DNA of 64,000 bases, from positions 1,286,501 through 1,350,500 of the forward strand of contig NZ_CP061336.1 of NCBI RefSeq assembly GCF_005473905.2, given 5' to 3'. The notes below the pieces were generated by a model that saw nothing but the letters and a program-made list of their open reading frames with translations, had not been told where the DNA came from and did not search any database. Source of the DNA: Ruminiclostridium herbifermentans (GTDB taxonomy: Bacteria > Bacillota > Clostridia > Acetivibrionales > DSM-1351). Of the stretch, positions 1 to 64,000 are shown piece after piece (the first letter of the stretch is position 1; every line of letters starts with the position of its first letter). Made by a program: the position numbers and the translations under genes.

Positions 1-89
1 ATACTCTTAAGGAAATGGCAGCAGACGGTACTATTACTAAGATATCAGAGAAATGGTTTGGTAAAGACATTTCAACAATCGGTAAGTAA
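1..89 (+). CDS. Amino-acid ABC transporter substrate-binding protein, C-terminal end (partial)
   Basis: The frame is open from base 3 to a TAA at 87-89 and gives 28 residues ending ITKISEKWFGKDISTIGK. This looks like the C-terminal helix of family-3 (polar amino-acid) binding proteins, where a W-[FY]-G-x-D motif is common. The permease and ATPase that follow fit the usual order of such importers. The rest of the gene lies outside the window, so substrate specificity cannot be judged. Confidence 0.75.
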   Translation, partial: TLKEMAADGTITKISEKWFGKDISTIGK

Positions 90-206
90 TTTATAGAAAA
101 TATACTAATTAAGCTTTCCAGTATAATTTATTTAGGTTAGACTGAATACAATAAGAGTTAAGAATATGTTAAAATTAATTAACTAAGAGTTCTTGTTAAG
201 AGGTTG

Positions 207-235
207 TTGACGATAGCATTTTACTCCATTATATT
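207..235 (+). promoter_or_regulatory. Candidate sigma-A promoter before the permease
   Basis: TTGACG (207-212) and TATATT (230-235) are separated by 17 bases, about 100 bases before the permease start. It would allow the permease and ATPase to be transcribed apart from the binding-protein gene. Seen in sequence only; no start site is known. Confidence 0.45.
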
Positions 236-337
236 TACTAGGTAAGAATAACCAAGTACGAGATATTGTGGCGAAGAAGTGCTACTGTAACAGCCTCTTT
301 AAAATGAGAACTTGTATTTATGAGAGGGGATTTGTGT

Positions 338-970
338 GTGAAGCTGTTTTGGCTTTTATTTGAGGGAATGCTTGTTTCTATAGAACTTTTTGTTCTAACT
401 TTAATTTTTGCACTTCCTTTAGGTCTCATTATTTCTTTGGGCAGAAGATCTAAAAACATAATAGTTAGTGGAATTACCAGCATATATATTTCCATTATGA
501 GAGGCACGCCTCTAATGCTCCAATTGGTTGTAGTGTACTTTGGTCCATATTATATTTTTAATAGAACGTTTGACAGATTTTCAGCAGCGGTACTTGCATT
601 AGTTCTCAACTATGCAGCATACTTTGCTGAAATATATAGAGGCGGAATTGATTCTATACCAAAGGGACAATATGAAGCAGGAGAGGTTTTAGGCTTTACC
701 AAGATGCAGGTGTTTTTTAAAATAATACTTCCACAGGTAGTGAAGAGAATTTTGCCTGCAATTAGTAATGAGGTAATAACTTTAGTTAAGGATACTGCTT
801 TAGTAACTGTAATAGGCATTGCTGAAATGTTTAAAGCTGCACAGACTGAAGCTAGTAGAATACTATCTGTTAGGCCTTTGTTTATAGCAGGAGCTTTCTA
901 TTATGTAATGAATTTAATTGTAGCTAAGCTTTTTGCATTTGCAGAGAAAAAGCTAAATTATTATAGATAG
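338..970 (+). CDS. Polar amino-acid ABC transporter permease
   Basis: An integral membrane subunit of a PAAT-family importer, predicted to form the channel with the ATPase just downstream. About 210 residues with several hydrophobic segments, the usual size. The EAA loop that docks the ATPase is visible in the second half (YRGGIDSIPKGQYEAGEVLG, followed by ...IILPQ), and RGTPLMLQL is the typical motif before the second helix pair. I place the start at GTG 338, because GAGAGGGGAT (322-331) is a good ribosome site seven bases upstream of it. The in-frame ATG at 320 overlaps that site and has none of its own. Family call is firm; the amino acid carried is unknown. Confidence 0.88.
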   Translation: MKLFWLLFEGMLVSIELFVLTLIFALPLGLIISLGRRSKNIIVSGITSIYISIMRGTPLMLQLVVVYFGPYYIFNRTFDRFSAAVLALVLNYAAYFAEIYRGGIDSIPKGQYEAGEVLGFTKMQVFFKIILPQVVKRILPAISNEVITLVKDTALVTVIGIAEMFKAAQTEASRILSVRPLFIAGAFYYVMNLIVAKLFAFAEKKLNYYR

Positions 971-1028
971 GCTTTCAAGATAATTTATTAGACCATTTTC
1001 GTACTGAAAATTGGTATGGAGGTTAACT

Positions 1029-1790
1029 ATGAAAATGATAGAAGCATCAGATATATGTAAGAGTTTTGATGGAAATAAAGTTTTGAAGGGAATATCCTTT
1101 GAAGTAAAAAAGGGAGAAGTAGTTGCCATAATTGGCCCATCTGGCTCTGGAAAAAGTACGCTTCTAAGATGTATAAATCTGCTTGAAAAGATTGATTCGG
1201 GTAAAATAACAGTTGAAGATGAAATAATGGTTTCAACAAATGAAGCAGGGAGAGCAATTTATGCCGATAGGAAAAGTTTAAGAAAAATACGCCTGAAAAT
1301 AGGACTGGTTTTTCAAAACTTTAATTTGTTTCCCCATTATAGTGTTTTAAAGAATATAACTGAGGCACCTGTAAGTGTTGCGGGTATTAACAAAGAAGAA
1401 GCCAATAAAATTGCACATGAACTTTTGGTAAAGATGGGTCTTGAAGATAAAGCAAATGCATATCCCTGTAATCTGTCAGGCGGGCAATGCCAAAGGGTTG
1501 CTATAGCAAGGGCGCTTGCGCTGAATCCAGATGTTTTGTTCTTTGATGAGCCTACCTCTGCGCTAGATCCTGAGTTAACCTTAGAGGTTTTAAAGGTAAT
1601 AAGAAAGCTGGCTCAAGAACACATGACTATGGTAGTAGTAACTCACGAAATGAACTTTGCTAGAGAAGTGGCAGACAGAGTTATCTTTATGGATAATGGT
1701 GTTATCGTGGAAGAAGGAACACCAGAGGAGGTTTTTTCTAATCCCGTTAACGAGAGAACGAAGCTGTTTATAAAGGGATTTGAAAAATGA
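1029..1790 (+). CDS. Polar amino-acid ABC transporter ATP-binding protein
   Basis: Cytoplasmic ATPase (253 residues) that powers the permease encoded 58 bases upstream. Walker [10 protein letters not shown] is at residues 36-44, the signature LSGGQ near 145, Walker [13 protein letters not shown] near 165 and the switch-histidine segment [10 protein letters not shown] near 200. This is the GlnQ/ArtM type. The start is ATG 1029, preceded by GGAGG at 1018-1022. An in-frame TTG at 1011 is upstream of that site and is rejected. One small oddity is LSGGQCQR, where most relatives have a second Gln instead of Cys. Confidence 0.9.
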
Positions 1791-1888
1791 TTTATACCAA
1801 CAACTAATTATTAATTATTTTAACCAATCTAAATAATAAGTTTAGGCACCTGCAATATGACTATTCAACTGAAAAGGTTGGTAAATTG

Positions 1889-1916
1889 TTGATATATTTT
1901 AGACAATTATTATATA
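1889..1916 (+). promoter_or_regulatory. Candidate promoter of the rubrerythrin leader
   Basis: TTGATA (1889-1894) and TATATA (1911-1916) are spaced by 16 bases. If used, the transcript carries a leader of about 190 bases before rubrerythrin, which matches the structured elements seen at 1985-2117. Other AT-rich hexamers lie nearby, so the exact promoter is uncertain. Confidence 0.3.
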
Positions 1917-1984
1917 AGTTGTATTAATATCCGTATTATGGGCAAAATAATCCATATGATTTTTGTATTTACTGATTGTTGGTG

Positions 1985-2117
1985 GATGCCAAGTCCTTAC
2001 GACAAGTAGATAGAGGATAAGGCAGACGGAAATTATTAATACATTTAAAGGAGGTGCCGAGTCCATGTCATTTCAGCCATATAGTGTTGTGAAGAATGTG
2101 GGACATGGACATTTTTT
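1985..2117 (+). promoter_or_regulatory. Structured rubrerythrin leader with a short overlapping ORF
   Basis: Three elements are visible. (a) An upstream hairpin at 1987-2026 has outer arms TGCC and GGCA and inner arms TCCT and AGGA. (b) AGGAGG at 2049-2054 lies ten bases before an ATG at 2065 that opens a 21-codon ORF (starts Met-Ser-Phe-Gln). Its TAG ends at 2130, inside rubrerythrin. (c) GTCCATGTC (2061-2069) is perfectly complementary to GACATGGAC (2102-2110). The stem encloses the leader ORF, and its 3' arm supplies the only purine-rich stretch before the rubrerythrin ATG. The same arrangement precedes the transketolase gene at 49 kb. That it regulates translation is inference. Confidence 0.5.
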
Positions 2118-2693
2118 ATGGGAAAACTAGCAGGAACAAAGACTTCTGAAAACCTTGCAAGAGCGTTTGCAGGTGAATCACAGGCAAGAAACAGGTATAC
2201 ATTTTATGCTGAATATGCAAAACACGAAGGTCATAGAGCCCTTGAACAGCAGTTTTTATTGATTGCTGGTAATGAACTGGCTCATGCAAAGGTATTTTAT
2301 GACCTTTTGGTAGATGGTATGGGTAAAAGTAATGTAAATGTAGATGCTGGATATCCATTTGAACTTGGAGATACTCTTTCAAATTTAAAGGCAGCAGCCG
2401 AAGGAGAAAAGGAAGAGCACTCCACCATTTATCCATTGTTTGCAGATGTTGCTAAACAAGAAAACTTCCCTGAAGTAGAAGCTGCTTTTAGAATGATAGC
2501 AAGAATAGAAAAAGAGCATGAGCAAAAATTTAATCAGTTGAAGACTGAATTGGAACAGCAGACCTTATATCATAAAGCGCAACCAGTTCAGTGGTTATGT
2601 ACAAACTGCGGACACATACATCAAGGCACTGATGCTCCTATGATATGTCCAGTTTGTAAGCATCCGCAGGGATGGTTTGAGGTTAAAAATTAA
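2118..2693 (+). CDS. rbr: Rubrerythrin (non-heme di-iron peroxidase)
   Basis: Reduces hydrogen peroxide to water in anaerobes, using a di-iron site in a ferritin-like four-helix bundle and electrons passed through a rubredoxin domain. Of 191 residues, the first ~140 are the helical bundle, with iron-ligand segments AGESQARNRY, AGNELAHAK and IARIEKEHE. The last ~40 are the rubredoxin-like part, with CTNCG and CPVCK cysteine pairs. The length matches classical rubrerythrins. The start ATG 2118 is preceded by a weak GGA rather than a strong ribosome site; the strong site 64 bases upstream serves a short leader ORF that overlaps this gene. Role fits oxidative-stress defence, together with the reverse rubrerythrin at 15 kb. 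Confidence 0.93.
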   Translation: MGKLAGTKTSENLARAFAGESQARNRYTFYAEYAKHEGHRALEQQFLLIAGNELAHAKVFYDLLVDGMGKSNVNVDAGYPFELGDTLSNLKAAAEGEKEEHSTIYPLFADVAKQENFPEVEAAFRMIARIEKEHEQKFNQLKTELEQQTLYHKAQPVQWLCTNCGHIHQGTDAPMICPVCKHPQGWFEVKN

Positions 2694-2703
2694 ACTGAAA
2701 TAC

Positions 2704-2727
2704 AAAAGGGGCAAAACAGTCCCTTTT
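2704..2727. terminator. Bidirectional terminator between convergent genes
   Basis: AAAAGGG (2704-2710) pairs with CCCTTTT (2721-2727) around a ten-base loop, with A-runs and T-runs on the outer flanks. It lies between the ends of rubrerythrin and the hemolysin-III gene and can serve both strands. It overlaps the last codons of the minus-strand gene. Confidence 0.6.
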
Positions 2728-3370
2728 AATACATATAAAAGCAAATTCCAATGTAATGAGTTAATACACCCAAGAAAACAAATATATGCCACACCATATG
2801 ATGATATTTAAATCCTTTCTTAGCATAAATTGCAGCACCTACAGAATAAAAAACACCACCAGCAAGAATCAGCCAAAATAAAGTGGAATTTGCCTTTTGG
2901 AAGAATAAAGGCATAAAAATTACAATACTCCAGCCCATAATTAAGTAAATCAATAAGGATATTTTAGGTATGGATTTTTTAGAGAGAGATTTATACAGAA
3001 TTCCAAATAAGACCATTGCCCATTGAATAGACAATAGTACAGCAGCCTGCCACCCACCAATAACAGAAGCAGCTATTGGAGTATATGTTCCAGCTATTGC
3101 CACATAAATAAAAATATGATCCATTATACGCATAACTTGTTTGTGTATAGTATTGTGTTCCATAATATGGTATATGGTTGACATTAAAAACATTAGAAAA
3201 ATACATATTCCAAAGATAGTCACACTTGCCACATCTATAAGTGTACCTTTTGTATATGCTGTTATTATTACAAAAGGGAAGGAGAACAACACAAGGAGTG
3301 CAGGTATGCCATGTGTTAGAGCATTAGCCAGTTCTTCGCCAAAACTCAATTCTATGATTTTGTTAGACAT
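2726..3370 (-). CDS. Hemolysin III family / PAQR-type membrane protein
   Basis: A 214-residue integral membrane protein with about seven hydrophobic segments, as expected for the YqfA/hemolysin-III branch of the PAQR family. Family metal-binding histidines are in view: STIYHIMEH near residue 65-73, and HHMVWH near 190-195 before the last helix. Bacterial members are poorly characterised and have been linked to membrane homeostasis; haemolysis is a historical label. It starts at the ATG ending at 3370, with AGGAGG about six bases upstream on the minus strand. It converges on rubrerythrin and appears to be a single-gene unit. Confidence 0.85.
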   Translation of the reverse strand: MSNKIIELSFGEELANALTHGIPALLVLFSFPFVIITAYTKGTLIDVASVTIFGICIFLMFLMSTIYHIMEHNTIHKQVMRIMDHIFIYVAIAGTYTPIAASVIGGWQAAVLLSIQWAMVLFGILYKSLSKKSIPKISLLIYLIMGWSIVIFMPLFFQKANSTLFWLILAGGVFYSVGAAIYAKKGFKYHHMVWHIFVFLGVLTHYIGICFYMY

Positions 3371-4019
3371 TTATAACCTCCTGAAAATATATAATTTGAA
3401 AACGATGTCTATTATATTATGCCTATTTATTAATTTACCACTAATAACCATTGTATTCAAGAAAATTAGGTAAGAAAATGTACCAGTCGGAAAATTTCAT
3501 TTTGCGAGTATATAAATAATGAGCGGAGTTTTAATTCATAATATATGTATAGGCTAAAGTGTATGACTTTAGTCTAAATTTTTTGTTTTTATTATATTAA
3601 TGATTTAAATTCTATATTATAATTGTATTTATATCTGTATTTTGCATAAAGTCCATTAGGATAGCAATATGTGTTTGGATTTTTTGTCATATTAATGAAA
3701 GATGGAATGTGCATAATGTAAAATCCTGTTATTTGTTGTGCTTGATAATAAAAAAATATAGTTTTATAATATTTATGACCTGATAATAAAAAAGAATGAT
3801 ATTTTTAACTGCTCTAATTATGAGTTTTGTTAGAGTTGTTATCCTACTGATAAATAAATTATATGTAATTCAATTGTTTATTTTATAATAATTTTAAAAT
3901 CGTCTTTAGTATATAGATTATTTAGCTAAAGCCACTTATTTAAACTTAGAATACTATAATAAAACATAGATTGCCAGATTTGAAAAAATTAATTAGATAA
4001 ATATTTAGGAGAACGATAT
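3371..4019. other. AT-rich intergenic region between divergent genes
   Basis: About 650 bases with no ORF worth calling. The one clear element is a plus-strand terminator at 3551-3590. It is out of place between two divergent genes and implies a short transcript ending there, or an attenuator of the acyl-CoA synthetase mRNA. The rest is low-complexity AT sequence that presumably contains the two promoters. Confidence 0.5.
3551..3590 (+). terminator. Orphan rho-independent terminator
   Basis: AGGCTAAAGT (3551-3560) pairs with ACTTTAGTCT (3566-3575), ten pairs with one G-U, around a five-base loop. It is followed by AAATTTTTTGTTTTT. No gene ends just upstream on this strand. Confidence 0.6.
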
Positions 4020-5852
4020 ATGAATAAAAAAGGAGTTACATTATCAAATAAAAATGGCAGAAAAACTGTAACAGGTTTAGGCTATTATGAATGTACTCAG
4101 GTTGATAGCTTTAAAAAGTTAATTCAAAATAGTATAAAAAAGTTTCAAAACAAAACTGCGTTTAAATTTAAAAGAGATAATGCTATTATTGAAAAAAACT
4201 ATATTGAATTTGGCAATGAAATAAATGCACTTGGTACTGCATTACACCATTTAGGCTTGAAGAACAAAAGGATTGCGTTGATTAGTGAGAATAGATATGA
4301 ATGGGCATTGAGCTTTTTTTCTATAGTAAATGGAACAGGTGTTGCAGTTCCATTGGATAAGCATCTTCCTCAAGTTGAAATAGAAAACCTAATAAACAGA
4401 GGAGAGGTTGATGCAATATTCTACAGTAGTCATTTTAATAAAGAGATGCTTGAACTTTCTAAAAAGAATATAAATATAAAACAATTTATTTGTATGGACA
4501 AGCTTGAACAAGGCTATCCTTCTATTTTTTCAGATATACAAACACTGATTAAAATAGGCAAAGAACTACTGGAAAAAGGAGATAATAGCTTTGTTGATAC
4601 AGAAATAAATCCTGAAGAGTTATCGCTTTTGCTTTTTACTTCTGGTACTACAAGTATTGCAAAAGGAGTAAAGCTCAATCAGAGAAACATATGCACTAAT
4701 GTAAGCGCTATTAAATCGATGATTAAGGTATATCCTTCAGATGTGCATTTATCCATTTTGCCATTGCATCATACTTTTGAACTTTCAGCAGGAATGGCTT
4801 TTATGATAAACAATGGAGTATGTATTGCCTACAGTGAAGGTATAAAGTATATAGCAAAAAATCTGAAAGAATTTAATGTTACTGCTCTTGTTGTAGTGCC
4901 TGCAATTCTTGAGGCAATATACAAAAAGGTACAAGAAGGTATAAAAAAATCTGGCAGAGAAAAAATAGTAAGAAGATTAGGAAAATTATCTAATGCATTG
5001 CTGAAAGTAAAAATAGATTTACGCAGAATAATTTTCAAGAAAATTCTGGCACAAATAGGACCGAACTTAAGGATTGCAGTTACAGGTGCTGCTCCAATTG
5101 ATAAGGATGTTGTGAATGGCTTTGGTATGCTGGGATTAAATGTAATTCAGGGCTATGGATTAACTGAAACATCACCTGTGGTTGCTTTAAATAATGATTT
5201 TTATAATAAACCGGGTACCATTGGGCAGCCAATGAAGGGGATAGAGGTAGCTATAGACAATCCAGATGAAAATGGAATGGGTGAAATTATTACCAGAGGT
5301 TCAAATGTTATGATGGGGTATTACCAAGATGATAATGCAACAGAGGAAGCAATAGACAGTGAAGGCTGGTTTCATACTGGAGATTTAGGTTTTATAGATG
5401 ATGAAGGCTTTATCACTATAACTGGCAGAGCTAAGTCAATGATTGTTCTTAACAATGGTAAGAAAGCATTTCCAGAGGAATATGAAATGTTGCTGAATAA
5501 TATTGCCGGAGTAAAGGAATCGTATGTATGGGGGAATACAGCACCTGATGGAGATATTCAAGTTTGTGCAAAATTGGTGCTTGATAAGAGTAAGTTAAAA
5601 GAAAAGCTGGGAAATGTACCTAGTGATACGGAACTTGCAGACATACTTCAGAGGGAAATAAAAAATATAAATCAAGGAATGCCTCAATATAAAATAATCA
5701 GATACTTTGTTATCAGCTATGAGGAACTGGTAAAGACTACTACTTTGAAAATAAAAAGACCAGTAGAATATAATAAAATAACAGATTTGCAAGTTAAATT
5801 AAACACTAATATGAGAAAAATTAACGGAACAAATATTGATAATATTATTTGA
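4020..5852 (+). CDS. Long-chain fatty acid / acyl-CoA synthetase (AMP-binding)
   Basis: ATP-dependent activation of a carboxylic acid to acyl-AMP and then acyl-CoA. The 610 residues match the FAA1/FadD15-like long form. The phosphate-binding motif FTSGTTSIAKG is near residue 205, GYGLTETSP near 378, GWFHTGDLG near 448 and the hinge GRAKSMIVLNNGK near 474; the C-terminal lysine region (TTTLKIKRP) is present. TAGGAG precedes ATG 4020 at a suitable distance. It stands alone. Since the AMP-ligase of the 51-62 kb acyl cluster is broken, this intact enzyme could in principle supply acyl-CoA there, but that is only a suggestion. Confidence 0.9.
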   Translation: MNKKGVTLSNKNGRKTVTGLGYYECTQVDSFKKLIQNSIKKFQNKTAFKFKRDNAIIEKNYIEFGNEINALGTALHHLGLKNKRIALISENRYEWALSFFSIVNGTGVAVPLDKHLPQVEIENLINRGEVDAIFYSSHFNKEMLELSKKNINIKQFICMDKLEQGYPSIFSDIQTLIKIGKELLEKGDNSFVDTEINPEELSLLLFTSGTTSIAKGVKLNQRNICTNVSAIKSMIKVYPSDVHLSILPLHHTFELSAGMAFMINNGVCIAYSEGIKYIAKNLKEFNVTALVVVPAILEAIYKKVQEGIKKSGREKIVRRLGKLSNALLKVKIDLRRIIFKKILAQIGPNLRIAVTGAAPIDKDVVNGFGMLGLNVIQGYGLTETSPVVALNNDFYNKPGTIGQPMKGIEVAIDNPDENGMGEIITRGSNVMMGYYQDDNATEEAIDSEGWFHTGDLGFIDDEGFITITGRAKSMIVLNNGKKAFPEEYEMLLNNIAGVKESYVWGNTAPDGDIQVCAKLVLDKSKLKEKLGNVPSDTELADILQREIKNINQGMPQYKIIRYFVISYEELVKTTTLKIKRPVEYNKITDLQVKLNTNMRKINGTNIDNII

Positions 5853-6086
5853 TTTTTTTCGGTTACTTAATGTTGACTATACTATCTATGTTTTATCAAT
5901 ACTTAAGTCCTTATAGTAAATTAGAAAGCAATTTTAAGTAAACTAATTATTAAAGTCATTTTAAATATTATAAACACCCATAATATAAAAAATTTTATGT
6001 AAAGGGAAATGTATGTTTATATTTACTAAAAAGAATGTTAAAATAAGCATAGTTTAAAATAAACTAAATAATAGGAGGAATTTTTT

Positions 6087-7226
6087 ATGAAGAAAATACT
6101 GGCAATAGTGTTGGCGCTTACTTTTGTATGTACTATGTTAGTTGGTTGTGGAGGTACAGCAGGTGGAGGATTTGAAATTGCGCTTATTACTGACAAAGGA
6201 AATATAGATGATAAGTCCTTTAATCAAGGTTCATGGGAAGGCGTAGTTGAATTTGCAAGAGAGAACAATATTACTCATAAGTATTATAAACCTGAAGAAG
6301 ATTCAGATGCAGGTTACCTTGCTGCTATTGATTTAGCTGTTACTGGTGGTGCAAAAGTAGTTGTAACGCCTGGTTATTTGTTTGAGGTTCCCGTTTATGA
6401 AGCACAAACAAAGTATCCTGATGTTAAATTCATACTTTTAGACGGTGAACCACATGCTGCTGGCAGCTTTGATATTGATTCAAAAGAAAATGTAGCAAGT
6501 ATTAAATACTCTGAAGAAGAGCCTGGTTATCTTGCTGGTTATGCTGCAGTTGCAGATGGATACAAAAAGCTAGGCTTTATGGGAGGTATGGCTGTTCCTG
6601 CTGTTCAAGCCTATGGATATGGATATTTGCAGGGAGCTGAGGCAGCTGCTACAAAATTAGGACTTGAAGATGGCTCAATATCAGTAATTTATCACTATAC
6701 AGGTGACTTTGCTGAAACTGATACAAATAAGGCTACAGCTAAAACAATGTATCAAGAAGGCACTGAAGTAATATTTGCTTGCGGAGGTTCTGTAGGTAAG
6801 AGTGTTATGGCAGCTGCTACTGAAGCAGGAAAAAAGGTTATTGGTGTTGATACTGACCAAAGATACGACAGTGAAACAGTTATTACTTCTGCAATGAAGA
6901 GTCTCGGTGGTTCTGTTAAGCAAGTTCTTGAGGCTATATACAAAAACAACAATTGGTCAGCTTATGCAGGAAAAACAACATATTTAAATGCTTCAAACAA
7001 CAGCATAGGTCTTCCTACAGTTGTAATTGGAGATGAAAAGGCTGACGCTTTTGATAGATTTAAAACTTTCAAAAAAGCTGATTATGATGCGTTATATAAA
7101 TCACTTACTGATGGTTCAGTAAAAATTATTCGTTCAATAAATGTAGCAGATCCAACAGGTGTTGCAACAGCTGATGAACTTGTTTCAAGCCTCAATTTGA
7201 AAAAGGTTACTGTTACAGTAAGATAA
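6087..7226 (+). CDS. BMP-family lipoprotein, nucleoside-type ABC transporter binding protein
   Basis: Extracytoplasmic substrate-binding lipoprotein of the basic membrane protein family (PnrA/NupN/BmpA), which bind purine or other nucleosides. The signal peptide ends in the lipobox LVGC with the lipidated Cys at residue 21. Family motifs include ALITDKGNIDDKSFNQGSWE, GGMAVPAVQAYGYGYLQGA and VIGVDTDQR. Length (379) is typical. AGGAGG sits nine bases before ATG 6087. The transporter ATPase and two permeases follow, so this is the first gene of a complete importer. A hairpin at 7399 between it and the ATPase may give the binding protein higher expression. Substrate (nucleoside) is inferred from the family. 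Confidence 0.9.
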   Translation: MKKILAIVLALTFVCTMLVGCGGTAGGGFEIALITDKGNIDDKSFNQGSWEGVVEFARENNITHKYYKPEEDSDAGYLAAIDLAVTGGAKVVVTPGYLFEVPVYEAQTKYPDVKFILLDGEPHAAGSFDIDSKENVASIKYSEEEPGYLAGYAAVADGYKKLGFMGGMAVPAVQAYGYGYLQGAEAAATKLGLEDGSISVIYHYTGDFAETDTNKATAKTMYQEGTEVIFACGGSVGKSVMAAATEAGKKVIGVDTDQRYDSETVITSAMKSLGGSVKQVLEAIYKNNNWSAYAGKTTYLNASNNSIGLPTVVIGDEKADAFDRFKTFKKADYDALYKSLTDGSVKIIRSINVADPTGVATADELVSSLNLKKVTVTVR

Positions 7227-7645
7227 TAAATAAAATATATTAGTCTGAGCCATTAAAAACGAGGCAAAAATTTATATGTGTCTATAAATAGCGGCACAAC
7301 TTTAGAATTTAGGTGCTAAGAATACTTATGCCGAGTTTAAATGCCGCTGACGTATTAAAATTTTATATTAAGCTAGTCGTAAAAAAGTGCCGATTAATAG
7401 AAGGGAAAGGAAACAGCCTTTCCCTTCTATAATATATAATACATTTGAATTATAAAATAATTCTTAGAATCTGAATTCCATATATTTATGAAGTTCATGT
7501 CCAGTAAATATCAGGTAAATTTAAATTGAACCATAACTAATATATATTGATTAAAATCAGAATTAACAAGGATTTACATAAGTAAAAGAAATTGTATTCT
7601 GATAAAAAACTATTAGATAAAAAACTATTATAGGTAGAGGGGATT
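7227..7645 (+). other. Intergenic region with hairpin between binding protein and ATPase
   Basis: No gene seen in these ~420 bases. A 12-pair stem, AGAAGGGAAAGG (7399-7410) with CCTTTCCCTTCT (7417-7428), has a six-base loop but no T-run, so it is more likely an mRNA-stabilising or partial terminator hairpin. CGGCAC near 7304 and GTGCCG near 7387 are complementary and may bracket a larger fold. No purine riboswitch core was recognised. Confidence 0.45.
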
Positions 7646-9193
7646 ATGGAAGAATATATTATTGAAATGCTTAATATTACAAAAGAATTCCCTGGCATTA
7701 TTGCAAATGATAATATTACACTGCAATTGAAGAAGGGCGAAATTCATGCTCTGCTTGGAGAAAACGGTGCAGGGAAGTCAACTCTTATGAGTGTGCTTTT
7801 TGGTTTGTATCAGGCGGAAAAAGGCGAAATAAAGAAAAATGGAAAACCTGTAAAAATAAATAATCCAAATGATGCAAATGCTCTGGGAATTGGTATGGTT
7901 CATCAGCATTTTAAGCTTGTTGAGAACTTTACTGTTCTTGACAATATTATTTTAGGAATTGAGCCTAACAAAATGGGATTTTTGCAGAGAAAAGCTGCAA
8001 AAGAAAAAATTCTAAAGCTTAGCGAACAATACAGGCTAAAGGTAACTCCTGATGCACTAATTGAGAAAATTTCCGTTGGCATGCAGCAGCGTGTAGAAAT
8101 ACTAAAAATGCTGTACCGTGAAAATGATATCTTAATTTTTGATGAACCTACTGCAGTTTTAACGCCCCAAGAAATTGATGAACTTATGTCAATAATGAAA
8201 GGCTTTGCAAAAGAAGGAAAGTCAATTTTATTCATAACTCACAAATTAAACGAGATTATGGCTGTTGCAGATAGATGCACGGTATTGAGAAAAGGCAAAT
8301 GTATTGGAACTGTGAACATCAAAGATACTACTAAGGAAGAACTTTCAAGGATGATGGTTGGGAGAGACATAACCTTTAAGGTTGAAAAAAGAGATGCAAA
8401 ACCTGGTAAGGTTGTTCTTTCAGTCAAAAATGCTTCAGTTCAGTCCAAGTCACATAAAGGAACTGTTGTTAAGAATGTCTCTTTTGATGTTAGGGCAGGC
8501 GAAATAGTCTGTCTTGCAGGAATTGAGGGAAATGGCCAGACACAGTTTGTTTCTGCACTTACTGGTCTTGAAAAGCTATCCTCTGGCTCAATAACTCTTT
8601 GCGGCAAGGATATCACAAAGTCAAGTATTCGTGCTCGTTCACAAGCAGGTATGAGCCATATACCTGAAGATAGACATAAGCATGGTTTGGTACTTGATTA
8701 TTCATTAGAAGAAAATTTTGTACTTCAGAGTTATTGGAAACCTCAATTTCAGCATTTCAAGTTTATTAAAAGAAATGAAGTACGCTCCTATGCTGAAAAA
8801 CTTATAGATCAATATGATGTACGAAGCGGACAAGGCCCAATTACTATTACTCGCAGTATGTCTGGCGGAAATCAACAAAAAGCAATTATTGCTCGTGAAA
8901 TTGACAAAGAGCATGAATTACTTGTTGCAGTTCAACCAACACGAGGTTTGGATGTAGGGGCTATTGAATACATTCATAAGCAGCTCATTGCAATACGTGA
9001 TGCTGGAAAAGCAGTATTATTAGTATCTCTTGAAATTGAAGAGGTTATGAATGTAAGTGACCGCATTCTTGTAATGTATGAAGGAGAAATAGTTGGTGAA
9101 CTTAATCCAAAAGAAGTTTCAGTTCAAGAACTTGGACTCTACATGTCAGGAGCAAAACGTAATACATCAAAGGAGGTAAAAAATGCAGAATAA
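7646..9193 (+). CDS. Nucleoside-type ABC transporter ATP-binding protein (two ABC domains)
   Basis: Tandem-cassette ATPase of 515 residues in the NupO/YufO and sugar-importer class. The first cassette has Walker A GENGAGKST (~39-47), signature ISVGMQQRVEILK and Walker B ILIFDEPTAVLTPQE. The second has a diverged P-loop (GIEGNGQTQ) and signature SMSGGNQQKAI but VAVQPTRGLD in place of a classical Walker B. This asymmetry is normal for the family. It is preceded by GGTAGAGGGG and overlaps the next gene by 11 bases, so translation is coupled. With its neighbours it energises uptake of the ligand held by the BMP lipoprotein. Confidence 0.92.
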   Translation: MEEYIIEMLNITKEFPGIIANDNITLQLKKGEIHALLGENGAGKSTLMSVLFGLYQAEKGEIKKNGKPVKINNPNDANALGIGMVHQHFKLVENFTVLDNIILGIEPNKMGFLQRKAAKEKILKLSEQYRLKVTPDALIEKISVGMQQRVEILKMLYRENDILIFDEPTAVLTPQEIDELMSIMKGFAKEGKSILFITHKLNEIMAVADRCTVLRKGKCIGTVNIKDTTKEELSRMMVGRDITFKVEKRDAKPGKVVLSVKNASVQSKSHKGTVVKNVSFDVRAGEIVCLAGIEGNGQTQFVSALTGLEKLSSGSITLCGKDITKSSIRARSQAGMSHIPEDRHKHGLVLDYSLEENFVLQSYWKPQFQHFKFIKRNEVRSYAEKLIDQYDVRSGQGPITITRSMSGGNQQKAIIAREIDKEHELLVAVQPTRGLDVGAIEYIHKQLIAIRDAGKAVLLVSLEIEEVMNVSDRILVMYEGEIVGELNPKEVSVQELGLYMSGAKRNTSKEVKNAE

Positions 9194-10367
9194 TACTGTT
9201 TCTTCCTCAAAAGCGTTTAATTTAAAGAAATTGACAAACAGCAAAGGCTTTTCAGCATTTACAGCTGCATTACTTGCTATTTTGATGGGACTTATTTTTG
9301 GATTTATTATTATGCTAATAGCAAGTCCAGCTAACTCAATTGCGGGCTTTCAGACGGTTCTATTTGGAGGGCTCAATAGAATTGGAGATGTGTTCTATTT
9401 TGCAACACCTATTTTAATGACTGGTCTTTCTGTAGGATTTGCATTCAAAATGGGATTGTTTAATATAGGGGCATCAGGCCAATATACAATGGGTATGTTT
9501 TTTGCATTATATGTTGGTTTTATGTGGGACTTGCCTGATAGTATACATTGGGTTGTTTGTATAATAGCAGGAATGGTTGGCGGTTTGATATGGGGCTTTA
9601 TACCAGGTATACTAAAAGCGTTATTAAATGTAAATGAGGTTATTACTTCAATTATGTTTAACTATATAGGAATGTATCTGGTGGACATGCTTGTACAGAG
9701 TAATTCTACAATGTATATATCATCAAAGACCAGAACAGCATATCTTCCTCAGTCAGCACAGATTCCTACTTTGGGAATTAAAAATTCTGGTGTAAATGTA
9801 GCAATTTTTATTGGAATTGCTTTTGCAATTATCCTATATATAGTTTTAAATAAAACAATATTTGGTTATGAATTAAAAGCTACAGGCTATAACAAGCATG
9901 CAAGCATTTATGCAGGAATGAATGGAAAGCGAAATATAATACTTACAATGGTAATTGCAGGGGCTATGTCAGGACTTGGAGGAGCATTTGCTATATTGGC
10001 GCCATCCACAATTGCTGGCAGCAGCATGACTTATGAGCCAGTTAGTGTAATTGCCGCAAATGGTTTTAATGGTATTGCAGTTGCTTTGCTTGGAAGCTCT
10101 AACCCTATAGGAATTATTTTTTCTGCACTGTTTATCTCCTACATACAGCGTGGAGGAACACTTGCAAGTTTGTGCGGCTATAAGCCTGAAATAATTGATG
10201 TTGTAATTGCGGTAACTATTTATTTTTCAGCATTTGCAATGATTATGAATGCAACAGTAGCTAAAGTATTTAAAAAGCGTCGTGATAATAAACGTAAGAA
10301 TACAAACTTAGTTGGCAATTCTGAAGCAGATGAGGCCATAAGTGGTGATAGAAAGGGAGAGGCGTAA
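9183..10367 (+). CDS. Nucleoside-type ABC transporter permease (NupP-like)
   Basis: Membrane subunit of 394 residues with about eight to ten hydrophobic helices, of the BPD_transp_2 (branched-chain amino-acid/ribose/nucleoside) superfamily. Family-like segments include KMGLFNIGASGQYTMG, NEVITSIMFNYIG and the loop GYELKATGYNKHASIYAGMN, which contacts the ATPase. AAAGGAGG lies just before ATG 9183, inside the ATPase gene. The hydrophilic C-terminal tail is lysine-rich then acidic. It pairs with the second permease downstream to form a heterodimeric channel. Confidence 0.9.
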   Translation: MQNNTVSSSKAFNLKKLTNSKGFSAFTAALLAILMGLIFGFIIMLIASPANSIAGFQTVLFGGLNRIGDVFYFATPILMTGLSVGFAFKMGLFNIGASGQYTMGMFFALYVGFMWDLPDSIHWVVCIIAGMVGGLIWGFIPGILKALLNVNEVITSIMFNYIGMYLVDMLVQSNSTMYISSKTRTAYLPQSAQIPTLGIKNSGVNVAIFIGIAFAIILYIVLNKTIFGYELKATGYNKHASIYAGMNGKRNIILTMVIAGAMSGLGGAFAILAPSTIAGSSMTYEPVSVIAANGFNGIAVALLGSSNPIGIIFSALFISYIQRGGTLASLCGYKPEIIDVVIAVTIYFSAFAMIMNATVAKVFKKRRDNKRKNTNLVGNSEADEAISGDRKGEA

Positions 10368-10560
10368 GGCTGAAAAAATAAATATTAAAAGGAGGGAGCA
10401 AATCCTTAGTGATAATCAAATAATAAACTCAACTTTACCAAATAGGTATTGATATAAGAAACAATTAATAATAAAAAAATTGCTTAGACTATTTGTTGCT
10501 GTGTTTGCAGATTCTTTACTGGAAAAGTTGAGTAATAAATTATTATGCTAGGGTATGATT
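10368..10560 (+). other. Unusual spacer between the two permease genes
   Basis: A strong ribosome site (AAAAGGAGGGAG, about 10387-10398) has no usable ORF after it. CTCAACTTT (10428-10436) is complementary to AAAGTTGAG (10524-10532), bracketing 87 bases. In related operons these permease genes are nearly adjacent, so the spacer may be a small insertion that separated the second permease from its original ribosome site. That origin is inference. Confidence 0.35.
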
Positions 10561-11526
10561 ATGGATACTTTATATTATTTAATACAAAATACGCTTCCGG
10601 TTGCCATCCCTTTACTATTGGTGGCACTGGGCGGTATGTTCAGTGAACGCAGTGGTGTAATTAATATAGCGCTGGAAGGTATAATGTTATTTGGTGCATT
10701 TTTTGGCTGCTTATGTGTTTTCTTTATACAGGATACTGCAATTAATGCGCAGTTAATGCTGCTTATCGGTATGATTATTGCAGCAGTTGGAGGCTTTATT
10801 TATTCGATGCTGTTGTCAATTGCGGCTGTAAATTTGAAAGCAGACCAGACAATTAGTGGAACAGCTCTTAATATGCTGATTCCAGCTATTATACTTCTAT
10901 TTTCTAAAATGTTTTTTAACAGTGACGGTATAACAACGGATGTGAATTTTTACATTAAAAAAGTTCCTGTACTAGGTGACATACCTGTTATTGGTAAAAT
11001 GTTGTTCCAAAATACTTATATTACTGTGTATATAGGAATTGTCGCACTTATTATATCCACTATTGTGTTTTATAAAACAAAGTTTGGCTTGCGCCTTCGT
11101 GCATGTGGTGAACATCCTCATGCAGCTGACTCGGTTGGTATAAATGTTTATTTTATGCGCCATGCTGGTGTGGGTATTTCTGGAATACTTGGCGGCACTG
11201 GAGGATTTTTCTACGCAGTAGGTGTAATGAATGGCAATGCAAATGGTCATACAGGTGTTGCAGGATTTGGATTTCTTGCACTTGCAGTAATGATATTCGG
11301 ACAATGGAAGCCAATTAAAATAATGTTTGCAGCTTTGTTCTTTGCATTTCTGAGAACCATAGCTTATTCTGTTTCGCTAATTCCATTTTTGTCGGCATTG
11401 AATATAAATAGTACTTTTTATAAGATGCTTCCATATATCGCAACTATGGTTGTACTTGCGTTTACATCGAAAAGGTCAAGAGCGCCTAAAGCAGAGGGCA
11501 TACCTTATGATAAGGGGTTAAGATAG
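10561..11526 (+). CDS. Nucleoside-type ABC transporter permease (NupQ-like)
   Basis: Second membrane subunit (about 321 residues, BPD_transp_2 superfamily). Features: GGMFSERSGVINIALEGIMLFGA near the N-terminus, which is characteristic of this permease class, the ATPase-contact loop GLRLRACGEHPHAADSVGIN near residue 180, and about eight helices. AGGG at 10550-10553 is one base before ATG 10555 but seven before ATG 10561, so I prefer the latter. This ribosome site is weak compared with the unused one at ~10390. It completes the binding protein, ATPase and two-permease set. Confidence 0.88.
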   Translation: MDTLYYLIQNTLPVAIPLLLVALGGMFSERSGVINIALEGIMLFGAFFGCLCVFFIQDTAINAQLMLLIGMIIAAVGGFIYSMLLSIAAVNLKADQTISGTALNMLIPAIILLFSKMFFNSDGITTDVNFYIKKVPVLGDIPVIGKMLFQNTYITVYIGIVALIISTIVFYKTKFGLRLRACGEHPHAADSVGINVYFMRHAGVGISGILGGTGGFFYAVGVMNGNANGHTGVAGFGFLALAVMIFGQWKPIKIMFAALFFAFLRTIAYSVSLIPFLSALNINSTFYKMLPYIATMVVLAFTSKRSRAPKAEGIPYDKGLR

Positions 11527-11554
11527 ACATTTTACTTATATAATGGTTTTGTAG

Positions 11555-11598
11555 CGCTACAGTCTGGTACTTATAAGGCTTGTAGCGTTTGCTTTTTT
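11555..11598 (+). terminator. Terminator of the nucleoside importer operon
   Basis: CGCTACA (11555-11561) pairs with TGTAGCG (11581-11587) and is followed by TTTGCTTTTTT. It lies 28 bases after the last permease stop. Confidence 0.7.
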
Positions 11599-11737
11599 AT
11601 GAGAGTATATTTATTGACTGGTATGGGAATGAATTTTATATGAAAATGAGTAGGTATTATCAGCAATTTTGGTTTTTCATATATAAGGTTTTTATTTGCC
11701 CAAAGCTGAAATATGATGTATAAAATATTGTTATATA

Positions 11738-11765
11738 TTGTTAGATAAAGTATATTTGTTATAAT
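11738..11765 (+). promoter_or_regulatory. Promoter candidate for the engB operon
   Basis: TTGTTA (11738-11743) and a perfect TATAAT (11760-11765) with 16 bases between. It implies a leader of roughly 365 bases before engB. Confidence 0.5.
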
Positions 11766-11769
11766 ATAA

Positions 11770-12138
11770 TAGCTATAGATAATAGATATAAAATGGACAA
11801 AATAGATTATAAGAGTGGTGTTTGAAAATAGCGAATGTGTTGTATTTTGTTTAGATTAATTAACGCTTAACGCTAATTATTTATTAACCTTGTGGGTAAA
11901 AATAATAGTACTGTTATGCTTCCGTACAAGTAACACTAAGGGTAACATAATAGTACTGAGTATACTTGTACTTCCGTACAAACTTATCTAAATGTGTACT
12001 TACAAGATATTTGTTGAATTAGTATTGGTTCAGAATAATTAATTATACCGTCAAACTTATTTCAAAATAATTAGCATAACGAGCTAAATTAGCATTTGTA
12101 AATACATTAACATTTAAAAATATGAAAGGAACAGCGAT
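11770..12138 (+). repeat. Long engB leader with duplicated short hairpin sequence
   Basis: No gene is seen. ATAATAGTACTG occurs near 11906 and 11949, and CTTCCGTACAA near 11921 and 11971. The second is part of a small hairpin, TTGTAC-TTCC-GTACAA. A diverged relative, TTGTAC-TCGC-GTAC, occurs at about 14743 after a similar TTATCTAA, and both places are followed some 70-80 bases later by a stretch resembling ACGAG[CT]TAAATT. Function unknown; it could be a decayed dispersed repeat or a leader fold. Confidence 0.4.
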
Positions 12139-12804
12139 ATGATAATAAAAAATGCAGAACATGAAATTACAGCTGTAAAGCCAAATCAATATCCGGTTAC
12201 AGGGTTTCCAGAGGTTGCTTTTGTGGGCAGATCAAATGTGGGAAAGTCCTCAATAATTAATACCTTGTTAAATAGAAAAAATCTTGCAAGAGTGGGTCAA
12301 ACGCCGGGCAAAACAAGACAAATTAATTTTTTTGCTGTAAATGGTAATTTTTACTTAGTAGATTTGCCAGGCTATGGCTTTGCAAATGTATCAAAGGAAA
12401 TGAAGGCTTCTTGGGAAAAAATAATTGAAACCTATTTGTATTCAAGAAGACAAAATCAACTTAAGTTAGTAGTAATGCTTGTGGATATCAGACATTCACC
12501 CAGCAAAGACGATATAGTAATGTATCAATGGATTAAGGGATATGGAATGAATTCAATTATTGTTGCTACGAAGGCTGATAAAATAACCCGATCCCAAATA
12601 AATATCAGGCTCAATGATATCAGAAAGGTGCTTCAGTTGGATAAATCAACTAAAATTATACCTTTTTCCTCTGAGAAAAGAACAGGTAGAGAGGAAGTTC
12701 TTGAGGAGATAGGCAGAAGTTTGTTTGGGGATGAAACAGCTGTAGAGCAATCAGCAGCGGGAGATGTAAAAAAAGAAGGTGCAGACAAAACCGGTCAAGG
12801 GTGA
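12139..12804 (+). CDS. engB: Ribosome biogenesis GTPase YsxC/EngB
   Basis: Essential GTPase needed for assembly of the 50S ribosomal subunit. G1 GRSNVGKSS is near residue 30, the G2 threonine region TPGKTRQINF near 55, G3 DLPGYGFA near 75 and G4 TKADK near 144. The conserved core ends near residue 196; the remaining ~25 residues are a charged tail. AAAGGA precedes ATG 12139. The frame stops at TGA 12802-12804 but remains open for 46 more codons, so the ancestral protein was probably about 268 residues with an acidic tail (see next entry). The core is complete, so function should be kept. Confidence 0.93.
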   Translation: MIIKNAEHEITAVKPNQYPVTGFPEVAFVGRSNVGKSSIINTLLNRKNLARVGQTPGKTRQINFFAVNGNFYLVDLPGYGFANVSKEMKASWEKIIETYLYSRRQNQLKLVVMLVDIRHSPSKDDIVMYQWIKGYGMNSIIVATKADKITRSQINIRLNDIRKVLQLDKSTKIIPFSSEKRTGREEVLEEIGRSLFGDETAVEQSAAGDVKKEGADKTGQG

Positions 12805-12945
12805 GAATCAGCTCAAAAGGTAAATAGCAAGCAAACAGAGACAGCACAAGAAATTGATGAACTAGTGGAACTGGACAAGCTGGATGATTCCGAATTAGCT
12901 GAAGATATAGAGGAACAAATAGAAATTGAGGAGCCAGCAGAGTAG
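12805..12945 (+). pseudogene. In-frame acidic tail of engB beyond a UGA codon
   Basis: Directly after the engB TGA, the same frame runs 46 sense codons to a TAG at 12943-12945. It encodes an acidic, low-complexity tail (EIDELVELDK, ELAEDIEEQIEIEE). It has coding character and no start or ribosome site of its own, and the next gene begins only 35 bases later. The simplest reading is a nonsense mutation (or readthrough) that trims a dispensable tail. Confidence 0.6.
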
Positions 12946-12979
12946 TTACTCAAAACAGTACGGTTATGGAGCAGTGATT

Positions 12980-14257
12980 ATGGATAAGAATGATTATAAA
13001 AGTGATTATAAAAATGATTATAAAAAAGAAGAAGAAAAACTGAGAAAAAAGCTGAGAAGCATGAGAATTATCGCAACGTCTCTGCTGGTATTTATGGCAA
13101 TTGTTTTTATTGTGTTCAGAAGATATGAGGATAGAGGTTTATTTTTTTCATCTGTAGCCGCATTTGCTGAGGCTTCAATGGTGGGAGCACTTGCAGATTG
13201 GTTTGCAGTGGTTGCTATATTTAAGCATCCTTTAGGCTTAAAAATCATACCACATACTGCCATTATTCAGAATAACAAGCAGAGGATTGCAAAAGCATTA
13301 TCTAATTTTGTTGTATCAAATTTTTTCACTCCTGAAATCATTAAAGCAAAGTTGGATAAGGTTAGTATTTCTGAAAAGATATTTGGTTATATTCAACAAA
13401 ACAAGAGTTCTATTGCAAAAGCCATTTCCAATAAGCTTCCTGAAATAGTTGATTCAGTTGATGATGATACTAAGGTTTCAGAACTTGTGAAGCAGCAGAT
13501 TGATAGAAAAATTGAAGCTGTAAAATTATATCCTATGCTGGCTACTATTTTGAAGCCAATACTTGAAGGGGGACATCATAAACCAATTGTTAAAGGTCTT
13601 TTGAATTCTACATATAATTATATTGGAGAGAATAAAGATAAAACTATGCTTGTTTTGGGAGGAATAAACAAAACCTTAACAATGCCTTTTATTGGTGATC
13701 TTGTCTATAGAAAGATTTTAGAATTTTTGTATACACAAGCTGAGGAAATTGATACAAATGAAGAGGTTGAGGTAAATAAGCTTTTGTTATCGGCACTTCC
13801 AAAGCTCATTGAGGATATGGAAAATTCACAGGAACTGATTAGCAAAGGAGAACTGCTAAAAGAGCAGATAATTAATTCTGAACTATATGGTGAACTTCAG
13901 AATAAGCTAGTTGATGTTGTGCTTGATTTCAAAAATTCTATAATGACTGATGAAGAAAGGTTAACCGAAAGAGTAAGTGCAATATTGGATAAGCTTGTAT
14001 TAATAATTTCTGAAAACAATAGGCTTCAAGACAGCGTTGATAGCGCGATAATTGATACTATTGAGGGTATTGTTTCTCAATATGGGAATAAGGTTGGTGA
14101 CCTTATTTATGATACAATGGACAGCTGGGAAACTAAGAGCATGGTTGACAAGCTTGAAGTACAGGTTGGAGCTGACTTGCAGTACATTCGAATTAACGGT
14201 ACAGTAATAGGTGGTTTAGCTGGGTTAGCTATTCATTTGCTGACAGTGTTGTTTTAA
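12980..14257 (+). CDS. DUF445 family membrane protein
   Basis: About 425 residues. A hydrophobic helix near residue 30 (IIATSLLVFMAIVFIVF) is followed by the DUF445 hallmark ALADWFAVVAIFKHPLGL with IPHTAIIQNNKQRIAKAL. A long, mostly helical charged region follows, and a C-terminal membrane helix (GTVIGGLAGLAIHLLTVL). Function of the family is not established; members are inner-membrane proteins. ATG 12980 has GGAG eight bases upstream. An in-frame earlier start at 12926 lies inside the engB tail and lacks a ribosome site. Likely co-transcribed with engB. Confidence 0.85.
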   Translation: MDKNDYKSDYKNDYKKEEEKLRKKLRSMRIIATSLLVFMAIVFIVFRRYEDRGLFFSSVAAFAEASMVGALADWFAVVAIFKHPLGLKIIPHTAIIQNNKQRIAKALSNFVVSNFFTPEIIKAKLDKVSISEKIFGYIQQNKSSIAKAISNKLPEIVDSVDDDTKVSELVKQQIDRKIEAVKLYPMLATILKPILEGGHHKPIVKGLLNSTYNYIGENKDKTMLVLGGINKTLTMPFIGDLVYRKILEFLYTQAEEIDTNEEVEVNKLLLSALPKLIEDMENSQELISKGELLKEQIINSELYGELQNKLVDVVLDFKNSIMTDEERLTERVSAILDKLVLIISENNRLQDSVDSAIIDTIEGIVSQYGNKVGDLIYDTMDSWETKSMVDKLEVQVGADLQYIRINGTVIGGLAGLAIHLLTVLF

Positions 14258-14396
14258 GCTAAATGTTGGTTCATTTTAGTTATTTATGGCGCCGAATACA
14301 CTAAACATATATGCTTCATTGTTTTGTGGGGCTGATGTAAAGTAAAAGTAGCTGTATACTGATGTCTTATTGCAAAAAATATTACTAAGTAGAAAA

Positions 14397-14640
14397 ATAT
14401 ATCTAGTTGCTAAGCTTGGTTAGAAATTGAAGCTAGAAATAGTAGGTGAACAACAAGTATTGTAGCCGACACAGCGAAAAAAAATAGCTGTGAGTATTAA
14501 CCCGAGACAAGGTGTCTTGGTTAAACGTTCGGTGGAAGTGCTTGTTCTTCACCTTAATTATTTTAGAGTCAATTTCGTGAGCGAGCCATAGATATATATT
14601 GCATGGGAGTACTATTTGAGCAGTTTACTTTTGATATATA
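14397..14640 (+). ncRNA. Structured non-coding RNA candidate, copy A
   Basis: This ~244-base stretch matches the minus strand of 57795-58038 at roughly four of five positions by eye, and neither has a coding frame. Paired elements shared by both: outer arm ATCTA..TTGC with its partner near 14585; GAAATTGA (14423) with TCAATTTC (14568); GGTGAACAACAAG with CTTGTTCTTCACC (14541); hairpin CACAGC/GCTGTG (14470 and 14487) with unlike loops in the two copies; and GCCGA near 14465 pairing with TCGGT near 14529. The core GAGTATTAACCCGAGACA is identical in both. It lies between the DUF445 gene and reverse rubrerythrin. I could not assign a known family; the raiA-type clostridial RNA is one candidate to test. 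Confidence 0.65.
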
Positions 14641-15042
14641 TATTATTTTTTGTTTTGCAACAGCACTCAGTAGAATCAACTATTATTCTTCACTTACAAA
14701 TTTAAGCAAATATCTTTAACCAAGTAACCCATTTATCTAAGTTGTACTCGCGTACCAGTATAAGGAATAAGTAGTTATCTACAAACTCAGTTTAATATAA
14801 ACTAGTACAACGAGTTAAATTTTCTAAATTAACTATAGCGATTAATATTGCTAAACTCAAAGTGTCTCATTTTTCAAGGGTTTATTTTCAAAATAGCAAA
14901 AATAGCACTTTTTAAAATTAATTTGTTTTAAACTTTTCCTCCGTGGTATATATATTACTGTCGCTGCTAAACCATTTAGTTAGCGGCTGAGAAAACATTA
15001 AAGTACATAAAATTATATAAATTATAGGAGGATTTTGGTATT
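14641..15042 (+). promoter_or_regulatory. Reverse rubrerythrin upstream region: promoter, hairpin and PerR-like box
   Basis: TTGTTT (14923-14928) and TATATA (14947-14952), 18 bases apart, form a promoter candidate. The following leader holds an imperfect hairpin at about 14955-14990 (GCTGCTAAAC with GTTAGCGGC). TTATATAAATTATAG at 15013-15027 matches 11 of the 14 fixed positions of the PerR box (TTATAAT-N-ATTATAA), next to the ribosome site. PerR control of rubrerythrins is known in clostridia; this site is only a candidate. The part at 14641-14850 is AT-rich with one weak relative of the engB-leader hairpin. Confidence 0.4.
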
Positions 15043-15591
15043 ATGAAAAAATTTGTTTGTTCAGTTTGTGGATATGTTCATACAGGAGATACAGCTCCAG
15101 ATAATTGCCCTCAGTGTAAGGCTGCAAAGGAAAAATTTGTTGAACAGAAAGAAGCTTCAGCTGCTTTTGCTGATGAACACAGAATTGGTGTTGCTCAAGG
15201 CGTTGATGCAGAAGTTTTAGAAGGATTAAGAGCTAATTTTATGGGAGAATGTACTGAAGTAGGAATGTACCTTGCTATGGCGAGACAGGCTGAGCGTGAA
15301 GGATATCCTGAAATCGGTGCTTTCTATAAGCTAGCTGCTTGGGAAGAAGCTGAACATGCTGCAAAGTTTGCAGAACTTTTAGGAGAGGTTGTTTTCCCAG
15401 ATACAAAGAAGAACCTTCAATTGAGAGCAGAAGCTGAGCATGGTGCTTGCCAAGGAAAGAAAGACCTTGCTACAAAAGCAAAGCAGCTCAACTATGATGC
15501 AATCCATGACACTGTGCATGAAATGTGCAAGGACGAAGCAAGACATGGAGCAGGTTTCAGAGGACTTTTGAAGAGATATTTTGGTGAATAA
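15043..15591 (+). CDS. Reverse rubrerythrin (rubredoxin domain first)
   Basis: 182 residues in which the rubredoxin-like domain comes first ([10 protein letters not shown] and CPQCK, residues 5-25) and the ferritin-like di-iron bundle second ([32 protein letters not shown] ligand segments). This order defines reverse rubrerythrins, which in Clostridium acetobutylicum act in NADH-dependent peroxide and oxygen detoxification under PerR control. AGGAGG is at 15026-15031 before ATG 15043. It is a single gene followed by a terminator. It complements the classical rubrerythrin at 2.1 kb. Confidence 0.93.
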
Positions 15592-15592
15592 A

Positions 15593-15643
15593 AATATAAA
15601 ATGATATGAAAAAATACAATTCTCATTATCAGCAAATCGTTGA
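15593..15643 (+). repeat. 50-bp dispersed repeat, copy 1 (terminator 5' part)
   Basis: Nearly the same sequence occurs at 42536-42584. AATATAAAATGATAT and AATACAATTCTCATTATCAGC (cited in two pieces) are shared, with only small differences between and after. In both places it forms the left part of a terminator just after a gene. Confidence 0.7.
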
Positions 15644-15705
15644 AAAATAAGGCTTACAGCTTTAGTTCACGAAACTGATTTTAAGAATTGTATTTTTTTA
15701 TATTT
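15613..15705 (+). terminator. Terminator of reverse rubrerythrin
   Basis: AATACAATTCT (15613-15623) pairs with AGAATTGTATT (15684-15694), followed by TTTTTATATTTTT. The 60-base loop is long for an intrinsic terminator. Confidence 0.55.
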
Positions 15706-15810
15706 TTGTTTATTAAAATGTATATTTATTTTTGGTGGGAAAACGGTGGGAAAATCATCGTTTTTTTTATTGCACTGAATAGATTGAAAATAATTAAAAT
15801 GGTTTCTGTA

Positions 15811-15839
15811 TTGATTTTATTCGTTTAAAGGTATATAAT
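15811..15839 (+). promoter_or_regulatory. Strong promoter candidate of the defence island
   Basis: TTGATT (15811-15816), a 17-base spacer and a perfect TATAAT (15834-15839). It lies about 140 bases before the first gene of the restriction island, with no gene between. Just upstream, GGTGGGAAAA is repeated in tandem near 15734, of unknown meaning. Confidence 0.65.
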
Positions 15840-15869
15840 CATTGCAATAATTAGTAAATTGTTATGCAT

Positions 15870-15955
15870 AGTAGCTTGAACCTCTTTTATCAAAGGGATA
15901 TAAGCATATCACATTAGAGGCTAAGCCCTACGCAATTGTAGGGCTTTATTAGTAT
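15870..15955 (+). promoter_or_regulatory. Attenuator-like leader of the defence island
   Basis: AAGCCCTAC (15923-15931) pairs with GTAGGGCTT (15938-15946), giving a compact terminator-like hairpin with only a short T-rich tail, 30 bases before the first gene. Upstream, CCTCT (~15882) can pair with AGAGG (~15916), which abuts the hairpin. Such alternatives are typical of attenuation leaders, but no ligand-binding core is recognised. Confidence 0.4.
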
Positions 15956-15976
15956 AAAGCATGGGGAGGTCATACC

Positions 15977-16246
15977 GTGGATTATATTTCAGCTGCTCAA
16001 GCAGCAGAAAAATGGGGCATTACAGTAAAACGCGTCCAAGTGTTATGTAAGGAAAACCGCATACATGGTGTTGAGCGAATAGGCCGGGAATGGCTTATTC
16101 CGATGAATGCAGAGAAACCTGCCGACGCAAGGATCAAGAGCGGTGAATATATTGGTTTTTCAAAGAAGTATCGCGGTAAAAAGGATAACAATGAAATTAA
16201 CGAAGGCTACAAAGTAGGAGAATCGGATAAAAGTTTTGATTATTAA
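15977..16246 (+). CDS. Small helix-turn-helix DNA-binding protein
   Basis: 89 residues. The first ~50 form an excisionase/MerR-like winged helix (SAAQAAEKWGITVKRVQVLC then GVERIGREWLIP), and the rest is basic then polar with no recognised fold. GGGGAGG precedes the GTG start at 15977. It is the first gene of the island and ends 17 bases before the helicase, so it is likely its transcriptional regulator. An excisionase-like role is an alternative, though no integrase is seen. Confidence 0.7.
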   Translation: MDYISAAQAAEKWGITVKRVQVLCKENRIHGVERIGREWLIPMNAEKPADARIKSGEYIGFSKKYRGKKDNNEINEGYKVGESDKSFDY

Positions 16247-16263
16247 TTTTGGAGGGGAAACCG

Positions 16264-19200
16264 GTGATTGTATTTGATAACATAAATAAAATTGTCAAAG
16301 ACGATATGGAAAATGAAATAAAGAAGAATAGTCGTCTATCAATTGCTGCTGCTTGCTTTTCTATATATGCTTATAAAGAGCTGAAAAAACAGCTTGAAGG
16401 AATTGACGAATTGCGGTTTGTTTTCACGTCACAGGCTTTTACCACTGAAAAAGCAAAAAAAGAAAGACGCGAATTTTATATCCCGCGCCTATCCCGCGAG
16501 CGTAGCCTATACGGCACAGAATTTGAAATTAAGCTCAGGAATGAATTGTCACAAAAAGCTATTGCTAAAGAATGCGCTGATTGGATACGGCGCAAGGTTA
16601 CATTTAAATCAAATGTTACCAGTGAAAATATGGGCGGGTTTATGAATGTTGAAACAGGAAGCAATGTTGTAACATATATGCCCCTTAATGGATTTACAAC
16701 CGTTGATATTGGCTGTGAGCGCGGTAACAATACATACAACATGATTACAAAATTTGAGTCGCCTCATAGCGATGAGTTTATACGATTGTTTGATACAGTA
16801 TGGAAAGATACTTCCAAGTTGCAGGATGTAACTGATGAAGTTCTTGATAGCATAACCGTAGCTTATCGCGAGAACTCTCCTGACTTCATTTATTTTATAA
16901 CACTTTACAATATTTTTAATGAGTTTTTAGAGGATGTTTCCGAGGATGTATTGCCTAATGAAGCGACTGGTTTCAAGGAAAGCAAGATTTGGGGAAAGCT
17001 ATATAACTTTCAGAAAGATGCTGCACTTGCAATCATAAATAAGCTTGAAAAATACAATGGCTGTATTCTAGCTGACAGCGTTGGTTTGGGTAAGACTTTT
17101 ACTGCACTTGCGGTTATAAAATACTACGAGAATCGCAATAAGACGGTTTTAGTACTATGCCCTAAAAAACTGGCTGATAACTGGAATACATATAAAGATA
17201 ACTACGTAAATAATCCAATTGCTGCTGACCGCTTAAATTATGATGTTTTATACCATACTGATTTATCCAGAGATTCGGGTAAGTCAAACGGGCTAGATCT
17301 TAATCGCCTAAATTGGGGTAATTATGATCTTGTTGTAATTGATGAATCTCACAATTTCCGCAATGGTGGCGAGTATTCCGGACCTGATGGCATGCGGGAA
17401 AACCGATATCTTAAACTTTTAAACAAGGTAATTCGTACAGGCGTAAAGACCAAAGTTCTTATGCTGTCAGCTACACCTGTTAATAATCGTTTTTATGATT
17501 TGCGTAATCAGCTACAGCTGGCATACGAAGGTGATACAAGCATAATTGATGAGAAACTTAATACAACGCACTCCATTGATGAGATATTCCGAAATGCACA
17601 GAGGGTATTTAATACATGGAGCAAGTTGCCCCCGGAAAGCAGGACAACAGCTGTTTTGTTACGTATGCTCAACTTTGATTTTTTTGAAGTGTTAGACAGC
17701 GTAACAATTGCGAGGTCAAGAAAGCATATTCAAAAGTATTATAACACCTCAGATATAGGTCAATTTCCAGAAAGATTGAAACCAATATCTCTCAGGCCAA
17801 GCCTTACCGATTTGAATGGAGCAATAAATTACAATCAGATATATGACCTGCTTATGCAGCTCAATCTACATATTTACACGCCTACAGATTACGTGTTTCC
17901 CAGCAAGCTTGACAAATATGTAGATACATCCAAAAATATTAACCAAGCTGGGCGGGAACAAGGTATTCGCCGTTTGATGAGCATTAACCTATTGAAGAGA
18001 TTAGAAAGCTCTGTATTTGCTTTTAATCTGACAGTAAAAAGAATCCTGGAGTTTATTAGGAATACGATTAATGCAATTGATAATTACACGAATGGCGGAT
18101 ATGTACTTGATCTGACTGAAATTGAAGAGACTGAAGATTATGATTTTGATGATCAAAATATGGACTTCTTCTCGGTTGGTAAGAAAGTCAGAATAGACCT
18201 TGCCGATATGGACTACATATCATGGCGAAAAGAACTACAAGCAGATAAGGATACTCTTGAATTACTTTCATTAATGATAGAGGATATTACACCTGACCAT
18301 GATATGAAACTGCAAAAACTGTTTGAAGTTATACGCAGGAAGATTGAAAACCCCATAAATGACGGGAACAAAAAGGTTCTCATATTTACTGCATTTTCGG
18401 ATACAGCAGAATATTTATATGCTAATGTCAGCAAATATGTAAAAATGTATTTTGACCTAAATACTGCAGTCATAACAGGCTCGGTTGATGGCAAAACAAC
18501 AGTGCCAAAGCTTCGTGCTGATCTTAACACAGCACTTACCTGCTTTTCTCCGATTTCAAAGGACAAGCATCTGCTAATGCCTAATAACAAGGACGAAATT
18601 GATATATTAATTGCTACCGACTGTATCTCAGAAGGTCAGAATTTGCAGGACTGTGACTATTGTGTAAACTACGATATTCACTGGAACCCCGTCCGCATTA
18701 TTCAGCGTTTTGGACGTATTGACCGTATAGGAAGCAAAAACAAAGTGATACAGCTTGTTAATTTCTGGCCAGATTTGACATTGGACGACTATATAAACCT
18801 TAAAAGCAGAGTTGAAACCAGGATGAAGATTTCAGTAATGACTTCCACTGGCGATGACGACCTTATTAATGCTGAGGAACAAGGAGATCTTGAATACCGT
18901 AAAGCGCAATTAGAAAGGCTTCAAGAAGAAGTTGTTGATATTGAAGATATGTCTTCCGGTATTTCAATAATGGACTTGGGGCTTAATGAATTTCGCCTTG
19001 ATTTACTTGAATATATTAAGCATCATCCTGATATTGAGAAGGCTCCACATGGTATGAATGCTGTTGTAGCTACAACAGAAGAATACCCTGCTGGTGTTAT
19101 CTATGTCCTTAAGAATATAGATGGTGGTATAAATATCGATAATCAGAATAGATTGCATCCTTTCTATATGGTGTATATTTCAGAGAATGGTGATGTTGTT

Positions 19201-19488
19201 TGCGATCATCTCTCACCAAAGCAAATGCTTGATACAATGCGCTATCTCTGCCGTGGTAAGACTGAGCCTGATGTTAAGCTATGTAAATTAGTTAATAGTG
19301 AAACAAAAGACGGGCGTGATATGTCAAAGTATTCCGAACTATTAGGAGAAGCGATCAATTCTATTATTGATGTCAAAGAAGAAAGTGATATAGACAGCCT
19401 ATTTCACCAAGGGGGTACTACGGCTCTTCTTTCAAATATTACAGGGCTTGATGACTTTGAATTGATATGCTTTATCGTAGTAAAGTGA
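16264..19488 (+). CDS. SNF2-type helicase of a restriction/defence island
   Basis: About 1,074 residues of a superfamily-2 DNA translocase. Motif I DSVGLGKTFTAL is near residue 272, motif II VIDESHNF near 359, motif III LSATPVNN near 402, and motif VI QRFGRIDRIGS near 814. The first ~120 residues resemble the PLD-like N-terminal domain often fused to such helicases, but I see no intact HxK catalytic motif. GGAGGGG (16251-16257) fits the GTG start at 16264; an in-frame TTG at 16249 overlaps it. It sits in line with DUF4391, DUF4365, mod and res genes. It presumably remodels or translocates on invading DNA; the exact role beside a type III system is not established. Confidence 0.85.
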   Translation: MIVFDNINKIVKDDMENEIKKNSRLSIAAACFSIYAYKELKKQLEGIDELRFVFTSQAFTTEKAKKERREFYIPRLSRERSLYGTEFEIKLRNELSQKAIAKECADWIRRKVTFKSNVTSENMGGFMNVETGSNVVTYMPLNGFTTVDIGCERGNNTYNMITKFESPHSDEFIRLFDTVWKDTSKLQDVTDEVLDSITVAYRENSPDFIYFITLYNIFNEFLEDVSEDVLPNEATGFKESKIWGKLYNFQKDAALAIINKLEKYNGCILADSVGLGKTFTALAVIKYYENRNKTVLVLCPKKLADNWNTYKDNYVNNPIAADRLNYDVLYHTDLSRDSGKSNGLDLNRLNWGNYDLVVIDESHNFRNGGEYSGPDGMRENRYLKLLNKVIRTGVKTKVLMLSATPVNNRFYDLRNQLQLAYEGDTSIIDEKLNTTHSIDEIFRNAQRVFNTWSKLPPESRTTAVLLRMLNFDFFEVLDSVTIARSRKHIQKYYNTSDIGQFPERLKPISLRPSLTDLNGAINYNQIYDLLMQLNLHIYTPTDYVFPSKLDKYVDTSKNINQAGREQGIRRLMSINLLKRLESSVFAFNLTVKRILEFIRNTINAIDNYTNGGYVLDLTEIEETEDYDFDDQNMDFFSVGKKVRIDLADMDYISWRKELQADKDTLELLSLMIEDITPDHDMKLQKLFEVIRRKIENPINDGNKKVLIFTAFSDTAEYLYANVSKYVKMYFDLNTAVITGSVDGKTTVPKLRADLNTALTCFSPISKDKHLLMPNNKDEIDILIATDCISEGQNLQDCDYCVNYDIHWNPVRIIQRFGRIDRIGSKNKVIQLVNFWPDLTLDDYINLKSRVETRMKISVMTSTGDDDLINAEEQGDLEYRKAQLERLQEEVVDIEDMSSGISIMDLGLNEFRLDLLEYIKHHPDIEKAPHGMNAVVATTEEYPAGVIYVLKNIDGGINIDNQNRLHPFYMVYISENGDVVCDHLSPKQMLDTMRYLCRGKTEPDVKLCKLVNSETKDGRDMSKYSELLGEAINSIIDVKEESDIDSLFHQGGTTALLSNITGLDDFELICFIVVK

Positions 19489-19498
19489 GGTGTGTTAG

Positions 19499-20170
19499 AT
19501 GCTTGAGCTTCCTTCTTCAACTGCATTTAACAGAAGAATACCTAAACAGAAGTTTTATGAAAATCTTTCAGTAACACCTGAAATTAAGCGGATATTTATC
19601 GAGCAAATATCAGTAATATACTGGCGCAATAAAATTGCTGCGACTACAATGAACATTGGCGCCGGAGAAAATGTTACTGAGTTGGAAGTGTTTGAACTTA
19701 GATTAAATCAGCAGGGTCTGGATACTCGTGTGTTACAGCTTATAGATAGAGAAATACCATATCATATATTATTTCTTTTGTCGTTTAATGGCCTTTACCA
19801 AGCTTGGATAGGATACAAAGAACAGAGTCATACAAAGCAAGGGGTATTCAAGGTTAATAGCTATTACCACACGGATTGGGTAAAACCAGATCAACTTAAT
19901 TTAAAACTAGATGGTCTCAATGTTGATGCTGTATATGATAACTTTATTCGACAGATTGCTGGAGAACGGTTGCTAAGTGCGATTGAGAATACAGGCAAAA
20001 CAACAATTGATTTGAAAGAAGCTATAGAAAGAGATGAAAAGCGTCAGAAGCTAATGAATCAAATAGCGGTGCTGGAGACGAAGATCAATAGGGAAAAGCA
20101 ATTCAATATTCGAGTACAACTTAATGGTGAGTTAAAAAAGTTGAAACAAGAACTGTCTCAGTTAAAATAA
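19499..20170 (+). CDS. DUF4391 family protein
   Basis: 223 residues, recognised as DUF4391-like from the start (LPSSTAFNRRIPKQKFYENL) and EIPYHILFLLSFNGLYQAWIG. The last ~45 residues are a lysine/glutamate-rich coiled coil (INREKQFNIRVQLNGELKKL). No catalytic motif is apparent. The family is repeatedly found beside SNF2-like helicases and type III methylases, but its biochemical role is unknown to me. AGGTGTG provides a modest ribosome site for ATG 19499, ten bases after the helicase stop. A structural or adaptor subunit is the natural guess. Confidence 0.75.
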   Translation: MLELPSSTAFNRRIPKQKFYENLSVTPEIKRIFIEQISVIYWRNKIAATTMNIGAGENVTELEVFELRLNQQGLDTRVLQLIDREIPYHILFLLSFNGLYQAWIGYKEQSHTKQGVFKVNSYYHTDWVKPDQLNLKLDGLNVDAVYDNFIRQIAGERLLSAIENTGKTTIDLKEAIERDEKRQKLMNQIAVLETKINREKQFNIRVQLNGELKKLKQELSQLK

Positions 20171-20185
20171 AAGGGGGTGCTATAA

Positions 20186-21991
20186 ATGGATATTGAAAAA
20201 GTAGCGACAGCAGAAATTGTCCGACAAATTTCCAAAACAGATTATTTGGCTCCGTTTATTAATGACGGCGACAAGGAACCATCGTGGGATGGTGCTATAT
20301 ATACATACTCCCGAAGTTCAAAAAAAGTCGATGAACTATTAGGTAGAGTTCCAGTACAGGTTAAAGGTCATCTTGATAATAACTTTTTAAATGAAACAAT
20401 CTCTTACACTGTTCGTGTGGCCGATTTACGTAACTACTTGACAGAGTGTGGGACTGTATATTTTGTTGTATATATAAACGATGATGGAGATTGTAAAATA
20501 TATTATGCCAATTTGCTTCCATTTGTATTAAAGCGACTTTTAAAAGATATCGGAAATCAGAAAACAAAGAATATTTCATTATCTGCTTTTCCTACAAATA
20601 AAGCTGATATTTCAAATATATTCTTAAATTTTGTCAGAGATAGAAAAAAGCAACTTACCACAATAGGTGCAGATATAATCTCATATGATGAAGTAGTCAA
20701 ATCTGGAGGCCTAAAGGAATTAAACTTTGGGTTTACAGATATCAATCGTAAACTTACAGAGCCGTTTGGCTATATGTTCAAACATGGCTTTTACCTGTAT
20801 GCGACGCTTAATCATGGGATAACTGTTCCAATCGAACACATATCCAGCATAGAAATGGCAAGTGCTGTCCTAAGAGCCCCTGTAATGTGTAATGGCACCA
20901 AGTACTATGATCAATACAGTTTAGTACACAAGAAGGATGGCGTTAGTGAGTTCCATTTTGGGAAAAGTTCGGTATATATCATTGACACCAGAAATCATAT
21001 TGGCAAATTCAACTTTACTCTTGCAGGAAATCTTTCTGAAAGAATAACTGATGAGAGCTTTATAATAGATGCTATTGAAAGTGGCTCGTTTTCTATTAAT
21101 GGAGTAGAAATCTCATTATCATCATCAAAGAAGGAGGAAGTTGACAGCTTTCAAATTGAGGATAGAAAAATTCATCTTCAGCAACTACGGAGAATTAAAA
21201 AAGTATTGACACAACTGAAAGTATCAGAAGAATTGGATTGCGACAACTTAACCGAAAATGATTTACAGAACTTAAATATGTTAGTTGTTGCTTTTGATGA
21301 ACAAAAACCTGTTTCAATCAATGTCCTACCTGATTCTCCACCTTTTGGTCATTTGACAGTTGCAAATTTGAAGATAATGTTAAGTTTTAGCAAAGACGCA
21401 GATAGCGGACTTCATTGGCTATACAGTTTTTTTGACTCCCCATTAGATTTTCGGGCAACTGATGAGAACGGAAATGAAATAAAATCTTCGGTGTATGTAC
21501 TATTAAGCAAGGAAAACTTTATTACACTAAGCAACATCGATTACGATGCCCTTTTTAGGGCTATCACTTCAGTGCCATGTTCTGAGATTTATTGTGGGCA
21601 AGTTACGCAACTCTTGTTAAATATGCTACTTGCTTATGATGAGAAAAAGCCAGAAGATCAACGTTTGCTACGGTATTCACATATGATTGCAGAATGGCTA
21701 TTGTCCGACGACAATGAAACTCCTTACGAAATACGTCAGCTTAATTATCTGCAAATTATAAAGAGGGAACGTGAGTTTTCAGTGAAAGAATTAAAAGAGT
21801 TATATTCAATCATTGAAAGTGGGTCTGTGCGAGAAGATATTCTTGTCGGTACTTACTTATTACTTGACAATCAACCTGCTGCTGAGCTTCATTTTGAAAG
21901 GTTAGAGCCAGAGCTTCAGAATAACTTTAAAAACTACCCTATTTATATGTTTTGGAAAAAAACAAAGGAGGACAGGAAGACTAATGAATAA
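20186..21991 (+). CDS. DUF4365 domain protein, predicted PD-(D/E)XK nuclease-like
   Basis: 601 residues. The N-terminal ~150 match DUF4365, a predicted PD-(D/E)XK nuclease fold: Glu10, Asp35 in SWDGAIY, and VPVQVKG with Gln58 and Lys60 form a plausible active site. The remaining ~450 residues are not recognised and look like a helical, possibly repeat-containing, sensor region. GGGGG lies before ATG 20186, and the gene overlaps mod by eight bases, so it belongs tightly to the operon. It probably adds a second nuclease to the type III system. The nuclease call rests on fold-level motifs only. Confidence 0.7.
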   Translation: MDIEKVATAEIVRQISKTDYLAPFINDGDKEPSWDGAIYTYSRSSKKVDELLGRVPVQVKGHLDNNFLNETISYTVRVADLRNYLTECGTVYFVVYINDDGDCKIYYANLLPFVLKRLLKDIGNQKTKNISLSAFPTNKADISNIFLNFVRDRKKQLTTIGADIISYDEVVKSGGLKELNFGFTDINRKLTEPFGYMFKHGFYLYATLNHGITVPIEHISSIEMASAVLRAPVMCNGTKYYDQYSLVHKKDGVSEFHFGKSSVYIIDTRNHIGKFNFTLAGNLSERITDESFIIDAIESGSFSINGVEISLSSSKKEEVDSFQIEDRKIHLQQLRRIKKVLTQLKVSEELDCDNLTENDLQNLNMLVVAFDEQKPVSINVLPDSPPFGHLTVANLKIMLSFSKDADSGLHWLYSFFDSPLDFRATDENGNEIKSSVYVLLSKENFITLSNIDYDALFRAITSVPCSEIYCGQVTQLLLNMLLAYDEKKPEDQRLLRYSHMIAEWLLSDDNETPYEIRQLNYLQIIKREREFSVKELKELYSIIESGSVREDILVGTYLLLDNQPAAELHFERLEPELQNNFKNYPIYMFWKKTKEDRKTNE

Positions 21992-23274
21992 AATGCGAAT
22001 GGAGTCTTTAGACTTAACAAGTGAGAATATTGAGAAAATTGGGAAATTATTCCCTAATGTGATTACTGAATCTCGTGATGAAAACGGCAAGCTTAAAAAA
22101 GCAATTAATTTTGACATGTTGCGGCAAATTCTGAGTTCTGATGTATTGGATGGTGATGAAGCATATGAGTTTACTTGGGTAGGTAAAAAGGCTGCTATGG
22201 CTGAAGCAGGAAAGCCTATCCGCAAAACTTTGCGCCCTTGCAAGGAAGAAAGTAAGAATTGGGACACCACTCAGAACCTTTATATTGAGGGAGATAACCT
22301 TGATGTTTTAAAGCTATTGCAGGAAAGTTATCTCGGAAAGGTAAAGCTTATATACATAGATCCTCCTTATAACACAGGTCATGATTTCATATATAGAGAT
22401 TCGTTTGATATAGATGTGGATGATTATATGGAAGCAAAAGGATTATTCGATGAAAACGAAAACCGTCTATTCCAAAATAGTGAAAGTAACGGGCGATTTC
22501 ATTCAGATTGGTGTTCAATGATTTTTTCGAGGCTTATCCTTGCGAGAAATTTACTTTCAAGTGATGGTGTTATTTTTATTTCTATAGACAGTAATGAGCA
22601 GGCAAACCTAAAGAAAATATGTGATGAAGTTTTTGGCGAGAGTTGCTTTGTTTGTTCCGCGATTTGGAGGTCTTCTGACAACAGTAATAATGATGCGAAG
22701 CAATTTTCCAATGACCATAATGATACGTTAATATATTCAAAACAACCATTATGGCAACCACAAAAACAGAGCGATGATAGTAAGCGTACACATTTTAAAA
22801 ACCCTGATAATGATCCGCGAGGGCCTTGGTTTGATGGCAATCCACTTAATTCTCCCAATTATCGGGAGAATCTTGTTTACGATATTGTTTCCCCCCAAGG
22901 AATAGTAATAAAGCCACCAAAAAACGGATGGAGGTGGTCAAAAGAAACATTAGAAGAAAAAATGAAAACAGGCGAAATACGCTTTACTGAAGATGGAAGG
23001 AGTATAAGACGAAGAACATACCTTTGTGATATGGAAGGTTTACCACCTTCTTCCTTGTGGATTGATTTAGAAAAAACAGGACATAACAGGCAGGCGAAAT
23101 ACGAGCTATTAAAGCTTCTACCAGAAAACGTTTTTGACACTCCTAAGCCCGTCCGTCTGATCAAATATATCATTAGTTTAGTACAAGATAATAAAGATGC
23201 TATCATATTGGATTTTTTCAGTGGATCAGGAACAACCGCTGATGCAGTAATGCAGCTTAACTCTGAGGACGGTG
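21984..23274 (+). pseudogene. mod: Type III DNA methyltransferase (Mod), 5' part, split by an IS
   Basis: Adenine methyltransferase subunit of a type III restriction-modification system, here cut short. 430 native codons remain. They include DPPYNTG (catalytic motif IV, Asp126), the central target-recognition part, and FFSGSGTT (AdoMet-binding motif I, near residue 411); this order is the beta class used by type III Mods. The frame then enters the IS and stops at once (Val-stop). Joining 21984-23274 to 25458-26077 restores one frame of 636 codons, the normal Mod length. The C-terminal third is missing from any product, so methylation and Mod-dependent cleavage are probably lost. Confidence 0.92.
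23268..23274. repeat. Left copy of 7-bp target-site duplication
   Basis: GACGGTG occurs here and at 25451-25457, exactly flanking the IS. In mod it encodes Asp-Gly-(Gly/Val). Seven bases lies within the 4-8 range typical of IS21-family elements. Confidence 0.88.
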
Positions 23275-23328
23275 TATAAACTGTCAAGGAAAAATGTATA
23301 AAAAGTATTAAATAATTATGTACAACTA
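23275..23328. repeat. IS21 left terminal repeat region
   Basis: Begins TATAAACTGTC and contains ATGTATAAAAA and ATGTACAAC. It aligns with the reverse complement of 25398-25450 over most of its length with mismatches. Confidence 0.7.
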
Positions 23329-24078
23329 TTCTCCTTGCTTCATATGATCCTTTAATCTGTATGACTTTCCAGATATAGATATTACATGTGCATGGTGCAA
23401 TACCCTGTCAAGTATTGCATTGGCTACAACTGCGTCATAGAATACACCATCCCATTCGTTGAAATTCATGTTTGTTGTAAGAATGGTACTTTTTCTCTCA
23501 TATCTCATATCTATAAGCTGAAAAAACATATTAGAATCTTCTTTATCAATGGGTAAGTAGCCAAGTTCATCAATGATAAGTAGTCTGTAATGGCAGAAGT
23601 GTCTGAGTCTTACATCAAGTCTGTTTTCCAGTTTTGCTTTCTTTAGTTGCTGCAATAAATCATGACATTTGATAAAATATGTGCTAGTACGTTTCTTTGC
23701 TGCAGCTATTCCTATTGATGTTGCCAGATGAGTCTTTCCAACACCACTTGGACCAAGAAATACTATATTCTCATTTCTTTCAAGAAAACCAAGCGTGCAA
23801 AGTTCTTGTATTTCTTGCTGATTTACTGACGGCTGAAAATTGAAATCATAATCTTTCAATTCCTTTACAAAAGGAAATGCTGCTGCTTTAATCATAGATC
23901 TAGATGCTTTGGCCTCCTTAAAATCAACTTCGTAATTACTAAGTCTCAGTAGTCCTTCTGTAAACGAAAGATTGTTGGATGTCACAAAATTAGATATTTC
24001 ATCAAGATGAATTACCATTTGCCCAAGACCAAGAATTTCCATGTTCCGGCATAGCTGGTTGTATGTACTGTTATTCAT
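23326..24078 (-). CDS. istB: IS21-family helper ATPase IstB
   Basis: 250-residue AAA+ ATPase that assists IstA in target selection and strand transfer. Walker A FLGPSGVGKTH is near residue 108 and Walker B LLIIDELGYLP near 168. Length is typical. GGAGAAG precedes the ATG ending at 24078. Its first codons overlap the end of istA by eight bases, so translation is coupled. No damage is visible. Confidence 0.95.
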   Translation of the reverse strand: MNNSTYNQLCRNMEILGLGQMVIHLDEISNFVTSNNLSFTEGLLRLSNYEVDFKEAKASRSMIKAAAFPFVKELKDYDFNFQPSVNQQEIQELCTLGFLERNENIVFLGPSGVGKTHLATSIGIAAAKKRTSTYFIKCHDLLQQLKKAKLENRLDVRLRHFCHYRLLIIDELGYLPIDKEDSNMFFQLIDMRYERKSTILTTNMNFNEWDGVFYDAVVANAILDRVLHHAHVISISGKSYRLKDHMKQGE

Positions 24079-25363
24079 AACTATATACTTCTCCTATAAC
24101 CTGTAAGTTTTCTTTTGCCCGCTCATTTATATTTTCTTCCTTAAATGCATGCGATTTTCTTGCTATAGCAGTATAGTGTTCTGTAAAATAATTTAGTTTC
24201 TTTTTACTAAGGGTATGGATAGTTATTAATTCCATGTTATAATAAACATGTATGTAACCATCATACACTTGTAAAGTAAGAGTTTTTCCAATGTATTCTG
24301 GTGGTACAGAATACTGGCATTCATTATGGTTGAACATGCTGGATGAATTTACTTTTACTTTATGTGGAGTTATTTGATAAGGCTTTCTTATGGTATCGGC
24401 TGGTAAGCTTCCTAAGAAAGCTTTTTCCTTGTTGAAATACATTAATGGAATACGACCTGTACCTTGATTTACCTGCATGTTTACTCTGTTATTTATTCGT
24501 GTGACCAACTCATTAAGTTCCTTGTAATCAAGTTTTCCATTGTAGGCTCTTATCTCATCAAGTAGTTTCATTGGTGCTTCTACTTTGGCTTTTGTTCTTG
24601 GTCTTCCTGCAATACAAGGGTGCACCTTAAAACCATAATCATCCGCAAACTGCTTAAATTTTATATTTATTTTCCCTTCTGTATACTCTGTTCTTGGCTC
24701 ATCCATAACTGTTTTCATATTATCGGTGACAATCTCACTTGGAACACCTCCAAACGTGTTAAACGCATCATCAAGGAATGAAAATAATATGTCCTGTGTT
24801 TTTGATAGAGATACCCTGTATACTCTAAAACGTGAGTATGACAGCAATAATACAAATATGTTTACTTCTATTATTTCACCTGTTGAAAGAGTAAATCGTA
24901 TAGACTCTTTCCAGTCTAGTTGTGCTTGTTGACCCATTCCTGTTTCATAACGTATGGTTACGTTATTTGCGTTTGAAGGTCTGCTTTTTTTGAAATATGA
25001 GTCTAGTTCAGGATATTTTCTTAGATAGTAGCAGAAATTCACATAAGACCCTTCATAAGAATGATTGTCTACTAGGTATTGCCATAAAACTCTTCTGTAA
25101 TAAAATATCTGCTGGCTGTTATCAGATAGAAGCTCTGCGATAATGTCATAGTAAGCAGTGATACAATTCACGCATTCTCTGGATTTGGCCTTATGAAAGC
25201 CATTAATGTATTTATCAACTGTACGCCTATCGACATCAAGTTCCCTTGCGATCTGGCTTTTATTAACCTTCAATGTTGTGTCCTCCATAAATGGTTTTAA
25301 CTTATAAAGATCCTTGACAGTTTGAATATTTAAATCTGTTATGATACTACTTTTGATAATCAT
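24071..25363 (-). CDS. istA: IS21-family transposase IstA
   Basis: 430-residue DDE transposase. An N-terminal helix-turn-helix (KSQIARELDVDRRTVDKYI, residues ~34-52) is followed by the integrase-like core. The acidic residues are likely Asp in QLDWKESI, Asp in IVTDNMK and Glu in TKAKVEAP. A small beta-rich C-terminal domain follows. AAAAGGAG precedes the ATG ending at 25363. Complete, and read opposite to the mod gene it interrupts. Confidence 0.95.
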   Translation of the reverse strand: MIIKSSIITDLNIQTVKDLYKLKPFMEDTTLKVNKSQIARELDVDRRTVDKYINGFHKAKSRECVNCITAYYDIIAELLSDNSQQIFYYRRVLWQYLVDNHSYEGSYVNFCYYLRKYPELDSYFKKSRPSNANNVTIRYETGMGQQAQLDWKESIRFTLSTGEIIEVNIFVLLLSYSRFRVYRVSLSKTQDILFSFLDDAFNTFGGVPSEIVTDNMKTVMDEPRTEYTEGKINIKFKQFADDYGFKVHPCIAGRPRTKAKVEAPMKLLDEIRAYNGKLDYKELNELVTRINNRVNMQVNQGTGRIPLMYFNKEKAFLGSLPADTIRKPYQITPHKVKVNSSSMFNHNECQYSVPPEYIGKTLTLQVYDGYIHVYYNMELITIHTLSKKKLNYFTEHYTAIARKSHAFKEENINERAKENLQVIGEVYSYE

Positions 25364-25397
25364 TAGGGTATCTCCTTTTGTACCCTGTAATCATACC

Positions 25398-25450
25398 ATT
25401 TGTACATTTTTATTTAATATTATTTGTACATTATTAATTATAACTTTATA
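25398..25450. repeat. IS21 right terminal repeat region
   Basis: On the minus strand it begins TATAAAGTTATAATT and contains two copies of AATGTACAAAT, mirroring the other end of the element. Confidence 0.7.
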
Positions 25451-25457
25451 GACGGTG
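25451..25457. repeat. Right copy of 7-bp target-site duplication
   Basis: GACGGTG, matching 23268-23274. Removing the IS and one copy restores the mod frame as Asp-Gly-Gly-Arg-Arg-Lys. Confidence 0.88.
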
Positions 25458-26077
25458 GTAGACGTAAGTTCATTATGATTCAATTACCTGAAGACCTTGA
25501 TGAAAGCTATGCTAAGGCCTCTAATGATAAGAAAACAATACTTGCGAATGCTATTAAATTATGTGATACCCTTGGCGTAAAGCACAAGCTTTCAGAAATT
25601 GCAAAAGAACGTATCCGTCGTGCTGGCGAAAAAATAATAGAGGAAGCTGGACTTACGGCTCAAAATCTCGACATAGGTTTCCGTGTATTTAAACTTGATT
25701 CTTCCAACATGAAGGATGTCTATTACAGCGCAGCTGAATATAATCAAGCAATGTTGGATCATCTGACCAGTAACATTAAAGAAGATCGAACTGAACTTGA
25801 TTTACTTTTTGGCTGTCTGTTGGAATGGGGTCTTCCACTTTCAATGCCCTATACCAGTGAGGAAATCAACGGTGTGACAATTCATACATATAATGATGGT
25901 GATCTTATTGCATGTTTTGCAGAGAATGTTCCAGAAAATGTGGTTCTTGAAATTGCCAAGCGTCAGCCTCTGCGTGCTGTTTTTCGTGACAGTAGCTTCG
26001 CGAGCTCTCCAGCGAAGATAAACGTAGAGGAAATCTTCAAGCTGATTGCACCTAATACCAGTGTGAAGGTGCTATAA
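25458..26077 (+). pseudogene. mod: Type III DNA methyltransferase (Mod), 3' part
   Basis: About 206 codons that continue mod after the IS: RKFIMIQLPEDLDESYA, then AIKLCDTLGVKHKLSEIAKERIRRAG, then the Mod C-terminal region ending at TAA 26077. The first part is a standard Mod segment that follows FFSGSGTT in intact homologues. An in-frame ATG upstream at 25424 lies in the IS and has no good ribosome site, so a stable separate product is unlikely. The res gene follows after 18 bases. Confidence 0.88.
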
Positions 26078-26095
26078 GCAGAAAGGAGAGCCACG

Positions 26096-29000
26096 ATGAA
26101 ACTAAAATTTAAACACCAGAAGTTTCAGGCTGATGCTGCGAAAGCAGTCTGTGATGTCTTTATAGGACAGCCCTATTTAACACCAACATATATGATGGAT
26201 AGGGGCTTTTCTCAAAGTGGCCAGATGAGCCTAACCGAAGAGCAAGACTTCACTGGTTGGAACAATCATCGCATTGTGCCTGAACTGAATGATAATATTA
26301 TTCTTGAAAATCTGAACAAAGTACAACGCACTTATCAGATTGAACCATCAAAGAAGCTTGAAGGACGATACAATCTAACTATAGAAATGGAAACTGGCGT
26401 TGGCAAAACTTATACTTATATAAAAACTATGTATGAACTTAACAAAAGGTATGGCTGGAGCAAGTTCATAGTAGTTGTTCCGAGTGTAGCCATCCGTGAG
26501 GGTGTGTACAAGTCTTTCCAGATTACTCAGGACCACTTTGCTGAGGAGTATGGTAAGAAGATAAGGTTTTTCATATATAATTCCTCACAGCTCACAGAGA
26601 TCGACCGCTTCGCTTCGGATAGCTCTATCAATGTGATGATAATTAATTCACAGGCTTTCAACGCAAAGGGCAAGGACGCTCGACGCATATATATGAAATT
26701 GGATGAGTTCAGAAGCCGACGTCCGATTGATATTATAGCGAAAACAAACCCTATCCTTATTATAGACGAGCCCCAGTCTGTTGAGGGTACGGCAACAAAA
26801 GAACGGTTGAAGGAGTTTAATCCTCTAATTACCATTCGCTATTCTGCTACCCATAAAAAGGATAGCGTATACAACATGGTTTACCGTCTTGATGCTATGG
26901 AAGCGTACAACAAGAAGTTAGTAAAGAAAATTGCTGTAAAGGGTATATCTGTTAGTGGAAGCACTGCAACGGAAAGCTATGTATATTTGGAAAGCATTAA
27001 TCTATCCAAAGGCAACCCTACTGCAACAATTGAATTTGATTGTAAAGGAACGAAGGGCATCCGAAAGGTAGTACGTACCGTTGGTGAGGGGTACAAGCTA
27101 TACGAGAATTCTGGTGAGCTTGACGAGTACAAGAATGGTTTCACTGTCATGCGTATAGACGGAAGAGATTCCAGTATTGAGTTCACAAATGGTATTAAAC
27201 TATTTGCCGGTGACGTTATAGGGGCAGTGAGTGAAGAACAGCTCCGGCGAATTCAAATACGCGAAACAATCCTCTCCCATATCCAACGAGAGCGGCAATT
27301 ATTCTACAAGGGCATTAAAGTCTTATCATTGTTTTTTATTGACGAGGTTGCAAAGTATAAGCAATATAACGATGCAGGACAGGCCTATAATGGTTCTTAT
27401 GCCGACATATTTGAAGAAGAATATAAGCAGATCGTTGAAAATATGCAACTTGAGCTTGGGAATGAGGACTATATAAATTACCTTAATTCTATTACAGCAG
27501 AGGAAACTCATGCAGGTTATTTTTCAATTGACAAAAAGAGTAATCGCTTAGTAGATAGTAAGATTGGTGATAAAAAAGAACGTACGTCAGACGATACCGA
27601 TGCGTATGATCTTATTATGAAAAACAAAGAACGCCTTCTTGACCGTAAGGAGCCTGTGCGTTTTATCTTCTCTCACTCTGCATTACGTGAAGGGTGGGAT
27701 AACCCTAATGTATTTCAAATATGCACCTTGAAACAAAGCGGTAGCGAAGTTCGTAAACGTCAAGAGGTTGGGCGCGGCCTACGTCTTTCTGTTAACCAAT
27801 TGGGTGAGCGTATGGATACTAACCTCCTGGGTGAAGATGTTCATAATATAAATGTGCTAACAGTTATTGCTAACGAGAGTTATGACAGTTTTGCAAAAGG
27901 ATTGCAATCTGAAATCGCTGAAGCAGTTGCAGATAGACCTGTTAAGGTAACAATTGATCTGTTCAGAAACAAGGTAATAAAAGATACAAATGGTAACGAG
28001 CAAGTCATTGATGTAGATATGGCGCAAGCTATTTACGACAGCCTGGTTGAGAATGGTTATGTCAAGAAAGGGGTACTTACCGATAAGTATTATGAGGATA
28101 AGAAGAATAATGCCATTGAGGTTGCTGATGAAGTTGCTGACAGTGCAGCAGACGTTATCGCTATACTTGATTCCATTTATGACAGTCGCGCTATGCAGCC
28201 AGAAAATGCTCGGGCAAACAATGTAGAATTGCGACTTGATAAATCAAAGCTCGGACTGCCGGAATTCAAAAAGCTGTGGGAACAAATTAATGTCCGCAGT
28301 GCTTATGTTGTTGATTTTGACACCGAAGAACTTATAAGCAAGTCAATAGCAGCATTGAATAAAGACCTTCGGGTTTCTAAGATTTATTATAAGATTGAAT
28401 CCGGCGAAATGAACAGTATAAAGTCCAAAGAGGATTTACAGAAAGGGTCTTCATTTGTAAAGGAACAGGGAGATGCTTATAAGGCACAAATAACTTCAAA
28501 TTCAAGCGTAAGATATGACCTAATAGGTAAAATAGTAGCTGAGACGGACCTGACAAGAGTAACAGTAGCGAAGATTTTAAAGGGTATTGAGAAAGCCGTC
28601 TTTGAGCAGTTTAAGGATAACCCAGAGGAATTTATTATCAAGGCCAGCAACCTTATCAATGAACAAAAGGCGACGGTCATTATTCAGCATATTACCTACA
28701 ACAAGCTCGATGCTGTATATGACACAACTATTTTCACTGAACCGACGCTGAAAGGTCAGCTGGGCGTAAATGCAATGGTTGCAAACAAACATCTTTATGA
28801 TCATATCCTTTATGACAGCACAAATGAGCGTGATTTTGCAAAGGAACTGGATACGAGTACTGAAGTCGCGGTATATGTCAAATTGCCAAAAGGGTTTTAT
28901 ATCAATACGCCTGTTGGCAAATATAATCCCGATTGGGCAATTGCATTTTATGAAGGGAAAGTAAAACATATTTATTTTGTCGCAGAAACAAAAGGTTCTA

Positions 29001-29140
29001 TGTCATCCATGCAGCTTAGAATGATTGAGGATGCGAAAATCCATTGTGCCAGAGAGCATTTCAAAGCTATCAGTTCAGGCAATGTTAAATATGATGTCAT
29101 TGATAGCTATGAAAGCTTGATGAATAAATTAATGAATTAA
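26096..29140 (+). CDS. res: Type III restriction endonuclease subunit (Res)
   Basis: 1,014-residue ATP-dependent subunit that, with Mod, translocates on DNA and cuts near unmethylated sites. Walker A ETGVGKTYTYIK is near residue 99, the DExx box IIDEPQSVEG near 222, and the motif V-VI region REGWDNPNVFQ with RQEVGRGLRL near 531-560. The C-terminal PD-(D/E)XK nuclease is visible as NPDWAIAF near 944 and VAETKGS near 961. GAAAGGAG precedes ATG 26096. The gene is intact, but type III Res needs Mod for recognition, so with mod split the enzyme is probably inactive, and also harmless to the host. Confidence 0.93.
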   Translation: MKLKFKHQKFQADAAKAVCDVFIGQPYLTPTYMMDRGFSQSGQMSLTEEQDFTGWNNHRIVPELNDNIILENLNKVQRTYQIEPSKKLEGRYNLTIEMETGVGKTYTYIKTMYELNKRYGWSKFIVVVPSVAIREGVYKSFQITQDHFAEEYGKKIRFFIYNSSQLTEIDRFASDSSINVMIINSQAFNAKGKDARRIYMKLDEFRSRRPIDIIAKTNPILIIDEPQSVEGTATKERLKEFNPLITIRYSATHKKDSVYNMVYRLDAMEAYNKKLVKKIAVKGISVSGSTATESYVYLESINLSKGNPTATIEFDCKGTKGIRKVVRTVGEGYKLYENSGELDEYKNGFTVMRIDGRDSSIEFTNGIKLFAGDVIGAVSEEQLRRIQIRETILSHIQRERQLFYKGIKVLSLFFIDEVAKYKQYNDAGQAYNGSYADIFEEEYKQIVENMQLELGNEDYINYLNSITAEETHAGYFSIDKKSNRLVDSKIGDKKERTSDDTDAYDLIMKNKERLLDRKEPVRFIFSHSALREGWDNPNVFQICTLKQSGSEVRKRQEVGRGLRLSVNQLGERMDTNLLGEDVHNINVLTVIANESYDSFAKGLQSEIAEAVADRPVKVTIDLFRNKVIKDTNGNEQVIDVDMAQAIYDSLVENGYVKKGVLTDKYYEDKKNNAIEVADEVADSAADVIAILDSIYDSRAMQPENARANNVELRLDKSKLGLPEFKKLWEQINVRSAYVVDFDTEELISKSIAALNKDLRVSKIYYKIESGEMNSIKSKEDLQKGSSFVKEQGDAYKAQITSNSSVRYDLIGKIVAETDLTRVTVAKILKGIEKAVFEQFKDNPEEFIIKASNLINEQKATVIIQHITYNKLDAVYDTTIFTEPTLKGQLGVNAMVANKHLYDHILYDSTNERDFAKELDTSTEVAVYVKLPKGFYINTPVGKYNPDWAIAFYEGKVKHIYFVAETKGSMSSMQLRMIEDAKIHCAREHFKAISSGNVKYDVIDSYESLMNKLMN

Positions 29141-29155
29141 AATTGGCTTTATTTC

Positions 29156-29196
29156 AAGGGGAACTGTTTACAACAAAGCAGGTCCCCCTTTTTTAT
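29156..29196 (+). terminator. Terminator of the restriction operon
   Basis: AAGGGGAACTG (29156-29166) pairs with CAGGTCCCCCTT (29179-29190), with one bulge, followed by TTTTTATG. It lies 16 bases after the res stop. Confidence 0.75.
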
Positions 29197-29414
29197 GTTA
29201 CAGCAATGTTTCAACTTAGTCCAAGCAATTGACCATAATTTTCCATCAATAGCAAACTGAGTATGCAGTTTAGAAACTGCAGGAATTAAACACATAAAAG
29301 GAAATGAAAAAATCAACTTAATAGAGACCTTTGCTGGAGAGACGGATAGATCATCTATTTTTGGCGAAATGGGTACCAAGCAGTAAAATATTGTGGAATA
29401 AGTGCTATGAAAAT

Positions 29415-29594
29415 ATGAAATTCAGGGGGAAAACTATTCGCGGGTATTCTATTTGCAAAAAAAGTGACCGATTTACTGGGGTTTGTTTAGTGGATGGACA
29501 AATGTTAGGAATATGTGAAAATGCCAAAGATATTATAGACTGTAAATTAAATACAGAAGAATACGCAGAACGACTTTATACACTAAAGGAATAA
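29415..29594 (+). CDS. Small hypothetical protein or gene remnant
   Basis: 59 codons from ATG 29415, ending EYAERLYTLKE; the frame is open further upstream to about 29331. The composition (GYSICKKSDRFTGVCLVDGQ) looks like a real protein, but there is no convincing ribosome site and I recognise no family. It may be the tail of a decayed gene whose start lies in the region just after the res terminator. Confidence 0.3.
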   Translation: MKFRGKTIRGYSICKKSDRFTGVCLVDGQMLGICENAKDIIDCKLNTEEYAERLYTLKE

Positions 29595-29612
29595 TTCTAA
29601 TGTGAAAATAGT

Positions 29613-29637
29613 GGCTGCCGATCCGACCTCGGCAGCC
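29613..29637. terminator. GC-rich hairpin
   Basis: Nine perfect pairs (GGCTGCCGA with TCGGCAGCC) around seven bases. It has no T-tract, so it may be a remnant terminator. Confidence 0.4.
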
Positions 29638-29761
29638 CAACACATATGAAGTCTTTAATAGTACCTTTGCTTTTTCGATTGAGGGGTTTAGAGTGATAGG
29701 CAATATTGAAATGAAATAATATATCATCCTATATAAGAAGCTTTTTAGGAGGGACTCTTAA

Positions 29762-30540
29762 ATGGGAGAGTTAATAAGAAAATTAAAAGGAATAGATGCT
29801 TTATTAAATGAGCTTAATAGCTACAGGCCGCTTACAAAGGGAGAAGTAAAGCGCCTTAAGTAAGAGTTCCTAATAAATTTCACATATAACTCAAATGCAA
29901 TTGAAGGAAATACACTTACATTGCAGGAAACGGCATTAATATTAAATGAGGGGATAACAATTGGTGAAAAGTCCCTTAGAGAACATTTGGAGGTAATTAG
30001 TCACAAAGAGGCCTTTTCATATATAGAAGAATTTGTTAAGGAAAAAGAGAATATATCGGAGAAAGTAATTAAAGACACATTCACAGTCTTGTCCTAATGG
30101 ATCAAAGAGAAAACAGAGGTGTATATAGGCGAGTACCTGTAATGATAATGGGAGCAGAGCATACACCTCCGCAACCTTATTTGGTTCCTTTAAAAATGGA
30201 GGAGTTGATAAGTGCCTATAGTCAGGACAGTTTAGGTCACATAATAGAAAGAGTAGCAAAATTTCACCTTGATTTTGAAGCAATACATCCTTTTATTGAC
30301 GGAAATGGCAGGACAGGCAGGCTTGTATTAAATCTAGAGTTAATGAAGCAGGGCTATCCTCCAATAAATATAAAGTACAGTGACAGAAAACGGTATTATT
30401 CTTGCTTTACAAGTTATCACACAAAAAATGACCCATATGAAATGATACTTCCATTAGCAGAAAATGTAGAGTCAGAGATTCAAAATTACATTGACGAATT
30501 CAGATGCTTATGTGTATTTTTGGTTTTCAAGGTGAAATAA
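29762..30540 (+). pseudogene. Fic-domain protein, two disabling mutations
   Basis: Fic proteins AMPylate or otherwise modify hydroxyl groups on target proteins. The catalytic motif HPFIDGNGRTGR is intact near 30288-30323, and the N-terminal part has the self-inhibitory S-x-x-x-E-G helix (SNAIEG, after TYN). Two lesions break the gene: an in-frame TAA at 29861-29863 (codon 34), and a frameshift at about 30094. There, adding one C would turn a stop into Leu-Met-Asp-Gln and rejoin the frame carrying GVYRRVPV. GGAGGGA precedes ATG 29762. A fragment starting at ATG 30097 would lack the inhibitory helix; I see no good ribosome site for it. Confidence 0.88.
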
Positions 30541-30572
30541 TGATATGCTTCTAATTTCCCTTATAAATGAAC

Positions 30573-30608
30573 AAGGTCTGAAAGTATTTTAATATACTTT
30601 CAGACCTT
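30573..30608. terminator. Strong hairpin terminator
   Basis: Fifteen perfect pairs, AAGGTCTGAAAGTAT (30573-30587) with ATACTTTCAGACCTT (30594-30608), around a six-base loop. It lies between the dead Fic gene (+) and the end of deoB (-) and may serve both, although T-runs are short. Confidence 0.65.
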
Positions 30609-30787
30609 TAATGCTGTAGTGAAAGATCTCTTTGAGATATATAAAACTTTCTTGCTCAATTCTTGCAACTCTCAATTTTATGCTTTCTTTAGTATGTTAT
30701 GGGCATAATGCAAGCATATGCTATAACAAAGTATGCTTTGCAGTTTGAATGCCATGTTACTGAAATAGATGCAGCAGTGATGCCATT

Positions 30788-31978
30788 TTACTGCAACAAA
30801 TGTAGCAGGGATGTGCCTATTGTGTTTTTTGGCATTGACACGCCGAAGTTATCGGCGATTGTAGCACCTATAACAGCGAAGGTTTCCTGCTCAGGCAAAG
30901 GGCCAAAACCAGTCATAGATGGTGAATAGGCTAGGAAAGGAACCTTTTCACGGGTGTGGTCAGTGCCTGTATAGGTTGGGTCATTGCCGTGGTCAGCGGT
31001 GAGTATCAGCAAATCGTCATTTTTTAGCAAAGGCAGCAGTTCACCTAATTTGACATCAAATTTCTCAATCTCCTCGCCATATCCTTTCGGATTTCTGCGG
31101 TGACCCCAAAGAGCATCAAAGTCCACCAGATTAACAAAGCAAAAGCCGTAAAAGTCTGTACGAGCAATGTCGATGGTTTGCTCCATACCGTGAACGGAAC
31201 TTTGAGATTTGTAGGCAGCAGTGATGCCCTCACCATCGAAGATATCCTTAATTTTGCCAACTGAAATTACGTCAAAACCTTTATCTTTTAAGGCGTTTAA
31301 AACAGTTGATCCAAAGGGTTTGAGCGCATAATCGTGGCGGTTGCTAGTTCGGCGAAATTCGCCCCGCTTTTTTCCTACAAAAGGTCTGGCTATAACGCGG
31401 CCCACCTTCCATTCGTCACGTAAAGTCAGTTCACGGGCAATTTCGCAGCATCGGTATAGCTCCTGCAGGCCAAAGGTTTCCTCGTTACAGCAGATTTGCA
31501 GTACCGAATCTGCAGATGTATACACAATCATAGCACCAGTGGCGATATGCTCTTCGCCCAACTCCTCAATGATTTCTGTACCAGAAGCACTCTTGTTTCC
31601 AATGACACGATGACCTGTGCGTGCTTCCAGCTCGGAAATTAGCTCTGGAGGGAATCCAGTTTCAGTAAAAGTTTGAAAAGGTGTATCTACTCTCAGACCC
31701 ATTAATTCCCAATGACCAGTCATGGTATCCTTTCCGTTACTTATTTCCCTGAGTGAACAATAATAGCCAAGGGGACTATTTACAGGTGGCACATTGGTGA
31801 GTGAATGCAAATTGGCTAGACCTAACTTTTGCAGATTGGGAATATTAAGTCCGCCCATGACTTCTACAATATGGCCTAGAGTATCTACACCTACATCACC
31901 ATAATCAGGAGAATCCTTCATTGCACCAATACCTAAAGAATCGAGAACAATGGTTATAATACGTCTATATTTTTTCAT
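30788..31978 (-). CDS. deoB: Phosphopentomutase DeoB
   Basis: Interconverts ribose-1-phosphate or deoxyribose-1-phosphate with the 5-phosphates in nucleoside salvage. 396 residues, the standard length. The alkaline-phosphatase-like metal and active-site motifs are present: [13 protein letters not shown] at the N-terminus, [12 protein letters not shown] with the phosphorylated Thr near residue 86, [18 protein letters not shown], and [22 protein letters not shown] near the C-terminus. GGAGAG precedes the ATG ending at 31978. It lies just downstream of deoC, forming a deoCB catabolic unit that fits the nucleoside importer at 6-11.5 kb. More GC-rich codons than in neighbouring genes. Confidence 0.97.
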
Positions 31979-32013
31979 AGTAAGCCTCTCCTTAAAAAGT
32001 AAAATTTGATGAT

Positions 32014-32078
32014 TACAAGCCCATTAATACAAGCCCATTAATACAAGCCCATTAATACAAACCCATTAATACAAACCA
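32014..32078. repeat. 14-bp tandem repeat spanning the deoC stop codon
   Basis: Unit TACAAGCCCATTAA repeats four times from 32014 to 32069 (the fourth with one change), followed by a partial unit. On the minus strand the array begins in the last codons of deoC (Gly-Leu-Tyr-stop) and runs toward deoB. It looks like slippage amplification of the gene's own end. Confidence 0.9.
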
Positions 32079-32734
32079 TCAACAGGTTGGGATTTCATGA
32101 GTTTTACCAGACGACTTGTTCCCAGACGGTCGGCACCCAGATTGATAAATTTTTCGGCATCATTAAAATTGGCAATGCCACCAGCAGCCTTTATTTTGAC
32201 ATTGGGTCCAACGTGCTTCGCGAACAAGGCAATATCCTCAAGGGTGGCGCCAGCATTGGAAAATCCAGTACTAGTTTTAATATAGTCTGCCCCAGATTTG
32301 GTTATTAAATCACACATGGTAATTTTTTCCTCTTCAGTGAGAAGGCAGGTTTCAATTATGACCTTCAGAATATGGTTACCACAGGCTTGCTTAATAGCTT
32401 TAATTTCTTCAAGTACATAAGTATATTCTTTGTTTTTCAGGGTACCAATATTGATAACCATATCGATTTCATCAGCACCGTTAGCAATAGCATCACTGGT
32501 TTCAAAAACTTTGGCAGCAGTGGTCATGTTGCCATTTGGAAAACCTATAACGGTGCAGATAGCCAAGCGGTCACCTACATATTCTTTTGTACGGGCCACA
32601 TAGCAGGGAGGGATGCAAACTGAAGCTGTTTTATATTTGATGGCATCGTCACAAAGAGCTCTAATTTCTGGCCATGTGGCAGTTTGTAGCAACAATGTGT
32701 GGTCTACATGGGATAATATATCTTGTTTATTCAT
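32066..32734 (-). CDS. deoC: Deoxyribose-phosphate aldolase DeoC
   Basis: Cleaves 2-deoxyribose-5-phosphate to glyceraldehyde-3-phosphate and acetaldehyde. 222 residues, normal for the bacterial class I enzyme. HVDHTLL near the start, [12 protein letters not shown] near residue 86-97 (with the catalytic Asp), [10 protein letters not shown] near 145-155, and the Schiff-base lysine in VKIKAAGGI near residue 181-189. AAAGGAA precedes the ATG ending at 32734. It is first in the deoC-deoB unit. The stop codon lies within the 14-bp tandem array. Confidence 0.97.
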
Positions 32735-33060
32735 AGAATTTTTTTCCTTTCTTCCCGAATTAACTTTCAGCGTAAAATTTTGTATTTAGTTATTATTATT
32801 CAATATAGCATGATATAGAATACCCTAGATATTGATGATTTTATGCTTGTTTTTCCAAATCCTTTAGACCAAAGCCAATGACAATAACAATAACAGCGTA
32901 CGAAACTGGCTACGATACACATTGTATATGAAAAACGACAAAATTCTTTTTTATTTTCTACCTTTTTGTTCAATAGTGGGATTTATTAAAATTACAGTAG
33001 GAGATAATATAAGAGCATAGACACGAGGTTCACAAAAAAATTTAAGGAGGAGTAATTATT
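32735..33060. other. Intergenic region between divergent deoC and importer genes
   Basis: No ORF. AT-rich, presumably holding both promoters; none is clear enough to call. AGGAGG at about 33045 is the ribosome site of the binding protein. Confidence 0.4.
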
Positions 33061-34149
33061 ATGAGATTTAAAAAAAGATGGATGGCACTAATGTTAGTAG
33101 CAGTAATGGCAATATCCATGATCGGATGTGCAAATGAATCAACAGATAACAATACAGATACATCTCAAAATAATACCCAACAGCAACAAGGTGGTAGTAA
33201 AGAAGATAATGTATTAGTCGTATATACAGCGAGAAGTGAGGTGCTAAATAAAGCTGTAATTTCAGATTTTGAAAGAGATACTGGAATCAAAGTTGAGTTA
33301 GTAACTGCTGGTACAGGTGAGCTGCTAAAGCGAGCTGAATCAGAAAAAGAAAATCCGCTAGGTGATATTTTTTGGGTAGCAGATCGTACTATGCTTGAAT
33401 CATCTTCCGATTTATTTATGCAGTATGTATCCCCAGAAGATTCAAATATGCTTGAAGGATTTCAGAATACTACTGGATATTTCTCACCAGCATTTTCAGA
33501 TCCACCTGTTTTGATTGTTAATACTAATTTAAAGGGTGACATTGAAATCAAAGGGTTTAAAGATTTATTAAATCCTAAGTTAAAAGGGAAAATTGCTTTT
33601 GGTGATCCGGTAAATTCTAGTTCAGCATTCCAATCATTGGTAGCTATGTTATATGCTATGGGTGATAACAATGATCCAATGTCAGACAGTGCTTGGAACT
33701 ATGTAGACCAATTCTTAAAAAATCTTGATGGTAAAATGAGCAATAGTTCCAGTCAGGTATATAAAGGTGTAGCAGAAGGCGAATATATAGTAGGTCTTAC
33801 ATGGGAGGACCCTGCAGCTAACTATGTAAAAGAAGGCGCATCTGTTGAGGTAGTGTTCCCAGAAGAAGGAACTATTTTCCCAGGAGAATCTGTACAGATA
33901 TTAAAAAACTGTAAACATCCTGAAAACGCAAAGAAGTTTGTAGACTTCATGTTATCTGAACAAATTCAAAATAAAGTAGGTAGCGAATTAACAGTTCGTC
34001 CTCTTAGAAAGAATGCAACACTAGCAGATTACATGACACCTCAATCCAGGATTAAGTTATTTAATAACTATGATGAAGGATGGGTTGCAAATAATAAAGT
34101 AAACATTACAAGTAAATTCAGTGAGGTTCTGGAATCTTCCATGGAATAA
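33061..34149 (+). CDS. Iron(III)/sugar-phosphate-type ABC transporter binding lipoprotein
   Basis: Extracytoplasmic binding protein of the AfuA/FbpA group (family-1 solute-binding, iron(III) type), 362 residues. The signal peptide ends SMIGC with lipidated Cys23, followed by an Asn/Gln/Ser-rich linker. The mature part begins VLVVYTARSEVLNKAVISDF, and GDIFWVADRTMLES is characteristic. Family members bind ferric iron, 2-aminoethylphosphonate or hexose phosphates. Because a YesM/YesN-type sensor pair is encoded downstream, an organic substrate such as a sugar phosphate is at least as likely as iron. AAGGAGG lies before ATG 33061. Confidence 0.85.
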   Translation: MRFKKRWMALMLVAVMAISMIGCANESTDNNTDTSQNNTQQQQGGSKEDNVLVVYTARSEVLNKAVISDFERDTGIKVELVTAGTGELLKRAESEKENPLGDIFWVADRTMLESSSDLFMQYVSPEDSNMLEGFQNTTGYFSPAFSDPPVLIVNTNLKGDIEIKGFKDLLNPKLKGKIAFGDPVNSSSAFQSLVAMLYAMGDNNDPMSDSAWNYVDQFLKNLDGKMSNSSSQVYKGVAEGEYIVGLTWEDPAANYVKEGASVEVVFPEEGTIFPGESVQILKNCKHPENAKKFVDFMLSEQIQNKVGSELTVRPLRKNATLADYMTPQSRIKLFNNYDEGWVANNKVNITSKFSEVLESSME

Positions 34150-34185
34150 TTCGAATTAAATAGATTTATTTAGTTAGTAAAACAT

Positions 34186-34239
34186 GGCCACTTAAAAAGC
34201 TTTGTCGATATAAAATTGAATGACAATATTTAAGTGGCC
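34186..34239 (+). promoter_or_regulatory. Intercistronic hairpin
   Basis: GGCCACTTAAA (34186-34196) pairs with TTTAAGTGGCC (34229-34239). There is no T-run, so it may protect the upstream mRNA or partly stop transcription, giving more binding protein than transporter. Confidence 0.5.
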
Positions 34240-34405
34240 CTTAACATTTAAAATCAGGCTATTTTGAATTTAAATTGCGTGTCAATTGATCTTACTTCGT
34301 TTAATATCCTGTTACAGATTGATAGATTGACAAATAGTATGGTGGGTCAAAAGGTGACACAATAAAAAATTTAGTAAATGAATTTGACTAAAAGGAGTGT
34401 CAATA

Positions 34406-35509
34406 ATGAGTGTAGCAATTAATATAGAAAAAGTCGTCAAAAGATTTGGTAAAGATACCGTTATCGATGGATTATCATTAGATGTAAAACCAGGAGAATT
34501 TTTTACATTACTTGGCCCATCTGGTTGTGGAAAAACTACATTACTTCGAATGATAATTGGATTTAATTCAATTGAAGGCGGACAAATAAAGGTTGACGGA
34601 AAAGTAATTAATGATATTCCTACCAATAAGAGAAATATGGGAATGGTCTTTCAAAATTATGCAATATTTCCGCATATGACAGTTAAAGATAATATTGCAT
34701 TTGGATTAAAGAACAGAAAAGTTTCTAAAGATGAGATTGAGAAAAAAGTAGATGAAATATTAAAGATAGTTAAAATCGACCATTTGAAAGATCGTAAGCC
34801 GCAAAATTTGTCCGGTGGTCAACAGCAACGTATTGCTTTGGCAAGAGCCATTGTAATTCATCCAGAAGTTCTTTTAATGGATGAGCCTCTTTCTAACCTT
34901 GATGCAAAATTGCGTATTGAAATGCGTAATGCAATAAAACAAATTCAGCAACAAATGGGAATTACGACTGTTTATGTAACTCACGATCAGGAGGAAGCAT
35001 TGGCCGTATCTGATCGAATTGCAGTTATGAATGGTGGAGTGATTCAACAAATTGATACTCCTAAACAAATTTATCAGCGTCCAGCTAATACGTTTGTTTC
35101 TACATTTATTGGTCTTTCCAATATAATGAATGGAGTGATTGATAGCAATGATAATGGAAATAGCATTGTTCGAATTGGCAACTATAAATTCCAGATGAAT
35201 AATATTAAAAAAGACACTGGTTCTAATATTCCTGTTAAGGTATCTGTTCGTCCGGAAGAATTTATTATAAATAAAGAGACACAAGAAGGTATTCCGGTTA
35301 CAGTAAAAAACAGTGTTTTCTTGGGAGTCGCAACTCACTATTTTGTTGTAACAAATGAAGGACAAGAGATGGAGGTTATACAAAATTCAGATTTAGGGGA
35401 ATTGATTCCAAACGGATCTAAAATACATTTAAAATTACAGGTACAAAAGGTAAATGTATTTAGTGCTGATGGCTCTAAGACCTTTATAGATAGGGAGGTT
35501 CGTTTATGA
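34406..35509 (+). CDS. ABC transporter ATP-binding protein (FbpC/PotA type)
   Basis: 367-residue ATPase with a nucleotide-binding domain and a C-terminal TOBE regulatory domain. Walker A GPSGCGKTT is near residue 37, signature LSGGQQQRIALARA near 135, Walker B VLLMDEPLSNLDA near 156, and VTHDQEEALAVSD near 190. AAAGGAG (34391-34397) is eight bases before ATG 34406; an in-frame GTG at 34397 overlaps that site. The ATG of the permease overlaps its stop (ATGA). Confidence 0.92.
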   Translation: MSVAINIEKVVKRFGKDTVIDGLSLDVKPGEFFTLLGPSGCGKTTLLRMIIGFNSIEGGQIKVDGKVINDIPTNKRNMGMVFQNYAIFPHMTVKDNIAFGLKNRKVSKDEIEKKVDEILKIVKIDHLKDRKPQNLSGGQQQRIALARAIVIHPEVLLMDEPLSNLDAKLRIEMRNAIKQIQQQMGITTVYVTHDQEEALAVSDRIAVMNGGVIQQIDTPKQIYQRPANTFVSTFIGLSNIMNGVIDSNDNGNSIVRIGNYKFQMNNIKKDTGSNIPVKVSVRPEEFIINKETQEGIPVTVKNSVFLGVATHYFVVTNEGQEMEVIQNSDLGELIPNGSKIHLKLQVQKVNVFSADGSKTFIDREVRL

Positions 35510-37161
35510 AGTCAGGCAAAAAACCATTAAGTATATGGCTACTCATAACCTTTGCTATATTAGGCTTATTTATAATTTTTGTAGTTTTTCCAATTGTGCT
35601 TATTTTGTATAAGAGTATTATAATGGAAGATGGAAGTATAAGTTTTGCTTATTTTGCAAAATTTTTCTCAAAGAAGTTTTATTGGAGTACATTGATTAAT
35701 AGTTTTAAGGTTACAATTGCTTCTACCTTAGTGTCAGCTGTATTAGGACTGATTATGGCTTATGTACTAAGAAGCGTAAAGATTAAAGGAAGCAAGTATT
35801 TAAATATCCTCATTGTTATATCATATCTGTCACCTCCATTTATTGGAGCTTATGCATGGGTACAGCTCCTTGGAAGAAACGGATTTATAACAAGAATTTT
35901 AAATTCTATATTTCATGTACAATTAGGCGGTATTTATGGATTTGCAGGTATTGTACTTGTTTTCTCCTTGCAATCCTTCCCATTAGTTTATATGTATGTC
36001 TCAGGTGCATTGAAAAACTTAGATAATTCTTTAAATGAAGCGGCTGAAAGTCTTGGTTGTACTGTATTTCAAAGAGTATGGAGAATTATAGTTCCTTTAG
36101 TAACTCCAACTTTATTAGCCAGTTCCTTGTTGGTTTTCATGCGTGTATTTTCCGACTTTGGTACACCAATGCTAATTGGAGAGGGTTATAAGACATTCCC
36201 AGTATTGCTCTATAGCCAGTTTATGGGCGAAGTAAATACGGATGCTCATTTTGCTGCTGCACTTTGTGTTATTGTAATTGCAATTACATTAATTATGTTC
36301 TTCTTACAAAAATTCATCGGAAATCGTCTAACATATTCTATGTCAGCTCTAAAACCGATGGAAGCAGAAAATGCAACTGGGGTCCGTAACATCCTTGCTC
36401 ACTTTTTTGTATATGCGGTTGTTCTAGTTGCAATTTTACCGCAGTTAACAGTAATGGTTACTTCTTTCTTAGAGACAAGAGGTGCTTCTTATACCGGACA
36501 ATTTACTTTACAAAATTATAAGAACATCTTGATGCCAAAGAATGCTATTACAATAATCAACACATATAAATTTGGATTGATTGCAATACTTTTAGTTGTG
36601 GTTATAGGAGTATTAGTATCGTATTTGACTGTAAGAAAGCCGTCATTCTTAACATCCATACTAGACACCTTGACCATGTTCCCTTATATTATACCGGGAT
36701 CGGTATTAGGTATTTCATTTCTATATGCATTTAATAAAAATCCATTGCTTTTAAGCGGTACAGCAACAATTATTATTATTTCTTTGTGTATCAGAAGAAT
36801 GCCTTATACAATTCGTTCTAGTACAGCTATTATCGGACAGATTAGTCCAAGTATCGAAGAGGCTGCAGTCAGCTTAGGAACTACAGAGATGAAATCCTTT
36901 ATAAAGATTACGGTACCTATGATGATGGCAGGTGTGCTATCTGGTGCAATTATGAGTTGGATTACTCTTATTAGTGAGTTAAGTTCTTCTATTATTCTAT
37001 ATACTAGTAGAACTCAGACTTTGACAGTAGCAATTTATGCAGAAGTTATCCGTAGTAATTTTGGAAATGCAGCTGCATATTCAACCATTTTGACAATTAC
37101 CAGTATTGTATCATTGCTAATATTCTTTAAGGTATCAGGAAACAATGATATTAGTGTATAA
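35506..37161 (+). CDS. ABC transporter permease, fused double type (FbpB-like)
   Basis: 551 residues made of two homologous membrane halves of about six helices each, as in FbpB/AfuB permeases that need no second permease. Each half has an EAA loop: NEAAESLGCTVFQRVWRIIV near residue 178 and EEAAVSLGTTEMKSFIKITV near 452. GGGAGG lies before ATG 35506, which overlaps the ATPase stop by four bases. It completes the three-gene importer and is followed by a strong terminator. Confidence 0.92.
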   Translation: MKSGKKPLSIWLLITFAILGLFIIFVVFPIVLILYKSIIMEDGSISFAYFAKFFSKKFYWSTLINSFKVTIASTLVSAVLGLIMAYVLRSVKIKGSKYLNILIVISYLSPPFIGAYAWVQLLGRNGFITRILNSIFHVQLGGIYGFAGIVLVFSLQSFPLVYMYVSGALKNLDNSLNEAAESLGCTVFQRVWRIIVPLVTPTLLASSLLVFMRVFSDFGTPMLIGEGYKTFPVLLYSQFMGEVNTDAHFAAALCVIVIAITLIMFFLQKFIGNRLTYSMSALKPMEAENATGVRNILAHFFVYAVVLVAILPQLTVMVTSFLETRGASYTGQFTLQNYKNILMPKNAITIINTYKFGLIAILLVVVIGVLVSYLTVRKPSFLTSILDTLTMFPYIIPGSVLGISFLYAFNKNPLLLSGTATIIIISLCIRRMPYTIRSSTAIIGQISPSIEEAAVSLGTTEMKSFIKITVPMMMAGVLSGAIMSWITLISELSSSIILYTSRTQTLTVAIYAEVIRSNFGNAAAYSTILTITSIVSLLIFFKVSGNNDISV

Positions 37162-37178
37162 GTAAAATAAATTTATCA

Positions 37179-37223
37179 AATAACAATATATCATAGTGAA
37201 AGCTATGATATATTGTTATTTTT
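37179..37223 (+). terminator. Terminator between importer and two-component genes
   Basis: Eighteen perfect pairs, AATAACAATATATCATAG (37179-37196) with CTATGATATATTGTTATT (37203-37220), six-base loop, then TTTG. The sensor gene starts 34 bases later, so it may be reached by readthrough or have its own promoter inside this spacer. Confidence 0.8.
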
Positions 37224-37256
37224 GCTAAATATTTTTAAGATTAGAGAGGATTCTAT

Positions 37257-38981
37257 ATGGCTGCCAATGGATATAGAAGATATGTACAGAAATCAATTTT
37301 CCGCTATATGTTTTCTATTATATTATTGCTTTTTATATTAGTTTTTGCATTTCTGATCATTAATATGATATGGCTTACCAGAGTAGAAAGCCAGAGAAAT
37401 AATACAAAAATTGCAAAGGTATTAAATCAGGAAATAGAAAAATACAAGGAAGGATTAAGTGCTTTTGCTACTGATTATAATATAATTAATGTATGTAAGC
37501 AGCAATCAAATGAACAGACTGTGAAAGCTAATCGCATGCTCTATGATTTTTCTAATTCAAGGGAAATTGGTGGGTTATTTATTCTTGTAGACTTACAAGG
37601 AAACATAGTTTCCTCAAATCTTTATAAAGATAATCAAAATATATTTTTGCAAAGCTTTCTTAGTAAAAGTTTAATTAAACATATGCTCAATGGGCCTGAA
37701 AAAATATTTATTGTTCCAAGTGGGCTGAATTATTCCTATAGTCAGACAGGAGATTTGATATTAAGCCGTACGATTATGGACGGAGGAAAAGTAGTTGGTT
37801 TTTTGTTCTTTGACTTGCTCGATGAAGAAATATATCAATCTGTATACAAATACAACTTAGATGATGTGATTCTTACCGACCAATATAATAACTTGATTTT
37901 TTCTATTGGAAGGCAAAGTGAGAGTTTCATGGGAAAATATACTGTTGTAAACTCTCAATTTGAAAAAAAACAATCTACTACTACCAATATTAATGGAAAA
38001 TATTATCTCATAATAAGGAATCCTATTAGTTATAGTGAATTATATCTTTATACATTGGTTTCTATAAATTTTCAACTCAGTCTTTTTCGGTATGCTATTT
38101 TGTTTCTTATAGTTGTTGGATTGATAATGCTCATAATGCTCAAACCTTTAGCTGTACTAATTACTAATAAGAACTTATATGCGATAGACGAACTTAGGAA
38201 TGCTGTTATAAATATGGGAAAAGGTAATATGGAATACTCACTACGTCCGCATGTTTTTGAAGAATTTCAGGAACTACATGATACTTTCCGGCAAATGGTG
38301 CTGCAACGTGAAGAACTTCAAAAAAAGAACAGTGAATTAATAGAAAGAAAAAGAGTAATGGAAATAAAACAGCTGGAAGAGCAGATTAATCCTCATTTTG
38401 TTTTTAATGTATTAGAAACTCTTCGTTATCAGGTTTTGATTGATGCTAAAAAAGCTTCTGAGATGATTATGTCCTTTGCTAATATTATGCGTTATAACAT
38501 ATATTATGGCGATACTATTGTACCTCTTAAGACGGACATTGAGTATGTGAAGGATTATTTATTATTACAAAAGATGCGTTATAATCGTCGCTTGACATAT
38601 AGCATTGACATCCCGAAAGAACTTTTAGATTTTAAAGTTCCCAAATTAGTGATTCAGCCAATTGTAGAAAATTCATTAAAACATGGTATGAAGAATGTTG
38701 ATTCTATTCATGTAAAGATTACTGCTTTTATTGAAGATGATTGCTTCAAGCTTATTGTACAGGATAATGGAACGGGAATAGAATCAGAAATACTGGATAG
38801 ATTAATAGAAGATTTAGAAAAAGAAGATGTGTCGAAAGAGCACATTGGAATGTATAATTCTCACCGAGTTGTCCGACTGCTATATGGACAACCCTACGGG
38901 TTAAAAATAGAAAGTACCTACGGAAAAGGGACATTGGTAACAATTATCCTTCCAATAAATGAGAGGAACGACAATGTATAA
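37257..38981 (+). CDS. Sensor histidine kinase, YesM/LytS-type
   Basis: 574-residue membrane kinase. Helix 1 is at residues ~16-38, an extracellular sensor region follows to ~275, helix 2 is at ~276-298, then a HAMP-like linker. The His_kinase domain has EEQINPHFVFNVLE with the phospho-accepting His380. The ATPase domain has the N-box IVENSLKHGM near 467 and DNGTGIE near 503. AGAGAGGA precedes ATG 37257. Its stop overlaps the response-regulator start by eight bases. The extracellular domain may sense the importer's ligand, or the loaded binding protein; that is inference from context. Confidence 0.9.
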   Translation: MAANGYRRYVQKSIFRYMFSIILLLFILVFAFLIINMIWLTRVESQRNNTKIAKVLNQEIEKYKEGLSAFATDYNIINVCKQQSNEQTVKANRMLYDFSNSREIGGLFILVDLQGNIVSSNLYKDNQNIFLQSFLSKSLIKHMLNGPEKIFIVPSGLNYSYSQTGDLILSRTIMDGGKVVGFLFFDLLDEEIYQSVYKYNLDDVILTDQYNNLIFSIGRQSESFMGKYTVVNSQFEKKQSTTTNINGKYYLIIRNPISYSELYLYTLVSINFQLSLFRYAILFLIVVGLIMLIMLKPLAVLITNKNLYAIDELRNAVINMGKGNMEYSLRPHVFEEFQELHDTFRQMVLQREELQKKNSELIERKRVMEIKQLEEQINPHFVFNVLETLRYQVLIDAKKASEMIMSFANIMRYNIYYGDTIVPLKTDIEYVKDYLLLQKMRYNRRLTYSIDIPKELLDFKVPKLVIQPIVENSLKHGMKNVDSIHVKITAFIEDDCFKLIVQDNGTGIESEILDRLIEDLEKEDVSKEHIGMYNSHRVVRLLYGQPYGLKIESTYGKGTLVTIILPINERNDNV

Positions 38982-39747
38982 GGTATTGATTGTAGAAGAT
39001 GAAGATATTATGCGGAAAGGCTTAATGTTTATGCCTAATTGGCAAGAGGTTGATTGTATTGTAGTAGGTGAAGCAGCAAATGGGCAAGAAGGTTTGGAGA
39101 AAATTAAACAACTCCAGCCAGACATTGTTATTGTAGATATGAATATGCCAGTAATGGGTGGCTTGGAAATGTTGGAAAAAAGTATTAGAGAAAACAGATA
39201 TGATGCTATAATAGTATCTGGCTATGGAGAATTTGAATATGCAAGAAGAGGAATTAGCTTGGGTGTTTCAGAATACCTGCTAAAGCCAGTTGATTATTCC
39301 AAACTGTATGAGGCCATTCGGAAAATTCAAGCCAAGAGAAATACTGATACGAAAATTCAGAATGCAATTCGCCAAATTGATGTGGAAAAGAAAAAGTATG
39401 GAATTTTAGAATTTGAAGAGAAAAAAACAGGAAATCGTTATGTAGATTTAATGATTCAAGAAATTCATAATAATTATTCTACACGACTGGTTCTTTCTGA
39501 TATTAGTGAGAAATGTAAAGCATCTTGCACATATTTAAACGTAAAATTTAAGGAAGAAACAGGGTATACATTTAATGATTATTTAAACAGATACCGCATT
39601 CAAAAAGCAGTTGATTTGTTAAGAGAAAATGTGCATAAAATTTATGAAATTGCAGAAATGGTTGGCTTTTCTGATTATAAATATTTTATAAAGGTTTTTA
39701 AAAAATATACTGGTAGTTCTCCAGCTCGTTTCATAGAGAATAACTAA
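38974..39747 (+). CDS. Response regulator, YesN-type with AraC DNA-binding domain
   Basis: 257 residues: receiver domain 1-120 with the acidic pocket (VEDED near 8-12), phosphorylated Asp55 in IVDMNMP and Lys in LLKPVD near 105, then a C-terminal AraC/XylS domain with two helix-turn-helix units (LSDISEKCKASCTYLNVKFK and IAEMVGFSDYKYFIKVFKKY). GAGAGGAA fits ATG 38974; the in-frame ATG at 38959 lies further inside the kinase gene. It probably activates the importer operon directly upstream. Confidence 0.9.
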   Translation: MYKVLIVEDEDIMRKGLMFMPNWQEVDCIVVGEAANGQEGLEKIKQLQPDIVIVDMNMPVMGGLEMLEKSIRENRYDAIIVSGYGEFEYARRGISLGVSEYLLKPVDYSKLYEAIRKIQAKRNTDTKIQNAIRQIDVEKKKYGILEFEEKKTGNRYVDLMIQEIHNNYSTRLVLSDISEKCKASCTYLNVKFKEETGYTFNDYLNRYRIQKAVDLLRENVHKIYEIAEMVGFSDYKYFIKVFKKYTGSSPARFIENN

Positions 39748-40115
39748 TTTGATAGACTGCTCTTTGTATAGAAGGGTGGCGCCCATATTTTATGTTATGT
39801 GAACAATGGTTAATCAAATATCATATAGGCATTAAAGTAAAATATTAAAACGATTAGAACAGATAAATTAATAAAACAAAAGGCACAGGAGCTACAAAAA
39901 ACAGCTCTTAATTTTTTGTTAGTACTCATATGGTCTTGAAGGGATCAATTAAACAATGATACAGATTAAAACTTTTTGTGGACGTTTATAGTTTGTAGAA
40001 TTATAATAACAGTAATTATAATATTTTACATATAAAGTATGAAATGTGTCTATTTGTATTTGATTTTGTAGAATAAGAAGTATTTTAAGTGAAAGCTAAA
40101 AAGGAGTAATATGAT
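39748..40115 (+). other. Intergenic region with a terminator
   Basis: Contains the terminator at 39887-39917 and otherwise AT-rich sequence without an ORF. AAGGAG near 40100 is the ribosome site of the next, broken gene. Confidence 0.45.
39887..39917 (+). terminator. Terminator after the two-component genes
   Basis: AGGAGCT (39887-39893) pairs with AGCTCTT (39903-39909), including one G-U, followed by AATTTTTTG. Confidence 0.55.
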
Positions 40116-40539
40116 ATGGTTGATATGTTTAGTCTGTGGGGACTTACTGGTGTAACAGCAACTGAAATATATAGATTTATCAGTGATAAAAAAGCAAATT
40201 CCAGTGATGTCTTTAAAAAGTTTTCAAAAGGAATAGAAAAAACTAGCAGAATAAATCTGATAGACCAGATGTATGTTGTAAATAATTTGACGAAGGATAA
40301 CCATGGATACTTTTTCCTTAGGGATAAGAGCGGAAGTGAAACTCAATGTATTTATACTGTTAAGTTTTAGTGAGAATGCTGATAGTGACAGTACAGTTCA
40401 TTATGATGAATATGTATTTGATATTCCTCAAACAGAAATTGGCAAATACTCACTTTATGGAACCTTTGTTACAAGTGGATTATTTACAGAGGGAAATTGA
40501 CAAGTAACATTTTCTATTGAAGAAAAAAAGTATAATTGA
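40116..40539 (+). pseudogene. Small unknown gene, frameshifted and with a premature stop
   Basis: AAAAAGGAG precedes ATG 40116. The first frame (starts MVDMFSLWGLTGVTATEIYR) stops at 40368-40370 just after CIYTVKF. Removing one T from the run at 40365-40368 joins it to a second frame that continues SENADSDSTVHYDEYVFDIP. That frame meets TGA at 40498-40500, where TGG would be expected (GN-stop-QVTFSIEEKKYN), and ends at TGA 40537-40539. The restored protein would be about 140 residues, beta-rich in its second half. I recognise no family. Confidence 0.7.
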
Positions 40540-40580
40540 CTTAGGTAAGAAATATTTAATTTTAAGGAGAGTGAACGAAA

Positions 40581-41036
40581 ATGACATTATTAAAAAATCC
40601 AAAAATGAATGTGTTTTATATATCTATGATTTCTGCATTATATGCGTTTTTGTTTATTTTTACATCAAATCATATTGAATTTAATAGACTTATATCGCAT
40701 CCTAATACACTAAATAGTTGGTTTTGGAACATGTGGTCAGAGTTCATAGCCAATGGCAATATGAAATATTTTGGCTATGTAATAATTATTTTGACTATTG
40801 TAATTATAATGTTAATTTTATTTGGAAAGAAAAAATATGATGAGTATCAGGTTAATATTTTAGCACGAAGCTTGATAGTAGCCTTTACAATTACAGTCCT
40901 AATACTACCTGTAGCTTTAATTCTAATTTTAAGCGATCCAAACTATGCGATTGAAACAATGTTTATGCTTCTTACTATCCAATGGCTTAGTACATTAATT
41001 GTGGATTTAGTTTATTCGGTAAAGTATTTCAAATAG
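40581..41036 (+). CDS. Hypothetical four-helix membrane protein
   Basis: 151 residues with four hydrophobic segments (about 10-28, 60-80, 92-115, 122-146) joined by short polar loops; a DUF-type membrane protein without recognised motifs. AAGGAG lies before ATG 40581. It is 41 bases after the broken gene and may have been co-transcribed with it. No function can be proposed. Confidence 0.7.
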   Translation: MTLLKNPKMNVFYISMISALYAFLFIFTSNHIEFNRLISHPNTLNSWFWNMWSEFIANGNMKYFGYVIIILTIVIIMLILFGKKKYDEYQVNILARSLIVAFTITVLILPVALILILSDPNYAIETMFMLLTIQWLSTLIVDLVYSVKYFK

Positions 41037-41160
41037 TATTCTATAATAGATATTAAACTTATATTCTTAAATATCAAACTAATTAGAAAAAAAGTCGGAC
41101 AATTCTAAAACACATATGCTACTATATTTCTATCTTAAGATATTATAGGAGCGCTTCTTT

Positions 41161-42516
41161 ATGAACTATTATGAACGAATACAAAAATCTATTGATTACA
41201 TTGAAAGCAATATCGAAAATAAAATTGACTTAAATCAGGCTGCCAGGGAAGCCTTTATGTCACAGTCAAACTACTACAGGATATTTTTTGCTCTTGTAGG
41301 CTATTCTGTAAAGGAGTATATAAGGCTACGGAGAATTAGCCTCGCAGCTTCAGAACTACGTAGCAGTGATATTAGAATTATGGATATTGCTGTTAAATAT
41401 GATTTTGATAGTCAGGACTCATTTTCAAGAGCATTTAAACGTATCACAAGATTTTTGCCTAGTGAGTGGAGATATCAGCAGACAGAATTTAGTTTTAAAA
41501 GGATGAGTGTTTTGGATAAATATTTTGAGATTCAGGATAGTGAATTGCTTGAAAAGTATCCGGATATTAAGGTGCTGAAGAAGCTTGAGCCAGTAAGAGT
41601 GGCGTATTACTGTTATTATGGAACAAATCCTGAAAATGGCGCATTTAAGGTTGTTAGTGAATGGCTGAAAAATAGTGGATTGGATATGGAGAAAGATGGT
41701 TTAAGAATATTTGGTTATAACAACCCAAGTCCGACATCCCCAACACAGACAGAGTATGGGTATGAGGTTTGTGTTACAATAAATGACTCAATTCAAGTAG
41801 TTGATGAGAATGTCAAAACTAAGGTTTTAGAGGGTGGCCTTTATGCTGTTACTGGAATTAAGCGAGATGGGAATTGCGATGTAGGTGAAGAAATAATGAA
41901 GGCGTGGCAACGCTTTCAAAATTGGCTTCAAGATAGTAAATATGCTTTTGGTGGACATCAGTGGCTAGAGGAACATTTGGGTTTTGATGATGAGTTTAAT
42001 CACGTTGGTGGAGTAGATTTATATATGCCAATTGTGGAGAGGGGAGAGGTAGATACTACAAAGACTTTTGTTGATGTAGAACCAATGTGGACAGCTTCAT
42101 ATAAAGTTACTGGTAAGGATGCTATTGAAAAAGGGCGCAAGTACTTTTTGAATTGGGCAAAGAAGCAAGGCTTGTTCAAGGATGGTAAAAAGCATAGATT
42201 TTTTGCTTATTATAATCATGATAGGATGGGTCAGGAAGATTTTTTCTATAAAATACATGTGACAGTTGATAAGGATTTTGCAGCTAATGATGAAAATATT
42301 GAATTAGAGCAATTTAATGGCGGTCACTATGCCGTTATAAAAACAAAATTCAAATATAATGGTGGGGCTTGGAGTGAATTTATTTACTGGATTTCAAAAA
42401 ACTCAGAATATTCCATTGGGGACTGGTGGTTTTTTGAAGAATACATGATTGACAAGCCAGTAATTGAAATGGACACTGAAATGTTACTACATATGCCTAT
42501 AAAGTTAAGAGTATAA
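41161..42516 (+). CDS. AraC-family regulator with tandem GyrI-like effector domains
   Basis: 451 residues. N-terminal AraC/XylS DNA-binding domain (residues ~5-105; two helix-turn-helix units, LNQAAREAFMSQSNYYRIFF and IMDIAVKYDFDSQDSFSRAF). Two successive GyrI/Rob-like small-molecule-binding domains then follow (~130-285 and ~300-450), each with the typical opening (PVRVAYYCYYGTNPE; EPMWTASYKVTGK) and a GG[LH]YAV strand. One such domain is normal; two in tandem is less common and suggests internal duplication. TAGGAG is upstream of ATG 41161. It is probably a drug- or metabolite-responsive activator; target unknown. Confidence 0.82.
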   Translation: MNYYERIQKSIDYIESNIENKIDLNQAAREAFMSQSNYYRIFFALVGYSVKEYIRLRRISLAASELRSSDIRIMDIAVKYDFDSQDSFSRAFKRITRFLPSEWRYQQTEFSFKRMSVLDKYFEIQDSELLEKYPDIKVLKKLEPVRVAYYCYYGTNPENGAFKVVSEWLKNSGLDMEKDGLRIFGYNNPSPTSPTQTEYGYEVCVTINDSIQVVDENVKTKVLEGGLYAVTGIKRDGNCDVGEEIMKAWQRFQNWLQDSKYAFGGHQWLEEHLGFDDEFNHVGGVDLYMPIVERGEVDTTKTFVDVEPMWTASYKVTGKDAIEKGRKYFLNWAKKQGLFKDGKKHRFFAYYNHDRMGQEDFFYKIHVTVDKDFAANDENIELEQFNGGHYAVIKTKFKYNGGAWSEFIYWISKNSEYSIGDWWFFEEYMIDKPVIEMDTEMLLHMPIKLRV

Positions 42517-42535
42517 GGACGTTATGATCATAGCC

Positions 42536-42584
42536 AATATAAAATGATATAAATAATACAATTCTCATTATCAGCTAACCGTTT
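42536..42584 (+). repeat. 50-bp dispersed repeat, copy 2
   Basis: Matches 15593-15643 almost base for base, including the identical stretch AATACAATTCTCATTATCAG. It lies just after the AraC-type gene. Confidence 0.7.
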
Positions 42585-42620
42585 AAATTGATATTGGGGG
42601 TTGTATTTTTTTATTTTTTG
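42555..42620 (+). terminator. Terminator of the AraC-type gene
   Basis: AATACAA (42555-42561) pairs with TTGTATT (42601-42607), followed by TTTTTATTTTTTG. It uses the same left arm as the terminator after reverse rubrerythrin. Confidence 0.5.
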
Positions 42621-42945
42621 ATATTTGATGCTTTTAAATATATTTAATTGAATTTATTCCTGTTTCAAGTGATAATGGGTTTTGACTTCTATGAGGTCAT
42701 TCTCTAGGAAAGACTTAAAATTTAACTAAATTTATGAGTGGTTTAACTTTTTAGGATAGTTAGTTGGAAGTGAATAAAATAATTAAAAAATAGAAGGAAA
42801 ATAGAGGAAGAGTAGAGAATAGATACCTAATTGTACAAAAATAGAGGCTGATAAAATAAATTTTACCTTTGAGATAGGTACAATTCTATGTAATCAAACC
42901 ATAATATTGTGCAAAGTGAATATAGTATTGTGAGGAAGTTTTAGA
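42621..42945 (+). other. AT-rich intergenic region
   Basis: No ORF or clear promoter. AATTGTAC near 42830 and GTACAATT near 42879 are complementary and could form a stem. GAGGAAG near 42933 is the ribosome site of the FkbM gene. Confidence 0.35.
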
Positions 42946-43863
42946 ATGAATAAAGAAATAGCTAAAAACTTGTTGAAAGCTATTGTTTATTTCTTAAAAA
43001 AAAGAAATCATTTTTCAGTACTACAGGCTAAGTATCTATTTTATGATTTTGTTGGTGCCAAGAAAGAATTAAAGGCATTAAGAATTGATACTCTTAAATC
43101 ATACGTTGGGCTTAAGGAAAATTTAAACCATTATATCTTTGATGATCTTCTATTTATTAAAACAGAAGAAAAGTTAATAGAGGCTGTTGTTGGTATGTGT
43201 TTGGATATTTTTTTAAAAGACAATTTTTATAGATTACAAAATGAAACATTGAGAGAAAATATTCAAGATGAACCAAAATTCTATTTTTATAATGAAGGAC
43301 CATATGAAATTGAAGAAGTTCAAGTAAATGCTAATGATATTGTAATAGATGCTGGAGCTAACATGGGGATGTTCTCTATTTTAGCAGCTAAAAAGGGGGC
43401 AAAAGTCTATGCTTTTGAGCCGCAGGCTGTATTTTTAAATTATCTCAATCAAAATTGTAAACTTAATTCTTTAGAAGGAAATATAAGCATTTATAATTTT
43501 GCTGTAAGTTCACATGAATGTGAAACTTCTTTATCTGTAAACAGAGATAACTTACTTTCAGCAAGTATTAATATAGATAGAAAGGGTCATTTTGAGACTG
43601 TTAAATGTATATCTATAGATAATTGGGTTGCTACAAACCATATTCCCAGAATTGATTTCATAAAAGCAGATATTGAAGGTGCAGAAAGGCTATTAATAGA
43701 TGGAGCAAAATATACAATACAGAAATTTAAACCTCAAATGGCTATAGCGACTTATCATTTGGATGATGATAAGGAAGTGATCAAAAGAAAAATTCTTGAT
43801 ATATGTCCTGATTATAGAATAATTCAAACAGGCTTTGTCTTATTTGCATATTATATTAAATAA
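42946..43863 (+). CDS. FkbM-family methyltransferase
   Basis: 305 residues. The SAM-dependent methyltransferase domain occupies about 115-290: motif I VIDAGANMGMFSILA near 132-146, the acidic residue in AFEPQ near 155, and the FkbM hallmark IDFIKADIEGAERLLIDGA near 237-255. An N-terminal helical region (~110 residues) is not recognised. Family members O-methylate sugars or small molecules. GAGGAAG precedes ATG 42946. The next gene, also with a methyltransferase domain, follows after 11 bases, so the two form an operon that may modify a surface glycan. Confidence 0.85.
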   Translation: MNKEIAKNLLKAIVYFLKKRNHFSVLQAKYLFYDFVGAKKELKALRIDTLKSYVGLKENLNHYIFDDLLFIKTEEKLIEAVVGMCLDIFLKDNFYRLQNETLRENIQDEPKFYFYNEGPYEIEEVQVNANDIVIDAGANMGMFSILAAKKGAKVYAFEPQAVFLNYLNQNCKLNSLEGNISIYNFAVSSHECETSLSVNRDNLLSASINIDRKGHFETVKCISIDNWVATNHIPRIDFIKADIEGAERLLIDGAKYTIQKFKPQMAIATYHLDDDKEVIKRKILDICPDYRIIQTGFVLFAYYIK

Positions 43864-43874
43864 GGAGTAGTCTT

Positions 43875-46412
43875 ATGCCTAAACTTGATTATAATAAGCT
43901 TTCTAAAAATTTTGTAGATAAGCTTTTCAATAATATTCTTGATAAATGTATTATTGCAATAATTAGTGCTTTAGGATTTGTGGTAACAACTATTATTTCA
44001 AATAGTATATATAAGGTAATAGGTAGTGTTGCTATTGTAATAATTATTATTGCTTTGCTAATTGTTAGATTATTAAATAAAGATAAAAGAAGCGATTCCT
44101 TGGAAAAGCCAGAATTTCTTTTAAAATGCCTTGAAGAAAATGTTCAAAATCGAAATGTTAAAAATGCAATAAAAGACTTCTGTAGAGCTATCGACTGGAT
44201 TTTTAGGGAACGTCCTGCGGATACTTATCTATATGAACTGTGCATAAAATGGTTACATTATAAAGAAAACAGGATTCAATTGAGTGCATTTGTAAATGAA
44301 TTGTACCAGTTGTTGAAAAATAGAGACACAACTAATAATGAATCACTAAGTAGTTTAAAAAAAATATATAATGAATTAGTGGAAAATATAGTAAATATAA
44401 AATTGGAGATAGATGCTAAAAATCGTTCATATGCAGATACAAATGATAGCAAATTAAAGAGAGATATTATCAATTATGAACCTGATTTAGGATACTGGGA
44501 AAAATCAGATTATTGGATTAACGAAAAAATGAAAAAGCATGTTGATAAAATGCGAAAAATTCGGGGAAATCAAAATTATAATTCTTTAAATATTTTAGAT
44601 ATTGGAACAGGAACTGGGCGAGTAGCATCGGCTTTGTGCAAAGAAGGCGATTTTGTTTGCATAATAGATTCTGATAAAAAAAGATTGTCTGAAGCTGAAG
44701 ATAATATTAAAAAAGCAGTACCTGGGTGCAATATTAAAAGCATAGAAAATTCTTTTGAAAAGTTTAAAGATTTGGATGAATGTGTAAGATGTGGGCTTGA
44801 AATTTATTTTGATGTAATAATTTGCTCTCATGTTATACAACATATTAGTACAGATGTAGCAAATTGCTTTTATAGAATAATCCTTAATATGTTAATTTCT
44901 GATGGAGTTCTTTTTTTATTATTCCCTATCTCAAAATCTAATAAAGAGGAATTTGTTGTTGAAGGGCTCGAATTTGATATTGTCAAGCTAAAAAAAGGTG
45001 ATTTCTTGAAAAGTAAAAAGGTTGGAAATGTTGAAAAACTAGATCTGTATTTCAGAAATGCTCCTAATTTCGATACATTTCAAACAGTGCTTTCAAGGTA
45101 TAATGATAATTCAGGATATTGGAAAGTAACTAAAAAAGCAAGTGATGATATACTTTTTGAAATTTATGAAGGGCAAAATAATATACGAGCATATAAAAGA
45201 GTGTTTGATAGAGGTTTAGTATGCTCTATTGATATTAAGTATGCCCAAGACTTTTTTGATAAAAATTCTAAACGAATTTTTAAAGTAATAAACGAATGTC
45301 TTAAAAATTATAACCCATATTCTAAGCAAATTTCAGAAAAATCAATAATCAGTAGCAATATATTGTCAGAATATTGGTTGATTTGTGATTTCAAAAACCA
45401 TATAAATGTTATGGTTTTTTATAATAATAACCATTACAATGTTAAAAAAGTTAATAAAGTGATAAAAGCACATGGTGTACATAATGATTTATTAAAAGAA
45501 AATCAAATTCCTATAGAGTTTTTGGAATTTATACCAAAGTACAATAAAAATTTTAGGTTGAAATGTGAAAAGGATAAATTTATTTGGAAAATTATAAATG
45601 ATTCTGATAAGAGTATTGCATCAATATATAAAACAGAAGCTTATTATTCACTTATTCTTAATAGTGAGGACACAGTTGAAGTTGAAATCGAAAATAAAGA
45701 AGTATTACTAATGAAACAGGTTCCATCTTCAGTGAGGGATACTTTTTTTAAAGATGTAGAACATAATCCAGATTTTGTTGTAGATTCAGAAATAATAGAT
45801 GGATGGTTTATTGAATATAATGGTGAGGTTTGCTATTTTGCAAGATATGATAGTGATTGGATTAGAATATTTATGACAGAACGTAATTTTTCTGAACTAC
45901 CGAATAAAGAAAAATTATCTATTGTAGACCATAATAAATTTCCATTTAAATTATGGAATGAAGAGGATATTGTATTAAAGCCCCTTTTTAGAAACAAAGT
46001 TTGGAAGATAGAAATGGAAAGAAAAAAAGAAGGAAAATTCGCAGAGCTTCCAAACTACATCATTAGGACTATAAATGATAGTGGTGGAAAATATTGTGCA
46101 TACAGGGATAAAAAATATAATAATATATCAGGATTGACCTTTAATAATCTATGCACAAATCAAGTAGATGGACTGCAAATATTGCCTACACATAGGTTTG
46201 TAATCAGCAATTTAAAGAAAAAGTTAAAGAAAGAAGGTTTTTGGGTAAAAGAGGATAAAGTTTATCATTCTTTTAAACCGAAACATTGTTTAATAGACAA
46301 GCTTTGCTTAAGAGATAAATATTTTAACTTTTTTATATTAAAAAAGTTAAGGATGGTTCATAGAAAATTCGATATTCAAGATTGTATGTTTGTTGTTAAA
46401 AAGAAAATATAG
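43875..46412 (+). CDS. Large membrane-anchored protein with a class I methyltransferase domain
   Basis: 845 residues in three parts. (1) Two membrane helices at about 18-68. (2) A SAM-dependent methyltransferase core at ~235-345, with ILDIGTGTGRVASAL (motif I) near 239 and DVIICSHVIQHIS near 313. (3) About 450 residues with no recognised domain, very rich in Lys, Asn, Phe and Tyr. The combination is unlike common methyltransferases. AAGGAG precedes ATG 43875. It is co-transcribed with the FkbM gene. It could act on a membrane-linked glycan or lipid; that is a guess. Confidence 0.7.
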   Translation: MPKLDYNKLSKNFVDKLFNNILDKCIIAIISALGFVVTTIISNSIYKVIGSVAIVIIIIALLIVRLLNKDKRSDSLEKPEFLLKCLEENVQNRNVKNAIKDFCRAIDWIFRERPADTYLYELCIKWLHYKENRIQLSAFVNELYQLLKNRDTTNNESLSSLKKIYNELVENIVNIKLEIDAKNRSYADTNDSKLKRDIINYEPDLGYWEKSDYWINEKMKKHVDKMRKIRGNQNYNSLNILDIGTGTGRVASALCKEGDFVCIIDSDKKRLSEAEDNIKKAVPGCNIKSIENSFEKFKDLDECVRCGLEIYFDVIICSHVIQHISTDVANCFYRIILNMLISDGVLFLLFPISKSNKEEFVVEGLEFDIVKLKKGDFLKSKKVGNVEKLDLYFRNAPNFDTFQTVLSRYNDNSGYWKVTKKASDDILFEIYEGQNNIRAYKRVFDRGLVCSIDIKYAQDFFDKNSKRIFKVINECLKNYNPYSKQISEKSIISSNILSEYWLICDFKNHINVMVFYNNNHYNVKKVNKVIKAHGVHNDLLKENQIPIEFLEFIPKYNKNFRLKCEKDKFIWKIINDSDKSIASIYKTEAYYSLILNSEDTVEVEIENKEVLLMKQVPSSVRDTFFKDVEHNPDFVVDSEIIDGWFIEYNGEVCYFARYDSDWIRIFMTERNFSELPNKEKLSIVDHNKFPFKLWNEEDIVLKPLFRNKVWKIEMERKKEGKFAELPNYIIRTINDSGGKYCAYRDKKYNNISGLTFNNLCTNQVDGLQILPTHRFVISNLKKKLKKEGFWVKEDKVYHSFKPKHCLIDKLCLRDKYFNFFILKKLRMVHRKFDIQDCMFVVKKKI

Positions 46413-46522
46413 AATGGTGCTGAAAGTTATATTAATCAGTGCTTAAATATTCTCTCTAAACTGTAGGATTAAATGAAAAAGTAAATTCTGATATGGCCTG
46501 GGGGTGGGGACGTTTTCTTGGA

Positions 46523-46657
46523 CTAAGCTGCTATTCTTAGACTACGCCTATATTGAAGTGGGCTTATCCCACCCAAAGATATTTTAATTCTATCTTCATT
46601 ATACCAACGGAGATAGGAATCAATTTCTTTAATAAAAAATTCTATAGATACATGTTT
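46523..46657 (-). pseudogene. IS3-family transposase remnant (OrfB C-terminus)
   Basis: On the minus strand about 45 codons read EFFIKEIDSYLRWYNEDRIK, then ISLGGISPLQYRRSLRIAA and a stop. This is the C-terminal end of an IS150/IS3-type integrase (consensus WYN..RI...LGG.SP..YR). The rest of the element is absent. The flanking sequence TCCAAGAAAACGTCCCCAC after the stop could be part of the old IS end. Confidence 0.8.
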
Positions 46658-47182
46658 TCATTTTACAACGTTTAGAATTTTTTAATAAATTTATTAAAAA
46701 TTAATTAACACTGGATAAAAAATACAAAATATGGTATATTATAGAAGCAAGATTCTTTTTTTCTTTTTTTCTATAATTTTTCCAATAAGAGCCCTACGGG
46801 GCTTTTATTGGTTCAGGATTTAATTTCGTCATAATTTTTTATCTCTTTTTTATCATCCATAAAAGAATAATAGGATTTGAAACCTTCAAAATACTTAATC
46901 AATTTACTTATTTATATTAGATTAGTATTGACTTCTCTTGAAGTTTTCATTATACAAAATTTTTGTGTTAATGAGACCTCAAAATCAGTATTCATGTATG
47001 ATTTAAATTTTTCTGTAAAGCATAAGCTTTTTGCTGAACAATGATTTAATAGCGGCTGATCCTTGATTATTTTTGATAACCCTATAAAATATAGAATAAT
47101 ACAAAGAATTATACTATAATAAACTCAATCATCACATATTAATATGGGCTCTATAAATTGAAAATGAAAGCGTTGTGACAAA
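46658..47182 (+). other. Intergenic region with hairpin and promoter before the EamA gene
   Basis: No gene. Holds a 13-pair hairpin at 46782-46811 (CCAATAAGAGCCC with GGGGCTTTTATTGG) after a T/C-rich tract, and the promoter at 46928. The remaining sequence is AT-rich. Confidence 0.45.
46928..46956 (+). promoter_or_regulatory. Promoter candidate for the EamA transporter
   Basis: TTGACT (46928-46933), 17-base spacer, TATACA (46951-46956). The leader to the gene would be about 220 bases. Confidence 0.5.
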
Positions 47183-48067
47183 GTGACAAAACAATTAAAA
47201 GCAGATTTATTTTTGATATTTATTACAGCTGTTTGGGGTTCAACATTCACCTTAATGAAAAATATCTTAGACGATATACCTACATTTGCATTCCTTGCTT
47301 TGAGGTTTTCTACTGCTGCAATTATATTATTAATTATATTTCATAAGAAGCTAAAAGAATTAAGTAAAGCATCAATATTAAAGGGGTTTGTTATCGGGCT
47401 GATGCTATTTGGCTCTTTAGCTTTACAGGTGATAGGGCTAAATTATACTACTGCACCTAACTCTGCATTTATCACAAGTCTTAGTGTAGTTATGGTTCCT
47501 ATAGTTTCGTCTATACTCTTAAAAAAGAAACCTTCTAGGAGTTCTGTTATAGGGGTAGCCTTTGCTCTTATAGGCTTATTTTTTGTTTCAGGCGGTTTAA
47601 ATTTCAGGGTGAATATAGGTGAGGTATTAACTCTTTTTTGTGCCGTATGTGTTACAATGCAAATTATATTTATTGATAAATTCACAAATAATGAAGATCC
47701 AGTTCTGTTGGGAGTATTACAAGTTGTTTTTTCAGCAATACTAAGTATAGGTTCATGGATTTATATAGACTTTAAGCCATTCACAATAAACCTTAATATT
47801 GTTATTACAATTTTTGTAACAGGTGTACTAGGTACAGCACTAGCTTATACCGGACAAACTGTAGTACAAAAATTCACATCACCTACTAGAGCTGCATTGA
47901 TTTTTACCCTTGAGCCTGTTTTTGGATTTATATTTTTCATTTTAATACCTAATTCTCAAAGCATAGCAGAAAAAATATCGCTGCATACACTTATAGGCTG
48001 CGTACTTATTTTACTCGGTACTTTAATATCAGAATTAAAACTTGATAAAGTATTCAAAAAGAATTGA
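47183..48067 (+). CDS. EamA-family (DMT superfamily) transporter
   Basis: 294 residues with ten hydrophobic helices arranged as two EamA repeats of five. Family motifs: WGSTFTLMKNILDDIP in the first repeat, ALRFSTAAIILL, and the second-repeat opening FCAVCVTMQIIFIDKFT. Members export amino acids, metabolites or drugs. The GTG at 47183 is the best in-frame start but has only a weak ribosome site (AAAG). Substrate unknown. Confidence 0.85.
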   Translation: MTKQLKADLFLIFITAVWGSTFTLMKNILDDIPTFAFLALRFSTAAIILLIIFHKKLKELSKASILKGFVIGLMLFGSLALQVIGLNYTTAPNSAFITSLSVVMVPIVSSILLKKKPSRSSVIGVAFALIGLFFVSGGLNFRVNIGEVLTLFCAVCVTMQIIFIDKFTNNEDPVLLGVLQVVFSAILSIGSWIYIDFKPFTINLNIVITIFVTGVLGTALAYTGQTVVQKFTSPTRAALIFTLEPVFGFIFFILIPNSQSIAEKISLHTLIGCVLILLGTLISELKLDKVFKKN

Positions 48068-48280
48068 TGTACGAAGGAGTATGAGTAGAAATATTGACTT
48101 TGTTATATTGTTGGTACATGTGTGAAGCATAGGTTATCCATTAATTGCTTTCTAATTTTTTATGCCCAAATGAGACGTAGGACGTTAAATGGTATGTTAC
48201 TTGACATAATTATAAAGGATATTGGGAAAATAAGAATGAAGATTTATGTCAGAATAACATTAGTAAAAGGAGTATAGAAA

Positions 48281-48694
48281 ATGGCTATAAATGTATATCT
48301 CAACTTTAGAGGAAATTGCCGCGAAGCTGTAGACTTCTATTCAGAAGTGTTCGGAGTAGAAAAACAAAAAATTATGACTTTTGGTGATGCTCCATCTAAT
48401 CCAGAAATGCCGGGCTCTGAAGATACCAAAAATCTTGTTATGCACACCTTCCTCGATATTAAAGGAAGTAAAATCATGTTTTCCGATGTTCCGCAGGGTA
48501 TGCCCTTTACTTTAGGAAACAACATTAACCTAATTATAAGCAGTAAGAATACTGATGAAATCAAAGAAATATTCAATAAGCTAAAAATAGGTGGAACGGT
48601 ACAAATGGAACTTCAGGAAACCTTCTGGAGTAAATGTTATGGTTTCTTGATAGATAAATTCGGAATAGGATGGCAGTTCAGCTACGAGGGCTGA
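48281..48694 (+). CDS. VOC superfamily protein, PhnB/YjdN-like
   Basis: 137 residues, beginning YLNFRGNCREAVDFYSEVFG, with MHTFLDIKGSKIMFSDV and ending GFLIDKFGIGWQFS. This is the 3-demethylubiquinone-9 methyltransferase-like/PhnB branch of the vicinal-oxygen-chelate fold. These proteins have uncertain activity, and some bind small ligands. AAAGGAG precedes ATG 48281. It stands alone with its own terminator. Confidence 0.85.
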   Translation: MAINVYLNFRGNCREAVDFYSEVFGVEKQKIMTFGDAPSNPEMPGSEDTKNLVMHTFLDIKGSKIMFSDVPQGMPFTLGNNINLIISSKNTDEIKEIFNKLKIGGTVQMELQETFWSKCYGFLIDKFGIGWQFSYEG

Positions 48695-48719
48695 GAATTT
48701 GTTATTCATAAAGTTATTT

Positions 48720-48751
48720 GAAATGGTCTTATAAGTTTAAGACCATTTTTT
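48720..48751 (+). terminator. Terminator of the VOC gene
   Basis: AAATGGTCTT (48721-48730) pairs with AAGACCATTT (48739-48748), followed by further Ts. Confidence 0.85.
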
Positions 48752-48925
48752 CAATTTCCCTATTTCTTTATTTTCTGAATAATAATATATGAAACAAAGT
48801 GGTGCCTGCTTTATTTTGCAACAAACAATTGTTAAATTAAACACTTATAGACTATGCAAATATAATAAGCTGAAAATTAACTTAATTTTTACTAATAAAT
48901 TCTTAATTTTTACTATATTTATTGT

Positions 48926-48954
48926 TTGACATTATATAATAATATTATTATACT
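48926..48954 (+). promoter_or_regulatory. Strong promoter of the transketolase genes
   Basis: Perfect TTGACA (48926-48931), 17-base spacer and TATACT (48949-48954). Transcription from about 48961 gives a ~100-base leader that includes the shared leader element. Confidence 0.75.
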
Positions 48955-48998
48955 AAAACCATTGACGAGTAACGAAAATGGAAATAAATGAAAATACT

Positions 48999-49062
48999 TT
49001 TATAGGAGGTGCCAAGTTCATGTCATACTTATATTTTATGTAAAATGAACATGGACATACAT
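48999..49062 (+). promoter_or_regulatory. Transketolase leader with short ORF, matching the rubrerythrin leader
   Basis: AGGAGG (49004-49009) is ten bases before ATG 49020, which opens a seven-codon ORF (Met-Ser-Tyr-Leu-Tyr-Phe-Met) ending TAA at 49041-49043. TTCATGT (49017-49023) pairs with ACATGGA (49049-49055), including one U-G. ACATGGACAT lies immediately before the transketolase ATG. In the rubrerythrin leader (2049-2117) the same ribosome site, the same ten-base spacing, the same Met-Ser start and the same ACATGGACAT are present. The change C-G to U-G in the stem keeps the pairing. Confidence 0.55.
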
Positions 49063-49899
49063 ATGGAAAAATTAGAATTGCAAAAAATGGCAAATGAAAT
49101 CCGAAAAGGAATTGTAACAGCAGTGTATAATGCAAAGAGCGGACATCCCGGTGGTTCTTTGTCAGCAGCAGATATTTTTACATATCTATATTTTAAAGAA
49201 ATGAATATTGACCCCAAGAATCCTAAAAAAGAAGATAGAGATCGCTTTGTTTTATCAAAAGGTCACGTGGCTCCAGGGCTTTATTCCACATTAGCAAATA
49301 GGGGATTTTTCCCAGTAGAGGATCTTAAAACTTTACGTCATGTTGGTTCTTATCTTCAAGGACATCCTGACATGAAGCACATTCCGGGAGTAGACATGTC
49401 AAGTGGTTCATTGGGACAAGGCCTTTCAGTAGCAGTTGGAATGGCGCTTTCTGCAAAAATGGATAACAAGAGTTACCGTGTATATGCCCTCACAGGAGAC
49501 GGAGAACTTCAGGAAGGCCAGATTTGGGAAGCTGCAATGTTTGCTGGACACAGAAAGCTAGACAACTTAGTAGTAATTGTTGATAATAACAATTTACAAA
49601 TAGATGGCTGCATTAGTGATGTTTGTTCACCATATCCTATTGATAAGAAATTTGAAGCCTTTAATTTTCATGTAATTAATGCAGATGCAAATGATTTTGA
49701 TTCCTTAGAAGCAGCTTTTAAAGAGGCTAGAGAGACAAAAGGCATGCCATCAGTTATTATTGCAAAAAGTATTAAAGGAAAAGGTGTTTCATTTATGCAA
49801 AACAAGGCTAGCTGGCATGGTAAGGCTCCAAATGATGAGGAATATGAAATTGCAATGAAAGAATTGGAGAAAGCAGGTGAAGAACTATGCCAGAAATAA
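49063..49899 (+). CDS. Transketolase, N-terminal (TPP-binding) subunit
   Basis: About 278 residues carrying the thiamine-diphosphate-binding half of transketolase, which moves two-carbon units in the pentose phosphate pathway. GHPGGSLSAADIFTYLYF and the TPP motif GDGELQEGQIWEAAMFA...NN are visible. I choose ATG 49063 because it lies seven bases after GGA in ACATGGACAT, as at rubrerythrin. In-frame ATGs at 49045 and 49051 and a GTG at 49009 are alternatives. It overlaps the C-terminal subunit gene by 13 bases. Split transketolase is common in clostridia. Confidence 0.93.
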   Translation: MEKLELQKMANEIRKGIVTAVYNAKSGHPGGSLSAADIFTYLYFKEMNIDPKNPKKEDRDRFVLSKGHVAPGLYSTLANRGFFPVEDLKTLRHVGSYLQGHPDMKHIPGVDMSSGSLGQGLSVAVGMALSAKMDNKSYRVYALTGDGELQEGQIWEAAMFAGHRKLDNLVVIVDNNNLQIDGCISDVCSPYPIDKKFEAFNFHVINADANDFDSLEAAFKEARETKGMPSVIIAKSIKGKGVSFMQNKASWHGKAPNDEEYEIAMKELEKAGEELCQK

Positions 49900-50828
49900 A
49901 GAAGATTGCTACAAGAGAAAGTTATGGAAAAGCATTGGCTGAATTAGGAGCCAAATATGATAATTTAGTGGTTTTAGATGCTGACCTTGCTGGTGCAACT
50001 AAAACAGATACATTTATGAAGGTATTCCCTGAACGTCATATAGATTGCGGTATTGCAGAAGCAAACATGACAGGAATTGGAGCTGGATTAGCTGCAGCGG
50101 GCAAGGTTCCATTTATTAGTACCTTTGCAATGTTTGCAGCAGGGCGTTCCTTTGAACAGGTACGTAATTCCATTGGTTATCCGCATTTAAATGTTAAAAT
50201 AGGTGCTACTCATGCAGGTATTTCAGTTGGAGAAGATGGTGCTTCTCATCAGTGTAATGAAGATATTGCATTAATGAGGGTAATACCTGGAATGACTGTT
50301 ATTAATCCATCTGATGATATAGAGGCAAAGGCAGCAGTTGAGGCTGCTTATCATCACGAAGGACCTGTTTATCTGAGATTTGGAAGATTAGCAGTTCCTG
50401 TAATTAATGATAATCCTGATTATAAGTTTGAACTTGGAAAAGGTATTGTATTAAGAGAAGGAAAAGACTTGACTATAATTGCAACAGGTCTTGAGGTTTA
50501 TGAAAGCTTAGTTGCAGCTGAAAAATTAGCAGCTGAGGGAATAGAGGCAAGAGTGATTAACATTCATACAATTAAGCCATTAGATGAAGAATTAATAATT
50601 AAGGCAGCAAAAGAAACAGGCAAAATTGTAACAGTAGAAGAGCACTCTGTTATAGGTGGATTGGGCAGTGCTGTATGCGATTGCTTGGCTGCCAATGTAC
50701 CTACAAAGGTATTGAAAATTGGTATAAATGACGTATTTGGCGAGTCAGGTCCTGCTAAAGAACTACTTGCAAAATATGGTCTTGATGCAGAAGGAATCTA
50801 TAAGAAGATAAAGGACTTCTTAGCATAA
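49887..50828 (+). CDS. Transketolase, C-terminal subunit
   Basis: 313 residues carrying the pyrimidine-binding and C-terminal domains, which pair with the N-terminal subunit to form the active site. STFAMFAAGRSFEQVRNSIG, KIGATHAGISVGEDGASHQ and the C-terminal EEHSVIGGLGSAVCDCLA are typical of this family. GGTGAAG precedes ATG 49887 within the upstream gene. Two terminators follow. Confidence 0.95.
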   Translation: MPEIKKIATRESYGKALAELGAKYDNLVVLDADLAGATKTDTFMKVFPERHIDCGIAEANMTGIGAGLAAAGKVPFISTFAMFAAGRSFEQVRNSIGYPHLNVKIGATHAGISVGEDGASHQCNEDIALMRVIPGMTVINPSDDIEAKAAVEAAYHHEGPVYLRFGRLAVPVINDNPDYKFELGKGIVLREGKDLTIIATGLEVYESLVAAEKLAAEGIEARVINIHTIKPLDEELIIKAAKETGKIVTVEEHSVIGGLGSAVCDCLAANVPTKVLKIGINDVFGESGPAKELLAKYGLDAEGIYKKIKDFLA

Positions 50829-50884
50829 CAATGAAAACTGACAAATAAAAAAACATTTTATATGCACTCTAATGTTTAAACACT

Positions 50885-50933
50885 GAAAAGTACCCCCTTT
50901 ATTGGATAAAATCCAGCGAAGGGGGTACTTTTC
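50885..50933 (+). terminator. Terminator of the transketolase operon
   Basis: Fifteen perfect pairs, GAAAAGTACCCCCTT (50885-50899) with AAGGGGGTACTTTTC (50919-50933). Confidence 0.75.
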
Positions 50934-50935
50934 AC

Positions 50936-50964
50936 AAAATAGCATTTGGGGTGCTATTTTTATA
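50936..50964 (+). terminator. Second, tandem terminator
   Basis: AAAATAGCA (50936-50944) pairs with TGCTATTTT (50952-50960), followed by TTATAATT. It directly follows the first terminator. Confidence 0.7.
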
Positions 50965-51100
50965 ATTAGATTTACATAATATTTACAAAGTAACAGTTAT
51001 CCTCTAGATTACATAATATATAATATTATTTGACTATCATGATATATTCCAGCATATATTCTAGTCAAAATAATTCAAAAATATAGTGTGGAGAATAGAT

Positions 51101-52672
51101 ATGGGTAATAAATTGTATCATAACACAAAAGCTGAATCCTCAAAGTCCCCACAGTTTTTATCCAATTATTATGAGGCTATAAAAAAGATGTTTTCTAGAC
51201 ATAATGGCTTAAGTGAGTCTAGATGCAGTAGTAATAATGGCAGTGTGCCTCCACGAATATTTAATTGTTTATTGTGCCAAAGGGCAGTCGTGGAGGATAG
51301 CATAAAAGAACTAAATGATGATTGTAAAAATAAATATGAGAGAAGTATACCTAATGCTATACCAGTTAATGCATATGATAAATGCAATTATGTCGCCAAA
51401 TATGATTTGGCAAGCTCCCAAATTCAAGCCATAATGAAGCTAGATGGCAGATTAGATTTTAATAATTTGGTAAAAGCGGTAAGGATATCGGTTGATGTAG
51501 AGCCAGTTTTTGGGTGCCATATTATTGAAAGCAAACAGCTATATTGGAAACGGTATGAAGATATTGATAACATTGAATTTTGCACTATAGAAGAGACAAA
51601 TAATACTGATGAAGCTATTCAGAGTTTCTCAGAAAGTCCTATGGACATGATGAAGGACCCAATGGTTATTGTAAAACTTATACGTTCTGATGCAAGTGAT
51701 ATTCTAGGGATAAAAATAAATCACGTTTGCTGTGATGGAGCTGGGGCCAAAGAGTATATTCGGCTTTTGTCAGACATTTATTCTAGTATTGATAGTGGTG
51801 ACAATAGCTTTTCTTCCGATATACGAGTAAGCAGTATGGAGGACCATAAAAGATTATTAGATGCACTTAGTAAATGTAATCCAAATACAAATTGGAACCC
51901 GCTTTCACAAATACCATTAACTACATGGAGGTTTCCATGGAGGAATCTACAAACAGGTGATTTAGGGTTTTCAATATGCAAACTTCCTTATGGTTCCCTA
52001 GATACTTTTAACACTTATGCAAAAAGTAAAGGAGCATCAATCAATGATTTAATCCTGACTGCTGTTTACAGAGCTATGTTTGAAATAGCAAAACCGCCTT
52101 ATGGCATACCAATGGATGTCCCTATTACCATTGACCTTAGAAAGTATCTTCCTGATAATAAGGCCGAGGCTATAAGAAATTTTTCAAGTGGGGTAACTTT
52201 GAAAATAGATAGGAGACCTAATGAATCATTTGAGAGCACTTTGTCTAGAGTAATGATTCAAACTAAAGATATTAAAAACAGGCACCCTAGTTATATGACA
52301 GTAAAATGCTTAGAAATAATTGAAAAGATAGATTTTGACCCAATCAGTTCTGCTTTTAAGGCATTATCTCAAATTATAAATTTAGCGACAAAAAATCCTT
52401 ATGTTAATTTCAACAGATGTGCCATTACACTTTCAAATGTTGGTTTTATATCAAGAGAATTACTTAAATTTGGTCAGAATACAGTAACTGATGCTTATAT
52501 TTTACCACCTACAGTCCGAGCACCTGGAATTTTGCTTGTTGCTAGCACCTATAACGGAATAATTTCATTAGCGGTAGGATATTATAAGCCCTCAGTTAAG
52601 AAATCTGATATGGATGGTCTTCTTAATAAAATTAGAGATGAACTGATAGAAGGATGTTCACCAATACAATAA
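51101..52672 (+). CDS. Condensation-superfamily acyltransferase, paralogue 1
   Basis: 523 residues of the chloramphenicol-acetyltransferase/condensation superfamily (COG4908 or alcohol-acetyltransferase-like). The catalytic HxxxDG is HVCCDG at His208-Asp212. The family's second-half motifs are ASINDLILTAVYRAMFEIAK, PITIDLRKYLPDNK and RNFSSGVTLK. The first ~90 residues are specific to this copy. TGGAGAA is upstream of ATG 51101. It is the first of four paralogues within 11 kb that share KINH.CCDG..AKEYI.LLS.IY. It is predicted to move an acyl group from an ACP or CoA thioester to a hydroxyl or amine; substrates are unknown. Confidence 0.82.
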   Translation: MGNKLYHNTKAESSKSPQFLSNYYEAIKKMFSRHNGLSESRCSSNNGSVPPRIFNCLLCQRAVVEDSIKELNDDCKNKYERSIPNAIPVNAYDKCNYVAKYDLASSQIQAIMKLDGRLDFNNLVKAVRISVDVEPVFGCHIIESKQLYWKRYEDIDNIEFCTIEETNNTDEAIQSFSESPMDMMKDPMVIVKLIRSDASDILGIKINHVCCDGAGAKEYIRLLSDIYSSIDSGDNSFSSDIRVSSMEDHKRLLDALSKCNPNTNWNPLSQIPLTTWRFPWRNLQTGDLGFSICKLPYGSLDTFNTYAKSKGASINDLILTAVYRAMFEIAKPPYGIPMDVPITIDLRKYLPDNKAEAIRNFSSGVTLKIDRRPNESFESTLSRVMIQTKDIKNRHPSYMTVKCLEIIEKIDFDPISSAFKALSQIINLATKNPYVNFNRCAITLSNVGFISRELLKFGQNTVTDAYILPPTVRAPGILLVASTYNGIISLAVGYYKPSVKKSDMDGLLNKIRDELIEGCSPIQ

Positions 52673-52705
52673 AGAGAAAAAATGGTTGCATGAATTAGTT
52701 AGTTA

Positions 52706-52795
52706 AAAGCTTGCTGAATGAATATATGGATTAAGTGAAATTACTAAAGCGTGTATTCATATATGTTCAAAATTTTTCAGCAAGCTTTATTGTTT
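52706..52795 (+). terminator. Terminator after acyltransferase 1
   Basis: AAAGCTTGCTGAA (52706-52718) pairs with TTCAGCAAGCTTT (52776-52788), with a further inner pairing of TGAATATATG and CATATATG-like arms, then ATTGTTTT. Confidence 0.75.
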
Positions 52796-52852
52796 TAAAA
52801 CGACACGAATAAGTACCACGATTGTTTTTTCTTCGCTAGTATGTATTTGTGG

Positions 52853-53498
52853 TTATTGATATAACCTGTATTTTCTCTTGCTATTATGCAAACAGCTTTC
52901 TCGCTCTTTGAATTTATTTTCAGCTATTAATCTATGTACTATTTTTTTTAATTCATTTTTAACCACTTTACCATTTGAATTAACTGGATAAGAATCGACT
53001 TTAAAGTAGTATTCGGGCATCTTATTTCTAGAGATTTTGTTTTCTAGGGTTGTTTCTATTTGTTGACATAAATCTTCCACATTGGAGTTGCTTATTATAG
53101 CAGCAGCAATTTTTTCACCCATAACCTCATCATATACTCCTACAACTTTTGCATCAAAGACACCATCTACTTCACACATAGCTACTTCGATTTCAGTAGG
53201 TGAGATGTTTTCGCCACCCCTTATAATAATATCTTTTATTCTTCCATCAATTTTAATGAAGCCATCAGTAGTTTTACTTGCTAAATCACCAGTATGTAAC
53301 CAGCCATCTTTATCTAAAGCTTGACTTGTTTCATACTCCTTCTTGTAATATCCAAGCATACAATTGGGACTACGGATAATTAGTTCTCCCAATTGCCCTT
53401 CCTGACTGTCAGCACCAGTATCCTTATCAATTATTCTAGCTTCGGTATTTGGTATTGTCCAGAACATCATATATTGTGTTATGTACTTTTTCTGCCAT
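52853..53498 (-). pseudogene. Acyl-AMP ligase / acyl-CoA synthetase with large internal deletion
   Basis: On the minus strand, AAAGGAG and ATG 53498 begin a normal-looking ligase N-terminus (MAEKVHNTIYDVLDNT), which stops at TAG 53436-53438 in that frame. In a second frame the C-terminal third of an AMP-ligase follows at once: PNTEARIIDKDTG, GWLHTGDLA, GRIKDIIIRGGENISPTEIE and NSNGKVVKNELKK, ending at 52853. Roughly 300 central residues, with the P-loop and adenylate-binding motif, are missing. AATACC appears twice at the junction, consistent with a short-homology deletion. No active enzyme can result. It was probably the acyl-activating member of this cluster. Confidence 0.88.
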
Positions 53499-53898
53499 AA
53501 TAATATTCTCCTTTGGGTTATATTAATATTTTGAATATTGTTTACAAAGCTGCTATGAAAAGTATACGCAATGTAAATTTTAGTAACCTAGTCTGCAAAG
53601 GAGCTATTGAAGTTGGAGAAATATAATAGACTTTGTTACAATAGGCTCCTTATGTCTACATAACAATATATTCTGCTATTATAAAAATTGCGCTACAAAA
53701 TTTATGAAAACCACAGTACTTTTTGGTTCTTAATGAAAGGTATATATTTTGCGCTCTTGTACCAAATACAGGCATGTGCTATTTATAATTAAGAGCTGAT
53801 ATTGTAACAGATATATTAAAGGATACATAATATGGGATTGAATAATTATAGTTATCAGCTACGAATTAGCAGAAAATTTTTTATTTGGAGAGATAGAG
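53499..53898 (+). other. Intergenic region between the dead ligase and acyltransferase 2
   Basis: No ORF. A long-loop hairpin joins AAGGAGCTATTG (53598-53609) and CAATAGGCTCCTT (53639-53651) with one bulge and no T-run. TTTGGAGAG near 53884 is the ribosome site of the next gene. Confidence 0.4.
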
Positions 53899-55362
53899 AT
53901 GGAAAACAAAACGCAAAGCAATAACACTAAAACTGAATTTCCAAAGTTTCAAGAAGCCATATCTAATTATTTTGAGAACATTAAAGAGATGTATAAGAAC
54001 TATATCAAATTTTATATACCAGCATACAATTGTACAATTAATAATCCAGAAACTATACCAGCCAATGGGTATGATATATATAATTATCTCGCTAAGTATG
54101 GTATGGCAAGCTTTCAGATTCAAATAATTATGAAGCTCGATGGTAAATTAAATTTTGAAAGGCTTGAAAGAGCTGTAAGATTATCATTTGATGTGGAGCC
54201 GGTTTTTGGATGTAGATTTGTTAATAGTAATCCGCCTCATTGGAAGCCGTTCGAGGATATTGATAATATTAAGTTTTGTACACTGAAGGAGACAGATAAT
54301 CCTGAAGAGAGCATTCAGAAATTTTTAGAAAGCCCAATGGATATGGATAAAGACCCAATGATTATGATAGAACTAATTCGTTCTGAAAATTATGATACTT
54401 TAGGCTTGAAAATTAACCATGTGTGCTGTGATGGAGTTGGTGCAAAGGAATATATTAAACTACTTTCAAATATTTATACCCGCATAACCAATGAGGAGGA
54501 TGATTTTGTTTCTAAACCAAGTATGAGGGACAGAAAAGATCACAACAATTTATTAAGCACACTTAGTAAATTTAATCCTATGGATTCATATACCCTCCTG
54601 CAACAAATACCTTTAACTACATGGAAATTTCCGTGGAACAATATCAAAATAGGGGATACAGGTTTTATTACATGTAGCCTTCCTCATGGCTTTTTGGACA
54701 TATTAAATACTTATGCTAAAGCAAAAGGTGCAACAATTAATGACTTGCTGCTTACAGCAATTTATAGGGCGATGTTTGATATATCAAAGCCTCCATTTGG
54801 TATACCAATGGATGTTGCTATTACGACTGATTTACGCAGGTATCTCCCTGATAAAAAAGCACAAGCAATAAGGAATTTTTCAAGTGGAATTACATTAAAA
54901 ATAAGCAGAAAAGCTAATGAATTATTTGAAGAAACATTATCTAGAGTTATGGAAGCTACAAAAAATTTTAAAAATAGACATCCTAGCTTATTAAATGCAA
55001 TAAGAGTAGAGTATCTTGAAAAAATGAATTTTCACCAAATATGTGCTTATTTTAATGCGTTATCTCAAATTATGGACTTGATTGCACAGAATCCTTTTTT
55101 TGTATTAAATAGGTGTTCACCAGTATTATCGAATATTGGTTATGTGTCAAAGTCTTTAATTAAATTCGGAGAAAACACTGTAAACGATTTGTATTGTTTT
55201 CCTCCAGCTATACGCGCACCTGGAATATTAATTGTGGCTAGCACCTATAATGAAATAATTTCTTTGTCAATAGGTTATTATAAGCCCTCAGTTCAAAGAA
55301 CTAATATTGAGAAACTCCTAAATAAAATTAGGGATGAATTGATTCAAAGTTGCAGTTATTGA
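53899..55362 (+). CDS. Condensation-superfamily acyltransferase, paralogue 2
   Basis: 487 residues, same family as the gene at 51101 and closely similar to it along the whole length. The catalytic motif HVCCDG is at His174-Asp178. Also seen are GATINDLLLTAIYRAMFDIS, VAITTDLRRYLPDKKAQA and PAIRAPGILIVASTYNEIIS. It is the first gene of the plus-strand block ending in ACP, KASIII and SDR genes. It likely uses the acyl-ACP those enzymes make. It starts at ATG 53899 after GGAGAG. Confidence 0.83.
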   Translation: MENKTQSNNTKTEFPKFQEAISNYFENIKEMYKNYIKFYIPAYNCTINNPETIPANGYDIYNYLAKYGMASFQIQIIMKLDGKLNFERLERAVRLSFDVEPVFGCRFVNSNPPHWKPFEDIDNIKFCTLKETDNPEESIQKFLESPMDMDKDPMIMIELIRSENYDTLGLKINHVCCDGVGAKEYIKLLSNIYTRITNEEDDFVSKPSMRDRKDHNNLLSTLSKFNPMDSYTLLQQIPLTTWKFPWNNIKIGDTGFITCSLPHGFLDILNTYAKAKGATINDLLLTAIYRAMFDISKPPFGIPMDVAITTDLRRYLPDKKAQAIRNFSSGITLKISRKANELFEETLSRVMEATKNFKNRHPSLLNAIRVEYLEKMNFHQICAYFNALSQIMDLIAQNPFFVLNRCSPVLSNIGYVSKSLIKFGENTVNDLYCFPPAIRAPGILIVASTYNEIISLSIGYYKPSVQRTNIEKLLNKIRDELIQSCSY

Positions 55363-55607
55363 GTTCACACATTTCCATAAATAAGAATATATTATAAAAG
55401 TAAACATAACCAAAGTATAGTTTGCATAACAAAAAAAGCTTTGGCAATACAAATCAGAGCTTGAGTTCATAAGCCGAGGCTTTCTATATAAGCAGGTTTT
55501 CTCCAAAGCTCAGATGGCAGTACTAATTTATCTTGATTAAAGTGGTAGGGTAGATAATCTGCTACTATAATATTATTTTTATTTCTAAAGTGGGAGTGGA
55601 GGTTAGT
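55363..55607 (+). promoter_or_regulatory. Possible structured leader of the ACP-KASIII-SDR genes
   Basis: AGCTTTGG (55437-55444) is complementary to CCAAAGCT (55503-55510), enclosing about 58 bases with smaller self-complementary parts (AAGC and GCTT). It may be a leader fold or a weak terminator of acyltransferase 2. No known riboswitch was recognised. Confidence 0.3.
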
Positions 55608-55826
55608 ATGACAGTTAAAGAGAAGATTAATTTATTAGAGGAATTGCTACTTGTTGAAAAAGATACCTTAAAGGAAACTACAGAATTAAATAGTATAGGT
55701 GAATGGGATTCTATGGCGGTTATATCTGTTATTGCTATGTTTGACAGTGTTTTTGGTAAGGATGTTAAAACTGAAGAAATTAAAAAGTTCAAAACCGTAA
55801 AGGATATAATTGATAGAATGGAATGA
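55608..55826 (+). CDS. Acyl carrier protein
   Basis: 72-residue stand-alone ACP. The phosphopantetheine serine is Ser35 in GEWDSMA, followed by the helix VISVIAMFDSVFGKDVKTEE. Acidic, as usual. GGAGG sits before ATG 55608; an in-frame GTG at 55590 lies upstream of that site. Next to the KASIII gene (11 bases), so it is a dedicated carrier rather than the housekeeping ACP. Confidence 0.88.
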   Translation: MTVKEKINLLEELLLVEKDTLKETTELNSIGEWDSMAVISVIAMFDSVFGKDVKTEEIKKFKTVKDIIDRME

Positions 55827-55837
55827 GGTGCAAATAG

Positions 55838-56893
55838 TTGGCTGACGGGATAATAAGAAATGTTGAAATTAAAGGTATAGCATGTGCAGTGCCTGAGAAA
55901 ATTATAAGGAATGAAACGTATGCTTCCGTATTTGGAGAGGATAAAGTAAAAAAATTTATAAATATGACAGGTATAAAAACAAGACACGTAGCAGCTGATG
56001 AGCAGTGTACCTCAGATTTATGTTATGTTGCAGCTAAAAATCTTATGGAAAGGTTGGGTTGGGATCCTTCATCAATTGATGCTTTGATTCTGATTACCCA
56101 AACTCCTGATTATGCTGTACCTGCAACTGCATGTGTTCTTCAATACAGACTTGGACTAAGTGAAGATTGTATTGCTTTTGATATAAATCTTGGATGCTCT
56201 GCGTATGTATATGGAATATGGCAGGCAGCGACCATGATTTCAACTCAGAATATTAATAGGGTTCTTCTGCTTGTTGGTGATACCAGTAATTATGGAATAA
56301 ATCCTAAGGACAGCGGAACTGCAATGATTTTTGGTGATGGTGGAACTGCAACGGCTCTGGAAAGGTCGGAGGGAAAGGAGATTAAATATTTCTTAAAGAC
56401 AAAGGGCAGCGGTTATAAATGCATAATGGTTCCAGCTGGTCATGCAAGAAGCAGAAGTAAAACAAACATGAAATCATCAGATTACGAATTGGCTATGAAT
56501 GGTTCTGACATTTTTAACTTTACAATAACTGATGTACAAAAGGGTTTATCTGATTTTATGACGCAATACTCTATAGATAAAAATAATGTGGATATGTTTG
56601 TATTCCATCAAGCAAATTTATTTATTATTAAGCATTTATCTAATAAGCTGGGTATTCCTCTGGGAAAGGTGCCTATCTCTATTGACAGATATGGAAACAC
56701 AAGTGGTGAGTCCATTCCGCTGACCCTTGTTGATGCTTTGGGAGAAGATACATCTGAGGATAGTATAAAGCTTGTAATGTGTGGCTTTGGTGTAGGATTA
56801 TCCTATGGAGGAATATATTTGGAGATGAAAAAGTCTATATGTCTTCCAATGATTTATACTAATTATTATTTTAATGGGGATGATGAAAATTGA
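55838..56893 (+). CDS. Beta-ketoacyl-ACP synthase III-like enzyme
   Basis: 351 residues of the FabH/KASIII fold with the full catalytic triad: Cys120 in DINLGCSAY, His257 in VFHQAN and Asn287 in YGNTSGE. KASIII joins an acyl-CoA starter to malonyl-ACP, giving a 3-ketoacyl-ACP. GAGGTG lies seven bases before the TTG start at 55838. A short C-terminal extension (CLPMIYTNYYF) is unusual. The ACP upstream and SDR downstream suggest a pathway-specific enzyme, not the fatty-acid initiating FabH. Confidence 0.9.
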   Translation: MADGIIRNVEIKGIACAVPEKIIRNETYASVFGEDKVKKFINMTGIKTRHVAADEQCTSDLCYVAAKNLMERLGWDPSSIDALILITQTPDYAVPATACVLQYRLGLSEDCIAFDINLGCSAYVYGIWQAATMISTQNINRVLLLVGDTSNYGINPKDSGTAMIFGDGGTATALERSEGKEIKYFLKTKGSGYKCIMVPAGHARSRSKTNMKSSDYELAMNGSDIFNFTITDVQKGLSDFMTQYSIDKNNVDMFVFHQANLFIIKHLSNKLGIPLGKVPISIDRYGNTSGESIPLTLVDALGEDTSEDSIKLVMCGFGVGLSYGGIYLEMKKSICLPMIYTNYYFNGDDEN

Positions 56894-57651
56894 TAAACCC
56901 TATGGAATTAAGCGGTAAGAATATATTGGTTACTGGAGCTTCATCAGGTATAGGAAGGGGTATTTCTATATATTTAAGCAAACTTGGAGCTAACATTATT
57001 ATGGTTGCCAGAAATGAAGAAAAGCTTAAAGAGACTTATAATGAGTTGGAGCCTGGTAATCATTCCTATTATATAATTGATTTAAACAATTTAAAAGACA
57101 TTGAAGGAATGTTTGATAACATATTCAGCGGAGATAAAAAGCTTAATGGAATTGTTCATTCAGCAGGAATATCCCGCACAGTTCCTATACAGTACTTAAA
57201 GCTTGAAGATTTAATGAATATCATGACAATTAATTTTTATGCCTTTATGGAGCTTGTAAAGCATTTTACAAAGCGAAAGTATAACGATAATGGAGGCAGC
57301 ATAGTGGCAATATCCTCTATTTCCAGCAGAGTTGGGGCTAGAGGTCTATCTGCATATTGTGCAAGCAAGGGAGCAGTTGATAGTGCAATAAGAGCAATGG
57401 CAGTTGAACTGGCGCCAAGAAATATAAGAATAAACTCTATTGCACCTAGTATGATTAAAACTCAAATATATGACGGCTTAGTTGAAATTGTCAACAATAA
57501 TAATTTTGAAGCAGACTTAAAGAAAAGACAGATTATGGGCTTGGGCAGCACTTATGATGTTGCTGGAGCAGCGGCTTTTTTGCTCAGCGATGCAGCAAAA
57601 TTCATTACAGGTACGTCTATGGTGGTTGATGGTGGATACTTAGCGCATTAG
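56890..57651 (+). CDS. Short-chain dehydrogenase/reductase (FabG-like)
   Basis: 253 residues with the NAD(P)-binding TGASSGIG (residues 15-22), HSAGISR and the catalytic YCASK (Tyr156, Lys160). The C-terminal DGGYLAH is usual for FabG-type enzymes. The TTG start at 56890 overlaps the KASIII stop; ATG 56902 is an alternative. By context it reduces the 3-ketoacyl-ACP made by KASIII to a 3-hydroxyacyl-ACP. It is the last gene of the plus-strand block, followed by a strong terminator. Confidence 0.9.
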   Translation: MINPMELSGKNILVTGASSGIGRGISIYLSKLGANIIMVARNEEKLKETYNELEPGNHSYYIIDLNNLKDIEGMFDNIFSGDKKLNGIVHSAGISRTVPIQYLKLEDLMNIMTINFYAFMELVKHFTKRKYNDNGGSIVAISSISSRVGARGLSAYCASKGAVDSAIRAMAVELAPRNIRINSIAPSMIKTQIYDGLVEIVNNNNFEADLKKRQIMGLGSTYDVAGAAAFLLSDAAKFITGTSMVVDGGYLAH

Positions 57652-57679
57652 GAACTGTTACACATAATTATTTTGAAAT

Positions 57680-57713
57680 AAAAAAGACATGTTGGGTTGC
57701 ATGTCTTTTTTGT
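57680..57713. terminator. Terminator after the SDR gene
   Basis: Twelve perfect pairs, AAAAAAGACATG (57680-57691) with CATGTCTTTTTT (57700-57711). It can work on both strands, so it could also end the minus-strand RNA candidate at 57795. Confidence 0.9.
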
Positions 57714-57794
57714 TTGAGAAATGCTGATTAATATATTAGAAGGATTGTAAAACAGCATTTTCTGTATGCCCTAGTTTTACTAAAAAAGAAATAG

Positions 57795-58038
57795 TATATA
57801 TCAATAGTAAACTGATTAAATAGTACTCCCGTGCAGTATTATCTATTGCTCGCTCCCGAAATTGATGCCGAAATAATTACGGTGCAGAACAAGCACTTCC
57901 GCCGACCGTATAACACAAGGCATCCTGTCTCGGGTTAATACTCACAGCTACTGACTTCCGCTGTGTCGGCTGCAATATTTGTTCTCCACCTACTATTTCT
58001 AGCATCAATTTCTACCGAGTTTCGCAATTAGATATATA
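57795..58038 (-). ncRNA. Structured non-coding RNA candidate, copy B
   Basis: Minus-strand counterpart of 14397-14640. Its pairings are more regular than in copy A: GAAATTGATGCT with GGCATCAATTTC (12 pairs, one G-U), ATCTA..TTGC with GCAATAGAT, GTGGAGAACAA with TTGTTCTGCAC, hairpin CACAGC/GCTGTG, and GCCGAC with GTCGGC. Between the copies, the last becomes GCCGA with TCGGT, so G-C becomes G-U and the pair is kept. On the minus strand, TTATTA and TATTAT with 17 bases between lie just upstream, a possible promoter. A bidirectional terminator lies 82 bases downstream. It separates the two convergent halves of the acyl cluster. Confidence 0.65.
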
Positions 58039-58128
58039 ATACACTCGAATACAATTTTTAATAAGTTATCGGTATACATAAAATGTTGTTTTGCAACTGC
58101 TTTTTGCTTTATATTCCATTAAACAGGA

Positions 58129-59583
58129 TTAATATTCACATCCATCAATAAGTTCATCCTTAATTTTATTAAGCAGCATATCAATATTTTCTTTGCTGAC
58201 TGTACCTTTATAATATCCTGCAGCAAGTGTTAAAACAGAATTATAGGTGCATGCCATCAATAAAAGGCCTGGTGCACGGATAGCTGGAGGCAGAAGATAG
58301 CAATCTATTACAGACCGACTGCCAAACTTAATTAGTGATTTTGAGATACAGCCTAAATTAGATAGGGTAGGAACGCATTTATCACCACAATAAATAGGAC
58401 AATATTTTTGCGAATTCTTAGTTTCCTGCCAAGCTTGATAATAAGCAAGTGTTTCTTGATATTTCAGCTTTTCTATACGTTCAAGACCAAGAGCACTTTG
58501 GAGTCCAGGATATCCTTGCTTAATTTCCTTCATCACATCAGAAACTCTCTGTAAGGTTTCATTGAATGGCTCGTTCATCGTCATTGTGAGTTTGGTACTT
58601 ACTGAACCAGAAAAATTCCTTATTGCCTGCGTTTTGTGGTTAGGCAGGTAACGGCGTAAGTCAACTGTAATTGGGATTTCCATAGGAAGTCCATAAATTG
58701 GTTGGCCCATTTTAAGCATAGCCCTATAGTATGCAGTTAGAATGAAATCATTAACTGTTACCCCTTTGCTTTTGGAACATTTATTTATTACATCAATATA
58801 GCCATGTGGAAATCTGAGAATAGACATACGTGCTATGTTTGAACTGCACGATTCCCAGGGAAATGACCACATAGGTATGGATATGTCAGACCCTGGTAAA
58901 AATAATGAATCTTGATTTGTAATTCCTAGTTCTGAGAACAATCTATCTTGATCCTTTCTGCCTGCGATTCTGGGCACAGGTATATAAGCTCCATTATCAT
59001 GCTCGATTTTATTGTATATGTCAGAAAGCAATTGAATATACTCCAAAGTGCCTAAACCGTCACAGCAAGCATGATTTATTTTTAAACCAATAACATCATA
59101 GTCCTCGCAGCGCATTAGTTTAATATTCAACATAGGATCATTATCTATGTCAAAAGTACTTTGAATAAAATTTGATATGGATTGGTCTATATCGTTAGTT
59201 TCCTCAAGTGAAAGGAACTTGATTATTCCGATATTATCTAAAGGCTTCCAATAGGGTTTAGTATCTTCTATAAATCGGCATTTAAAAACAGGTTCTGTCT
59301 CTATTGATAATTTTACTGCCTGCTTTAATTTATACAAATCTACTTTTCCGTCTAATTTTAAAATTGCTTGAATTTGGAGATTAGAGGTGTTGTAACGTGC
59401 TACATAATTATAAATGTCATGACCATTAGCAGGAAAAGTGCCTTTAGTTTCTGTTGCCCTATTAGGGAAATTGTAAGCAGACATAAAATTTTCAAACATT
59501 TTACCACAATATTTATAATAATTAGCTATGCTATCAACGGTTTTGTTATAAAAATCTATATTGTATTTGAACAGATCATTCAT
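58129..59583 (-). CDS. Condensation-superfamily acyltransferase, paralogue 3
   Basis: 484 residues; catalytic HACCDG at His171-Asp175. Other family motifs: GVTVNDFILTAYYRAMLKMG, PITVDLRRYLPNHKTQAIRN, PTLSNLGCISKSLIKFGSRS and PPAIRAPGLLLMACTYNSVL. GGAGG and TTAAT precede the ATG ending at 59583; the TTG four codons earlier overlaps that site and is not preferred. It is more diverged from paralogues 1 and 2 than they are from each other. Transcribed on the minus strand downstream of the thioesterase gene. Confidence 0.83.
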   Translation of the reverse strand: MNDLFKYNIDFYNKTVDSIANYYKYCGKMFENFMSAYNFPNRATETKGTFPANGHDIYNYVARYNTSNLQIQAILKLDGKVDLYKLKQAVKLSIETEPVFKCRFIEDTKPYWKPLDNIGIIKFLSLEETNDIDQSISNFIQSTFDIDNDPMLNIKLMRCEDYDVIGLKINHACCDGLGTLEYIQLLSDIYNKIEHDNGAYIPVPRIAGRKDQDRLFSELGITNQDSLFLPGSDISIPMWSFPWESCSSNIARMSILRFPHGYIDVINKCSKSKGVTVNDFILTAYYRAMLKMGQPIYGLPMEIPITVDLRRYLPNHKTQAIRNFSGSVSTKLTMTMNEPFNETLQRVSDVMKEIKQGYPGLQSALGLERIEKLKYQETLAYYQAWQETKNSQKYCPIYCGDKCVPTLSNLGCISKSLIKFGSRSVIDCYLLPPAIRAPGLLLMACTYNSVLTLAAGYYKGTVSKENIDMLLNKIKDELIDGCEY

Positions 59584-59859
59584 ATTAACCTCCAAGCCTC
59601 ATTTTAGAGCAAAGTTTAGGAAAGCTTTTTTGATAACCTTTGCTCCCTTTGAGGTATGCTATCTTTTTTATAGTACTATTTTAGATACACAATCAAAGCC
59701 ACTGTGTTTATGTGGCTTGAAAATGTACTGTTGCTTCAGAAAATTACTCAAAAATGCAAAGATTATAAATGTACGACATGTAACTTTGCGTTCTCATGTT
59801 CTAGGCTAAAAATGTGCCTTAAATTATTTTTAAATGATTTTTAGTGGCTTTAAATGGTC

Positions 59860-60294
59860 TTAAATGTTAATTTTATTTTTGTCAACAACTAGTGTCTGAA
59901 GTAATGAATAAATATCAGGTGCGTTTTTTTCTATATTAATTGGATTAACATTTATATCTGTCCACCCATGTACAGTAGTACCTGTTGCTAAAAGCTTTCC
60001 GTCTATGTTGTTTTGCACTTTATATTCAAACATAATCTTCACGCACGAGACGAAGGTAATACAGGTCGTTACACTTATCTCATATCCGAATCTTGCAGGG
60101 CTTTTATATTTACACTCTAAATGTGAAAGAGGAAGATATAATCCCAAAGAATTGAACTTTGAATGGGGTATACCTGCTTTAACCAAAAAATCTCTCCTAC
60201 CAGTTTGAAACCATTTAGGATAAACTGTATGATGTACTATACCCATTAAGTCTACATCAAAAAAGCTAACTAAAAAGGAAGTTCTACTTATCAT
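59860..60294 (-). CDS. Hot-dog-fold acyl thioesterase (YbgC / 4-hydroxybenzoyl-CoA type)
   Basis: 144 residues beginning VSFFDVDLMGIVHHTVYPKW, which contains the catalytic Asp (Asp-x-x-G-x-V-x-x-x-x-Y pattern) of this thioesterase group. Members hydrolyse acyl-CoA or acyl-ACP. AGGAGGTG (minus strand, 60309-60316) is 14 bases from the ATG ending at 60294, a longer gap than usual. The intervening bases include AGTCCAT, a partial likeness to the rubrerythrin and transketolase leaders. It may release or proof-read acyl groups on the cluster's ACP. Confidence 0.85.
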   Translation of the reverse strand: MISRTSFLVSFFDVDLMGIVHHTVYPKWFQTGRRDFLVKAGIPHSKFNSLGLYLPLSHLECKYKSPARFGYEISVTTCITFVSCVKIMFEYKVQNNIDGKLLATGTTVHGWTDINVNPINIEKNAPDIYSLLQTLVVDKNKINI

Positions 60295-60387
60295 GGTTAT
60301 GGACTGTACACCTCCTGTTCAAAAGGTATTAGGTTTGCTTTTTCGCACCTTAAACTCTATGTTTGCAAGTTAAGTATTATCTTAAGA

Positions 60388-62148
60388 TTAATCTTTCTCA
60401 CAGGAACATGCTCGTAGAAGTTCTTTTTCAATTGCATTTAAAAGACTTTCCATATCCTTATGACTGACAGAATCCTTGTAATAGCCTATTGATAATGTTA
60501 ATACATCGTTATATGAATTGGAAAAAAGCATGAATCCTGGAGCGCGTATAGCAGGAGGCAATAAATATGCATCGGACACGATAGTATCTCCAAATTTAAT
60601 TAATGCACTTGATAGGCTTCCTAGATCATAAAATTCAGGAAAGCATATATTTCCAACATAATAAGGCTGACTTCTATAAATTTCAGAATATTTAGAAAGT
60701 CGCTCAGAATAATTAATTAAATAGGAATAACAAGTCTTTCCGAGATATTCTTCACCGACAGCACCACTAATACCAGTTGGTCTGCTGCTATTTGAGATAC
60801 GATGTGTGGAGTTTTCGGTTTGAGCTCTTACGTCAGCTTGAGCTCTTACAACCCTAGATAAAGTGCCTTCAAAGGATTCATTTGAAATTTTGGCTATACT
60901 AGTTATAAAGCTTCCAGTAAAATTTCTTGCTAATCGGCTTCTATTATCGTCGATGTAGCTTCGAAGGTCTGTTTTAAAGGTGATATCCATTGGAATACCA
61001 TATATTGGCTTAGATAATTTAAACATTGCCCTATAAAATGAGGTCAATATTAAATCATTTAATGTTGCGCCTCTGGACTTACCATATTGTTTGAGTGAAT
61101 CCAAGCTGGTATGAGTAATTCTGTTAATAGCATAACGAATCTCATCTCTTCCGCTGTTTCTCCAGGGGAAGGCCCACATGGTTTTAGGGAAATCCAACAT
61201 TTGATTCCAATTAAGTTCAGGGTGCGCTTTACCTAATTCTTCATATAATGCACTTTCATTTACCATAGTGTCTATACGGGATTCAGCTTTAAAATCAACA
61301 CCCTTTTGCTCGATACAGGAGTATATATTTGACAAAAGCTGTATATATTCCTTTGCATAGGTTCCATCACAGCATGCATTATTAATTTTCAAAGCTAATA
61401 TATCATGGTCTTTTAAAGGAATTAGTTTAGCTTTTATGTTAGCATCACTATCAACATTTAATGGTTTCTGTATGAATAATTTAACAGCTTCATCTGGATT
61501 ATCTGTCTCTTCAATTGAGCAAAAAGTTATTTGGTCAAGGTTATCTAATCGTTTCCAAAAGGGTGGGTGACCTTCAACAAATTTGCAGCCAAAGACTGGC
61601 TCTACATCGAGAGATAGTCTTATTGCTTTATTTATTTTCTCTAAACTCAATCTACCGTCAAGATTTAATATGGCCTGAATTTGTAAAAAAGGCATGTTAA
61701 TCTGAGAAAGATGGTTTAATACATCATGTCCGCTTGCAGGAAATATATCAAGGTTTTCGTCGCTATCATCCTCGGAAGCTTCATCTATATCGGAAGATTG
61801 GTCCTCAATAGAGGGTATAAACTCTTCTTCATCTGCATCGGATAAATTTTTCCCAAAAGCAGATATATCCTCATTTGAGGTTGCTTCTGAAGTAAAAAAG
61901 TTATTTCCTTTAGAGCATGAGGCATGAAAAGTGTTTTTGTTTAGTTGGACCAATTCATTAATTATCATAAATAAATTATCATAGTATTTCATAATATTTT
62001 CAAAAATGTTTTCCCGATACTTACTGAAAGCTTCTATATTGTTTTTATAAAACTCAGCATCTATGATATTAAAGTCTTTATAAAAATTAGATAGAATTTC
62101 AAAAGGATTGGTATTATCAGCAGCACTAGTTTTATTTCTAGTATCCAT
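60388..62148 (-). CDS. Condensation-superfamily acyltransferase, paralogue 4, catalytic His replaced
   Basis: 586 residues, the longest of the four. The N-terminal helical part is followed by an acidic linker at about 95-140 (DADEEEFIPSIEDQ, then DEASEDDSDENLD), absent in the others, then the acyltransferase fold. At the active site the codons read Asn-Asn-Ala-Cys-Cys-Asp-Gly: residue 257 is Asn (AAT) where paralogues 1-3 have the catalytic His (CAC or CAT). Asp261-Gly is kept. The frame is open and other motifs (GATLNDLILTSFYRAMFKLS, PPAIRAPGFMLFSNSYNDVL) are intact, so the protein is probably made but inactive in classical acyl transfer. It could be a partner or binding subunit. GAGGAGG precedes the ATG ending at 62148. 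Confidence 0.85.
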   Translation of the reverse strand: MDTRNKTSAADNTNPFEILSNFYKDFNIIDAEFYKNNIEAFSKYRENIFENIMKYYDNLFMIINELVQLNKNTFHASCSKGNNFFTSEATSNEDISAFGKNLSDADEEEFIPSIEDQSSDIDEASEDDSDENLDIFPASGHDVLNHLSQINMPFLQIQAILNLDGRLSLEKINKAIRLSLDVEPVFGCKFVEGHPPFWKRLDNLDQITFCSIEETDNPDEAVKLFIQKPLNVDSDANIKAKLIPLKDHDILALKINNACCDGTYAKEYIQLLSNIYSCIEQKGVDFKAESRIDTMVNESALYEELGKAHPELNWNQMLDFPKTMWAFPWRNSGRDEIRYAINRITHTSLDSLKQYGKSRGATLNDLILTSFYRAMFKLSKPIYGIPMDITFKTDLRSYIDDNRSRLARNFTGSFITSIAKISNESFEGTLSRVVRAQADVRAQTENSTHRISNSSRPTGISGAVGEEYLGKTCYSYLINYSERLSKYSEIYRSQPYYVGNICFPEFYDLGSLSSALIKFGDTIVSDAYLLPPAIRAPGFMLFSNSYNDVLTLSIGYYKDSVSHKDMESLLNAIEKELLRACSCEKD

Positions 62149-62332
62149 AAATATTATCCAGCCTCCTCATAACAGTGAATTTATTAAAGAAATGGAATGG
62201 ACATGCTCCTTCTTCTTTTTTATAAACTTCACATATACTAACCCAATATAGTGCCTAGATTAAAATGAAATTACTCCATTGCAGAAAAAATCAATACATC
62301 TTGAAGAATTTCACTACAATAGTAGCGTTTTT

Positions 62333-62414
62333 ACGAGGCGTAATATATTCTCACCGTCTAGAAAACCAAAACAGTACCCGACACTAATAGAAGAGGGGTA
62401 CATTTAAGCCTCGT
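62333..62414. promoter_or_regulatory. Nested-stem structure upstream of acyltransferase 4
   Basis: ACGAGGC (62333-62339) pairs with GCCTCGT (62408-62414). Inside, GTACCC (62374-62379) pairs with GGGTAC (62396-62401). It may be part of a leader RNA or an operator region for the minus-strand gene starting at 62148. Confidence 0.35.
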
Positions 62415-62511
62415 TATATATTAAAAAGTTCTTAAACTCAAAATTAGGCAGACCTACAATAACAGTATATGAATAATATACTCAAGTGTTACAATTAGGA
62501 AGACAGAGGAA

Positions 62512-62563
62512 ATAAAAAAATGAATGATTAAATTAGCAGATTTGGCTAATCTAATCATTCATT
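62512..62563 (-). terminator. Minus-strand rho-independent terminator
   Basis: Read on the minus strand, AATGAATGATTAGATTAGC pairs over 19 positions (one G-U) with the opposite arm, then TTTTTTTATT follows. It would end transcription coming from hcpR. Confidence 0.8.
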
Positions 62564-62690
62564 GTGCATAATTTAACTTTAGTATGAAAAGTCCAGATAT
62601 ACGTTGGACAATGAGCTGCTATCAATGGATGAATGTGTGAAAGCTACAGAAGCGTTTATGTAAACTCAAAATTAGTAGTAGAAAGAATAA

Positions 62691-62763
62691 GGGACTGCTG
62701 CAAATCAAAAATTTATGTATACTGATAACTTTTTGACAAAAACTACGCGAGTGCAGCAACCCC
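62691..62763 (-). terminator. Long-loop hairpin after hcpR
   Basis: On the minus strand GGGGTTGCTGCA pairs with TGCAGCAGTCCC (two G-U) around a ~49-base loop, followed by TTATTCTTTC. It lies 18 bases after the hcpR stop; probably the first of two stops. Confidence 0.45.
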
Positions 62764-62781
62764 ATTTTGTGCAACTTCTAT

Positions 62782-63471
62782 TTAAGTTAAACACTCCTTC
62801 AAAGCTTCAATGGACAGAATCTTAAAAGAATTTTGATAGTAGTCGAGAATATTTTCTTCCTTCATTTTTGCAAGTTCGCGACACATAGAGGTTCGGGAGA
62901 CATTGAGAAATTCAGCTAGTTCATTTCTATTAGGAGTAATCTGAAAACTCATGCTATTTTTTTCTTTAGCTTCATTTAAAAGGTAAGCTGCAATTTTTTC
63001 TCTCATGCCTTTTAGAGTAAGAAGTTCAATTTTAGTGTTCAGAGTATAATTTTTTTGACCAAGAATAATCATCATATTCTGAATTATCTGAATGTGAAAG
63101 TTGCAGGAATTGCTACAGCTCTTGGTAATTCTCTCATATGGAATAAATAGAATTTTTGAATCTTCTTTAACTCTGATAGTAACAGGAGATATGCGTTTTA
63201 AAGTACAAACAATTCCCTCACCAAAAATCTGAGAAGGGCTTAGAAAAGCCATTATATGACGGTTACCAGCAAGGTTTTCTTTAATAATTTCTGCTTGACC
63301 TGATAAAATTATTCCTATATGATTAATTTCATTTCCTGCGAAGAAAACATATTCATCATTCTTGTAGTTCTTTGTATATGAACCTAGACAGGTTAACAAT
63401 TGCTCCAGATCTTCATTTGCAATGCCCTTAAATAATGTACATTTTGATAATATAGAAGCATAATTCTCCAT
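62782..63471 (-). CDS. hcpR: Crp/Fnr-family regulator, HcpR-like
   Basis: 229 residues: cNMP-binding-like sensor domain (~15-125, with FFAGNEINHIGIILSGQAEI), dimer helix, then a winged helix-turn-helix (NRNELAEFLNVSRTSMCREL near 182-201). It is divergent from hcp. HcpR proteins are Crp/Fnr-type activators of hcp that respond to nitric oxide or nitrite stress. The ATG ending at 63471 has only a weak site (GGGAACAG). A strong GGAGGTG lies ~60 bases further upstream, followed by a 12-codon frame beginning TTG, so another leader ORF is possible. The HcpR name rests mainly on position. Confidence 0.8.
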   Translation of the reverse strand: MENYASILSKCTLFKGIANEDLEQLLTCLGSYTKNYKNDEYVFFAGNEINHIGIILSGQAEIIKENLAGNRHIMAFLSPSQIFGEGIVCTLKRISPVTIRVKEDSKILFIPYERITKSCSNSCNFHIQIIQNMMIILGQKNYTLNTKIELLTLKGMREKIAAYLLNEAKEKNSMSFQITPNRNELAEFLNVSRTSMCRELAKMKEENILDYYQNSFKILSIEALKECLT

Positions 63472-63679
63472 ATTTATAGGCTGTTCCCATTCTACTTAAA
63501 CTTTATTAATGTAAAAATGAGAATCAAGTTCACCTCCAAAAAAATTGTTAATTTGTTCTAATTTTTTATTATTTGTATCTATAGCTACATCATAATATAA
63601 CTTATTCTATTATACTAAGCATATCAAATCAAGCAAAAAAAAAACAACTACAATAAAAATATAAAGGAGATAGGTTATT
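63472..63679. promoter_or_regulatory. Divergent hcpR-hcp control region
   Basis: About 208 AT-rich bases that must hold both promoters and the expected HcpR operator. I could not single out a convincing palindrome by eye. AAAGGAG near 63663 is the hcp ribosome site. On the minus strand GGAGGTG (near 63533) starts a short leader frame before hcpR. Confidence 0.4.
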
Positions 63680-64000
63680 ATGGAAAATAAAATGTTTTGT
63701 TATCAATGTCAAGAAACTGCAGGCTGCACAGGATGTACCAATGTGGGTGTATGTGGAAAGTCACCAGAACTTGCTAAAACTCAGGATTTATTGATTTATG
63801 TTACAAAAGGCTTAAGTGTTGTTACAACTGCACTAAGAAATCAGGGAGAAAGTGTTTCACCAGAAGTAAATCATCACATTACACTAAACCTTTTCACAAC
63901 AATTACAAATGCCAACTTCGATAATGATGTAATTTATCAAAGAGTGCTAGATACTTTAAAAATCAAAGAAACTCTATTGAATAAAGTAACTAATAAGGAA
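63680..64000 (+). CDS. hcp: Hydroxylamine reductase / hybrid-cluster protein (partial)
   Basis: 107 codons, open to the window edge. The N-terminus has the iron-sulfur ligands of Hcp: MFCYQCQETAGCTGC and VGVCGKSPE (cubane-cluster cysteines). Hcp reduces hydroxylamine and nitric oxide in anaerobes. AAAGGAG precedes ATG 63680. Full-length proteins are about 540 residues, so some four-fifths lie beyond the window. Divergent from the HcpR-like regulator. Confidence 0.93.
   Translation, partial: MENKMFCYQCQETAGCTGCTNVGVCGKSPELAKTQDLLIYVTKGLSVVTTALRNQGESVSPEVNHHITLNLFTTITNANFDNDVIYQRVLDTLKIKETLLNKVTNKE

Follow-up and report, generated by a model that had tools for sequence, protein, structure and literature searches.

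Two related stretches of Ruminiclostridium herbifermentans DNA are probably decayed copies of a palindromic, stem-loop-replacing MITE of the IS1182 type

Results

Repeated sequences in the window

The window is the whole stretch of 64,000 nucleotides that was analysed (Ruminiclostridium herbifermentans, contig NZ_CP061336.1, positions 1,286,501 to 1,350,500). An earlier note had proposed that it holds two copies of a structured RNA of about 244 nt, trans-acting or mobile rather than a leader tied to one gene. Comparison by blastn of positions 14397-14640 (+) with the reverse complement of positions 57795-58038 confirmed that the two stretches align from end to end (query 1-244), with 85% identity over 244 bp and an E value of 1.2e-72. 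They share an identical core, GAGTATTAACCCGAGACA, and have unlike loops between the same CACAGC and GCTGTG arms, both as described in the note. Each stretch is the inner part of a near-complete palindrome of about 335 bp, referred to below as copies A and B of the type-2 element (Table 1), so that the unit is longer than proposed. The predicted folding energy of the full element was -105.6 kcal/mol for copy A (z -6.9) and -102.0 kcal/mol for copy B (z -6.6), and each was more stable than all of its 100 shuffles.

Table 1. Coordinates of the repeated elements in the window and of the nested copies in the genome
Feature	Position	Strand	Evidence
Copy A, whole type-2 MITE	14330..14666	+	HMM match 3-335, E 1.4e-95; alignment of 40 copies
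Terminal inverted repeat at the 3' end of copy A, GTGCTGTTGCAAAACAA, with one mismatch relative to that of the family	14650..14666	-	Pattern search
Left half of R2, an older palindrome that hosts the nested copy A	14264..14324	+	R2 HMM positions 70-130
Right half of R2	14668..14766	+	R2 HMM positions 159-254; empty-site comparison
Copy B, second type-2 MITE, 3' terminal repeat decayed	57770..58102 (start approximate)	-	HMM 4-324 at 58100-57782, E 8.6e-97
5' terminal repeat of copy B	58086-58102	-	Pattern search
Probable 73-bp internal-deletion derivative with facing ends GGGACTGCTGCA ... TGCAGCAACCCC	62691..62763	+	Terminal-repeat match, 3 mismatches
Five nested copies with clear junctions	Contig positions 1300830 (= copy A), 1948106, 2076597, 2360597, 2526058		

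The terminal-repeat pattern matched the window three times when 0.15 matches were expected. The 5' sequence of the probable 73-bp derivative resembles that of the type-2 element, and this derivative gave no match to the type-2 HMM at an E value of 10. Another fragment of R2 (HMM positions 6-99, E 3.3e-21) lies at positions 11957-12058, between a reading frame ending at 11526 and one starting at 12139. The end of a 488-aa reading frame at positions 58129-59595 (-), which partially matches a Condensation domain (PF00668, E 1.7e-11), lies 27 bases ahead of copy B. No known Rfam family was recognized: a scan of the window with Rfam 15 gave no match at or above the gathering threshold, and near the copies the permissive scan gave sub-threshold matches only (best E values of 0.41 and 0.95).

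Extent, ends and copy number of the element

Alignment of 40 oriented copies showed that homology continues past the 244 bases, out to the inverted repeats GGCTGTTGCAAAACAA ... TTGTTTTGCAACAGCC, and that the whole element is bounded by terminal inverted repeats (GGGGCTGTTGCAAAACAA...). Its consensus was predicted to fold as a single hairpin of 125 pairs with a branched tip (-153 kcal/mol). The element is far from limited to the two copies first noticed. An 18-base core pattern allowing up to three mismatches was found at 62 places in the genome, a single contig of 4,817,678 bp, 30 on the forward and 32 on the reverse strand (0 and 1, respectively, for the reversed-pattern control), and blastn with copy A gave at least 40 large matches, counted among the best 40 of 118 candidates. 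The HMM of the whole element found 76 places in the genome stretches fetched, a number that includes fragments yet is probably a lower bound, since blastn scored 40 of the 118 candidates. The core was spanned by 63 of these 76 places and 37 were near full length (19 of the 37 on the + strand), and none of the 76 overlapped a reading frame of at least 200 aa by more than 60 bp.

The end motif was found 38 times with up to two mismatches (control, 0), and 30 pairs of facing ends were found with up to six mismatches in all. Shorter elements with the same ends measure from 46 to 169 bp, with one more of 275 bp, and look like internal-deletion derivatives. Conservation among 29 full-length copies was roughly even, from 0.78 to 0.93 per 15-base block. 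A better conservation of the core than of the ends was considered and rejected, the effect being largely one of truncated copies and of the choice of copies by their core. At the loop between CACAGC and GCTGTG and at the arm by TAGTAC, a few alternative alleles recur among type-2 copies in mixed combinations, a pattern that hints at exchange between copies or at arm switching.

Relatives of the element and a probable IS1182-family partner

When the 244-nt core was compared with 100 genomes, including this genome and ten others of the genus, only this genome gave a match at an E value of 1e-6. The end motif was present in all 11 genomes of the genus, with a reversed-pattern control of 0-1 per strand. 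Among 20 stretches of sister species taken at end motifs, eight held hairpins of 36-44 bp, four held elements of 131-165 bp and four held palindromes of 303-310 bp, while the other four had no clear end pair. The palindromes of about 305 bp are related to the type-2 element and have the same ends. Several of the 36-44-bp hairpins are followed by T-rich sequence and lie close behind reading frames. The end motif is also carried by Ruminiclostridium papyrosolvens C7, whose contig gave a match to the R2 model.

A search with PF01609 revealed transposases of 534 aa in sister species, and ten copies of a complete insertion sequence (IS) of 1,870-1,874 bp were delimited in four sister genomes. The left end of this IS is GGGGCTGTTGCA, 12 bases identical to the MITE ends, in nine of the ten copies, with one mismatch in the tenth; the right end, AGTTTTGCGACACTCCC in all ten, is less similar to the MITE ends. 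The transposase scored 390.6 bits against the NCBIfam IS1182 model NF033551, whose cut-off is 270, and full-length matches above this cut-off were found in five of the 11 genomes of the genus. The genome of R. herbifermentans gave no match to NF033551 or to PF01609, and those of its stretches that were examined showed no transposase between end motifs. Loss of the autonomous partner is common for old MITEs. The missing partner weakens the assignment to IS1182-type MITEs without excluding it.

The IS copies are flanked by A-rich sequence on the left and T-rich sequence on the right. Complementarity between the two flanks extended over 11-12 bases in two of the ten copies (L214 and L215), was partial in a third (L210) and was unclear in the other seven. 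All ten copies (L209:604-2473 and nine more) have at their left end a palindrome of 47 bp with a T after it, which resembles the stand-alone hairpins of 36-44 bp of the genus.

The whole element matched nothing in plasmids and phages by distant blastn. A 20-base core pattern was absent from a collection of genome contigs that possibly leaves out this genome or very near ones, and the 18-base core pattern was found in three stretches of viral contigs, none of which gave a match to the model of the element or to that of R2.

Nesting in R2 and loss of stem-loops

On its right side, copy A is flanked by a further repeat, R2, which is another long palindrome. R2 resembles the element of about 305 bp of sister species over 44-60 bases and, by profile, is also similar to the reverse complement of the type-2 element. 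The intact R2 sequence reads ...CATTGTTTCG CTAAAACCTACATCGTGTAGGTTTTACGG TAGAATTAAC..., and the stem-loop of about 27 nt between the R2 halves was kept in eight of the 11 aligned R2 copies of this genome and in one element of a sister species; the remaining three copies were truncated or altered at this position. Nine nested candidates were listed, and in the five with both junctions clear (Table 1) the type-2 element is present and the stem-loop is absent. Four of these five have the same orientation relative to R2 and one has the opposite orientation, and they could possibly have arisen by repeated insertion or by a single nesting event later copied as a composite. Loss of a stem-loop was assessed at the R2-nested sites, for which the intact R2 copies provide the empty state.

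No target duplication was found in 30 copies (best z of 2.66 among 1,089 combinations), a comparison whose power is limited by the age of the copies. Complementarity between the flanks in this genome was weak, with 6.5 of 12 bases compared to 6.0 (permutation p 0.013).

Position of the element relative to genes

According to a simple reading-frame caller, the gaps occupied by the element are convergent in 15 cases, divergent in 5 and tandem in 53, compared to 4, 8 and 26 for the other gaps of the same stretches. Convergent gaps were favoured over divergent ones (15:5 vs 4:8, Fisher p 0.03), and the comparison of divergent gaps with all the rest gave a p value of 0.058. In tandem gaps the element was closer to the upstream stop codon in 40 of 53 cases (Wilcoxon p 3.6e-5), with median distances of 97 bp on that side and 287 bp on the other. 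The strand of the element showed no preference with respect to tandem neighbour genes (agreement in 30 of 53, p 0.41). A scan for terminators had no hit at copy A; close to copy B it had two, both of them outside the element.

The position behind stop codons and the loss of stem-loops in the nested copies fit the published stem-loop-replacing transposition of IS1272, a member of the IS1182 family. As described in the available excerpts, IS1272 targets inverted repeats or terminators, the stem-loop is lost, no duplication is made and one hairpin can receive repeated hits, in both orientations (PMC5678879, PMC4923244).

Changes in the stems and strand asymmetry

Selection on the fold of an RNA would be expected to tolerate C>T and A>G changes in the stems, which give G-U pairs, better than the opposite changes, G>A and T>C. 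The rare stem changes showed no such preference, with ratios of G-U-keeping to G-U-breaking changes of 30:35 at frequencies up to 3%, 96:88 at 5% and 177:177 at 10%. The same classes of changes in the 84 unpaired columns (16:9, 21:25 and 41:58, respectively) did not differ from those in the stems (p 0.16, 0.51 and 0.14). Strictly private double changes numbered three when 2.3 were expected. Because the rare stem changes are without a G-U-keeping preference, RNA-level selection after insertion is not supported.

Commoner alleles behaved differently. The ratio of kept to broken pairing in stems was 337:290 at 20% and 446:305 at 50%, compared to 95:152 and 201:290 in unpaired columns, so that stems favoured pairing more (p 5e-5 and 2e-10, values that are too strong since the commoner-allele counts repeat shared ancestral changes). 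Compensated double changes numbered 98, compared to 51 +/- 6 in shuffles and to a mean of 43.7 (maximum 55) with slid pairings. At 5%, 22 double changes were seen when 10.4 were expected, and five of the twelve compensated ones came from one divergent copy. With commoner alleles included, paired changes were above chance; the strictly private ones showed no excess. Paired changes could also arise without RNA, by template switching from one arm of a DNA hairpin to the other. Since the commoner changes favour kept pairing, we conclude that the moving lineage preserved its fold-back structure, for DNA-level or RNA-level reasons that are inseparable here, and that the structure is free to decay once a copy is inserted.

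In 28 of 31 near-full copies the more stable fold was that of the same strand. Nine G-U pairs stand against two A-C mismatches in the consensus, and eight purine-purine mismatches against no pyrimidine-pyrimidine ones. In the R2 consensus and in L190 and L196, which face the opposite way, the reverse strand was more stable; L191, which faces like the type-2 element, agreed and L198 gave a tie, so that one homologous strand is mostly favoured. Inherited composition may be the cause of this asymmetry.

Discussion

The observation that started this analysis holds, but it fell short of the full length of the unit and of the number of its copies. With a probability that we put at roughly 85%, copies A and B belong, in decayed form, to a multicopy MITE of about 335 bp that is specific to this species, was mobilised by an IS1182-family transposase and replaces stem-loops. 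Mobility, one of the two possibilities raised at the outset, is supported by the ends shared with an IS1182-family insertion sequence and by the replacement of stem-loops, and so is the view that these sequences are not a leader tied to one gene. In this reading the element is non-autonomous, an imperfect palindrome over almost all of its length, and was most likely moved in trans by an IS1182-family DDE transposase recognising ends that start with GGGGCTGTTGCA, and we infer that such a transposase moved the present copies. Insertion would remove the stem-loop of the target, the element taking its place without target duplication. This stem-loop would often be a terminator-like hairpin behind a gene, many targets probably being terminators, and the inserted hairpin may itself stop transcription.

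The other possibility raised at the outset was a trans-acting RNA. This would be a family of structured non-coding RNAs that multiplied through duplication and were retained because their fold was under selection. The strong folding of both copies, the excess of compensated double changes, the tendency of older stem changes to keep pairing and the better folding of the same strand in most near-full copies speak for it. They are outweighed by the evenness of the rare stem changes, which behave like those in unpaired columns, by private double changes at expectation, by the indifference of the element to the strand of tandem genes, by the lack of an Rfam match, by transposon ends with a matching IS and by the position of the element in place of stem-loops, and we give this explanation scarcely any credence. 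Terminators or 3'-end protectors recruited by the host, REP-like hairpins whose mobility is incidental, would agree with the location of the element close behind stop codons and in convergent rather than divergent gaps, and with the minimal hairpins of sister species, several of them followed by T-rich sequence. The same location is nevertheless expected from the targeting of terminators or from the removal of insertions in promoters; the scans found no terminator at copies A and B, and full-length copies decay evenly, with nothing to suggest that a function was retained. Such a host role as the main explanation is very unlikely.

A MITE of another IS family, such as IS6 or IS1595, was also weighed. 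CTGTTGCAAA resembles IS6-family ends, and this genome has three matches to PF13610 (IS6-type), all with stops. An IS6-type origin was rejected, the stretches around these matches having no such ends within four mismatches, and so was an IS1595-type origin, PF12762 matching in none of the 11 genomes. No target duplication was found, and the ends equal those of the IS1182-family element over their first 12 bases, which leaves another IS family with a negligible probability.

The reading as an IS1182-type MITE has points against it. The complementarity of flanks expected around a replaced hairpin is weak in this genome and clear in only two of ten sister IS copies, the scans gave no terminator-like site at copies A and B, the nested copies may stem from a single nesting event, and the resemblance seen between the MITE and the IS concerns the ends and not the inner sequence of the MITE. 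A plain MITE does not explain the paired changes between older sublineages or the strand asymmetry. An extended version, which we consider unlikely, is that the palindrome replaces terminator hairpins, supplies a new hairpin, reshapes transcript ends genome-wide and, being a hairpin, is preferentially targeted by related elements, while one strand may be favoured as RNA in the mobile lineage. If true, a strand favoured in this way would explain both the strand asymmetry and the compensated changes of sublineages.

MITEs associated with IS1182 are already in print, as far as the available parts of these sources go (PMC11578231, PMC3852290). MITEPye1 of Paracoccus yeei is, in the excerpts available, associated with IS1182, non-coding and found mostly between genes, with IS1182-family-like ends and folding into long stem-loops, as here; however, it has 1-3 copies per chromosome and direct repeats, while here the core occurs at 62 or more places and direct repeats were not found (PMC11578231). 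The MITEs assigned to ISMac2 of Methanosarcina acetivorans are likewise non-coding with IS1182-family-like ends, but are given in the accessible part of the source as 160 and 169 bp long, compared to about 335 bp here (PMC3852290). Correia/NEMIS, ERIC and RUP elements are described, in the portion available, as intergenic and present in many copies, with terminal repeats and predicted long stem-loop transcripts, like the element studied here; they are shorter than 200 bp and most are TA-ended with target duplications, in contrast to its greater length, GGGG ends and lack of duplication (PMC2229807). IS1272 and TnSha1, according to the excerpts, also replace stem-loops without target duplication, but are autonomous or composite and staphylococcal, while here a palindrome without genes nests in its own older relatives (PMC5678879, PMC4923244). 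The literature on MITEs in Ruminiclostridium and Clostridium cellulolyticum, judged by the titles listed, gave nothing relevant, and none was found that joins IS1272, the inverted repeat and a MITE. What sets the proposed stem-loop-replacing MITE of the IS1182 type apart is a palindrome that spans its full length, together with its copy number, its nesting and the lack of a partner in its genome.

This assignment removes a false lead, palindromic MITEs being able to mimic structured RNA families through conserved stems, variable loops and apparent covariation, and the ratio of G-U-keeping to G-U-breaking changes among rare stem alleles provides a cheap test to separate a MITE from an RNA family. 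It extends the stem-loop-replacing mode of the IS1182 family, reported for staphylococci in the available excerpts (PMC5678879, PMC4923244), to another genus and to a MITE, and shows the same hairpin both intact and replaced within a single genome.
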